From a virus: 28,497 nucleotides of DNA. The number at the start of each line of letters is the position of its first letter. Position 1 is the first letter of the stretch. This document shows, piece after piece, positions 1 to 28,497 of the stretch. The position numbers and the translations under genes are program-made. Where the stretch lies: the IMG/VR virus record IMGVR_UViG_3300030426_000008, positions 1 to 28,497 of that record, one strand, 5' to 3'. Below the pieces are notes generated by a model, which made no database searches, was not told where the DNA came from, and was given only the letters and a program-made list of their open reading frames with translations.

Positions 1-503
1 GCGCCGTTGCCAGGCGCCATCTCTATCACCTGCGCAAAAATCCCCGCGGCGCGCGCGGGATCGCCATCCGCCAGCGCCTGTTCGCCCATGGCAAGGAATT
101 GCCCGACCTCCTGCTGCGCCGCGCCCGCCGCCGCCCCTGCCGCAACCGGCAACTTGGCCAGCAATTGATCGAGCACCTGGCGAAGCTGCGATTCGCTGCG
201 CGCGCTGGTCAGGTCGGCCACCGGTTGGCCCTGGAACATGGCATAGACAGTGGGGATCGAACGCACCTGGAACTGCGCGGCGATGAACTGTTCCTCATCG
301 ACATTGACCTTGGCCAGCACCACGCCCTTGTCGGCATATTCGCCCGCGACCTTTTCCAGCACTGGGGTCAGCGCCTTGCACGGCCCGCACCATTCGGCCC
401 AGAAATCGAGGATGACGAGGTTTGCCATCGACGGTTCGACCACGGTGCTGCGGAATCGCTCTACGGCTTTCTGCTCGTCGAGGTTGAGGCCCATGCTTGC
501 CAA
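1..503 (-). CDS. ybbN: Thioredoxin-like TPR chaperone (YbbN/CnoX type), C-terminus cut by window edge
   Basis: Host gene outside the prophage. The protein has an N-terminal thioredoxin fold: the active site WCGPC (Cys39 and Cys42 from the TTG start) follows LVILDFWAE, and the cis-proline loop RSIPTVY comes later. After about residue 110 the sequence becomes Ala/Gln-rich and then reads like the start of tetratricopeptide repeats (EQALADGDPARAAGIFAQV). That combination is typical of YbbN/CnoX holdase-chaperones that protect unfolded proteins and hand them to folding machines. I prefer the TTG start at 503 because AGGAG (517-513) sits 9 bases upstream. An in-frame ATG at 494 would be 18 bases from it and is the alternative. 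The 3' end lies left of the window. It is divergent from the tRNA gene, with 208 bases between them that hold no recognisable gene. Confidence 0.9.
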   Translation of the reverse strand, partial: MASMGLNLDEQKAVERFRSTVVEPSMANLVILDFWAEWCGPCKALTPVLEKVAGEYADKGVVLAKVNVDEEQFIAAQFQVRSIPTVYAMFQGQPVADLTSARSESQLRQVLDQLLAKLPVAAGAAAGAAQQEVGQFLAMGEQALADGDPARAAGIFAQVIEMAPGNG

Positions 504-711
504 GTTGCGTTGCTCCTGCCCGTTGCGGGCCGTTGGCCCCGTTATTGCCCAATTTGGGGGCTTTGGCGCGAAAGTGAAGGGTCAATGTGCCGCGCGCGGG
601 CGTTGGCGGCAAGGCTGCGATTTTCTCCTTGCGGGTGGGGGCGGGCGCTGCTAATCGCGCCGCCTCCCCAAGCGACGGCGATGTTCGATCTGCCGCCGCT
701 GGCGCCAGCGA

Positions 712-786
712 GCGGGCGTAGCTCAGGGGTAGAGCACAACCTTGCCAAGGTTGGGGTCGAGGGTTCGAATCCCTTCGCCCGCTCCA
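712..786 (+). tRNA. tRNA-Gly (anticodon GCC), CCA encoded
   Basis: A complete cloverleaf can be drawn. The acceptor stem GCGGGCG pairs with CGCCCGC, the D arm is GCTC/GAGC, the anticodon stem CAACC/GGTTG holds loop TTGCCAA with anticodon GCC, and the T arm contains GGTTCGAAT. The discriminator base is T783 and the CCA is encoded at 784-786. The 3' end points into the prophage, so the gene is the presumed integration target and remains intact after integration. The serine integrase gene enters it antisense and stops in the D arm at 725-723. Confidence 0.97.
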
Positions 787-800
787 TCGTTACCATACAT
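712..800. other. Presumed left attachment site (attL) in the tRNA-Gly gene
   Basis: The host/prophage boundary must lie here or just to the right: host genes are on one side, and the integrase gene overlaps the 3' part of an intact tRNA on the other. Elements that use tRNA genes usually carry a copy of the tRNA 3' end so that the gene is restored. The exact crossover cannot be seen without attR, which lies outside the window. Large serine integrases exchange at a 2-bp core within a roughly 40-50 bp site, so sequence identity between attL and attR may be short. Confidence 0.5.
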
Positions 801-2411
801 TGACATTCCCCCCGGCTGGGGCGCGTCCGTTCCGGTCGCCAGCGCCAGCATGGAGTTCAGCTTGCCGGTGACTTCAATCGTCACGCCCTTCGCCCGGTCC
901 GGCTTCGGGTGAACGTGGACGCTGTTGATCAGCGCGCGCAGCTTGGGGATCGCTTCAAGGCGGGCTTCGGGGTTCTCTGCCAGCGCGGCGTTCAGCTTGG
1001 CAACCTGGGCGCGATAATCCGCGATGATAGACGGGTGAAGCGCGACGACGGGAAGCTGTTCAAGCTGTTCCAGTTCCGACGCGAGCGCATCGCGTTCGGC
1101 GCGGGCCTTGCCCAGAACTTCCCGGATTTCGACGAATTCGTCCGCGCCGTCTGCGACGGCCATGACAAGGCGTTCGACCTTGGCAACCGCGTCCGCGTGC
1201 CGCTTCTTCAGCCGGTCGCTTTCCCGCGATAGTTCCTTCGCCCGGCGGGCGTGTTCCAGATGATATTCCCGGACATAGATTTCGACAAGTTCGGGGTCCA
1301 GCATGTGATCCTGCAAACCCTTCAGGACACGTTCTTCCATCGGCGCGGTGCGCGTGGTGCGATTGTTGCCGCACGCCGCCGGTCCGCCTTCACGATGACG
1401 GGAACAGCCCCAGCGTTCGCGCCCGATCACCGTCCACGCACCGCCACAGACGCCGCAACGCACGATCCCGGACAGCATGTGCTTGGGGCGGCGGGACCGT
1501 TCCGGGCGGCGGCTCTGCACCCTCCCCAGCACGTCCTGAACCGCTTCCCATAGGTCCGCGTCCACGATCCGCAATTCGGGCACGTCCTGGACCAGCCATT
1601 CGCTTTCCGGGTTCGCCCGGATCAGCGCCTTGCGGGTCTTCGGATCGACGATCTTGCGGGTCCGGTTGAAGATCAGCTTGCCGATATAGAGCTGGTTCTG
1701 AAGAATGCCGTTCTTGCGCTTGCGATCCCCGTAAATGGTGGACCCGCGCCAGAAACTGTTCCCGCCGGATCGCGGCTGGACGGCTGGCACGCCGTCAGCG
1801 TTCAACCTGTCGGCGATCTGGCGAGGGCTGAAGCCCGCTGCGAATTCGCGGAAGATGCGCCGCACGACGTCAGCCTGATCTTCGTCCACTTCGCGCAAGC
1901 CCCGGATCAGTTCCCCGTTGCCGTCCAGCCTGTTTGCCTTGCGATAGCCATAGGCGATCCCGGCGGCGAACCGCTTCTGGGATATGGTCCCGCGCTGTCC
2001 ACGCTTCACCTTGGCGGCAAGGTCTTTGCGAAACTGGGCGTCCATCAAGCCCCGGAAGGTGGCGGTGATTTCCGTCACTTCGCCGTCGGACAGGGTGAAC
2101 AGCCGGGCACCCGCGAAGGTGAGGCGTTCCCGAATGGCGAAGGCGTCGCCCTGGTGACGCGCGATCCGGTCGGTCGCTTCCGCCAGGACCTGATCGACGC
2201 CGCCCGCTTCGACGCGCGCCAGCAAGGCGTTCAGCCCCGGACGGGCGCTTTCGTCGATCCCCGCCGCGCCGCTGATCGCAAAGTCCGTGAAGACGTCCAG
2301 GACGTCCCAGCCTTCGCGCTCGCACCGTTCGCGGCAAAGTGCGACCTGATCTTCAATCGACCGGGCGTTCTGAAGGGTGGAACTGAAGCGGGCATAGATG
2401 ACGGTCTTCAT
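723..2411 (-). CDS. int: Large serine recombinase (phage integrase)
   Basis: 562 aa. The N-terminal resolvase-type catalytic domain starts with YARFSSTLQ, the nucleophile most likely Ser10, and spans about residues 1-150. A Recombinase domain follows (about 160-300; GYRKAN, QIADRLNADGVPA). Then comes a zinc-ribbon with Cys319, Cys322, Cys336 and Cys347, and a coiled-coil region (about 380-450). This is the classic large serine integrase layout and would catalyse attP x attB integration through double-strand breaks with a phosphoserine link. It is the last gene of the leftward operon, with a 4-base overlap (ATGA) to the gene before it. Oddity: residues about 543-562 (ending LGKVVLYP) are encoded by the antisense strand of the tRNA-Gly gene and the TGA stop lies in its D arm. 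The C-terminus may therefore differ between integrated and free phage. Confidence 0.95.
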   Translation of the reverse strand: MKTVIYARFSSTLQNARSIEDQVALCRERCEREGWDVLDVFTDFAISGAAGIDESARPGLNALLARVEAGGVDQVLAEATDRIARHQGDAFAIRERLTFAGARLFTLSDGEVTEITATFRGLMDAQFRKDLAAKVKRGQRGTISQKRFAAGIAYGYRKANRLDGNGELIRGLREVDEDQADVVRRIFREFAAGFSPRQIADRLNADGVPAVQPRSGGNSFWRGSTIYGDRKRKNGILQNQLYIGKLIFNRTRKIVDPKTRKALIRANPESEWLVQDVPELRIVDADLWEAVQDVLGRVQSRRPERSRRPKHMLSGIVRCGVCGGAWTVIGRERWGCSRHREGGPAACGNNRTTRTAPMEERVLKGLQDHMLDPELVEIYVREYHLEHARRAKELSRESDRLKKRHADAVAKVERLVMAVADGADEFVEIREVLGKARAERDALASELEQLEQLPVVALHPSIIADYRAQVAKLNAALAENPEARLEAIPKLRALINSVHVHPKPDRAKGVTIEVTGKLNSMLALATGTDAPQPGGMSMYGNDGAGEGIRTLDPNLGKVVLYP

Positions 2412-2623
2412 GACGATTGTTCGCGCCAGTCGAACCGCTGGGGATTGTCTATGGACCGGAAGTAAAACCCGGCAACGGTGAAGCCCGGCTTCAGTGTCGC
2501 CACGCTGGTTTCGAAGATGGTGACAGGTTCCCGATGCACGACTTCAATCTGATTGGAAGAAGGATCGGCCTGAACCTGCCCGTCAAGCGGACCGCCGTTC
2601 AATCTGATCTGGGCTGATCCCAT
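2408..2623 (-). CDS. Small phage protein, unknown function (71 aa)
   Basis: 71 aa, not assigned to a named family. The N-terminal stretch IRLNGGPLDGQV resembles the opening of many small phage proteins of unknown role. The rest is a short soluble protein with alternating hydrophobic residues (TIFETSVATLKPGF), probably beta-rich. No membrane segment, metal site or catalytic motif is visible. The ATG at 2623 is preceded by a purine-rich ribosome site (GGAAAGGGAAAAGA), which supports this start although it overlaps the upstream 46-aa gene by 41 bases. Its stop overlaps the integrase start as ATGA, so it is probably translated coupled to the integrase; a role as an excision or directionality factor is possible only by position. 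Confidence 0.7.
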   Translation of the reverse strand: MGSAQIRLNGGPLDGQVQADPSSNQIEVVHREPVTIFETSVATLKPGFTVAGFYFRSIDNPQRFDWREQSS

Positions 2624-2723
2624 TCTTTTCCCTTTCCTTCAGCCGCGCAATATCGCGCGCCGCGTTCGCCCGCGCAAGCGCCTTCACAAAGTCCACGACT
2701 GAAGGGTCCACGGGCCGCTTCAT
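2583..2723 (-). CDS. Very small charged phage protein, unknown function (46 aa)
   Basis: 46 aa, highly charged and probably one long helix: VVDFVKALARANAARDIARLKEREK. It starts at an ATG one base after the stop of the DUF1643 gene and ends 41 bases inside the next gene, so it fits the tight packing of this operon. A longer reading frame upstream of the ATG exists, but it runs through the DUF1643 coding sequence and looks non-coding (Arg/Ser/Pro-rich). No family recognised. The pattern of charged residues with regularly placed Ala and Leu suits a helical bundle or an interaction peptide, but that is only an impression. Confidence 0.6.
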   Translation of the reverse strand: MKRPVDPSVVDFVKALARANAARDIARLKEREKNGISPDQIERRSA

Positions 2724-2724
2724 G

Positions 2725-3294
2725 TCAGCCCCAGAACTGCCACGGCTGGGGTTCAAGGTTGGCCGGGAGATAGAGAGGGTGGCGCGGATGACCGTCCTTC
2801 GTGAAGGCGAGCGCGTGAAGATCATAGCATTCCACGCCCAAGTCCCGCCGGACATAGAATTCGCGATCCCGGTGCGTGCCGTGAGCGCCCCAGGCGGCAA
2901 TGTTCAGTGCGCTGTTCTCCAAGGCCACCCGGATTGCCTGATCGTTCCCCGGTCCGACGGGATCGTCCGCGCGCTTCATGGCAGCGGGGTCCGTGTCGCG
3001 CCATGCGAACAGGTTCCAGACGACAAGCCCGCCAGCTCCCCCGTTCTGGGCACGGTTGCAACAGCGCGTGACAGTCGGGTCCAGCTTCAGGTGATCCGCC
3101 GTGGACGGGTTCAGCATTCCGAAGGACCAGATCGGCAGTGACTGGTCCCAGATGCGCCACAGAAGATAGCGATAGCGCCAGTCCGGGCTGAAGGCCGCGC
3201 CTTCGCCCAGCATCATGCCGCGATCCACGCGGAAGCCGGGTTCCTTTTCCAAGGCGACGAACGCACGAAGGGCGGCATGGCCGGGGACGCTCAT
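2725..3294 (-). CDS. DUF1643 domain protein
   Basis: 189 aa. The central sequence YRYLLWRIWDQ...WSFGMLNPSTADHLKLDPTVTRCCNRAQ, followed by GGLVVWNLFAWRDTDPAAM, is the signature of DUF1643 proteins. The C-terminal part continues the family pattern (AAWGAHG, then LHALAFTKDGHPRHPLYL). The biochemical function of the family is not established. It occurs in phages and mobile elements, and I infer only that it is soluble and probably acts on a small molecule or nucleic acid. The ATG at 3294 overlaps the stop of the DUF4326 gene as ATGA, which fixes the start; the reading frame extends further upstream, but that part lies inside the neighbour. DUF4326 and DUF1643 genes lie side by side, suggesting a shared job. 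Confidence 0.85.
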   Translation of the reverse strand: MSVPGHAALRAFVALEKEPGFRVDRGMMLGEGAAFSPDWRYRYLLWRIWDQSLPIWSFGMLNPSTADHLKLDPTVTRCCNRAQNGGAGGLVVWNLFAWRDTDPAAMKRADDPVGPGNDQAIRVALENSALNIAAWGAHGTHRDREFYVRRDLGVECYDLHALAFTKDGHPRHPLYLPANLEPQPWQFWG

Positions 3295-3662
3295 TCGACT
3301 TCCCCGTTCGCGTGCTTCAGAAGGACGTCGGCATGGCACGGCTGGTCCAGCGGGCAGAAGCACGCAAGGTTCTTTCCCCGCAAGCCGGGCAGCAAGGACA
3401 GCAGCTTCGTGCGTGCGGCTTCCGATTGTTCGCCGTCCCAGTTGTTCCGCCAGTATGGCGAGAACGCCCATGCTTCGAAGGCGGCGACGCACCGGGCGGC
3501 AAGTTCCCGATCCGTCCCGACGAAGCCCGCTTCGCGGCATTCGCTGACTATGAAGGGGTTCCCGAACGGACCGGGCCTGGCAACGCTCACCGTGTTCGGC
3601 GGCATACGCCAGCCCTTCACGCGGCGAAGCTGGACCCTGATCGGCTGGGCCTCAATAGTCAT
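3291..3662 (-). CDS. DUF4326 domain protein
   Basis: 123 aa. The protein opens with IRVQLRRVKGWRMPPNTV, followed by SVARPGPFGNPF, and ends with a region carrying the conserved GKNLACFCPLDQPCHADVLL, with Cys residues around CFC..DQPCH. This is the recognised pattern of DUF4326. The Cys-x-Cys and PCH motifs look like a catalytic or metal site; the activity of the family is not known to me. Its ATG lies 11 bases inside the end of the preceding 142-aa gene and its stop overlaps the DUF1643 gene as ATGA, so it is embedded in the translationally coupled chain. Confidence 0.85.
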   Translation of the reverse strand: MTIEAQPIRVQLRRVKGWRMPPNTVSVARPGPFGNPFIVSECREAGFVGTDRELAARCVAAFEAWAFSPYWRNNWDGEQSEAARTKLLSLLPGLRGKNLACFCPLDQPCHADVLLKHANGEVE

Positions 3663-4080
3663 GGGTCATGTCCTGAATTTCGTCCACGATCAGGTCCAGT
3701 TCGCTGGCCATCGCGTCGAGACTGTCGCATTCCTGCTTAAGCCGAAATTGCCACCATCGCGGCTTCAGGCGATCCCGTCGCGCAATCAGCCCAGCGGAGC
3801 GCGCGCGAATGTGATCTGCGATCTGATCAATCGCCACACTGGCGACCGGCTCAATCAGTTCGCGATTGCGCTGGCGACAGAACGGAACGACGTCATACGA
3901 ACCGTCGGCATACTTCGCCGCCGTCGAAGTCCGCGCTTCGACGATATAGAAGACCTTCCCCGGCCATTCCTTCCGCCCTGCCTCTATCGCTTCGTCGCGA
4001 GACGTGAAGTCGCCCAGTTCAAAGGCATCTTCATATTCGACGTTGCCATAGGAGCCGATCCACCATTGCCACGGGGTCAT
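3652..4080 (-). CDS. Phage protein of unknown function (142 aa)
   Basis: 142 aa, no named family recognised. The first half reads WIGSYGNVEYEDAFELGDF, then SRDEAIEAGRKEWPGKVFYIVEAR, a compact alpha/beta pattern often seen in small phage proteins that begin with a strand and contain a helix after SRDEAI. The second half has several charged helices (VASVAIDQIADHIRARS and DSLDAMASELDLIVDEIQD), which could pack as a helical hairpin. No transmembrane segment or metal ligands. It overlaps the J-domain gene before it by 4 bases (ATGA) and the DUF4326 gene after it by 11, so it is expressed from the same leftward message. Confidence 0.8.
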   Translation of the reverse strand: MTPWQWWIGSYGNVEYEDAFELGDFTSRDEAIEAGRKEWPGKVFYIVEARTSTAAKYADGSYDVVPFCRQRNRELIEPVASVAIDQIADHIRARSAGLIARRDRLKPRWWQFRLKQECDSLDAMASELDLIVDEIQDMTHDY

Positions 4081-4652
4081 GCCAGTGCCCCCAGCCCTTC
4101 GTCCCGCGCGCGGATCAGTTCGGACATGGCTTCGTTCGATCCACCCTTGTCCGGGTGCGCGGACTTCGACCGTTCCTTGAATGCGGCGCGGACCTGATCG
4201 ACCGTCACCGCGCCGGACAGCCCCAGCACGGTCCGCCAGTCCCGCTTGCCTTCTGGCGCGGGGAGAGCGACGAAGCCCTTGAACGTCTGGCGCACGATAT
4301 GAAGACCGCCGTGGCGCATTTCAGTGCGCCGGGCTTCCAGAATGTGGTGGATTGCCTGAAGGTTGTCTTCGACCTTGGGATAGCGGTCCACGGCGATGCA
4401 GCGTTGCGCGCCGTCCCATTCGAACCAGACGGCGACGCCCGTGTCCGACGGCGCTTCGAAGGCAATCCCGGCGACGTTCGACGTCACCGCGACGTCCTTC
4501 ACCGGCTTGTTCGTGTCGCTTCCGAATGCCGCCAGCGACTTCTTCACATTGCTGATCGCAGCGGACAGCGACGTGCGGAACTGGCTGGTAGCCTTGCGTT
4601 CGGTCCGGGGCAGGCCTTCAGGCCATGCGAGGGGATAGGGCGGAAACGTCAT
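4077..4652 (-). CDS. J-domain (DnaJ-like) phage protein
   Basis: 191 aa. The N-terminal half starts MTFPPYPLAWPEGLPRTERK and continues with a segment that reads like an alpha/beta domain (GVAVWFEWDGAQRCIAVDRY). The C-terminal 60 residues form a J domain: DWRTVLGLSG, helix DQVRAAFKERSKSA, the diagnostic HPDKGG loop, and a final helix AMSELIRARDEGL. J domains stimulate the ATPase of Hsp70 chaperones, and the HPD triad needed for this is intact. The J domain is at the C-terminus rather than the N-terminus, so the front half probably binds a client or target. The ATG at 4652 overlaps the HD-domain gene by 4 bases; a longer frame upstream lies inside that gene and is not coding. I infer recruitment of host DnaK to a phage or host protein. 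Confidence 0.85.
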   Translation of the reverse strand: MTFPPYPLAWPEGLPRTERKATSQFRTSLSAAISNVKKSLAAFGSDTNKPVKDVAVTSNVAGIAFEAPSDTGVAVWFEWDGAQRCIAVDRYPKVEDNLQAIHHILEARRTEMRHGGLHIVRQTFKGFVALPAPEGKRDWRTVLGLSGAVTVDQVRAAFKERSKSAHPDKGGSNEAMSELIRARDEGLGALA

Positions 4653-5263
4653 GCCGCCGCCCTTTCCCCGCACAGGTCTTCGATCCGATGCCCGTAGCGG
4701 CTCCATGCGCGCAGCCATGCGGCGGTGGCGAATTCGGGCCGGTCGCAATTCAGCCGCGTGCGGCGGACCTGATCCCATGCGTCGGGATCGACCGGGATGC
4801 TGGACCAGTAACCCGGCACGTTCGGCATGAGTTCGCGCGCTTCCAGGACGCACATGGCGTTGTCCACGGCCTTGATCGGCGCGGCCTTCAGCGGATCGGC
4901 TGGGAATTCACTGGCGACAAAGGACCGTTCGAAGCCGGACAGGAACCGGCTGGCAATCGCGTCTTCAATCCGCGCTTCGATTTCCCGATAGGCGGGCAGA
5001 AGCGCCTTCAGGGGCCGCGTCACGTCGCCGATGAACGCTTCGCTGGCATCGTGCAGCAAGGCCGCGCGGGCGTGTTCCAGCGGCACGTTGCGGGCAACAT
5101 GGAAGCAATGTTCGGCGACCGAATAGAAGCGGTTCGTCTGCCCGGCGAAGCGGCACACCCGCCCCAGCCCGTGGGCAATGTCCTGAAGGGTGAATTCGGA
5201 GCCTTCGGGGTCCGTCAGGTCGAACAGCGCGCCCGATGCCAGCATGATCCGCGTGTCTGTCAT
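4649..5263 (-). CDS. HD-domain phosphohydrolase (YfbR-like)
   Basis: 204 aa. The HD-fold metal ligands are visible in order: His in VAEHCFHVAR, His-Asp in AALLHDASEAFIGD, and the conserved continuation VTRPLKALLP. This arrangement is that of YfbR-type 5'-deoxynucleotidases and related phage HD hydrolases, which remove phosphate from nucleotides. The N-terminus (LASGALFDLTDPEGSEFTLQ) also matches phage members of this family. In a phage it may adjust nucleotide pools or destroy a nucleotide signal; the substrate cannot be read from the sequence. It overlaps both neighbours by 4 bases. Confidence 0.88.
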   Translation of the reverse strand: MTDTRIMLASGALFDLTDPEGSEFTLQDIAHGLGRVCRFAGQTNRFYSVAEHCFHVARNVPLEHARAALLHDASEAFIGDVTRPLKALLPAYREIEARIEDAIASRFLSGFERSFVASEFPADPLKAAPIKAVDNAMCVLEARELMPNVPGYWSSIPVDPDAWDQVRRTRLNCDRPEFATAAWLRAWSRYGHRIEDLCGERAAA

Positions 5264-5529
5264 TGTGCCGGTTCCTTTGCTTCAGCGGCTGGGCGGTGCG
5301 CCCCTTCTTCGATCAGGTCGGACGCCATGCGGACGGAGCCGGGCGCGACGGAATGGAAGCCTTCGACTTCGGCGGCGTAGCGCCCCAGAAGATCGCGGAC
5401 GTCGCCTTCGATCAGCGGAATGATGCGCGCCAGAACGGCGACGTCCCGATGATCGAATGAGGAACCTTCAAGGCGGTTCAGCAGGTGCGCGGCATAGAGC
5501 CGGTCGCCCTGTTCGCGGTCTTCAGTCAT
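5260..5529 (-). CDS. Small helical phage protein, unknown function (89 aa)
   Basis: 89 aa. Predicted mostly helical with acidic and hydrophobic alternation: DRLYAAHLLNRLEG, then DVAVLARIIPLIEGDVRDLL, then a tail rich in Ala, Glu and Lys. No known family. The ATG at 5529 overlaps the stop of the OmpR-type regulator by 4 bases, and this gene's stop overlaps the HD-domain gene by 4 bases. An upstream in-frame extension exists but lies inside the regulator gene. Such small helical products between regulators and enzymes may be partners of either; nothing in the sequence decides. Confidence 0.75.
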   Translation of the reverse strand: MTEDREQGDRLYAAHLLNRLEGSSFDHRDVAVLARIIPLIEGDVRDLLGRYAAEVEGFHSVAPGSVRMASDLIEEGAHRPAAEAKEPAQ

Positions 5530-5909
5530 GCGTTCCCCCATGCTTCCAGCACTTGCGGCTGGTCCGTGAAAAGATAGAAGTTCAAGCGCGATCCGCGCCG
5601 GATCGTGTGGATCAGCGGCTGGTCGAAATCGCGGTCCACCGCGTCCCGAAGCCGGGATATGTGGACCGCGACGGAATTGGTCTTCGGATCGTGATCCTGT
5701 TCCCAGACGTGGCGGCGCAATTCGGCGGCGGTGATCGGGCGGTTCCGGTTCCATGCGAAATAGACCAGCACGTCCCATTCGCGCGGATGCAGCAACACGC
5801 GCCGCCCGGCGCGGCTGGCACGCCGGAAGATCAGGTCCAGCGTCAGATCGGCGACGTGAAGCTGGACCGTGGCGGCCGGAACGCCCAGGGCAGTGGCACC
5901 CGCGTTCAT
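5526..5909 (-). CDS. Orphan winged-helix regulator (OmpR/PhoB-type DNA-binding domain)
   Basis: 127 aa. Residues about 40-115 match the effector domain of OmpR/PhoB regulators: LHPREWDVLVYFAWNRNRPI (first strands and helix), then AAELRRHVWEQ, the recognition helix region NSVAVHISRLRDAVD, and the wing PLIHTIRRGSRLNFYL. The usual N-terminal phospho-acceptor receiver domain is missing; the front is only about 30 residues of unrelated sequence. The protein could thus bind DNA without a histidine kinase. The usual GxGY of the wing is replaced by RGSRLNF. It follows a LexA-type DNA-binding protein with a 4-base overlap. Targets may be phage promoters or host two-component regulon sites; this is inference. 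Confidence 0.85.
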   Translation of the reverse strand: MNAGATALGVPAATVQLHVADLTLDLIFRRASRAGRRVLLHPREWDVLVYFAWNRNRPITAAELRRHVWEQDHDPKTNSVAVHISRLRDAVDRDFDQPLIHTIRRGSRLNFYLFTDQPQVLEAWGNA

Positions 5910-6208
5910 GATGCTTCGCCCGCTGACGTGCCGAGTGGCACGAAATAGAGCGGTTCCCCGGCTGGACCGCGCGGGATCGACACGCTTGCCAGAACCTCTA
6001 TGGCCTGATGCCTGCCCGGCAGACGACGGATGCAGCCGCGTTCTTCCAGCGCGCCCAGCATTCGGGAAACCTGCCCCATGCCCGCAATCCCGCACGCTTC
6101 GCCGATCTGGCGATACTTGGGCGCAACGCCGCCGGATGCTTCGAGATAGCCCGCAATGAAGCGAAGGACGTCCATCTGGCGGGGCGTGGGCGAGACGGCG
6201 ACGTTCAC
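5906..6208 (-). CDS. LexA-type winged-helix DNA-binding protein without protease domain
   Basis: 100 aa. After VSPTPRQMDVLRFIAGYLEA the sequence follows the LexA N-terminal DNA-binding fold: GVAPKYRQIGEACGI, then VSRMLGALEERGCIRRLPGR. The S24 self-cleavage domain of full LexA is absent, so it cannot be inactivated by RecA in the usual way. I chose the GTG at 6208 because it overlaps the stop of the 34-aa gene as GTGA, the pattern used throughout this operon, and because upstream residues are low in family likeness. It could bind host SOS-type sites or phage sites; no operator of its own is visible. Winged-helix proteins of other families are an alternative. Confidence 0.82.
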   Translation of the reverse strand: MNVAVSPTPRQMDVLRFIAGYLEASGGVAPKYRQIGEACGIAGMGQVSRMLGALEERGCIRRLPGRHQAIEVLASVSIPRGPAGEPLYFVPLGTSAGEAS

Positions 6209-6309
6209 CGATCCGCCCCTTCCGCTTCGTGGAACAGGCCGCGCCATGCAGCGCCAGCGACGAAGCCGACGTTCAGGGCGACGATTGCGGTGATGATCAG
6301 CGCGGTCAT
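6205..6309 (-). CDS. Tiny single-span membrane protein (34 aa)
   Basis: 34 aa: one hydrophobic segment from about residue 2 to 22 (ALIITAIVALNVGFVAGAAW) followed by a short charged tail. It is too short for family recognition. The ATG at 6309 overlaps the stop of the preceding 69-aa gene by 4 bases and its own stop overlaps the next start as GTGA, so both ends fit the coupled operon. It would sit in the inner membrane. Small phage membrane peptides of this kind can act in superinfection exclusion or modulate host membrane enzymes; no evidence here picks one. Confidence 0.65.
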   Translation of the reverse strand: MTALIITAIVALNVGFVAGAAWRGLFHEAEGADR

Positions 6310-6515
6310 GCGTCGATCCTGACGACGCGCCTTGCCGCCATTGCCTTCAGTCCGCGCAGAAGGTTCTTCACGTCCCGGCGGGTGTAGTCCCGCCCCGTGC
6401 CGGTCTTCGTGTCGATCCGGAACCGCCCGCCAGCATCGCGCATGATCACGGGAAAGTCCCCGTGAACCGCGAAATAGGATTGGCAATAGTCGCGCATCAT
6501 CTGTTCGTCGCTCAT
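6306..6515 (-). CDS. Small phage protein, unknown function (69 aa)
   Basis: 69 aa. Sequence reads QMMRDYCQSYFAVHGDFPVI followed by a basic half (TGRDYTRRDVKNLLRGLKAMAARRV). No family recognised. The C-terminal half may form a helix with exposed Arg/Lys and might bind nucleic acid, but no standard motif is seen. The ATG at 6515 overlaps the stop of the 49-aa gene as ATGA; its stop overlaps the start of the 34-aa membrane peptide as ATGA. Part of the leftward operon. Confidence 0.72.
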   Translation of the reverse strand: MSDEQMMRDYCQSYFAVHGDFPVIMRDAGGRFRIDTKTGTGRDYTRRDVKNLLRGLKAMAARRVVRIDA

Positions 6516-6661
6516 GCCATTGACCTTTCGGCTGGCACGCGACGCGCGCGTTCAGCGGCGCGGGACTGGGCGGCGATGCGACGGAGACGAAGGAAGTCTT
6601 CGCGTGCGGCGCAATGGGCGACAGGTGCCCCGTCGAAATAGGCGGCTTCGGAATAGATCAC
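6512..6661 (-). CDS. Small basic protein started by GTG (49 aa)
   Basis: 49 aa beginning MIYSEAAYFDGAPVAHCAAR and continuing EDFLRLRRIAAQSRAAERAR. The GTG start at 6661 overlaps the stop of the previous gene (GTGA) and its stop overlaps the next start (ATGA). Without this gene there would be an unexplained 140-base hole in an operon that otherwise has no gaps, which is the main reason for calling it. The second half is a strongly basic helix. No family recognised. Confidence 0.6.
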   Translation of the reverse strand: MIYSEAAYFDGAPVAHCAAREDFLRLRRIAAQSRAAERARRVPAERSMA

Positions 6662-6852
6662 GCCAGCCCCCAGATGCGAGCTGCGAAGCGGATGCCGTGG
6701 AAGACGAACAGAAGCGCGGTTGCCGCGATCACCGCATAGGCGAAGCGCGCCGTCAGCCGGTCAAGCCGGTGCGCCAGTTTGCGCAAGGCCAAGTCCTGTT
6801 CGGCTGGGGGGAGTTCCGCGAAGCGGAATAGGTCCGACAGTTGGTTCGACAC
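6658..6852 (-). CDS. Small single-span membrane protein, first gene of the leftward operon (64 aa)
   Basis: 64 aa from a GTG start at 6852. A strong ribosome site GGAGGA lies 7 bases upstream, which decides against the TTG a few codons earlier. The N-terminal half is charged (SDLFRFAELPPAEQDLALRK), followed by one transmembrane helix (AYAVIAATALLFVFHGI) and a short basic end. It is the first gene after the left operators, so its message should start near 6888, leaving a leader of about 35 bases. No family recognised; an inner-membrane location is likely. Confidence 0.75.
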   Translation of the reverse strand: MSNQLSDLFRFAELPPAEQDLALRKLAHRLDRLTARFAYAVIAATALLFVFHGIRFAARIWGLA

Positions 6853-6895
6853 GGCAAGTTCCTCCAAGGCCGGTCAACCCGGCGTCGGAGCCTTG

Positions 6896-6922
6896 CTAAT
6901 ACGGAGTGTATTAGTTAGTCAA
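6896..6922 (-). promoter_or_regulatory. Leftward early promoter (pL-like)
   Basis: On the minus strand TTGACT (6922-6917) and TATTAG (6901-6896) form -35 and -10 boxes with a 15-base spacer, one base shorter than the matching right promoter. Both boxes are embedded in operator half-sites, so repressor binding would block RNA polymerase directly. The first gene downstream is the GTG at 6852 with GGAGGA. The short spacer makes this a weaker match than the right promoter. Confidence 0.55.
6897..6913. promoter_or_regulatory. Repressor operator OL1 (TAATAC-N5-GTATTA)
   Basis: Perfect inverted repeat TAATAC GGAGT GTATTA, extended to CTAATAC/GTATTAG at 6896-6914. It overlaps the -10 box of the leftward promoter. 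Its centre is 23 bp from OL2, a spacing of two helical turns as in lambdoid operators. Confidence 0.8.
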
Positions 6923-7123
6923 TACCAAATGTATTAAAGGCACGATCCCCAGCATGATCGGCACGACATAGAGCGCGATCAGAAGCGCATCGCCGAAGGT
7001 GAGGCCGGAAAGCGGGCTGGGGCGGTCCGGCTGGGTTATCCGCCAGCGGACGTCATCAAGAACCACGGCGGCGATGGTGCCGACGGTGAGCAAGCCGAAA
7101 AGGAGATATACCCAGTTCATCAT
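6911..7123 (-). CDS. Two-span membrane protein next to the repressor (70 aa)
   Basis: 70 aa with two hydrophobic helices: VYLLFGLLTVGTIAAVVL near the start and ALLIALYVVPIMLGIVPLIH near the end, linked by a polar loop (DDVRWRITQPDRPSPLSG). The start codons ATG ATG at 7123 and 7120 lie 8 bases after the repressor stop and lack a clear ribosome site, so translation is likely coupled to the repressor. It would therefore be made in the lysogen. Small membrane proteins expressed with a repressor often act in superinfection exclusion; that is inference from context. The end of the gene contains OL2 and touches OL1. Confidence 0.8.
   Translation of the reverse strand: MMNWVYLLFGLLTVGTIAAVVLDDVRWRITQPDRPSPLSGLTFGDALLIALYVVPIMLGIVPLIHLVLTN
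6920..6936. promoter_or_regulatory. Repressor operator OL2 (CAATAC-N5-GTATTA)
   Basis: CAATAC CAAAT GTATTA differs from the consensus by one base. It overlaps the -35 box of the leftward promoter and lies inside the end of the 70-aa membrane protein gene. Confidence 0.75.
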
Positions 7124-7131
7124 AAGGCGGT

Positions 7132-7857
7132 CTATTCGGGGATCGGGTTCCTTGCCATGCGCAAAAGCCGCGAAGCGTGCGGCTGGTAAGAGCCTATCAC
7201 GAAGGCGATGACCTGGACATAGCCGTCGTCATCATGGTCCGGATCGGGCAGGCCGACTTCGATAGGTGCCTGAAATTCGGGCTTCGTGGACCGGGGAAGA
7301 AGCCAGGTGCGCCCGTCATCGTCGCGCTGGAATTCCTTCACCGTCAGTTCGCGCATTCCATCGGCGCGCTGGCGCTCCACAATGACAAGATCGCCGCTGG
7401 CGGGTTCTATCCCCAGATCGAAGATCGACAGGCAATCCAGCAACGTCCCCGGTGCGAAGACCTGATCCATTGAATGGCCGTCCACCCGCAAGCCGAAGCG
7501 GCGGGCCTTGGGGAAGGGTGAGGGACCGACGACGATTTCGAAGCGGTCCGACTGGGGCCATTCCGTCGTTTCCCGCCAAACGCCAGCGGCAACCGATCCC
7601 GTCACTTCCACGATCCTTTCACGGCTGGCTTCAGCCGGTGCAACCTCAACCTTGTCCAGCGCCAGAAGCCAGCCCGGATTGACCCGGAACGCCCTGGCAT
7701 ACCGCTTCGCCGCTTCGACCGTGATCCCGCGCGTCCCGTTTTCGTGGTGCGTGTAAGCCGGGGCGTTCCAGCCATAGGCGCGCGCCGCCGCCGACGCGCT
7801 TTCATAGCCCGCCGCAATCCGCGCCTTGCGCAACCGATCTGCCATTTCGTCCGTCAT
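7132..7857 (-). CDS. CI/LexA-type repressor with S24 self-cleavage domain
   Basis: 241 aa. The N-terminal helix-turn-helix domain (about residues 5-60) contains LRKARIAAGYESASAAARAY and the second helix area YTHHENGTRGITVEAAKRYA. The C-terminal S24 peptidase domain has the catalytic Ser129 in GHSMDQVFAPG and Lys174 in ELTVKEF, with a likely cleavage bond at Ala91-Gly92 (SVAAGVW). This layout means RecA-stimulated self-cleavage and so SOS induction of the prophage. The start at 7857 is chosen over longer readings, which would run into the operators; ATG at 7845 is an alternative. It is divergent from the Cro-like gene across three operators and should regulate itself through OR3, which lies just upstream of its start. 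Confidence 0.92.
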   Translation of the reverse strand: MTDEMADRLRKARIAAGYESASAAARAYGWNAPAYTHHENGTRGITVEAAKRYARAFRVNPGWLLALDKVEVAPAEASRERIVEVTGSVAAGVWRETTEWPQSDRFEIVVGPSPFPKARRFGLRVDGHSMDQVFAPGTLLDCLSIFDLGIEPASGDLVIVERQRADGMRELTVKEFQRDDDGRTWLLPRSTKPEFQAPIEVGLPDPDHDDDGYVQVIAFVIGSYQPHASRLLRMARNPIPE

Positions 7858-7864
7858 TGGCAGG

Positions 7865-7881
7865 CAATACACAATGTAATA
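7865..7881. promoter_or_regulatory. Repressor operator OR3 (CAATAC-N5-GTAATA)
   Basis: CAATAC ACAAT GTAATA is the weakest match of the five (two deviations). It ends 8 bases before the repressor start codon, the right place for negative autoregulation. It shares two bases with OR2. Confidence 0.55.
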
Positions 7882-7896
7882 ATACATGCGGTATTG
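7880..7896. promoter_or_regulatory. Repressor operator OR2 (TAATAC-N5-GTATTG)
   Basis: TAATAC ATGCG GTATTG, one deviation from the consensus. Its right half provides the first bases of the rightward -35 box (TTGACT). Its centre is 24 bp from OR1. Confidence 0.75.
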
Positions 7897-7921
7897 ACTT
7901 GGCTAATACGCTTTGTATTAA
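7894..7921 (+). promoter_or_regulatory. Rightward early promoter (pR-like)
   Basis: TTGACT (7894-7899) and TATTAA (7916-7921) with a 16-base spacer. The expected start of transcription falls at about 7928-7929, on the ATG of the Cro-like gene, so the message may be leaderless. Both boxes overlap operators OR2 and OR1. Confidence 0.65.
7904..7920. promoter_or_regulatory. Repressor operator OR1 (TAATAC-N5-GTATTA)
   Basis: Perfect TAATAC GCTTT GTATTA. Its right half provides the -10 box of the rightward promoter. Confidence 0.8.
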
Positions 7922-7928
7922 TGCCCCC

Positions 7929-8255
7929 ATGTCTCACCTGAAGCCCATCTATGCCGTCTGGGATCACAATGCCGAAGCGATGGCTTCGGACATTGGCGAA
8001 CCGGGCGTGAAAGTCCGCCAGTGGCGCAACCGGGGCAATATCCCCGCCGTTTACTGGCAGCGGATCATTGACGCTGCCTTGCGGATCAAGGGCCAGCGGC
8101 TGGACCTTTCCCAGTTCATCCCGCCCGATCCCGCGCCCGTCGTCACGCCTGAACGGATCATCGTCTGCGACGTCTGCGACCGGCGGGTGGATGAACAGCT
8201 TCCGAAGGCCTGCACCTTTGTCGATTGCCCGCATTCGCAAAGGGCGGCGGCATGA
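7929..8255 (+). CDS. Cro-like helix-turn-helix regulator with Cys-rich tail
   Basis: 108 aa. The first 60 residues match the small YdaS/Cro-like phage HTH family: AVWDHNAEAMASDIG, the turn and recognition region GVKVRQWRNRGNIPAVYW, and the helix QRIIDAALRIKG. The C-terminal 30 residues carry Cys80, Cys83, Cys95, Cys100 and His102 (CDVCDRR...CTFVDCPH), a probable zinc-binding knot not usual in Cro proteins. The ATG at 7929 has no ribosome site upstream and lies at the predicted transcription start. It is the first gene of the rightward operon and divergent from the repressor, so it likely shuts off repressor synthesis during lytic growth. It overlaps the next gene as ATGA. Confidence 0.85.
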   Translation: MSHLKPIYAVWDHNAEAMASDIGEPGVKVRQWRNRGNIPAVYWQRIIDAALRIKGQRLDLSQFIPPDPAPVVTPERIIVCDVCDRRVDEQLPKACTFVDCPHSQRAAA

Positions 8256-8431
8256 TGGCTTCCCTTCTTCAGTTCCCTGCGAACGCGCACCACGGCATTC
8301 AGCCGCGCGTTCCGGGTCGCACGCCCGGCGGGGCTTCCCCCCCGATCCCCCAGCCCCGCCGGGCACATAACCGTCTTCGTGTTCCATGCGCCGACAATGC
8401 GCGCCGCGACGGGGCTTGCACATGGAAATGA
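8252..8431 (+). CDS. Small Pro/Arg-rich protein, unknown function (59 aa)
   Basis: 59 aa starting MMASLLQFPANAHHGIQ and then strongly Pro/Arg-rich (TPGGASPPIPQPRR). It overlaps the Cro-like gene by 4 bases (ATGA) and the next gene by a few bases, which favours real translation. The composition, however, is that expected of low-information GC-rich sequence, so the call is moderate. No domain, signal or metal site. Confidence 0.5.
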   Translation: MMASLLQFPANAHHGIQPRVPGRTPGGASPPIPQPRRAHNRLRVPCADNARRDGACTWK

Positions 8432-8868
8432 TGCCCGACTTTTCCGTCCCCAGCGTAAAAACGCTGATCGGCGACACGCTGCGCCTGTTCGTCGGGCATG
8501 GTCGCCGCATTTCCTGGGCGGACCTTGCCGCCGCCACCGGGGACAAGGAACGCAAGCTGCGATCCTATGTCGAGACGGACGGGCCGGAAATGCCGCTGGA
8601 CGTGTTCATGCGCGTCTTCGCTATCCTGCCACCCGATGCCTTCGCCCGCGTCGCCCGCCACATGGGTTTCGGCGCGGAGCCGCTGGACGTCTGCCCCGAT
8701 GCGACCGTCCTTCGCGCGCTGTCACAATCCGCCCGGCTGGTCGCCGACGGAAACGAGTTTCTGGAAGACGGACGGCTTTCGCCGCGCGAGCGCGCGCAGC
8801 TCGCCGAACGCGCATCCGCGCTTCTTCCAGTCCTGCAATCCATCGCGGGGAGCGGTTCGGCGCATTGA
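8422..8868 (+). CDS. Probable early regulator (CII-position helical protein)
   Basis: 148 aa from ATG 8422, or 146 aa from ATG 8428, which overlaps the previous stop as ATGA. The sequence is helical: SVKTLIGDTLRLFVGHGR, then ISWADLAAATGDKERKLRSY, resembling a helix-turn-helix where AAATG-KERKL would be the turn and recognition helix. The C-terminal half (LSPRERAQLAERASALLPVLQ) suits an oligomerising helix. It lies in the position of the lambda CII activator, directly after the Cro-like gene. Function as an activator or second repressor is inferred from place and fold impression only; no named family was recognised. Confidence 0.7.
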   Translation: MEMMPDFSVPSVKTLIGDTLRLFVGHGRRISWADLAAATGDKERKLRSYVETDGPEMPLDVFMRVFAILPPDAFARVARHMGFGAEPLDVCPDATVLRALSQSARLVADGNEFLEDGRLSPRERAQLAERASALLPVLQSIAGSGSAH

Positions 8869-8975
8869 ACAGGAACCGGGCGCTTCGGCGTCTTGGGCGA
8901 CCTGTTCACGCCATTTCCCCGCGATGGAACCACAACCGCGCCCGGCTGGCGGGGCGGATCATAGGGAGCAAGTGA
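8865..8975 (+). CDS. Possible basic micropeptide with TTG start (36 aa)
   Basis: 36 aa, MNRNRALRRLGRPVHAISPR then a basic end (RARLAGRIIGSK). The TTG overlaps the stop of the previous gene (TTGA) and the stop lies one base before the next ATG, so it exactly fills the only gap in this part of the operon. Against it: a rare start codon, no good ribosome site and an Arg-rich composition that random GC-rich sequence also gives. Confidence 0.3.
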   Translation: MNRNRALRRLGRPVHAISPRWNHNRARLAGRIIGSK

Positions 8976-8976
8976 C

Positions 8977-9396
8977 ATGAACGACAAGGTGAAGGCGTCG
9001 GACGTCACGCTGGATCAGCCACAGAAGGCGGCTGACGGCGGACACGTCCCCGGCGCTTGCAACACAATGGGCGAATTCGTCCGGTCGCTGGAAGACGGGC
9101 AGTTCGACGCCGATTGCTATGAGGCGATCAAGGAACTGTCCGCCGCCATGCACGAACACGCATGGAACAACGGCGGCAAGGCCAAGGGCAAGGTGACTAT
9201 CTCGCTGGACTTCACCCAGGAAGGCGGCGTCACCGAAATCAAGGCAAACTTCAAGGTCGCCCAGCCTGAAGTCAAACGCCCGAAGTCCATCATGTGGACG
9301 ACGGAAGATCACCGCATGACACGCACGCGCCCCGGACAATCGCAGTTGTTCGGCATTCGTGACGTCTCTGGGGCGTCGGCTGCGCGCGACGCCTGA
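8977..9396 (+). CDS. Phage protein of unknown function (139 aa)
   Basis: 139 aa, no named family assigned. A helical N-terminal half (MGEFVRSLEDGQFDADCYEA, then IKELSAAMHEHAWNN) is followed by a strand-rich part KGKVTISLDFTQEGG, VTEIKANFKVAQPE, and a Ser/Arg-rich end. Similar proteins commonly lie directly before DUF2303 genes in alphaproteobacterial prophages, as here. AGGGAGCAAGTGAC before the ATG gives a good ribosome site. The pairing suggests that it works with the DUF2303 protein in early DNA metabolism. Confidence 0.8.
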   Translation: MNDKVKASDVTLDQPQKAADGGHVPGACNTMGEFVRSLEDGQFDADCYEAIKELSAAMHEHAWNNGGKAKGKVTISLDFTQEGGVTEIKANFKVAQPEVKRPKSIMWTTEDHRMTRTRPGQSQLFGIRDVSGASAARDA

Positions 9397-9431
9397 TCCA
9401 CACAACTTCAACCTGAAGGAAGGAAATCGAC

Positions 9432-10352
9432 ATGGCCGATCTGGCTGAACAACGAGGTATCGCGACCGAAGTCCGCGCGATTATCGAAGACTACAGCGAA
9501 CCCGAACTGATCACGCTGCAAGAGCCGGGCACGGGCGTCGAAGCCCTTGCCTTGATCACGAAGGACGGCGCGAAGCCGGTCCCCAGCGAAGTCTTTGACG
9601 AATACCGGCGCTCGCCTTCCGCACGGCACGGCACGGCGGAACTGACGGCGATTGAAAGCCTGATCGACCATGTGAACCGCTTCAAGGACGCGGACAGCGC
9701 CCTGTTCGCGGTGGACGACAGGTCGAAGCCTTCGATCACGGCGGTTCTGGACTATCACCGCGCCGGGGCCGAAGCCGATCCGCGCTTCGGGCTTCACCGC
9801 TCCCTGTTCCAGTTCCCGCTGTCCGACGAATGGAAGGCGTGGATCAAGAGCGACGGCGAGGCCTTCAGCATGGGCGAATTCGCCGCCTTCCTGGAAGACC
9901 GGATCATTGACGTTCTGGACCTGATCCCCGGCGAAGACAGCCTTCCGGAAGAAATGCAGCGGTTCGTCAACACCGTCGGCGGGTCCATCGCAAGCCCTTC
10001 CAAGCTGATCGAATTGTCCGTCGGGCTGAAGGTGAACGAACGGTCCGCCGTCAAGGAAGCGATCAATCTGAAGTCTGGCGAAGCCCAGGTCCAGTTCGTC
10101 GCGGAGCATGTGGACGACGCCGGACAACCGCTTCGCGTGCCGGGACTGTTCCTGATCGGCATTCCGGTCTTCAATCAGGGGCCGATCTACCGGCTGGCGG
10201 CGCGGCTTCGCTATCGCAAGACCCCCGGCGGGCTGGTCTTCTTCTATCAGCTCTGGCGGGCGGACCGGACGTTCGATCACAGCTTCCGCGAAGCGTGCGA
10301 GCGGGTCCGCGTCGAAACCGATCTGCCCTTGCTGTTCGGCAAGCCTGAATAG
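9432..10352 (+). CDS. DUF2303 (YfdQ) family protein
   Basis: 306 aa. The whole length follows the DUF2303/YfdQ pattern: ALALITKDGAKPVPSEVFDE near the start, then ALFAVDDRSKPSITAVLDYH, and FGLHRSLFQFPLSDEWKAW in the middle, where the family has its best-conserved block. The C-terminal part (RLAARLRYRKTPGGLVFFY, then QLWRADRTF) closes the family match. YfdQ is known from an E. coli cryptic prophage and its function is not established. A strong ribosome site (GAAGGAAGGAAA) precedes the ATG. It is the first gene of the replication/recombination module. Confidence 0.88.
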   Translation: MADLAEQRGIATEVRAIIEDYSEPELITLQEPGTGVEALALITKDGAKPVPSEVFDEYRRSPSARHGTAELTAIESLIDHVNRFKDADSALFAVDDRSKPSITAVLDYHRAGAEADPRFGLHRSLFQFPLSDEWKAWIKSDGEAFSMGEFAAFLEDRIIDVLDLIPGEDSLPEEMQRFVNTVGGSIASPSKLIELSVGLKVNERSAVKEAINLKSGEAQVQFVAEHVDDAGQPLRVPGLFLIGIPVFNQGPIYRLAARLRYRKTPGGLVFFYQLWRADRTFDHSFREACERVRVETDLPLLFGKPE

Positions 10353-10354
10353 CC

Positions 10355-10591
10355 GTGTCGGGCACGCGCGAACTTGGCCTGTTCACCGCGTCGGCGAAAC
10401 GCGGGCAACCGCGCGACGCGCGGGGCCGGTTCGTGCGTGTCCGCTATTCCGCCCAGCGGCTGAAGGTTCTCGAAGTCGCCCGGAAGATGCGCGAAGACAT
10501 GGGGCTTCCGCCCAGTCCGTGGCTGGACCCGCCGTGCCAGCGCCCCGTCGCCAGTGATCGGGCCGAACGCGCATCGGAGAAATCCGAATGA
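10355..10591 (+). CDS. Small basic phage protein, unknown function (78 aa)
   Basis: 78 aa from a GTG start 2 bases after the DUF2303 stop. Basic throughout, with RGQPRDARGRFVRVRYSAQR and a helix LKVLEVARKMREDMG, ending in a disordered Ser/Glu tail. The motif RGQPRDARGRF resembles the short basic arms of phage DNA-binding proteins. No family recognised. It overlaps the PcfJ-like gene by 4 bases (ATGA). Confidence 0.7.
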   Translation: MSGTRELGLFTASAKRGQPRDARGRFVRVRYSAQRLKVLEVARKMREDMGLPPSPWLDPPCQRPVASDRAERASEKSE

Positions 10592-11775
10592 GCCGTGGCG
10601 GGGAAGGTGAATTCCGCGACGGAGTTCTTGCACAGACATTCGGAAACCAGATCGCAATGGAAGCCAGCCTGAACGGCATCCTTCCGTTCGACGACTGGGT
10701 TTCCCTCAATACCCGCAAGGCGCAAGCCATGTTCGGCAATCAGGGCGTGCAGCCCGCCGCGATCTGGCTGGCGGCGCTGCATCCGCGCGCGCTGGAATAT
10801 CTGGAACAGGCACCTGTCCTTGCGCTGGCGGCGACCTTCGGCGGCAAAGCGTCGAAGCGTGCCGAGCGCGCCTATGTTGCGATGAACTTCCGCCCGCTGA
10901 TCGAACGCGGTGCGAAGCTGAAGGACGTCATGAAGGCGTTCCGCGTCGCCTATCCGCTGCGCGCCATATCCGCCAAGGCGATCCGCCCCGGCGTCTGGTC
11001 TATCCTTCAGGCGATCACGCGGCTGGTCGATCCTTCGACGATCAGCCAGGCCATTCCGGACTTGCCCACGCGGCACATGCACTGGCTTGGCGATCTGGAC
11101 ATTCTCTGGACCGTGCTTCAGCGCCGTGCGCCCGACGAACAGGCGAACGCGCCGATCCTGCGCTGGGCCATGCTGGCGCTGTCCCGCCACGGGCGGACGG
11201 GCGATCCGGCGGAAGGGCTGCAATCGGAACAGATCGCGGACTTCCTGATCTGCAACCGGGACCAGTGGAACGCGCGCTGGACGTGGGACCGGCTGATCCG
11301 TGAGACGCAAGCGTGGCACGAAGCCCTGGCGAACGCCGACATAGACCGGATCAATGACGGGACATATGATCAGGACGTCCCCTATGGGCCGTTCCCGGCG
11401 GAAGTGTCTCTGCCAGATCGGGACGGGACAACCTTCGAATTCCATGCGCTGCGATCCCTTCGCGCGCTGGTGATCGAAGGCAAGGCGATGCACCATTGCG
11501 TCGCCAGCTATTACCGCGACATTCAATCTGGCCGCGCCCGGATTTATTCCATCCGCAAGGACGGGAAGCGGCTGGCGACCGCCGAATTCATGGTCCTTCC
11601 GGGTCGGGTCCGCGCGGTCCAGATCAAGGGCGTCTGCAATGCTCGCCCGTCGAAGGACGTGATCGCGGCGGCCGACCTGTTCGCGCGGTGCATGACGGAC
11701 CCTGACAAGGCGCTGCGGGGCTTGCGCAAGGCCACCCGTGACGCCTTCCGCGATGCGAGGGCGGCGCAATGGTGA
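10588..11775 (+). CDS. PcfJ-like protein
   Basis: 395 aa. The C-terminal third carries the PcfJ-like signature: LVIEGKAMHHCVASYYRDIQ, then ARIYSIRKDGKRLATAEF and the following RVRAVQIKG. In this family the HHCV motif and the strand after it are the best-conserved parts. The first 250 residues are helical with Arg/Trp-rich segments and no domain I can name. PcfJ was described on a conjugative plasmid of enterococci, and phage relatives are frequent, yet no activity is firmly known. The gene lies between the 78-aa protein and RusA with 4- and 7-base overlaps, so it belongs to the recombination/replication module. Confidence 0.8.
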   Translation: MSRGGEGEFRDGVLAQTFGNQIAMEASLNGILPFDDWVSLNTRKAQAMFGNQGVQPAAIWLAALHPRALEYLEQAPVLALAATFGGKASKRAERAYVAMNFRPLIERGAKLKDVMKAFRVAYPLRAISAKAIRPGVWSILQAITRLVDPSTISQAIPDLPTRHMHWLGDLDILWTVLQRRAPDEQANAPILRWAMLALSRHGRTGDPAEGLQSEQIADFLICNRDQWNARWTWDRLIRETQAWHEALANADIDRINDGTYDQDVPYGPFPAEVSLPDRDGTTFEFHALRSLRALVIEGKAMHHCVASYYRDIQSGRARIYSIRKDGKRLATAEFMVLPGRVRAVQIKGVCNARPSKDVIAAADLFARCMTDPDKALRGLRKATRDAFRDARAAQW

Positions 11776-12305
11776 AGCGCGCGATCTTCCAGCAATCCCG
11801 AAGGGGCGGCAAGAACTGGGCGGCTGGCCTGTCTCGCGGCGACGCGCCGAAGAAGGCCAAGCGCGCGCCGCGTCCGCGCCCCGATCCGAAGCCGGTGGAT
11901 GACATTGCCGATCTGCCAGCCGGTCCCGAAGTTCTGGGGCGTGTGATCGTGCCGTTCCCCCCGGTCGAGTTGTCGCCAAACTGGCGCGGGCACTGGTCGA
12001 AGCGGTCGCCGATTGCGAAGACCTATCGCCGCCTATGCTGGGCGCTGGCGCTGGAAGCGAAGCTGAAGGTTCCCGCCTATGCGGCTGGCGGCGGCAAGAT
12101 CGCCGTGCGGCTGGACTTCTTCCCGCCGGATCGGACCAGCCGCGACGACGACAATGTTCCCGCCAGCTTCAAGGCCGGGCGGGACGGGATCGCCGACGCG
12201 CTGAAGTGCGACGACGCCCGCTTCCAGACGGTGAACGTCCTTCATGACGAACCGCGTTCGTGCGTCGTGGTGACGCTGATCACCCCGGAAGGCGAAGCCG
12301 CGTGA
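11769..12305 (+). CDS. rusA: RusA-type Holliday junction resolvase
   Basis: 178 aa. The C-terminal 120 residues follow RusA: LSPNWRGHWSKRSPIAKTYR, then VRLDFFPPDRTSRDDDNVPA, SFKAGRDGIADALKCDDARF. The acidic cluster RDDDN (126-129), Lys135 and the Asp148/149 pair correspond to the metal-binding catalytic residues of RusA. The first about 50 residues are a basic extension (KKAKRAPRPRP) absent from E. coli RusA and probably bind DNA. It would resolve recombination or replication intermediates before packaging. It overlaps the PcfJ-like gene by 7 bases and the next gene as GTGA. Confidence 0.9.
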   Translation: MVKRAIFQQSRRGGKNWAAGLSRGDAPKKAKRAPRPRPDPKPVDDIADLPAGPEVLGRVIVPFPPVELSPNWRGHWSKRSPIAKTYRRLCWALALEAKLKVPAYAAGGGKIAVRLDFFPPDRTSRDDDNVPASFKAGRDGIADALKCDDARFQTVNVLHDEPRSCVVVTLITPEGEAA

Positions 12306-12865
12306 CGGACGCACTGATCTGTTCCGATTGCGGCACTGCGCTGGCACCTTCGAAGCAACGCAAGGGCACGCGCTGCAAGAGCTGCACCGCACGGGCCATG
12401 TCGCGCAACCCGGCAACGCGGGCGAAGATCAGCGCGGCCATGCGGAAGAACTGGTCCGATCCCGATCAGCGCGCCGCGCGCGTGGCGAGCATGACGGAAG
12501 CCAACCGCCGCCCGGACATGATCGAGCATCGCCGGGCGCTGGGCAAGGCGCTGAACAATATAGGGCGCTTCGCCCGCCCGCTTCCCGCCGGGCACCCTTC
12601 GCGCGTCCAGGCGGGCCGGACGCTTACCGAACGGCGGCTGGCATGGTGCCCGCCAGCCTATCGCCCGCTTTATGCCCGCCTGACGGAAATCGACGGCTTC
12701 CGGGCAAAGGAAGCGCGGGCAATCGTGGAAGATCAGATCGCATCCGATCTTGCCGCCATGCGGAAGGGGAGCCTGTCGCCCAGCCAGTTCATGGCGGCGC
12801 GGGAAGCCGCGCGCTGGATCAGGGAACGCGCCGCCGAAGAAGCGGCAAGGCAGGGAACATCATGA
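12302..12865 (+). CDS. Zinc-finger phage protein with NUMOD-like repeats
   Basis: 187 aa from GTG 12302, overlapping the RusA stop by 4 bases. A four-cysteine finger opens the protein (Cys7, Cys10, Cys25, Cys28; CSDCGTALAPSKQRKGT). It is followed by NPATRAKISAAMRKNWSDPD and VASMTEANRRPDMIEHRRAL, short repeats that resemble the DNA-binding NUMOD modules seen beside homing endonucleases. No nuclease domain follows; the rest is helical (LTEIDGFRAKEARAIVEDQI). It probably binds DNA in the replication module. An origin-binding or helicase-loader role is possible by position between RusA and the methylase, but not shown. Confidence 0.75.
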   Translation: MTDALICSDCGTALAPSKQRKGTRCKSCTARAMSRNPATRAKISAAMRKNWSDPDQRAARVASMTEANRRPDMIEHRRALGKALNNIGRFARPLPAGHPSRVQAGRTLTERRLAWCPPAYRPLYARLTEIDGFRAKEARAIVEDQIASDLAAMRKGSLSPSQFMAAREAARWIRERAAEEAARQGTS

Positions 12866-13716
12866 CGAAACCTTCGCGCCCGGTGCTGCGCTGGCACGGC
12901 GGCAAATGGCTATTGGCACCGTGGATCATTGAACACTTCCCGCCTCACCGTGTCTATGTCGAACCGTTCGGCGGCGCGGGGTCCGTGCTGTTGCGCAAGC
13001 CGAAGGCCTATTGCGAGGTCTATAACGACTTGGACGGCGACGTCGTGAACCTGTTCCGGCTGTTGCGTCAATCAGACGCGGACCGGCTGGTCGAACTGAT
13101 CCGCCTGACGCCATTCGCGCGCGAAGAATTCGTCGCGGCCTACGAAGCGTGCGACGATCCCCTGGAAAGGGCGCGGCGCTTGGTCGCGCGCAGCTTTATG
13201 GGCTTCGGGTCCGGTGGAGCGACCGCGAACAGCACGGGCTTTCGTTCGAACAGCACGCGATCCGGCACGACGCCCGCCGAAGATTGGGGCAACTATCCTG
13301 AAGCCTTGGAAGCCGTGATCAGGCGCATGAAAGGCGTCATTGTCGAGAACCGCCCGGCGGTGGACGTAATGCGGCAACACGACGGGCCTGAAACGCTCCA
13401 CTACGTCGATCCGCCCTATCTTCCGGAAACCAGGTCGAAGTCCAGCGTCGGTTCGACGACGCCGAAAAACACCTATCGGCACGAACTGACGGTGGAAGAC
13501 CATATCGAGCTTCTGGACGCGCTGACGGGCCTTTCCGGCATGGTGATACTGTCTGGCTATCCCGCGCCGCTATACGATGATCGCTTGCGCGGCTGGCAGC
13601 GCATCGAGCGCGCGGCCTTGGCTGACGGTGCCCGTGCCCGGACGGAAGTTCTCTGGCTGAACCCCGCCGCCGCTGCAAAGTCAGATCAGCCCAGCCTGTT
13701 CGGGGAAGCGGCATGA
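12862..13716 (+). CDS. D12-class (Dam-like) DNA adenine methyltransferase
   Basis: 284 aa. Motif order fits the D12 class: RWHGGK near residue 10, SAM-binding EPFGGAGSVLL (34-44), NDLDGDVVNLF, and the catalytic DPPY (183-186), then VILSGYPAPLYDD. It would transfer methyl from SAM to N6 of adenine in a specific DNA site. No restriction gene accompanies it, so it is an orphan methylase, as common in phages, and probably shields phage DNA or marks the origin. The reading frame is open further upstream, but the ATG at 12862 overlaps the stop of the previous gene by 4 bases and begins the conserved part. Confidence 0.93.
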   Translation: MTKPSRPVLRWHGGKWLLAPWIIEHFPPHRVYVEPFGGAGSVLLRKPKAYCEVYNDLDGDVVNLFRLLRQSDADRLVELIRLTPFAREEFVAAYEACDDPLERARRLVARSFMGFGSGGATANSTGFRSNSTRSGTTPAEDWGNYPEALEAVIRRMKGVIVENRPAVDVMRQHDGPETLHYVDPPYLPETRSKSSVGSTTPKNTYRHELTVEDHIELLDALTGLSGMVILSGYPAPLYDDRLRGWQRIERAALADGARARTEVLWLNPAAAAKSDQPSLFGEAA

Positions 13717-14159
13717 AACTGGTCGCCGCCCCTATTTCGTTCAGGGACGCCGCCGCGTTCGTGAAGGTGCATCATCGCCACCATACGCCCCCCGTCGGTC
13801 ACAAGTTCAGCATTGCGGCATATGCGGACGGCGAACTTGTCGGCGTTGTGATCGTCGGACGTCCCGTCGCCCGCCGCCGTGACGATGGGTTCACCCTGGA
13901 AGTGACGCGGCTTTGCACGAATGGGCATCCGAACGCCTGTTCCTTCCTCTATGGCGCGTCGGCGCGTGCGGCCTTCGCTTTGGGTTATACCCGGATCGGG
14001 ACATATATCCTGAAGTCCGAACCCGGCACGTCACTTGCCGCCGCTGGCTGGAAGGTCATTGCCGAAACGCCTGGAAAGTCGTGGTCCGTTCCGTCGCGCC
14101 CGCGATCCGACAAGCATCCGCTGGAACCGAAGTTGCTGTTCGAAAGGACGGCGGCATGA
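13713..14159 (+). CDS. XF1762-family phage protein (GNAT-like)
   Basis: 148 aa. The sequence ISFRDAAAFVKVHHRHH, then PPVGHKFSIAAYADGELVGV and VIVGRPVARRRDDGFTLEV, is the pattern of the XF1762 family of phage proteins. The order of strands (HKFSIAAY, LVGVVIVG, TLEVTRL) with a later FLYGASARAAFALGY helix reads like the acetyltransferase (GNAT) fold; the chemistry of the family is unproven. It follows the methylase by a 4-base overlap and precedes the initiator by another, so it is co-expressed with both. A link to DNA modification is possible. Confidence 0.85.
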   Translation: MKLVAAPISFRDAAAFVKVHHRHHTPPVGHKFSIAAYADGELVGVVIVGRPVARRRDDGFTLEVTRLCTNGHPNACSFLYGASARAAFALGYTRIGTYILKSEPGTSLAAAGWKVIAETPGKSWSVPSRPRSDKHPLEPKLLFERTAA

Positions 14160-15271
14160 GCTGGGAAACCCAAAGCTGGGCGGCGAAGCAACGCCCCGGA
14201 TCAGCATCCGCGAAACTGGTCCTTCTGGGGCTGGCGTCGTGCGCCGATGCGAACCATTGCGCCTTCCCGTCGATCCAATGGCTTTGCGACTTCAGCGACC
14301 TGAACCGCAAGACCGTGATCGCAGCACTTCAGCGGCTGGAAGACGGCATGTTCCCGCTGATCGAAGACACGGGCGAGCGGCGCGGGCGGACGCTTCAGGT
14401 GAAGGTCTATCGGCTGGCGGCGGGGGTTGAAGGCGCGTCCGCCGATCCCGCTTCGCAAACAGTCCCAAAAGCGGAACAGTCCCAAAAGCGGAACAGTTCC
14501 GGTTCTTCCCGGAAACAGTCCCAAAATAGGGACACGGAACCTGTTTCTAACCTTCTACCCCCCTTAACAGCTAAAGCTGTTAAGACCCCCAGGGGTTCAC
14601 CTGCCCCCGATTTCAATGATGGATCGAAGGGGGAAGGACAGGCACCGGCTGGGCGTGCTGGCAGGCGTGGTTCGCGTGGAACCCGGCTTCCCGAAGACTG
14701 GGCACCGCCGCCAGCGGACCAGCTTCAGCCGATGGCGGGGAAACTGGTCCGGCAATGGCCGTCCGGTGCCTATGAGGCGGTTTGCGAGACGTTCCGCCTG
14801 CACTGGCAGACGGAGACGCGGGCTATCGGTTGCAAGCGCGACTGGGGCGCTGCGCTGGCGAAGTGGCTGATCAATGATCATTCGAAGATCATGCGGGACG
14901 CGAAGGCGGGCGTCAGCTTCGCGCACCTTGCCCCGGCGAAGCCGTCGGGATCGTCACCCGCGCGCCCGCCGCGCCCGGTTGCCGCCAAGGCGAACGAAGA
15001 CGAACGATCCAAGGCGATCAGGGAGCATCTTCGCCGCGCGCTGGGCGCGGTTATCTATGACCAGTGGATCGAACCTGTCGCCGTGATCTGGGACGCGCCC
15101 GGCGTCGTGGTGATCGCGTCCAGCGAATTTCAGCGATCATGGATCGAAGATCACTTCCAACCGAAGATCATGGCGGCGGCGCGCGCCGTCCTTGGGTCCG
15201 GCGTGCGCTGGACCCGCTTTCAAGTCGATCAGGCGCAATCAGGACAATCCGGCAGGGAAGGACGGGAATAG
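14156..15271 (+). CDS. Phage replication initiator with DnaA domain I-like C-terminus
   Basis: 371 aa. Residues 1-90 are a winged helix-turn-helix typical of phage initiators (ASAKLVLLGLASCADANH, then QWLCDFSDLNRKTVIAALQR). Residues about 95-175 are a polar linker. Residues 178-245 (LPEDWAPPPADQLQPMAGKL, then WGAALAKWLINDH) match the C-terminal helical block of replication proteins that contact the helicase loader. Residues 285-350 resemble the DnaA N-terminal domain (AIREHLRRALGAVIYDQWIE, then VVVIASSEFQRSWIEDHF), a partner-binding fold for DnaB or its helpers. The coding DNA of the linker holds a 17-bp iteron array and a long palindrome, as lambda O holds ori. The ATG at 14156 overlaps the previous stop by 4 bases. 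Confidence 0.88.
   Translation: MSWETQSWAAKQRPGSASAKLVLLGLASCADANHCAFPSIQWLCDFSDLNRKTVIAALQRLEDGMFPLIEDTGERRGRTLQVKVYRLAAGVEGASADPASQTVPKAEQSQKRNSSGSSRKQSQNRDTEPVSNLLPPLTAKAVKTPRGSPAPDFNDGSKGEGQAPAGRAGRRGSRGTRLPEDWAPPPADQLQPMAGKLVRQWPSGAYEAVCETFRLHWQTETRAIGCKRDWGAALAKWLINDHSKIMRDAKAGVSFAHLAPAKPSGSSPARPPRPVAAKANEDERSKAIREHLRRALGAVIYDQWIEPVAVIWDAPGVVVIASSEFQRSWIEDHFQPKIMAAARAVLGSGVRWTRFQVDQAQSGQSGREGRE
14458..14530. repeat. 17-bp iteron array inside the initiator gene (putative phage ori)
   Basis: AACAGTCCCAAAAGCGG occurs twice back to back (14458-14474 and 14475-14491). A third, degenerate copy begins at 14492 (AACAGTTCCGG), and a fourth at 14514-14530 reads AACAGTCCCAAAATAGG. The 17-base period is not a multiple of three, so the repetition is kept at DNA level and not for the protein. 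Adjacent AT-richer sequence and a palindrome follow. Confidence 0.75.
14563..14584. repeat. 22-bp palindrome beside the iterons
   Basis: Arms CTTAACAGCT and AGCTGTTAAG separated by AA form a 10-bp perfect stem. Each arm contains the AACAG core found in the iterons, so it may be a further initiator site in symmetric form or a strand-opening structure. Confidence 0.7.
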
Positions 15272-15273
15272 CA

Positions 15274-15894
15274 ATGGCGAAGTCACGGAAGAAGAACAGG
15301 ACGAAGCGGGCACCGGGCAGCGCGCCCAGTGTGAGGCAGGCGCATCCGATCATGCAACAGGCGGTGAGCAACGGTGCGCGGCTGGAACGCGGCACGTTCG
15401 AAGTCGCCCAGGTCGAAAACCCCTATGGCGAAGTGATCATCCGGGGCGAGCTGCGCCGTCACAAGGCTGTCCGCCGCGTGCCGCATTTCGAAACGCTCTA
15501 TCGGTCCAAGGTGATCGACCGGACCGTGTTCGCCTGTCTTGAATGGTATGCGGATCGGCTGGCGCTCGCCCAGTCGGGCTTGATCAAGTGCGGCCTGGAC
15601 ACGTCGGGCAGCGGCGGCGGATCGGCGGCGCACCACATTCCGACGACGGAAGCGGCCATGCAGGCGCGTTCGGACGTGGACTGGGCGCGCGGCTTCATTC
15701 CCGACAATGACGTGCGGGCCGTGTTCGACGGCGTGATGGAAGACGGGGACAGCTTCGCCGCCATTGGCGAGCGCGTCTATCCCCATGTCTGCGCGGACCG
15801 GGCGAAGCGGAAAGCGTCGTCGGCATTCAAGATCGCCGCGAACTATTTGCTGATCGGGATCGGCGCTCATGTCGTCGGGAAGCAAGCGGCATGA
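15274..15894 (+). CDS. Phage protein of unknown function in late-regulator position (206 aa)
   Basis: 206 aa, starts two bases after the initiator gene. The N-terminus is very basic (MAKSRKKNRTKRAPGS). The middle reads VENPYGEVIIRGELRRHK then FETLYRSKVIDRTVFACLEW, and the end is helical (DDGDSFAAIGERVYP-like segment, SAFKIAANYLLIGIGAHV). I do not recognise a named family. The place, last gene of the early rightward operon and directly before a terminator and the late genes, is where lambdoid phages carry their late antiterminator or late activator (Q, ArpU-like proteins). A role as late-gene regulator is therefore inferred from context only. Confidence 0.75.
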   Translation: MAKSRKKNRTKRAPGSAPSVRQAHPIMQQAVSNGARLERGTFEVAQVENPYGEVIIRGELRRHKAVRRVPHFETLYRSKVIDRTVFACLEWYADRLALAQSGLIKCGLDTSGSGGGSAAHHIPTTEAAMQARSDVDWARGFIPDNDVRAVFDGVMEDGDSFAAIGERVYPHVCADRAKRKASSAFKIAANYLLIGIGAHVVGKQAA

Positions 15895-15922
15895 TCGTCA
15901 ACAGTCTTCAGCCGGGAAATGA

Positions 15923-15951
15923 TTGACAACGCACATGGACTTGTTAGTGAT
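15923..15951 (+). promoter_or_regulatory. Possible late promoter
   Basis: TTGACA at 15923-15928 is a perfect -35 box. The best -10 at 17 bases spacing is AGTGAT (15946-15951), only three of six matches. It precedes a terminator by some 20 bases, as a lambda pR'-type promoter would. The poor -10 keeps the call weak. Confidence 0.3.
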
Positions 15952-15970
15952 CAGTCATCGTTTGAAGTTG

Positions 15971-16010
15971 CGTCCGGCGGCGGTGTTCCGTTCCGGGCGT
16001 TTCTTTTTCT
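15971..16010 (+). terminator. Putative intrinsic terminator between early and late genes
   Basis: CGTCCGG (15971-15977) pairs with CCGGGCG (15993-15999) in a 7-bp stem with one G-U pair and a 15-base loop, followed directly by TTTCTTTTTCT (16000-16010). It lies after the early rightward operon and before the HNH gene. Confidence 0.6.
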
Positions 16011-16023
16011 AGCCCTCCCTTTC

Positions 16024-16335
16024 GTGGCGAAGCGCCCCCCCAATTTTCAAACCCGCCCCCCCTCCAGGAAACGGGGCTGGTCCGCCACCACACGGCGAAC
16101 GCGAACCGAACGCGGCTATGGCTGGGACTGGGAACAGCTTCGGGCGCGGATATTGAAGGGCGAGCCGCTTTGCCGTTCATGTCGGAAGGAAGGCCGATCA
16201 GTCGTCGCCACGACGGTCGATCACATTGTCCCGAAGCACAAGGGCGGGACTGACGCTGAAGGCAATCTTCAGCCGCTCTGTGATCCATGCCATCGGGCCA
16301 AGACGGCACGGGAAGGCCAGTCGTCGCGGCGCTGA
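16024..16335 (+). CDS. HNH endonuclease (packaging-associated)
   Basis: 103 aa from GTG 16024. The HNH fold is clear: zinc ligands Cys50 and Cys53 (PLCRSC), the DH of the first strand at 66-67 (TTVDHIVPKHKGG), Asn81, and the closing LCDPCHRAKT with Cys86, Cys89 and His90. HNH proteins placed directly before the terminase genes take part with the terminase in cutting DNA at cos in many HK97-type phages. The start is uncertain: the frame is open to an ATG at 15919, but the added residues run across the putative terminator and look non-coding, while the GTG has no good ribosome site. The family usually starts close to this position. Confidence 0.88.
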   Translation: MAKRPPNFQTRPPSRKRGWSATTRRTRTERGYGWDWEQLRARILKGEPLCRSCRKEGRSVVATTVDHIVPKHKGGTDAEGNLQPLCDPCHRAKTAREGQSSRR

Positions 16336-16412
16336 AGCGCGCGGCGTGAAACGCAACCGGAAGCGGGCCATATGTCCGTCCATCCGTCGATCTGAACACA
16401 ACCGAAATCGCA

Positions 16413-16476
16413 AAGGCTGGCGTCACCGGAGACGCGGACCCCAAGGGGGGTCTTAATCTCTGGGAGCGCCAGCCTT
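16413..16476. repeat. Nested inverted repeats before the terminase genes (possible cos region)
   Basis: AAGGCTGGCG (16413-16422) and CGCCAGCCTT (16467-16476) are perfect 10-bp arms. Inside the loop GACCCC (16437-16442) pairs with GGGGTC (16447-16452). A G-rich tract ending GGTCAAAAATTT follows to about 16503. The stretch 16336-16559 holds no convincing gene and lies between HNH nuclease and TerS, where cos is expected. Confidence 0.5.
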
Positions 16477-16559
16477 CCGGACCGGGGGTGGGGTCAAAAA
16501 TTTGCGCAGTCAGATTGAACTTTCCGGCGCAATTGAATTCTCCAGATAGGGGGTCCGTC

Positions 16560-16745
16560 GTGGCGTCGATTTCTCTTGACATTAACAACATCGTTCGTGG
16601 CCGCTTGTCGGTTTCCGTCACTTTGAAGGGCGTCCGCCTCTTTAACTTCCGGCTGAAGGTGGCGATTGCCGTCATGCGACTGGCGGGCTGGATCAGTCCC
16701 GTGCCGTTTGACGTGGCAGTCGAAGAACATGAAACCCGGACCTAA
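16560..16745 (+). CDS. Small amphipathic phage protein (61 aa)
   Basis: 61 aa from GTG 16560, preceded by AGGGGG at a suitable distance. Sequence alternates charged and hydrophobic residues (SISLDINNIVRGRLSVSVTL, then KGVRLFNFRLKVAIAVMRLA) and ends in an acidic tail. It reads as a beta-hairpin plus an amphipathic helix and could touch a membrane or pack in a small oligomer. No family recognised. It overlaps the TerS gene by 17 bases, so it is probably part of the late operon. Confidence 0.55.
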   Translation: MASISLDINNIVRGRLSVSVTLKGVRLFNFRLKVAIAVMRLAGWISPVPFDVAVEEHETRT

Positions 16746-17139
16746 GCCCCAGACAGCCGTCACGAAAGCCAAGCGCGGAACACTTCGTCCGGACCGCGAC
16801 GGGGGCGGGGCGGTCCAGTTGATCACGGCTGGCGATCCGCCTTCCATGCCGGACTACATGTCCCCGGCGGCGCAAGACATTTGGATGGAAGAAATCAGCC
16901 GCGTCATGGTTTCGGGCGTGTCGGAAGTCGATAGCTCGCTGTTCGCGACTTACTGTTCGACCGAAGCCCTGGTCCGTGCGGCGTTCATTGCTGGCGAACC
17001 GCCGCCCGCTGCATACCTGACGGAGCTTCGCCGGATGCGCGAACTACTCGGCATAGCGGGACCGCGCGTGCGCCAAGGGGCGAAGAATGGCGTCACGCAA
17101 ACCGAAAACCCGTTCGCGAAGAACGGCAAGCGTAGCTGA
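16729..17139 (+). CDS. terS: Terminase small subunit, P27 family
   Basis: 136 aa. The N-terminus MKPGPKPQTAVTKAKRGTLR with the later GDPPSMPDYMSPAAQDIW is characteristic of P27-family small terminases, whose first residues are a Gly/Pro/Lys-rich arm followed by a helical core (LTELRRMRELLGIAGPRVRQ). It recognises the packaging site on phage DNA and recruits the large subunit. A longer reading upstream of ATG 16729 lies in the preceding gene and is not conserved in style. It overlaps the large subunit gene by 53 bases. Confidence 0.88.
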   Translation: MKPGPKPQTAVTKAKRGTLRPDRDGGGAVQLITAGDPPSMPDYMSPAAQDIWMEEISRVMVSGVSEVDSSLFATYCSTEALVRAAFIAGEPPPAAYLTELRRMRELLGIAGPRVRQGAKNGVTQTENPFAKNGKRS

Positions 17140-19012
17140 CGGCTTCGAAAGCGAGTTCGTCCAGACGGCGGTCCGCTTCGCGGAAGCCGCTGTCAAGGAC
17201 CGGAAACGAAAGGAGAATTGCGAGTTCGTCCGCCTGGCGGCGCGGCGGTTTCTGGACGATCTGAAGCGCGCCAAGCGCCGGAACTGCGAGTTCTATTTCA
17301 GCGAATGGCACGGCGATGACGTCTGCGATTTCATCGAGAAACTGCCCCATGTGCAAGGTTCATGGGAGACGCCGACGCTGACGCTGGAACCGGCGCAAAC
17401 CTTCGTGCTGGTCAATGTCTTCGGCTTCCGCCGAAAGTCGGATGACCGTCGGCGCTTCACCCGCGCCTATATCGAAGTCGCCCGGAAGAACGCGAAGTCC
17501 ACGCTGACGGCGGGGATTGTGCTTTACTGCCTCACCTGCGAAGGCGAGCTGGGGCCGGACATTGTTGTCGGCGCGACGACGGGTGCCCAGGCCGATAAGG
17601 TCTTCAAGCCCGCGAAGCAAATGGTGGATCGCACCGCCGCGCTTCGTGAAGCCTTCGCCCTGAAGGCGTGGGCGCGGTCGATCACATGCGGCGACAATGG
17701 CGGATCGGTTCAGCCGATCAATTCGAAGTCGTCCACGCAAGACGGATGGAACCCCTACGTCGGCGTCCTGGACGAACTTCACGCGCACAAGGATCGCGGC
17801 CTGTTCGACGTGATCCGGTCCGCATTCGGCGCGCGGAAACAGCCGCTAATGTGGATGATCACGACGGCGGGCTATAACGTCCACGGCGTTTGCTATGAAC
17901 AGCGGACCTTGCTGGTCAAGATATTGAACGGCGCGGTGACTGCCGATCACTATTTCGGGATCATCTTCACAATCGACGAAGGGGACGATCCCTTCGACGA
18001 AGCCAACTGGCGCAAGGCGAACCCGATGCTGGGCAGCGCCGTCGATCTGTCGGAATTGCGCGGCTATGCGATTGAGGCGAAGGCCAGTCCGGAAAGCCTT
18101 GGCGAGTTCCTGACGAAGCGCCTGAACGTCTGGCTGAACGCCGCCAGCGGGTGGCTGTCCCCGGCGCAATGGAAGAAGGCGACGATTGAAGGGCTGGACT
18201 GGTCCGACTTCCACGGGCTGGAATGCACCGTCGGCGCTGACCTTGCGGACAAGGACGACATTACCGCCGTCGTCATGATCGGGCAGACGGAAGACGGGAA
18301 GATCATCGTCAAGCCGAAGTTCTTCATTCCGGCGGCGGCGCTGGTCCGCGAGACGCAAAGCGACACCGGGCAATCGACCTATGGCGTCTGGTCCGGGCAC
18401 GCCGCCAAAGAGGGAATGGGGGGCGGACCGCCGCTGGACGATGACGATCTGGAAGGCTTGCCGCCGCTGTTCGAACTGGACGACGACGGGAAGCCGATCT
18501 GGGACAAGCCGCTGAAGGAACTGCCCGCCGAATGGCAAGGTGACTTGCTCACCACGCCGGGCGATTTCGTCGATCACAACACGGTCGAAATGTTCATTCG
18601 CTGGCTGGCTTCAACCCAGTCGGTTCGCAAGATCACCTTCGACCAGTTCGCCGCCGCCCAGCAAATGGCTTCGCGGCTGAACGAAGACCTGGGATCGCCG
18701 GACGATCCGATTGCCGCGATCCTTCACAAGTCTGCGGCGAACGTGACGAACCCGGCGAAGGAACTGGAAGCGCGCGTCCGGGCGAAAGACCCGGCGAAGC
18801 ACATAGGACACGACGGCAATCCGGTCATGAACTGGATGATTTCGAACGCAGTTGTGACGCGGCATGTGAACGGGACGATCATTCCGAAGAAGGAAAGCCC
18901 GAACAGCGCCAACAAGATCGACGGAGTGGACGCCATGATAAACGCGATTGCGCCGATTGTCGTGGTGGAGACGGACGCCGGTCCGGCAACCCTTGAATAT
19001 ACGGGGCTATGA
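17087..19012 (+). CDS. terL: Terminase large subunit (HK97/YmfN type)
   Basis: 641 aa. The ATPase half has the Walker A variant EVARKNAKST at about 130-139 and the Walker B with catalytic Glu in GVLDELHAH at about 226. The nuclease half opens with GADLADKDDITAVV at about 383 and has a later acidic site near KIDGVDAMINAIAP. These are the motor and headful or cos-cutting nuclease of the packaging machine, which docks on the portal. It is longer than the roughly 560 aa usual for this type: an acidic, Pro-rich stretch (about 435-483; PPLDDDDLEGLPPLFELDDD) is inserted in the nuclease domain before the conserved GDLLTTPGDFVDHN. Confidence 0.95.
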   Translation: MASRKPKTRSRRTASVADGFESEFVQTAVRFAEAAVKDRKRKENCEFVRLAARRFLDDLKRAKRRNCEFYFSEWHGDDVCDFIEKLPHVQGSWETPTLTLEPAQTFVLVNVFGFRRKSDDRRRFTRAYIEVARKNAKSTLTAGIVLYCLTCEGELGPDIVVGATTGAQADKVFKPAKQMVDRTAALREAFALKAWARSITCGDNGGSVQPINSKSSTQDGWNPYVGVLDELHAHKDRGLFDVIRSAFGARKQPLMWMITTAGYNVHGVCYEQRTLLVKILNGAVTADHYFGIIFTIDEGDDPFDEANWRKANPMLGSAVDLSELRGYAIEAKASPESLGEFLTKRLNVWLNAASGWLSPAQWKKATIEGLDWSDFHGLECTVGADLADKDDITAVVMIGQTEDGKIIVKPKFFIPAAALVRETQSDTGQSTYGVWSGHAAKEGMGGGPPLDDDDLEGLPPLFELDDDGKPIWDKPLKELPAEWQGDLLTTPGDFVDHNTVEMFIRWLASTQSVRKITFDQFAAAQQMASRLNEDLGSPDDPIAAILHKSAANVTNPAKELEARVRAKDPAKHIGHDGNPVMNWMISNAVVTRHVNGTIIPKKESPNSANKIDGVDAMINAIAPIVVVETDAGPATLEYTGL

Positions 19013-20286
19013 TGGACATTCGCAGCATCCTTTCCCGCTGGGTTTCCGGCGGCGGCGAACCCGTGTCCGGCGGTCCTTCGGCGTCCAGCGACCTTACCGA
19101 TACCGATAGCGAAACCTTCTGGATCATGACCGGCACGAAGGGCGGAAGCCGCGTGTCGATCAATGAGCGTTCGGCGATGGCGCTTCCGTCGGTTCTCCAT
19201 GCGCTGGAAATCCTGACGGGCGTTTTCGCCATGACGCCGATGATCTACTATCGCCGCGAAGGCGACGGGAAGACGCGGGCCGATAATTCGCCCCTGTTCA
19301 CTCTGTTCCATGATCGCCCGAACGATGCCCAGTCCGTCTTTCTGTTCAAGGAAGTCTTGCTGGGCGACATGCTCATGGCGGGCAGCTTCGCCAACTTCGT
19401 CCACCGTGACGGCATGTTCCGCCCGAAATCGCTGTCCCGCCTTGATCCCCGGATGGTGCATCCCGCCCAGCACTGGGACCGGACGGACGGGATCGAACTG
19501 TTCTATGACGCCCGCCTGCCCGACGGGTCGAACGGACGCTTCACGCGGACGGACATTTGGCATGTCCCCGGCTTCAGCCGCGACGGCTTGCTGGGGGTGA
19601 ACCGGGTCAAGTTGCTGGACGACATGCTGGGATCGGCGGTCGCCGCCGGGGAGTATGCCCGCCACTTCTGGGAGAACAACGCCCAGCCCGCCACGCTTCT
19701 GAAGACGAAGGGGAAGGTCAACCCGGAAGACAAGGCGAAGATCAAGTTCGACTGGAAGCGCATGTTCGGCGGGGCACGCAAGGCCGGTGACGTCGCGGTT
19801 CTGGATCAGGAAATGGACGCGGAAGTCCTGGGCGCGACGAACCGGGACAGCCAGTTCGTGGAAGTCCGGGCCTTCAATGTCGTCGAAGTGGCGCGCGCCT
19901 TCGGCGTCCCGCCGCACCTGCTCTATGAATTGTCACGCGCGACGTTCTCAAACATTGAACAGCAATCGCTGGAATTCATCATGTATTCGATGATGCCGCA
20001 TTATGAGCGGGTTGCCAGCGCCGCCACGCATTACTTCGCGGAACCGGGACACTTCTTCGAATTCCTGCCCGACGCCTTGCTGAAGGGCGACGTGAAGACC
20101 CGCTGGGAAGCATACAAGGCCGCGCGCGAAACCGGCGCGATGAACGCCGACGAAATCCGCCGCCGCGAAAACTTGCAGCCGATAGGCGGAAAGGCGGGCG
20201 AAGAATACTGGCGACCGGCGAACATGGCCGTGTCCGGCGAACCCAATCAGGGACCATTCCCCGGCCAACCCGAAGGGAAAAAGTGA
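19009..20286 (+). CDS. Portal protein, HK97 family
   Basis: 425 aa. The family pattern is continuous: ERSAMALPSVLHALEILTGV near the start, then YRREGDGKTRADNSPLFTLF, ANFVHRDGMFRPKSLSRLDP in the wing domain, and the conserved VARAFGVPPHLLYELSRATF, SNIEQQSLEFIMYSMMPHYE in the stem. Twelve copies would form the ring at the capsid vertex through which DNA enters, and it anchors the terminase and then the connector. The ATG overlaps the TerL stop by 4 bases; the protease gene follows after 1 base. Confidence 0.94.
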   Translation: MMDIRSILSRWVSGGGEPVSGGPSASSDLTDTDSETFWIMTGTKGGSRVSINERSAMALPSVLHALEILTGVFAMTPMIYYRREGDGKTRADNSPLFTLFHDRPNDAQSVFLFKEVLLGDMLMAGSFANFVHRDGMFRPKSLSRLDPRMVHPAQHWDRTDGIELFYDARLPDGSNGRFTRTDIWHVPGFSRDGLLGVNRVKLLDDMLGSAVAAGEYARHFWENNAQPATLLKTKGKVNPEDKAKIKFDWKRMFGGARKAGDVAVLDQEMDAEVLGATNRDSQFVEVRAFNVVEVARAFGVPPHLLYELSRATFSNIEQQSLEFIMYSMMPHYERVASAATHYFAEPGHFFEFLPDALLKGDVKTRWEAYKAARETGAMNADEIRRRENLQPIGGKAGEEYWRPANMAVSGEPNQGPFPGQPEGKK

Positions 20287-20287
20287 C

Positions 20288-21232
20288 ATGAACAACCGGG
20301 TTCTGGCTGCGATACGCTCGCAGCCCTGGGCGATCCTGCCCGAATACATGGACGCAATCGAAGCGATTGCGTCGCGCGCCTTCGACAATCCCGCCGTGAT
20401 CGGCGTCGAGCTGGACGGGCACAAGGAACGCATGGCGGAAGCCATCGCCGAAATGGGCGCACCGTTCCCCGGTTCGCGCGCGGCGGCGATCCGCGACGGG
20501 GTTGGCAGTCTGCCCCTGTTCGGTCCGATCTTCCCGCGCGCCAATGTCATGACGGAAATGTCGGGCGCGTCGTCGCTGGCGAGCCTTGCCGCCGACTTCC
20601 GCAAGCTGGACGCCAGCCCTGAAGTCCGGAACATTCTGATCGTGGCGGACAGCCCCGGCGGCGTGATCACGGACGTTCGTGCCTTCGCGTCGCTGATCGC
20701 CGGTTCTTCGAAGCCGGTGACGGTCTTCGTGTCGGGGCTTTGCTGTTCCGCCGCCTATCACATTTGCAGTCAAGCGACCGAAATTGTCGCCGATCCGTTC
20801 GCCCTGATCGGGTCCATCGGCGTGATGATGTCGGGCAGCGTGCAGGAAGCGCCAGACATGAACGGCGCGCGCTCTGTCCATGTCGTCAGCACACACGCGC
20901 CGGACAAGCGCGTGGACCTGTCCACGGACGAAGGACAGGCGAAGGTTCGCGAAATGATCGACGGGATCGAAGAAGTGTTCCTGTCAGACGTCGCACGGGG
21001 CCGAAAGGTGCCTGTTTCCACGGTGAAACAGGACTTCGGTCGCGGCGGAACGAAGTCTGCGCGGCAAGCCAAGGAAGCCGGGATGATCGACCGAGTTGAG
21101 GCCGGTGGCCTCTCTGCGGTCCTTCAGCGGCTTGCACGGCCTGTCCGTTCAGCAACGCCACGGCGGGCCGCTGCGGCGCTTTCCCTCGAAGTTGCGCAAA
21201 TGCGCGCCGCTTCACTCACCACAGGAGACTGA
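20288..21232 (+). CDS. S49-type prohead protease (SppA/lambda C-like)
   Basis: 314 aa. The serine peptidase fold is seen in VADSPGGVITDVRAFASLI, the catalytic Ser154 in GLCCSAAYHI and the likely general base Lys207 in THAPDKRVD, 53 residues later, close to the spacing in SppA-type enzymes. It would cut the scaffold part of the capsid protein during head maturation. The last about 40 residues (ARPVRSATPRRAAAALSLEV) are an Arg/Ala-rich tail and could be a short scaffold-like arm. It lies between portal and capsid genes in the canonical order. Confidence 0.93.
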   Translation: MNNRVLAAIRSQPWAILPEYMDAIEAIASRAFDNPAVIGVELDGHKERMAEAIAEMGAPFPGSRAAAIRDGVGSLPLFGPIFPRANVMTEMSGASSLASLAADFRKLDASPEVRNILIVADSPGGVITDVRAFASLIAGSSKPVTVFVSGLCCSAAYHICSQATEIVADPFALIGSIGVMMSGSVQEAPDMNGARSVHVVSTHAPDKRVDLSTDEGQAKVREMIDGIEEVFLSDVARGRKVPVSTVKQDFGRGGTKSARQAKEAGMIDRVEAGGLSAVLQRLARPVRSATPRRAAAALSLEVAQMRAASLTTGD

Positions 21233-21235
21233 ATT

Positions 21236-22564
21236 ATGCTGCGCATTGCTGCATTGAAGCAAAAGCTGGCGGCCGTCCTTGCCGACATGGACGCCGTTAT
21301 CGAAGCTGCGACGGACGCCGAAACCGGCGATCCCCGCGATATGTCGGCGGAAGAACAGACGTCGTTCGACGATCTGAAGGCCAAGGCCACCGCGCTTCAG
21401 GCTTCGATCAAGCGCGAAGAAGAAATGCTGGCGCTGAAGGCGTCGGCGGCTTCGCCCGTGATCGTCCCCGGCGGCAACCCCGGCAATCCGGGTTCGCCGG
21501 GTGCCACGGTGCCCGCCCAGCCCAAGGCCGAAATGAAGCCGGGCGTCATGGTCGCCCGGATCGCCCAGGCGGTTGCCCTGGGCGGGTCCGATCAGCGCAC
21601 CGTCGCGAACGCCGCCGAACAGCTCTACGGTTCGGAAATGGGCCAGATCGTCGCCAACATGGAACAGGCGACGGACACGAAGGGCGGCTTCCTTGTCGAT
21701 GAAGCCTATTCGTCGGATTTCATCGACATTCTGCGCCCGCGCGTGGTCATCCGCCAGATGGGCGCACGCACGATCCCGATGCCCGAAGGCAACCTGACGA
21801 CGCGGAAGAAGACGGCGGGCACGACTGCCAGCTATGTCGGCGAGCGCGTTCCTGCACCGGCAACCGGCGCGACTGTCGGGCAGATCACCATGTCCGCCAA
21901 GCGGCTGACGGCGCTGGTTCCGATCACGAACCAGCTCATTCGCCGCGCTTCCATGAACGTCCAGATGATGATCCGGGACGATCTGATCGAAGGCGTCGCG
22001 GTGAAGGAAGATCAGCAGTTCCTTCGCGGGACCGGATCGGCGACCGCGCCGACTGGCCTGCGGAACCTGATCGCCGCTGGCAACGTGATCGCTTCGGGCG
22101 GTGCGTCGGCACTCGCTTCGGTGCGTGCCGAACTGGGCAAACTGCGCCTTGCCGTCCTGAACGCGAACATTCCCATGACCCAGTGCGGCTATATCATGTC
22201 GCCGCGCTCGCTGATCTTCCTCGAAAGCCTGAACGATGCCAACGGCAACAAGGCGTTCCCGGAAGTCGCGGAAGGTCGCCTGGGCATGTATCCGATTGGC
22301 GTGACGACTTCGGTCCCCGACAATCTGGGCGCGGGCACGAACGAAAGCGAAATCTACTTCGGCGATTTCGCCCAGTTCATGATCGGCGACACGGAGCGCG
22401 TTGCCATCGCGGCGTCCGACGTTGCGGCCTATGATGACGGCGGCACTATCCGCGCGGCCTTCAGCAATGACGAAACTGTCGTTCGTCTGATCGCCGAACA
22501 CGACACCCAGGTCCGTTACGACACCGCCTTCGCGGTTCTGACCGGCGTCGTCTGGACGGTCTGA
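21236..22564 (+). CDS. Major capsid protein, HK97 fold
   Basis: 442 aa. The first about 75 residues form the coiled-coil delta (scaffold) domain (IAALKQKLAAVLADMDAVIE, DLKAKATALQASIKREEEML). A Gly/Pro linker (IVPGGNPGNPGSPGATVPA) joins it to the HK97-fold core, recognisable by KGGFLVDEAYSSDFIDILRP and the later SAKRLTALVPITNQLIRRAS. The protease of the preceding gene should remove the delta domain. AGGAG precedes the ATG at a good distance. A strong GC hairpin follows the stop. Confidence 0.95.
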   Translation: MLRIAALKQKLAAVLADMDAVIEAATDAETGDPRDMSAEEQTSFDDLKAKATALQASIKREEEMLALKASAASPVIVPGGNPGNPGSPGATVPAQPKAEMKPGVMVARIAQAVALGGSDQRTVANAAEQLYGSEMGQIVANMEQATDTKGGFLVDEAYSSDFIDILRPRVVIRQMGARTIPMPEGNLTTRKKTAGTTASYVGERVPAPATGATVGQITMSAKRLTALVPITNQLIRRASMNVQMMIRDDLIEGVAVKEDQQFLRGTGSATAPTGLRNLIAAGNVIASGGASALASVRAELGKLRLAVLNANIPMTQCGYIMSPRSLIFLESLNDANGNKAFPEVAEGRLGMYPIGVTTSVPDNLGAGTNESEIYFGDFAQFMIGDTERVAIAASDVAAYDDGGTIRAAFSNDETVVRLIAEHDTQVRYDTAFAVLTGVVWTV

Positions 22565-22598
22565 TAACCGGGCTGGGGCGGCGGTCGCCGCCCCGGTT
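22565..22598 (+). other. Strong GC hairpin after the capsid gene
   Basis: GGGGCGGCG (22575-22583) and CGCCGCCCC (22586-22594) form a 9-bp stem with a 2-base loop, extended by AACC/GGTT outside a small bulge. There is no T-tract, so it is more likely an RNA-stabilising or attenuating element than a complete terminator. Confidence 0.55.
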
Positions 22599-22630
22599 CG
22601 TCCACCCCTACCCATAGAAGGACGCTGACC

Positions 22631-22888
22631 ATGAAGGCCGTCAAATTCCTCATGCCCTACACGCTGGGCGCACTCTACAACGAAGGCGAAGTCGCCGGGT
22701 TCGACGAAGCCATTTCGGACGATCTGATCAAGCGCAGCATTGCCGAAGCGGTGAAGCCCGCCAAGGGCAAGGCGGCGGACGAAGAGGCGGCGAAGAAAGC
22801 CGCTGAAGAAGCCGCTGCGAAGAAAGCCGCCGAAGACGAAGCCGCGAAGAAAGCGGCTGACGAAAAGGCCGACGCGAAGAAGGCCTGA
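22631..22888 (+). CDS. Small head-region protein with Lys/Ala/Glu-repeat tail (85 aa)
   Basis: 85 aa. The first 45 residues (VKFLMPYTLGALYNEGEVAG, then FDEAISDDLIKRSIAEAVKP) follow the pattern of small phage proteins that sit beside capsid genes; the rest is repeats of the type AAKKAAEE with almost only Ala, Lys, Glu and Asp. That tail should form a long charged helix. AGAAGGA precedes the ATG. A role in head assembly or decoration is inferred from the location between capsid and head-spike genes. Confidence 0.75.
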   Translation: MKAVKFLMPYTLGALYNEGEVAGFDEAISDDLIKRSIAEAVKPAKGKAADEEAAKKAAEEAAAKKAAEDEAAKKAADEKADAKKA

Positions 22889-22917
22889 TCCCGCTTCGAT
22901 ACTCTATCCCTGAACTG

Positions 22918-22953
22918 GCGGTTGCCCGGTCCGCTTGCGTGCCCGGCAACCGC
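22918..22953 (+). other. Hairpin between the 85-aa gene and the head-spike gene
   Basis: GCGGTTGCC (22918-22926) and GGCAACCGC (22945-22953) form a 9-bp stem with an 18-base loop that contains further C/G pairs. No T-tract follows, so it is not a typical terminator. It lies about 20 bases before the next start codon. Confidence 0.4.
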
Positions 22954-22973
22954 ATCTTGTCGAAGGAACCGAC

Positions 22974-23240
22974 ATGCAAGACAATTACGCGCCCGGCGGT
23001 GACAGCGTGATCAGTTCGTCGCGCAACCCTTATGCGATCACGCCGCACGACACCGATCCCTTGCCGATTGTTCCGAAGGCTATCTTCGTCGGCACGGCGG
23101 GCGACGTGACGTTGCGTGGCGTCAATGGCGAAGCGGACGTCACCTTCCGCAATCTTGTTGCGGGCTATGAACTTTGCGTCCGCGCCTCGCATGTCCGCGC
23201 AACCGGGACCACGGCGTCCGATCTTATCGCGCTGGCTTGA
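22974..23240 (+). CDS. Head-spike base protein, Rcc01079 family
   Basis: 88 aa from ATG 22974 with AAGGA upstream. The block DTDPLPIVPKAIFVGTAGDV, then GEADVTFRNLVAGYELCVRA, and the closing SHVRATGTTASDLIALA are the signature of the RCAP_Rcc01079 spike base family, known from the Rhodobacter capsulatus gene transfer agent, where the product anchors the capsid head spikes. It is a compact beta protein. Here it lies right after the capsid genes, so a head-surface location is likely. A longer frame upstream of the ATG crosses the hairpin and is not conserved in style. Confidence 0.82.
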   Translation: MQDNYAPGGDSVISSSRNPYAITPHDTDPLPIVPKAIFVGTAGDVTLRGVNGEADVTFRNLVAGYELCVRASHVRATGTTASDLIALA

Positions 23241-23242
23241 TC

Positions 23243-23956
23243 ATGACCGCGTGTTCGACCGAACAGGCCAAGGACCAGCTATTGGCGCGCTATGACGAAC
23301 GGATCGGGCTGGCGGAACGCAACCTTGAGAAACTGCGGATGCGCCGCGCGAAGGTGCAAGCCGACTGGCAGGCGCTGAACTGCGAAGACGATCTGCCCGA
23401 AGGGTTCGATGCGCTGGGCGCGGTCGAAGCCTATCTGAAGGACTACGGCATTTCCGCCCGCGTCTTCGGCACGACGTTCTTCAGCGATCCGCGCTTCGTC
23501 TATGATCTGCGCAAGGGGCGCGCGCTGAACGAACTGAACACGCGGCTGGTCTTCAAAGTGGTCAACACGCCGCCGGTCGAACTTCAGGAAGGCGGACGCC
23601 TGCCCCAGAACTTCAGGCTGGAAGCCGGGAAACCGCTGACGCTGACGATCACCGTGTTCGACGAAGCGGGCGAGCCTATCCCGCTCACCGGAACACGGTC
23701 CGTCGTCTGGCGCATCGCCCGGACATGGGTGAGCAAGCCCGAATTCATGAAGACGCTGGGCGACGGGATCACGATCATCGCCGAAGACGCGGAAGAAGGC
23801 GGCGCGAATTGCGGTCGCCTGAACGTCCAGATCGACGGCGCGGACAGCGCCAGGCTGAAGGGCGATTACATTCACGACTGTCGTTTGCTGGACGAAAGCG
23901 GTGACAGTTCGCGCATTTTCTACGGGCACGGGTCCATAGTGCCCGCGTCGAACTGA
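23243..23956 (+). CDS. Possible head fibre/spike protein (coiled coil plus beta domain, 237 aa)
   Basis: 237 aa, start ATG 23243, two bases after the spike-base stop. Residues about 8-50 are a heptad-rich coiled coil (KDQLLARYDERIGLAERNLE, KLRMRRAKVQADW). A middle part follows (YLKDYGISARVFG). From about residue 120 the sequence turns into a beta domain: PQNFRLEAGKPLTLTITVFD, VVWRIARTWVS, and an end resembling baseplate/fibre anchoring folds (LKGDYIHDCRLLDESGDSS). No named family. By analogy with gene-transfer-agent spikes, it may be the fibre held by the base protein of the preceding gene, binding the host envelope. Confidence 0.7.
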   Translation: MTACSTEQAKDQLLARYDERIGLAERNLEKLRMRRAKVQADWQALNCEDDLPEGFDALGAVEAYLKDYGISARVFGTTFFSDPRFVYDLRKGRALNELNTRLVFKVVNTPPVELQEGGRLPQNFRLEAGKPLTLTITVFDEAGEPIPLTGTRSVVWRIARTWVSKPEFMKTLGDGITIIAEDAEEGGANCGRLNVQIDGADSARLKGDYIHDCRLLDESGDSSRIFYGHGSIVPASN

Positions 23957-23969
23957 CGGGGGGAAGGCC

Positions 23970-24557
23970 ATGCGGCAAGGAAGCATCGTCACGGTCAAGC
24001 CCGTGGGGCACCCTCTTTCGGTTGACGAAGCGAAGCGCCAGCTTCGGATCGAACCCGAAGACACGGACCAGGACGTTCATATCGGCGACTTGTGCGCCGC
24101 CGCTCACCGCAAGGTCGAACGCGAGCTGGGCTATCCGATCCTTGTCCAGACGCGCGAAACGCACCTGTCCGGCTTCCCGCGCGGACCGATCTGGCTGGGG
24201 GGCGGGGATAGCCCGTCGATCCTGTCGATCACCTATCGCGACGGAGCGAACGCGGTGCAGACGCTGGACCCGGCGGACTACAGCCTGGACGGCGTTTCCC
24301 GCGTCGCCCAGGTCTTCCCCGCGCCGCTGAAGTCGTGGCCTTCCACGTCATGCACGCCGGGGGCGGTGATCGTGGAATGGCAAGCGGGCTGGGCGACGGC
24401 GGGCGACGTTCCCGAAGACCTGATCCACGCCATGAAGTTGCTGATCGGACACTGGGACCAGAACCGCGAAGCCGTCGTCATCGGGACCATATCGTCCGAA
24501 GTGCAGATCGCGCTGGACGACTTGCTGCGCCCCTTCCGTCTTCCCTTTGTCGCCTGA
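23970..24557 (+). CDS. Head-tail connector, phiE125 gp8 / HK97 gp6-like
   Basis: 195 aa. The pattern PVGHPLSVDEAKRQLRIEPE, AAAHRKVERELGYPILVQTR, and the strand IWLGGGDSPSILSITYRDGA matches phage connector adaptor proteins, ending with the conserved ALDDLLRPFRLPFV. These proteins form a ring below the portal and start the joining of head and tail. Place in the operon, between head genes and head-closure gene, agrees. Confidence 0.85.
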   Translation: MRQGSIVTVKPVGHPLSVDEAKRQLRIEPEDTDQDVHIGDLCAAAHRKVERELGYPILVQTRETHLSGFPRGPIWLGGGDSPSILSITYRDGANAVQTLDPADYSLDGVSRVAQVFPAPLKSWPSTSCTPGAVIVEWQAGWATAGDVPEDLIHAMKLLIGHWDQNREAVVIGTISSEVQIALDDLLRPFRLPFVA

Positions 24558-24568
24558 AGGACGAAGCC

Positions 24569-24964
24569 ATGACCAGCATTTCACAGCGGATCGGCGCGGC
24601 GATTGCCGGGGCCATACTGGACAACGTGGGGCCGGACGACTTGCTGGCGAAGTGCGGCGACGCCGCGTCGTGCTGCACGAAGGCGGACGAAGACCCGATC
24701 CAGTTCCCCTATGGTCAAGCCGGGCTGGGGCACGATCTGGAAATCACCCTGCCCATGCCGTGCGTCGATCTGGCGGAAGCCGCCCGCCTTTCGGACCTGA
24801 TCCGCGAACGGCTGGACGCGAAGATCGCGGACGATGCGATCACCGTGCCGGGGCACCTGATCATGGAAGCCGAAATCACGACGCAAGTGGTTCATCTGGA
24901 CCGCGTGCGCAGCATCGCCTTCCTTCGCTATCGCATCGCCGCCAAGTCGATTTCGGAACAGTAA
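24569..24964 (+). CDS. Structural-region protein of unknown function (131 aa)
   Basis: 131 aa from ATG 24569 (AAGGA upstream). The N-terminal half carries a Cys cluster (LLAKCGDAASCCTKADEDP), the rest reads as a small alpha/beta domain (LEITLPMPCVDLAEAARLSD, MEAEITTQVVHLDRVRSIAF). No family recognised. It lies between the connector and head-closure genes and its stop adjoins the next ATG without a gap, so it is a good candidate for a minor head-tail joining protein. Confidence 0.78.
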   Translation: MTSISQRIGAAIAGAILDNVGPDDLLAKCGDAASCCTKADEDPIQFPYGQAGLGHDLEITLPMPCVDLAEAARLSDLIRERLDAKIADDAITVPGHLIMEAEITTQVVHLDRVRSIAFLRYRIAAKSISEQ

Positions 24965-25309
24965 ATGCGGCTGGGGCGGCTGAACAAGCGGATCACGATC
25001 CGCCGGGCTTCTGCGCCCACGCGGAACGCCATGAACGAACCCGTCGAAGTCTGGGCGGACTTCGGCACGTTCTGGGCGGAGCCGGTGAAGCAACAGAATG
25101 CCGAACGCTGGCAGGCCGATCAGACGTCCGCCCAGTCGGATCGCGTCTGGCGGGTCCGGTGGACGGATCGCACCGCGACGATTTCCCCGCTGGACCGGCT
25201 GATCTGCGACGGGCGGGAATTCGAGATCACCGGCACGGCGGAGATAGGTCGCCGCGTCGGCATTGAAATCACGGGCATCGCCCATTCGGAACTGGGCACC
25301 GCGCCCTGA
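24965..25309 (+). CDS. Phage head closure protein (head-tail adaptor)
   Basis: 114 aa. It begins MRLGRLNKRITIRRASAPTR and continues VEVWADFGTFWAEPVKQQNA, then DRTATISPLDRLICDGREFE and ITGTAEIGRRVGIEITG, the full pattern of the head-tail joining family (stopper/closure protein). It seals the packaged head and docks the tail. It starts one base after the previous stop. Confidence 0.9.
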   Translation: MRLGRLNKRITIRRASAPTRNAMNEPVEVWADFGTFWAEPVKQQNAERWQADQTSAQSDRVWRVRWTDRTATISPLDRLICDGREFEITGTAEIGRRVGIEITGIAHSELGTAP

Positions 25310-25334
25310 TCCCCAATCCGCGAAGGAAGCGAAC

Positions 25335-25535
25335 ATGCAGGTCAAGACCCTGAAGCCGCACGGCAATGGCTATGGCGCGAAGTTCTGGAAGGACAAGGGT
25401 GATACCTATGACCTTCCCGAAGTTCAGGCGAAGCCGCTGATCGCCGCCAAGCTGATCGCCGAAGCGAAGACCGAAGCCCAGTCCAGCACTTCGGGCGCGA
25501 AAGCAGGCGGCGGAGCCGATGGCGCAAAGGGTTAG
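25335..25535 (+). CDS. Small structural-region protein (66 aa)
   Basis: 66 aa from ATG 25335 with GAAGGAAG upstream. It reads MQVKTLKPHGNGYGAKFWKD then KGDTYDLPEVQAKPLIAAKL, a pattern shared by small proteins near phage heads (K-V-K-T-L-K-P-H-G-N). The last 20 residues are Ala/Gly-rich and probably disordered. No function known. It overlaps the next gene by 17 bases. Confidence 0.75.
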   Translation: MQVKTLKPHGNGYGAKFWKDKGDTYDLPEVQAKPLIAAKLIAEAKTEAQSSTSGAKAGGGADGAKG

Positions 25536-25971
25536 AATTGCAGGCCTGCGCGAACTGGAAAACGCGCTTGCCAATCTGCCCAAGGCCACCGGCAAGAACG
25601 TCCTTCGCCGGGTTCTGCGAAAGGCGGCAGCGCCAATCGAAAGCACGGCGGAAGCCCTTGCGCCCCGGTTCACCGGCACGCTGGAAAGCAAGATCGTCAC
25701 CGGCACGCGGCTGACGCGGCGGCAAGCCCAGATGGTGCGCCGCGCGGACAGCAAGTCTTCCGCCGAAATCCATGTCGGCACGTCCGATCCGGCGGGCGTG
25801 CAGACGGAGTTCGGCAACGCGCATCAAGCCCCCGATCCGTGGCTTCGTCCGGCATGGGACCAGAACAAGGACGGCGCGCTGAATACCATTTCCGGCGAAC
25901 TGGGCGGCGAAATCGAAAAGGCCGCGCAGCGGCTGGCGCGCAAGGCCGCACGCCGCGCACGGGGGGGATGA
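25519..25971 (+). CDS. HK97 gp10-like tail-joining protein
   Basis: 150 aa. The family shape is clear: GLRELENALANLPKATGKNV, VLRKAAAPIESTAEALAPRF, TGTLESKIVTG, and the conserved VQTEFGNAHQAPDPWLRPAW. HK97 gp10-type proteins complete the head-tail neck. The C-terminus is strongly basic (RLARKAARRARGG). It lies after the head-closure gene, and the next gene starts after 3 bases. Confidence 0.9.
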   Translation: MAQRVRIAGLRELENALANLPKATGKNVLRRVLRKAAAPIESTAEALAPRFTGTLESKIVTGTRLTRRQAQMVRRADSKSSAEIHVGTSDPAGVQTEFGNAHQAPDPWLRPAWDQNKDGALNTISGELGGEIEKAAQRLARKAARRARGG

Positions 25972-25974
25972 CCG

Positions 25975-26373
25975 ATGGAAGAAGCCCTTGTCGCCCGGAT
26001 GCTGGCTGCGGCCGCGATCAGCGCGATTGCCGGTCCACGCGTGAACTGGGGCTTCCGCGTTCAGGGTGAAGGCGGTCCCGGCGTCACGCTGTTCGATGCC
26101 TCACCGGGCCGGACCTATACCTACAAGGGCGCAAGCGGGCTGGCTGGTCCGCGCGTCCAGGTCGATTGCTGGGCGGCTGATTTCGCCACGGCAAAGGCGC
26201 TCGCCCGCGCGGTGATCGCCACACTTGAACCGCCCGCCACCGTGGCGGGGATAACCTTCCAGGGCGCGTTTCTGGCGAACGAACGCGGACCTTCCACGGA
26301 AGACCTTGGCGGCGGACGAAAGGTCCACCGTGTTTCGCTGGATTTCTTCGTCTGGTTCTCACCCGCCGCGTGA
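25975..26373 (+). CDS. DUF3168 tail terminator/completion protein
   Basis: 132 aa. DUF3168 members have the opening EEALVARMLAAAAISAIAG, the central PRVQVDCWAADFATAKALAR and the ending VHRVSLDFFVWFS, all visible here. The family includes tail terminator proteins that cap the tail tube and fit it to the head. It is directly before the tail tube gene, which suits this role. Confidence 0.88.
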   Translation: MEEALVARMLAAAAISAIAGPRVNWGFRVQGEGGPGVTLFDASPGRTYTYKGASGLAGPRVQVDCWAADFATAKALARAVIATLEPPATVAGITFQGAFLANERGPSTEDLGGGRKVHRVSLDFFVWFSPAA

Positions 26374-26412
26374 TCCCGGAAGGGCACGGGCACATTCAAG
26401 GAGTATTGTCTT

Positions 26413-26853
26413 ATGTCTGGGGAAAGCATTGGCTGGGGCGCTGAAGCGTCCCTGCACGACGGCGCAACGCCGGGCGCAATGGTCGAACTGGTTGGCGTCT
26501 TCAACCTCACCCTGCCCAATCCGCAAACGGACGACGTGGAAGTCACGCACTACAAGTCGCCGAACCGCGAACGCGAATATATCGCGGGCCTGATCGAGAA
26601 CGGCGAAATCCAGCTCGAAATGAACTACGTCGCCGGATCTGCGACCGATCTTCTTCTGTCCGCCGCCAAGGCGTCGGGCGAAGTGCGTTCGTGCAAGATC
26701 GTGGTTCCGACTTCGACCAATGCCACCGGCTGGGGCTTCACCTTCAACACCTATGTGAAGGGCTATGAACGCGCGATCCCGGTGGATGATCGCCAGACGG
26801 CGGTCGCCACGCTGAAGGTCGCCGGGGCCGTCACTGAAGCGGCGGAAGCCTGA
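26413..26853 (+). CDS. Major tail tube protein
   Basis: 146 aa. The sequence SIGWGAEASLHDGATPGAMV, then LVGVFNLTLPNPQTDDVEVT and HYKSPNREREYIAGLIENGE follows siphophage tail tube proteins, with the conserved pattern where the altered tube subunit is compared with a deviation from a baseline tail (GEIQLEMNYVAGS). The end (RQTAVATLKVAGAVTEAAEA) is the usual strand closing the beta barrel. It is followed after 2 bases by the tail chaperone. Confidence 0.88.
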   Translation: MSGESIGWGAEASLHDGATPGAMVELVGVFNLTLPNPQTDDVEVTHYKSPNREREYIAGLIENGEIQLEMNYVAGSATDLLLSAAKASGEVRSCKIVVPTSTNATGWGFTFNTYVKGYERAIPVDDRQTAVATLKVAGAVTEAAEA

Positions 26854-26855
26854 TC

Positions 26856-27191
26856 ATGGCGGCGAACGGAAAGCGCCAGTTCGACGCGCTGGGCAGTTCG
26901 TGGACCCTTGCCTATGACATCAATGCGCTTTGCCGCATTGAAGAACGGCTGGGCATCGAGAACGCCCAGGAGTTCCAGCGCACGCTTCAGAAGAACCTGT
27001 CGTTCCGCACGTTGCGGGCGCTGTTCTGTTGCGGCCTGTCGCCGGATGCGACCGAAGAACAGGCGGGCGAAATCATGTCGGCGCTGGGGATCGACGAAGT
27101 GTCGGGCATGATCACGGAGACGATCCAGGCGGCGTTCCCCAATGCCCAAGGGAAAGCGGGAAACGCGGACGCCCCCAAGCCGAAGAAGTAG
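26856..27191 (+). CDS. Tail assembly chaperone (GTA-gp10-like), short form
   Basis: 111 aa. Pattern: FDALGSSWTLAYDINALCRI, EERLGIENAQEFQRTLQKNL, FRTLRALFCCGLSPDATEEQ, typical of the gene-transfer-agent gp10 type of tail chaperone, which binds the tape measure and sets tail assembly. The zero frame ends at TAG 27189-27191. A slippery heptamer 25 bases before the stop lets ribosomes move to the -1 frame and continue to 27520, giving a longer form of 221 aa. Confidence 0.9.
   Translation: MAANGKRQFDALGSSWTLAYDINALCRIEERLGIENAQEFQRTLQKNLSFRTLRALFCCGLSPDATEEQAGEIMSALGIDEVSGMITETIQAAFPNAQGKAGNADAPKPKK
27158..27164 (+). promoter_or_regulatory. Programmed -1 frameshift site (G GGA AAC)
   Basis: In the zero frame the codons read GCG GGA AAC, so the heptamer G GGA AAC obeys the X XXY YYZ rule: after slipping, the two tRNAs pair with GGG and AAA. 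The same class of heptamer drives the lambda gpG-gpGT shift. The -1 frame is open from here to 27520. Confidence 0.8.
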
Positions 27192-27520
27192 GCTGGGGCT
27201 GGCTGGAAGTCCTTACCGAATGGACGGCGGCGGGGCTGGACCCTGACGCCTTCTGGAAACAGACGCCGCGCACGCTGGACGCTATCCTGTCCGGCTGCGC
27301 GGAAGCCCGTTTGCGCCAGCACGAGCTGGCCATGTCCCAAGCGTGGCACACCGCCGCGTTCCAGCGAATGAAGAAGTTCCCGCGCCGCGTGCCCGATATT
27401 CGCACGCGCCGGGCATCGCCGGACAATCCCCAGTCCGGGTCCGACGTTCTGTCGATCATGCGCCAGCTTGTCGCCGCGACGAACGCGAAACCCAAAGCCC
27501 CGAAGCCCGAAGCGGAGTAA
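27164..27520 (+). CDS. Tail assembly chaperone extension, reached by -1 frameshift
   Basis: 118 codons in the -1 frame relative to the short form, giving a fused product of about 221 aa. The extension starts RGRPQAEEVGWGWLEVLTEW and continues AAGLDPDAFWKQTPRTLDAI, AEARLRQHELAMSQAWHTAA, the pattern of proteins that follow GTA-gp10 (Rcc01693-like). No start codon with ribosome site lies near its beginning, which supports synthesis by frameshifting. In lambda the ratio of the short to the long form controls tail length. In some genomes the two parts are annotated as separate genes. Confidence 0.8.
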   Translation, partial: RGRPQAEEVGWGWLEVLTEWTAAGLDPDAFWKQTPRTLDAILSGCAEARLRQHELAMSQAWHTAAFQRMKKFPRRVPDIRTRRASPDNPQSGSDVLSIMRQLVAATNAKPKAPKPEAE

Positions 27521-27525
27521 GGACA

Positions 27526-28497
27526 ATGGCAGGAGCCTTGATCGGCGCGCTTCGCGTCACCCTGGGCATTGACACCGCCGCCTTCGAAGAAGGGCTGGGG
27601 ATTGCCCAGCGGCGTCTGAATGCCGCCGGGCAGAACCTTCAGCAGATCGGCGACCGCATGGCGGGGCTGGGATCGACGCTTTCCATCGGCGTCACCGCCC
27701 CGCTGGTCGCCTTCGGCGCGTCCGCCTTCAAGGCCGCGTCCGACGCCGCCGAACTGCAAAGCGCGTTCGACCAGACGTTCGGCGACATGGCGGCGGAAAT
27801 GACCGCGTGGGCCGAAGCCACGGGCGACGCTATGGGCCGGTCAACCCAGTCCATTCAGCAAGCCGCCAACACCTTCGGCATCTTCTTCAATCAGGCCGCG
27901 CCGACGCGCGAGGTAGCGGCGGAAATGTCCCAGACATTCGCCGTTCTCGCCCAAGACCTTGCGTCGTTTTACAACGTCGCGGAAAGCGATGCGCTTGAGA
28001 AATTGCGGTCCGGACTGTCCGGTGAAAGCGAACCGCTGCGCGATTTCGGCGTCTTCCTGACGGAAGCGAACGTCAAGGCGAAGGCGCTGGAACTGGGGCT
28101 GGGAAGCCTGGGCGGCGAATTGAGCGAGCAAGACAAGATCATGGCGCGCTATGCCCTGATCCTTGACGCCACGTCGAACGCGCAAGGTGACGTCGCCCGG
28201 ACCAGCGAAGGCACCGCGAACCAGATGCGCGCCGCGCAAGCCGCATTCCAGGAACTTCAGGTGACAGTGGGGACGAAGCTGATCCCCGTCCTGACGCCGC
28301 TGATCACGAAGCTGGCGGGTATTCTGGACGCTTTTTCCGGCCTGTCCGAAGGAACCCAGACGTTCATTGTCGCCGCCGCTGCGATTGCCGCCGCCGTCGG
28401 GCCGGTCCTGTTCGCGCTGGGAAGCCTTGTGTCCGTCGTCGGCGGGCTGGTCCCGGTCTTCGCCCCGCTTGTGGCGGTTGTCACCGCCGCCTTCGGC
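27526..28497 (+). CDS. Tail tape measure protein, C-terminus cut by window edge
   Basis: 324 codons visible, open at the right edge. The start ATG 27526 has AAGGA 5 bases upstream. The N-terminal helix region (FEEGLGIAQRRLNAAGQNLQ, QIGDRMAGLGSTLSIGVTAP) is that of tape measure proteins, followed by the conserved GSTANQ-type helix and FGVFLTEANVKAKALELGLG. Near the edge a long hydrophobic stretch (FIVAAAAIAAAVGPVLFALG, then SVVGGLVPVFAPLVAVV) appears, as usual for tape measures that insert in the host membrane. It fixes tail length. The gene follows the chaperone pair as in other HK97-type phages. Confidence 0.93.
   Translation, partial: MAGALIGALRVTLGIDTAAFEEGLGIAQRRLNAAGQNLQQIGDRMAGLGSTLSIGVTAPLVAFGASAFKAASDAAELQSAFDQTFGDMAAEMTAWAEATGDAMGRSTQSIQQAANTFGIFFNQAAPTREVAAEMSQTFAVLAQDLASFYNVAESDALEKLRSGLSGESEPLRDFGVFLTEANVKAKALELGLGSLGGELSEQDKIMARYALILDATSNAQGDVARTSEGTANQMRAAQAAFQELQVTVGTKLIPVLTPLITKLAGILDAFSGLSEGTQTFIVAAAAIAAAVGPVLFALGSLVSVVGGLVPVFAPLVAVVTAAFG

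Follow-up and report, generated by a model that had tools for sequence, protein, structure and literature searches.

A probable lambda-type immunity switch with five operators in a sphingomonad-type prophage

Immunity regions with five operators have been described for the phages N15 and phiKO2, whose immB has three operators in the space between the repressor genes and another two immediately following the repressor gene (PMC4997575). The Cro protein of phiKO2 binds only OR3 (PMC4997575). In PY54, Cro also binds only OR3, and the cI and cro mRNAs both begin at the AUG (PMC4488713). The locus analyzed here lies in a stretch of viral DNA of 28,497 nucleotides (IMG/VR record IMGVR_UViG_3300030426_000008), which as a whole is called the window below. 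It has the layout of three OR and two OL sites known from N15/phiKO2 and, like PY54, cI and cro mRNAs that are predicted to be leaderless. It differs from N15/phiKO2 in its operators, which are of the form ATAC-N5-GTAT instead of the 16-bp T-A-N10-T-A, and in its repressor, as the window CI has the S24 residues whereas CB is without self-cleavage residues; in addition, the OL of N15/phiKO2 controls repA. PY54 differs in having a single operator. The Synechococcus-labelled phages Ssp-JY40 and Yong-M3-232, with CI 49% and Cro 63% identical to those of the window, show the same OR/OL layout with CGATAC-type sites, but their OR3 covers the cI start codon at a distance of 24 bp from OR2, and their neighbourhood has a tyrosine-type site-specific integrase whereas the window carries a serine integrase (723-2411). 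The Synechococcus-labelled phages PP438430 (locus L027) and OM868076 have a sphingomonad-type immunity region and may in reality infect a sphingomonad that grows alongside the cyanobacterium. No description of operators of this kind in sphingomonad phages, nor of a self-cleaving CI combined with the lambda PR register and overlapping OR2 and OR3, was found in the searchable literature (subscription papers outside its scope).

The window is a prophage of sphingomonad type, with RusA-like, Dam- and Mom-like, terminase, portal, protease, head, and connector genes. At 12328-14159 on the plus strand, a DNA adenine-type methyltransferase is followed by a Mom-like DNA modification protein, a pair possibly serving anti-restriction DNA modification.

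A sequence-only reading of this DNA had placed a 17-bp motif, TAATAC-N5-GTATTA, twice at a left and three times at a right promoter. All five sites (dyads, with no strand assigned) are present where that reading had put them. OL1 (6897-6913, TAATACGGAGTGTATTA) is a perfect dyad with 0 mismatches and overlaps the -10 region of the putative leftward promoter PL, and the edge of OL2 (6920-6936, CAATACCAAATGTATTA, 1 mismatch) forms the PL -35. On the right, OR1 (7904-7920, TAATACGCTTTGTATTA) is again a perfect dyad with 0 mismatches that overlaps the PR -10, the last three bases of OR2 (7880-7896, TAATACATGCGGTATTG, 1 mismatch) start the PR -35, and OR3 (7865-7881, CAATACACAATGTAATA) overlaps OR2 by 2 bp and also the putative cI -10. 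With 2 mismatches OR3 is the weakest of the five, as had been proposed. The centres are 23 bp apart in the OL pair and 24 bp apart in OR1-OR2, which agrees with the distances reported earlier for the main pairs, and 15 bp apart in OR2-OR3.

The putative PL (6896-6922, minus strand) consists of a -35 TTGACT (6922-6917) and a best -10 TATTAG (6901-6896) with a spacer of only 15 bp; this -10 is poor at such spacing, and the register is kept in relatives. The putative PR (7894-7922, plus strand) has a -35 TTGACT (7894-7899) and a -10 TATTAA/ATTAAT (7916-7922), its start would coincide with the cro ATG at 7929, and its register, taken by the same ruler as that of lambda, is also conserved in relatives. 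A candidate cI -10, TATTGC (7864-7869, minus strand), lies within OR3, 6 nt upstream of the cI ATG. A strict sigma-70 consensus scan of the region detected no promoter, PL and PR included. No clear Shine-Dalgarno sequence was seen before cI or cro of the window, and both mRNAs probably are leaderless.

The cI gene (7132-7857, minus strand; coordinates correctly given from the outset) encodes a repressor of 241 aa with an HTH and a Peptidase_S24 domain, and its recognition helix (32-40) contains Thr36. The Ala-Gly cleavage motif and the Ser/Lys residues are present, which predicts self-cleavage. The best fold matches of its structure model are lambda repressor structures, and a search of the PDB by sequence gave nothing at E<=0.01. 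The cro-like gene (7929-8255, plus strand), probably leaderless, encodes 108 aa with the helix VRQWRNR and a C-terminal Cys4 tail. No Pfam family is assigned to the protein; its model has a confident helical core, the nearest solved fold is Xfaso 1 Cro (a weak match, E 0.36), and a profile search against the PDB returned weak Cro-like matches only. The tail (8170-8250, plus strand, CDVC...C...C), common among relatives only to L153 and L154, is possibly a zinc-binding add-on.

Between cI and OL, in the position of rex, lies a gene for a 70-aa protein (6911-7123, minus strand), probably a two-helix membrane protein. The OL2 sequence makes up the last codons of this gene, and the edge of OL1 contains its stop codon. 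L153 has a homologue that overlaps the operators in the same way; in other relatives the slot is empty or taken by different genes. The first leftward gene after PL (6658-6852, minus strand) has a GTG start with GGAGGA upstream, and the leftward operon includes a protein with a LexA DNA-binding domain alone (5906-6247, minus strand). A CII gene at 8422-8868 fell below the family cut-off.

Relatives of the window Cro have been fetched from genome and viral collections, and 26 loci were compared. Some viral loci were first found through a DNA pattern and the genome loci L153-L159 by protein only; the loci are partly non-independent (L169, L170, and L172 are near one another), and the IMG/VR contig L025, identical to the window, was excluded from the independent count. 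Where the genomes are named, Cro relatives come from Sphingomonas and Sphingobium and from one proteobacterial MAG. In all 26 loci the cro ATG is preceded by OR1 at 16-18 bp and by OR2 at 40-42 bp, with an OR1-OR2 spacing of 24 or 25, and an OL pair follows behind cI in all 26, with a spacing of 23-26 bp (23 only in the window). Because these places are fixed, the operators are regarded as conserved. In 24 of 25 loci the start codons of cI and cro are separated by 69-73 bp, and the sequence of the Cro helix does not vary among the loci compared. The window shows each feature by which the family is defined, namely a Cro with V-x-VRQWRNR, fixed OR1 and OR2, an OL pair, and a cI ATG about 72 bp away. 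Across the 26 loci the operators share the core ATAC-N5-GTAT and vary in the outer bases. The AT-richness stressed in the earlier reading is not essential, as most relatives use CGATAC-N5-GTATCG-like sites.

The third OR site is less uniform. Seven loci including the window have an OR3 15 bp from OR2 (<=2 core mismatches; chance per position 0.0018), so that the 2-bp overlap of OR2 and OR3, thought to be an unusual detail, is real but recurs in six relatives. Five other loci, three of which are near-duplicates, have a site 24 bp from OR2 that covers the cI start codon, and roughly half of the loci show no clear OR3. Locus L011 has a different DNA-binding domain with a 63% identical C-terminal part, and its operators are TCGGAC dyads, again three plus two. 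The CI relatives of L155-L159, L177, and L178 have the same HTH and operators and no recognisable S24 motifs; the DNA-binding cassette is joined there to different C-terminal domains.

Lambda and the window have been measured by one ruler, with the PR and cI starts of the window assigned from position only, its start codons being taken as transcription starts. On this basis OR1 is at -17 and OR2 at -41 of PR in both, and both have a 7-bp spacer and a -35 TTGACT that begins in OR2. Other likenesses are the divergent cI and cro with three 17-bp OR sites between them, OL sites at PL behind cI and a cargo gene, a leaderless cI (predicted in the window), and an S24 repressor with the lambda-CI fold. 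The operator sequence is unrelated to that of lambda, however, and the window Cro is outside the lambda Cro family; cro would also be without a leader, and there are two OL sites in the window as compared to three in lambda. The main differences are on the cI side. OR2-OR3 is 15 bp in the window and 23 in lambda, and the putative cI and cro starts are 72 bp apart as against 83, i.e., 11 bp or about one DNA turn shorter. Relative to the cI start, the operators lie at -19, -42, and -66 in lambda and at -16, -31, and -55 in the window. In lambda the activation position for cI is that of OR2, at -42 of PRM, and in the window this position of the putative cI promoter is empty. The lambda-like spacing proposed earlier thus holds to the base pair for OR1, OR2, and PR, but does not extend to OR3 and the cI promoter, nor to the number of OL sites. 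As OR2 is at -31 of the putative cI start, a lambda-like arrangement is claimed here and not the full lambda mechanism.

The five sites are very likely the operators of the immunity switch of this prophage, which probably works by mutual repression, with no positive autoregulation of the lambda type. By occupying OR1/OR2 and OL1/OL2, CI dimers would mask the -10 and -35 of PR and PL, so that neither cro nor the leftward operon would be expressed, and RecA-stimulated self-cleavage of CI would lift the silencing. Cro, probably made from a leaderless mRNA, would compete for the shared core ATAC-N5-GTAT and at OR3 would shut the cI promoter. Repressor bound at OR2 should hinder and not stimulate cI, because OR2 lies over the -35 region and touches OR3.

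Another division of roles, in which CI binds all five sites and Cro only OR3, so that cro is not self-controlled, has been shown for phiKO2 and PY54 (PMC4997575, PMC4488713). The shared layout of three plus two and the leaderless genes fit it, but the Cro helix does not vary and every site has the ATAC core, even in loci without a recognisable OR3, which makes this division unlikely for the window. Somewhat less likely again is the full lambda mechanism, in which CI at OR2 contacts RNA polymerase and activates cI, and OR3 shuts cI at high CI. Gene order, PR register, and the lambda-CI fold are all as in lambda; if cI is leaderless, however, OR2 and OR1 fall at -31 and -55 with nothing at -42, and the shortened geometry is fixed in the family. 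The shortened cI side, the place of OR2, and an OR3 that abuts and overlaps OR2 are the reasons for considering lambda-style activation of cI improbable.

At <=2 mismatches, TAATAC-N5-GTATTA occurs in the 28.5-kb window in exactly these five copies, all within 1030 bp; 200 Markov simulations of the window gave at most one site each, and some 295 permuted half-sites scanned in the window at the same threshold never gave more than one copy. At <=3 mismatches, 0.54 sites were expected from shuffles and six were reached in none of 100. The occurrence of the motif at the five places is thus far beyond chance. The host assembly (2.19 Mb, 78% complete) contains no further exact copy and no comparable operator cluster, and its sole other copy with 1 mismatch (0.5 expected) is inside glnA on contig C73; the many extra copies that would have spoken for a host motif were not found. 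Sites on C73, C43, C46, and C81 were inspected individually, and the pair on C81, with 3 mismatches per site and beside a housekeeping-type gene, was attributed to chance. That the five sites are chance dyads or belong to a host regulator, for which the glnA copy might be cited, is extremely improbable in view of the simulations, the genome count, and the conservation in 26 loci.

The outer operator bases vary with one residue of the CI recognition helix. Position 36 is Arg in 21 loci, with mostly CG, CA, or TG outside the core, and Thr in five (the window, L168, and L169/L170/L172), with TA outside the core. The association has a locus-level Fisher p of 1.5e-5, or 6e-4 with near-duplicates collapsed, both uncorrected for shared ancestry. 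The CI of L153 is 86% identical to that of the window and has Arg with CG; the differences are concentrated in the N-terminal domain (16 in the first 46 residues, 18 in the other 195), and the Cro helix is identical. The window and L153 form a natural pair in which a change of the CI recognition helix accompanies a change of operator, and which allows a direct test both of a specificity code and of whether positive autoregulation is needed. Among more distant CI relatives, most of those with Arg have CG (two do not), and there are two Thr cases without TA; given these four remote exceptions, the Arg/Thr rule holds in this CI/Cro family and is not universal.

The arrangement of two operators around a promoter has also been searched for as a DNA pattern, ATAC-N5-GTATTGAC-gap-ATAC-N5-GTAT, in which the operator edge forms the -35 element. 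It is present in at least 119 viral contigs, and two scrambled controls matched 1 and 0. Centre distances of 21-25 were permitted, and only 23-25 occur among the matches listed. Of 80 pattern-matched loci, 21 have a relative of the window Cro and 26 a relative of the window CI, and others carry other regulators; L035, e.g., has a lambda-family Cro (PF09048). This double-operator grammar thus seems to be common to several repressor families, probably because a TAT-containing half-site can serve as -10 and, when TGAC follows it, as -35. On one phage contig (L037, 4074-7965), four double-operator promoters stand ahead of four small genes, possibly a phage-wide regulon.

Tentatively, the window may represent a widespread class of prophage switch in which an operator half-site doubles as -10 and -35, leaderless master regulators start 69-73 bp apart, and cI has no positive autoregulation. 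Cro of such a class would read only the ATAC core and work across immunity types, and immunity specificity would be set largely by the CI helix residue that co-evolves with the outer bases. Conservation in 26 loci and a repressor fold like that of lambda CI strongly support the proposal itself that these are operators of a lambda-type immunity region, by which the lambda paradigm is carried over to prophages of sphingomonads. The comparison also separates the half of the lambda geometry that has been kept from the half that has not. The window has repressor and Cro genes in divergent orientation, three operators in the interval between them, OL operators, a CI fold with an S24 domain, and, if transcription starts at the cro ATG, the PR register. 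Overall, the system is best taken as a lambda-type switch that would follow lambda at PR but probably departs from it at the cI promoter.

Follow-up and report, generated by a model that had tools for sequence, protein, structure and literature searches.

Where does replication of a prophage begin, and can its origin lie within the coding sequence of its own initiator? This question is raised by a gene in IMG/VR virus record IMGVR_UViG_3300030426_000008, of which we analyzed positions 1 to 28,497 (subsequently designated the window), a single contig from an incomplete assembly. The initial annotation had placed a phage origin inside the initiator gene. Position in the linker-coding DNA, conservation at the DNA level and iterons that change together with the helix type support this assignment, and judging from sequence comparisons we consider it likely that the replication origin of the prophage is located here, in the gene of the very protein whose winged helix would bind it and which would bring about opening and recruitment of DnaB.

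The element is an integrated prophage, as a large serine recombinase frame (723–2411, minus strand) ends over a tRNA-Gly gene (712–786) and genes for HK97-type portal and protease follow downstream of the initiator gene. As the recombinase frame ends inside the tRNA-Gly gene, the attachment site may reside in the 3' end of the latter. Just upstream of the initiator, positions 12868–14159 comprise a D12-class adenine methyltransferase gene (PF02086) followed directly by a Mom-like DNA modification gene, which matches phrog_1384 (E = 2e-35). A 27-bp tandem repeat of 3.4 copies at 22781–22871 encodes the Ala/Lys-rich tail of a small protein. GC skew, named with the initial annotation as a possible refutation, has no break at the initiator: at third positions of plus-strand genes it is −0.039 in the part upstream of the gene and −0.018 in the part downstream. 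The initiator gene and the elements within it are as follows.

14156 to 15271, plus strand: initiator gene, 371 aa (HTH_36, E = 2.6e-8; DnaA_N, E = 1.2e-10)
14201 to 14344, plus strand: Pfam HTH_36 match, residues 16–63 of a winged helix that spans residues 1–93 in the structure model
14432 to 14668, plus strand: linker, residues 93–171, disordered in the model (pLDDT about 33)
14458 to 14474, plus strand: iteron 1, AACAGTCCCAAAAGCGG
14475 to 14491, plus strand: iteron 2, exact tandem copy of iteron 1
14497 to 14514, no strand assigned: middle unit with the pyrimidine-centred dyad TTCCGG-N6-CCGGAA, read from the sequence
14506 to 14585, no strand assigned: 80-bp AT maximum of the gene (53.8% AT, top 0.45% of window 80-mers), candidate opening region
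14514 to 14530, plus strand: iteron copy with 2 mismatches, containing the start of the dyad GTCCC-N6-GGGAC (14518–14533)
14538 to 14552, plus strand: phased tract with two AACC copies at a distance of 11 bp (14538 and 14549), recognized by a census of 65 genes
14558 to 14563, plus strand: C run preceding the hairpin, with the final C shared as first base of the stem; conserved in relatives
14563 to 14584, no strand assigned: hairpin with variable stem, 9 bp stem and 4-nt loop, CTTAACAGC-TAAA-GCTGTTAAG
14586 to 14590, plus strand: C run after the hairpin, conserved in relatives
14681 to 14905, plus strand: helical middle domain, residues 176–250, from the structure model
15014 to 15184, plus strand: DnaA-domain-I-like domain, residues 287–343, by Pfam DnaA_N, sequence and fold comparison

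The protein matches PHROG 1032, 'replication initiation protein' (E = 8.5e-26), and its matches to PHROG 1032 and 3992 extend to residues 244–245, near the end of the helical middle domain. PF13730 (HTH_36) scores 34 bits against a curated cut-off of 25 and PF11638 (DnaA domain I) likewise lies above its cut-off; Pfam reports HTH_36 and DnaA_N only, the RepA_N domain (PF06970) being absent. Domain I is also detected by sequence comparison (E = 2e-4), DnaA_N is present at E ≤0.01 in 14/15 members, and the structure model, calculated with 15 aligned relatives as input, places a domain-I fold at residues 276–357. With residues 279–363 as query, a fold search matched DnaA domain I over 79 residues (4tps_B, Z 10.6) and ranked the helicase loader DciA as well (8a3v_C, Z 8.0), while the whole initiator model yielded no Foldseek match at E 0.001. 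Residue F325 is near-invariant among relatives and aligns with F46, the Phe of the helicase contact in E. coli DnaA domain I; Glu21 is not conserved in the initiator. In several relatives (L006, L017/L031, L042, L052/L056 and L057) an in-frame insert of ~90 residues with a YIG motif immediately precedes the iterons; in several loci it directly follows the winged helix. By eye we presume a resemblance to GIY-YIG nucleases, and Pfam gave no match for the inserts of L006 and L017.

Iterons, AACC tract and hairpin all fall within the coordinates of the disordered stretch, in agreement with the assignment of the repeats to the linker-coding part of the gene. The two tandem 17-bp iterons and the fourth copy of the initial annotation are indeed found, the former as exact copies and the latter with 2 mismatches to AACAGTCCCAAAAGCGG; the unit with the dyad at 14518–14533, which starts within this copy, is the most conserved among relatives. 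The proposed degenerate third copy at 14492, however, matches the unit at 8/17 bases only and is rather to be read as half-sites around the dyad at 14497–14514. By reading, the arrays of relatives also consist of dyads of the form GTTCCGaaaaCGGAAC, and the array in the window appears better described in these terms as well. No further copy of the unit with up to 3 mismatches occurs in the whole window (0.07 expected by chance). An exact test for recurring dyads with 4-nt arms detected one copy in the window (P 1.0), the iterons varying too much for such a test, and gave P <0.02 in 6/26 genes of the class census described below.

A period of 17 bp is out of step with codons, and the iteron copies are indeed read in different frames, so that the same DNA is translated differently from copy to copy. 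From this the earlier reading had deduced selection at the DNA level, which two counts corroborate. We shuffled synonymous codons within the gene 2000 times, keeping the protein and the codon counts, and measured repeats by 8-mers, a measure that is free of any core chosen by eye. The linker contains 29 repeated 8-mer pairs, whereas the shuffles have a mean of 1.26 and a maximum of 10, none of the 2000 reaching 29. The same test on lambda O, a proven embedded origin, gave 18 pairs vs 1.2 expected. Among control stretches from other genes of the window, 1/49 had significant repeats; this sole stretch, 12029–12288 in a RusA-like resolvase gene, contains 12 pairs vs 1.0 expected. For the second count we compared codons among 13 class A genes (defined below) including the window, found by protein similarity. 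In the stretch formed by the last iteron and the AACC behind it, codons were identical in 570/594 same-residue comparisons (96%), as compared to 562/1024 around the recognition helix and 626/1409 in residues 4–40 (44–55%). When the DNA pattern of the last iteron unit was used as query, it matched 50 viral-contig stretches, all in an open frame. The conserved motif is read in a common frame in 49/50 of these loci and in a different one in L054, and an HTH domain or its end precedes it in 47/50, the upstream stretches inspected for L052, L056 and L061 being without it.

If the winged helix binds the iterons, its recognition helix and the iteron sequence should correspond in relatives, a comparison that had been suggested along with the origin. 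We distinguished genes with an N/D-R-K-T helix (class A) from genes with an S/T-K-Q/K-T/A helix (class B). The layout of the gene is common to the two classes, and the DnaA_N end is present in many members of each. At least two CCRAAANNGG cores are present in 24/26 class A linkers (81 in all vs 12.6 expected), the exceptions being L087, without core or repeats, and L086, with a variant core; ACCGGT is found there twice in all vs 3.4 expected. Conversely, 17/17 class B linkers carry ACCGGT palindromes in the same place (51 in all vs 5.6 expected) and 0/17 the class A core. Both cores were chosen by eye on the same sequences in which they were then counted. Successive copies are mostly spaced by 17 bp in class B and in alphaproteobacterial class A genes and therefore run through the reading frames. 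Across 63 genes the sharing of repeated 6-mers tracks identity of the recognition helix and also general relatedness; among pairs with the rest of the domain <40% identical, motif sharing still correlated with helix identity (0/1000 permutations). The recognition helix as sole cause of the iteron type was rejected, as the rest of the domain correlates with motif sharing too. The comparison thus bears out the joint change of types but does not separate the helix from general relatedness. Because helix type and iteron type change together, we infer that the HTH_36 domain binds the in-gene iterons.

Between iterons and hairpin lies the helically phased AACC tract, which recurs at 10–12 bp also in genes with other iterons. 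In 65 genes we counted 63 AACC pairs 9–13 bp apart vs 19.2 expected and 57 pairs 10–12 bp apart vs 16 expected; at least one phased pair is present in 44/65 genes. The pairs are distributed over the frames as 39, 18 and 6. The pattern was first noticed on part of the 65 genes counted, and in the window alone it is not significant (P 0.67). The AT maximum at 14506–14585 is a modest enrichment.

The 22-bp palindrome reported earlier is present at 14563–14584, but the AACAG core that it shares with the iterons turned out to be coincidence: relatives keep the hairpin, its arms change, and most are without AACAG. Since pairing is kept while AACAG is mostly lost, the palindrome was excluded as a relative of the iterons. 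In a fixed-register alignment of seven loci, standard pairs occupy 62/63 cells (98.4%), both partners have changed in 20 cells, and 1/63 is a G-T cell, whereas slid registers are 24–43% paired. The hairpin is therefore a separate element, kept by compensatory changes. Folding of single-stranded DNA gave z-scores of −3.4 to −6.6 for the window, on both strands, and three relatives. A stem of at least 8 was found in 9/47 distinct pattern-found loci vs 0.5 expected, with some loci shared with the other hairpin counts. The offset of the hairpin from the last iteron is near-fixed in class A alphaproteobacterial loci, with another value in most class B loci, and because of this near-constancy within each group the hairpin is tied to the iteron array. 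As a universal part it was rejected: codon shuffles give stems as good as the best one in L080–L089 and in many of the loci found by pattern, and a comparable hairpin is mostly absent from the named phage records (L080–L089).

To what extent other HTH_36 genes share this layout was addressed with genes sampled by family and independently of repeats, using the loci of best-scoring matches. The class census comprised 26 genes (30 loci without the window and 3 with tails <60 nt) and the phylum census 25 (27 loci without 1 with a short tail and 1 without match to the profile). Among these best-scoring matches, the linker following the HTH_36 domain has self-repeats in 25/51 genes as compared to 1/49 control stretches, with P <0.02 in 11/26 genes of the class and 14/25 of the phylum sample. 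The repeats vary between genes and are often dyads, such as GGTGAACCCAGTTCACC in L129 and TGACCAATTCGTCA in L128. The class A form is found in phages phiV10, PPompW_EH2246, Vibrio H8, Edwardsiella GF-2 and EPP-1, Acinetobacter Ab105-2phideltaCI404ad, Bcep176 and EBPR podovirus 1; in Acinetobacter MD-2021a it occurs as a variant, and Acinetobacter BS46 shows none. The class B domain had no match in the phage records. Left out were loci whose gene was already represented by another one (L008, L019, L010, L011, L013, L016 and L025), L024 (a stop cuts the gene), L027 (N terminus not found) and L110 (outside the gene set). The near or exact copies L094, L097 and L100 were omitted from the AACC census and the 6-mer-sharing test only, L087 from the latter only, and L167 entered the AACC census but not the 6-mer-sharing test. 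An origin within the initiator gene seemingly is far commoner than the few known viruses and plasmids suggest.

Regarding the helicase, genes for DnaB and for IstB/DnaC-type loaders were found in 0/9 relative phage records, which may be fragments, with controls being detected. A lambda P gene was likewise found in 0/9 of these possibly fragmentary records and in none of the host assembly, the lambda control being detected. Small plasmids give a different view of the module. The replication genes annotated on a circular 8461-bp E. coli plasmid are just two, encoding a class A initiator and replication protein P, and a 15643-bp circular E. coli plasmid offers a similar picture, its gene table being incomplete; both recall lambda-dv plasmids. 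Together with a further record they make up L108, L109 and L110 (small Klebsiella and E. coli plasmid records of 8.6, 8.5 and 15.6 kb), the 8.6-kb record being marked linear. All three have the appearance of defective prophages that persist as plasmids by means of an HTH_36 initiator together with replication protein P. Circular replicons of this kind, and the precedent of pPR9 (PMC5703833), lend further support to the embedded origin.

We propose the following course of events. The N-terminal winged helix would bind the dyad iterons at 14458–14533, and the DNA would be bent and strained by the bound copies. Opening would follow in the adjacent AT-richer stretch that contains the AACC tract. 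The DnaA-domain-I-like C-terminal domain would then recruit the DnaB helicase of the host, and therefore no phage helicase loader would be needed. For the hairpin, a role on the opened strand is probable, either as a boundary or as a structure for priming or loading. The long disordered linker would let the coding DNA double as binding sites with the protein unharmed.

Alternatively, the array could be an operator, at which the HTH_36 protein binds inside its own gene and blocks transcription while replication starts elsewhere. Winged-helix proteins often autoregulate, and the position of the sites downstream of the start would suit a roadblock. No promoter-like site was found near the in-gene array, in keeping with a roadblock more than with an operator at a promoter. 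We nevertheless regard such autoregulation as improbable: several phased sites, an AT-richer stretch and a hairpin exceed the needs of a roadblock, the window is devoid of copies at ≤3 mismatches elsewhere, this module provides the only annotated replication functions of the circular plasmid, and in pPR9 domain and origin moved together (PMC5703833). Selection could also act on the protein, the linker being a low-complexity peptide grown by slippage or its SQKRDTEP peptide being selected. The common frame of the last unit in 49/50 loci would suit this, as would the in-frame periods of 18 or 24 in several phage linkers. It is very improbable all the same, given the frozen codons of the last iteron, copies that occur in all three frames and with a 17-bp period, repeats that codon shuffles do not reproduce and the predicted disorder of the linker.

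The origin reading leaves two of its parts with explanations of their own. The hairpin might have no part in the origin and be an RNA signal instead, such as a pause, attenuator or antitermination site in the early operon, since a stem with compensatory changes and a 4-nt loop is equally possible in RNA. The low share of G-T cells, the lack of a terminator call at the hairpin, the absence of Rfam families between 14100 and 15300 up to E 0.1 and the near-fixed offset that ties the hairpin to the array make this rather unlikely, although it keeps some weight. The domain-I-like C terminus might bind host DnaA or a DnaA regulator instead of DnaB, initiation then proceeding via host DnaA; DnaA domain I self-associates and binds several regulators. 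No DnaA box with ≤1 mismatch is found near the gene, however, and the fold search also ranks the loader DciA, so that this route, too, seems unlikely, if still worth consideration.

Extending the origin reading to HTH_36 initiators at large, we tentatively suggest, at somewhat less than an even chance, that they share one origin grammar written in linker codons: dyad iterons specific for the class, phased and strand-specific AACC independent of class and, in many alphaproteobacterial phages, a hairpin kept as structure. Each initiator gene would therefore print its own binding site beside its recognition helix. If so, a natural recognition code for winged helices could be worked out by matching initiators with their sites across many genes, and the AACC tract would be an undescribed signal for opening or helicase entry. 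Origins of many uncharacterised phages and small plasmids would become readable from sequence, in genes often annotated merely as helix-turn-helix or primosomal protein. The union of a winged helix with DnaA domain I would moreover offer, in compact natural form, a test of what is minimally required for placing a replicative helicase at a new site.

Origins within initiator genes are established for lambda (PMC6022878, PMC7466680), pSK41 (PMC5703833) and repABC plasmids (PMC3155836), according to these accounts. As annotated and described for lambda O and ori-lambda, iterons with hyphenated symmetry lie mid initiator gene (PMC6022878, PMC7466680). The parallel drawn by the initial annotation holds in that the array lies within the initiator gene, here in its linker-coding part; the repeats are unrelated. 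Unlike lambda O, the present initiator has no accompanying lambda P gene in the records searched and ends in DnaA domain I, and its gene contains an AACC tract and a covarying hairpin next to an AT maximum that is only modest. An hhalign comparison with lambda O gave a probability of 0.1, while some PHROG models named 'O-like' match the initiator. The pSK41 initiator, as presented in PMC5703833, is similar in having a winged helix and Rep boxes central in the rep gene, and the linker encoded by these boxes is dispensable there; it differs in its RepA_N instead of HTH_36 domain and its DnaD-like, primase-binding C terminus instead of DnaA domain I. A precedent for an HTH_36 (pfam13730) domain and its origin as a working module is pPR9, in which, according to the same source, the two together, a single block of ~500 bp, took the place of the RepA_N part and supported a mini-replicon; pPR9 is, however, a Staphylococcus plasmid with a different C terminus. 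HTH_36 proteins are also described beside cI in EHEC phage replication units Eru5, 6, 8, 11 and 13, whose replication proteins that source states to be so far not known, the cited passages mentioning no origin (PMC8951638). Residues 279–363 share the fold of DnaA domain I and DciA, but in contrast to DnaA there is neither an AAA+ nor a DnaA DNA-binding domain, and domain I is fused to a winged helix. In the open-licence literature, with few subscription papers, we found no account that presents iterons within the gene as a feature common to phage initiators with HTH_36, nor one of DnaA domain I in such an initiator. Taken together, the embedded origin is a variant of a known layout, and the fusion to DnaA domain I, the hairpin and the breadth of occurrence are its less expected parts.
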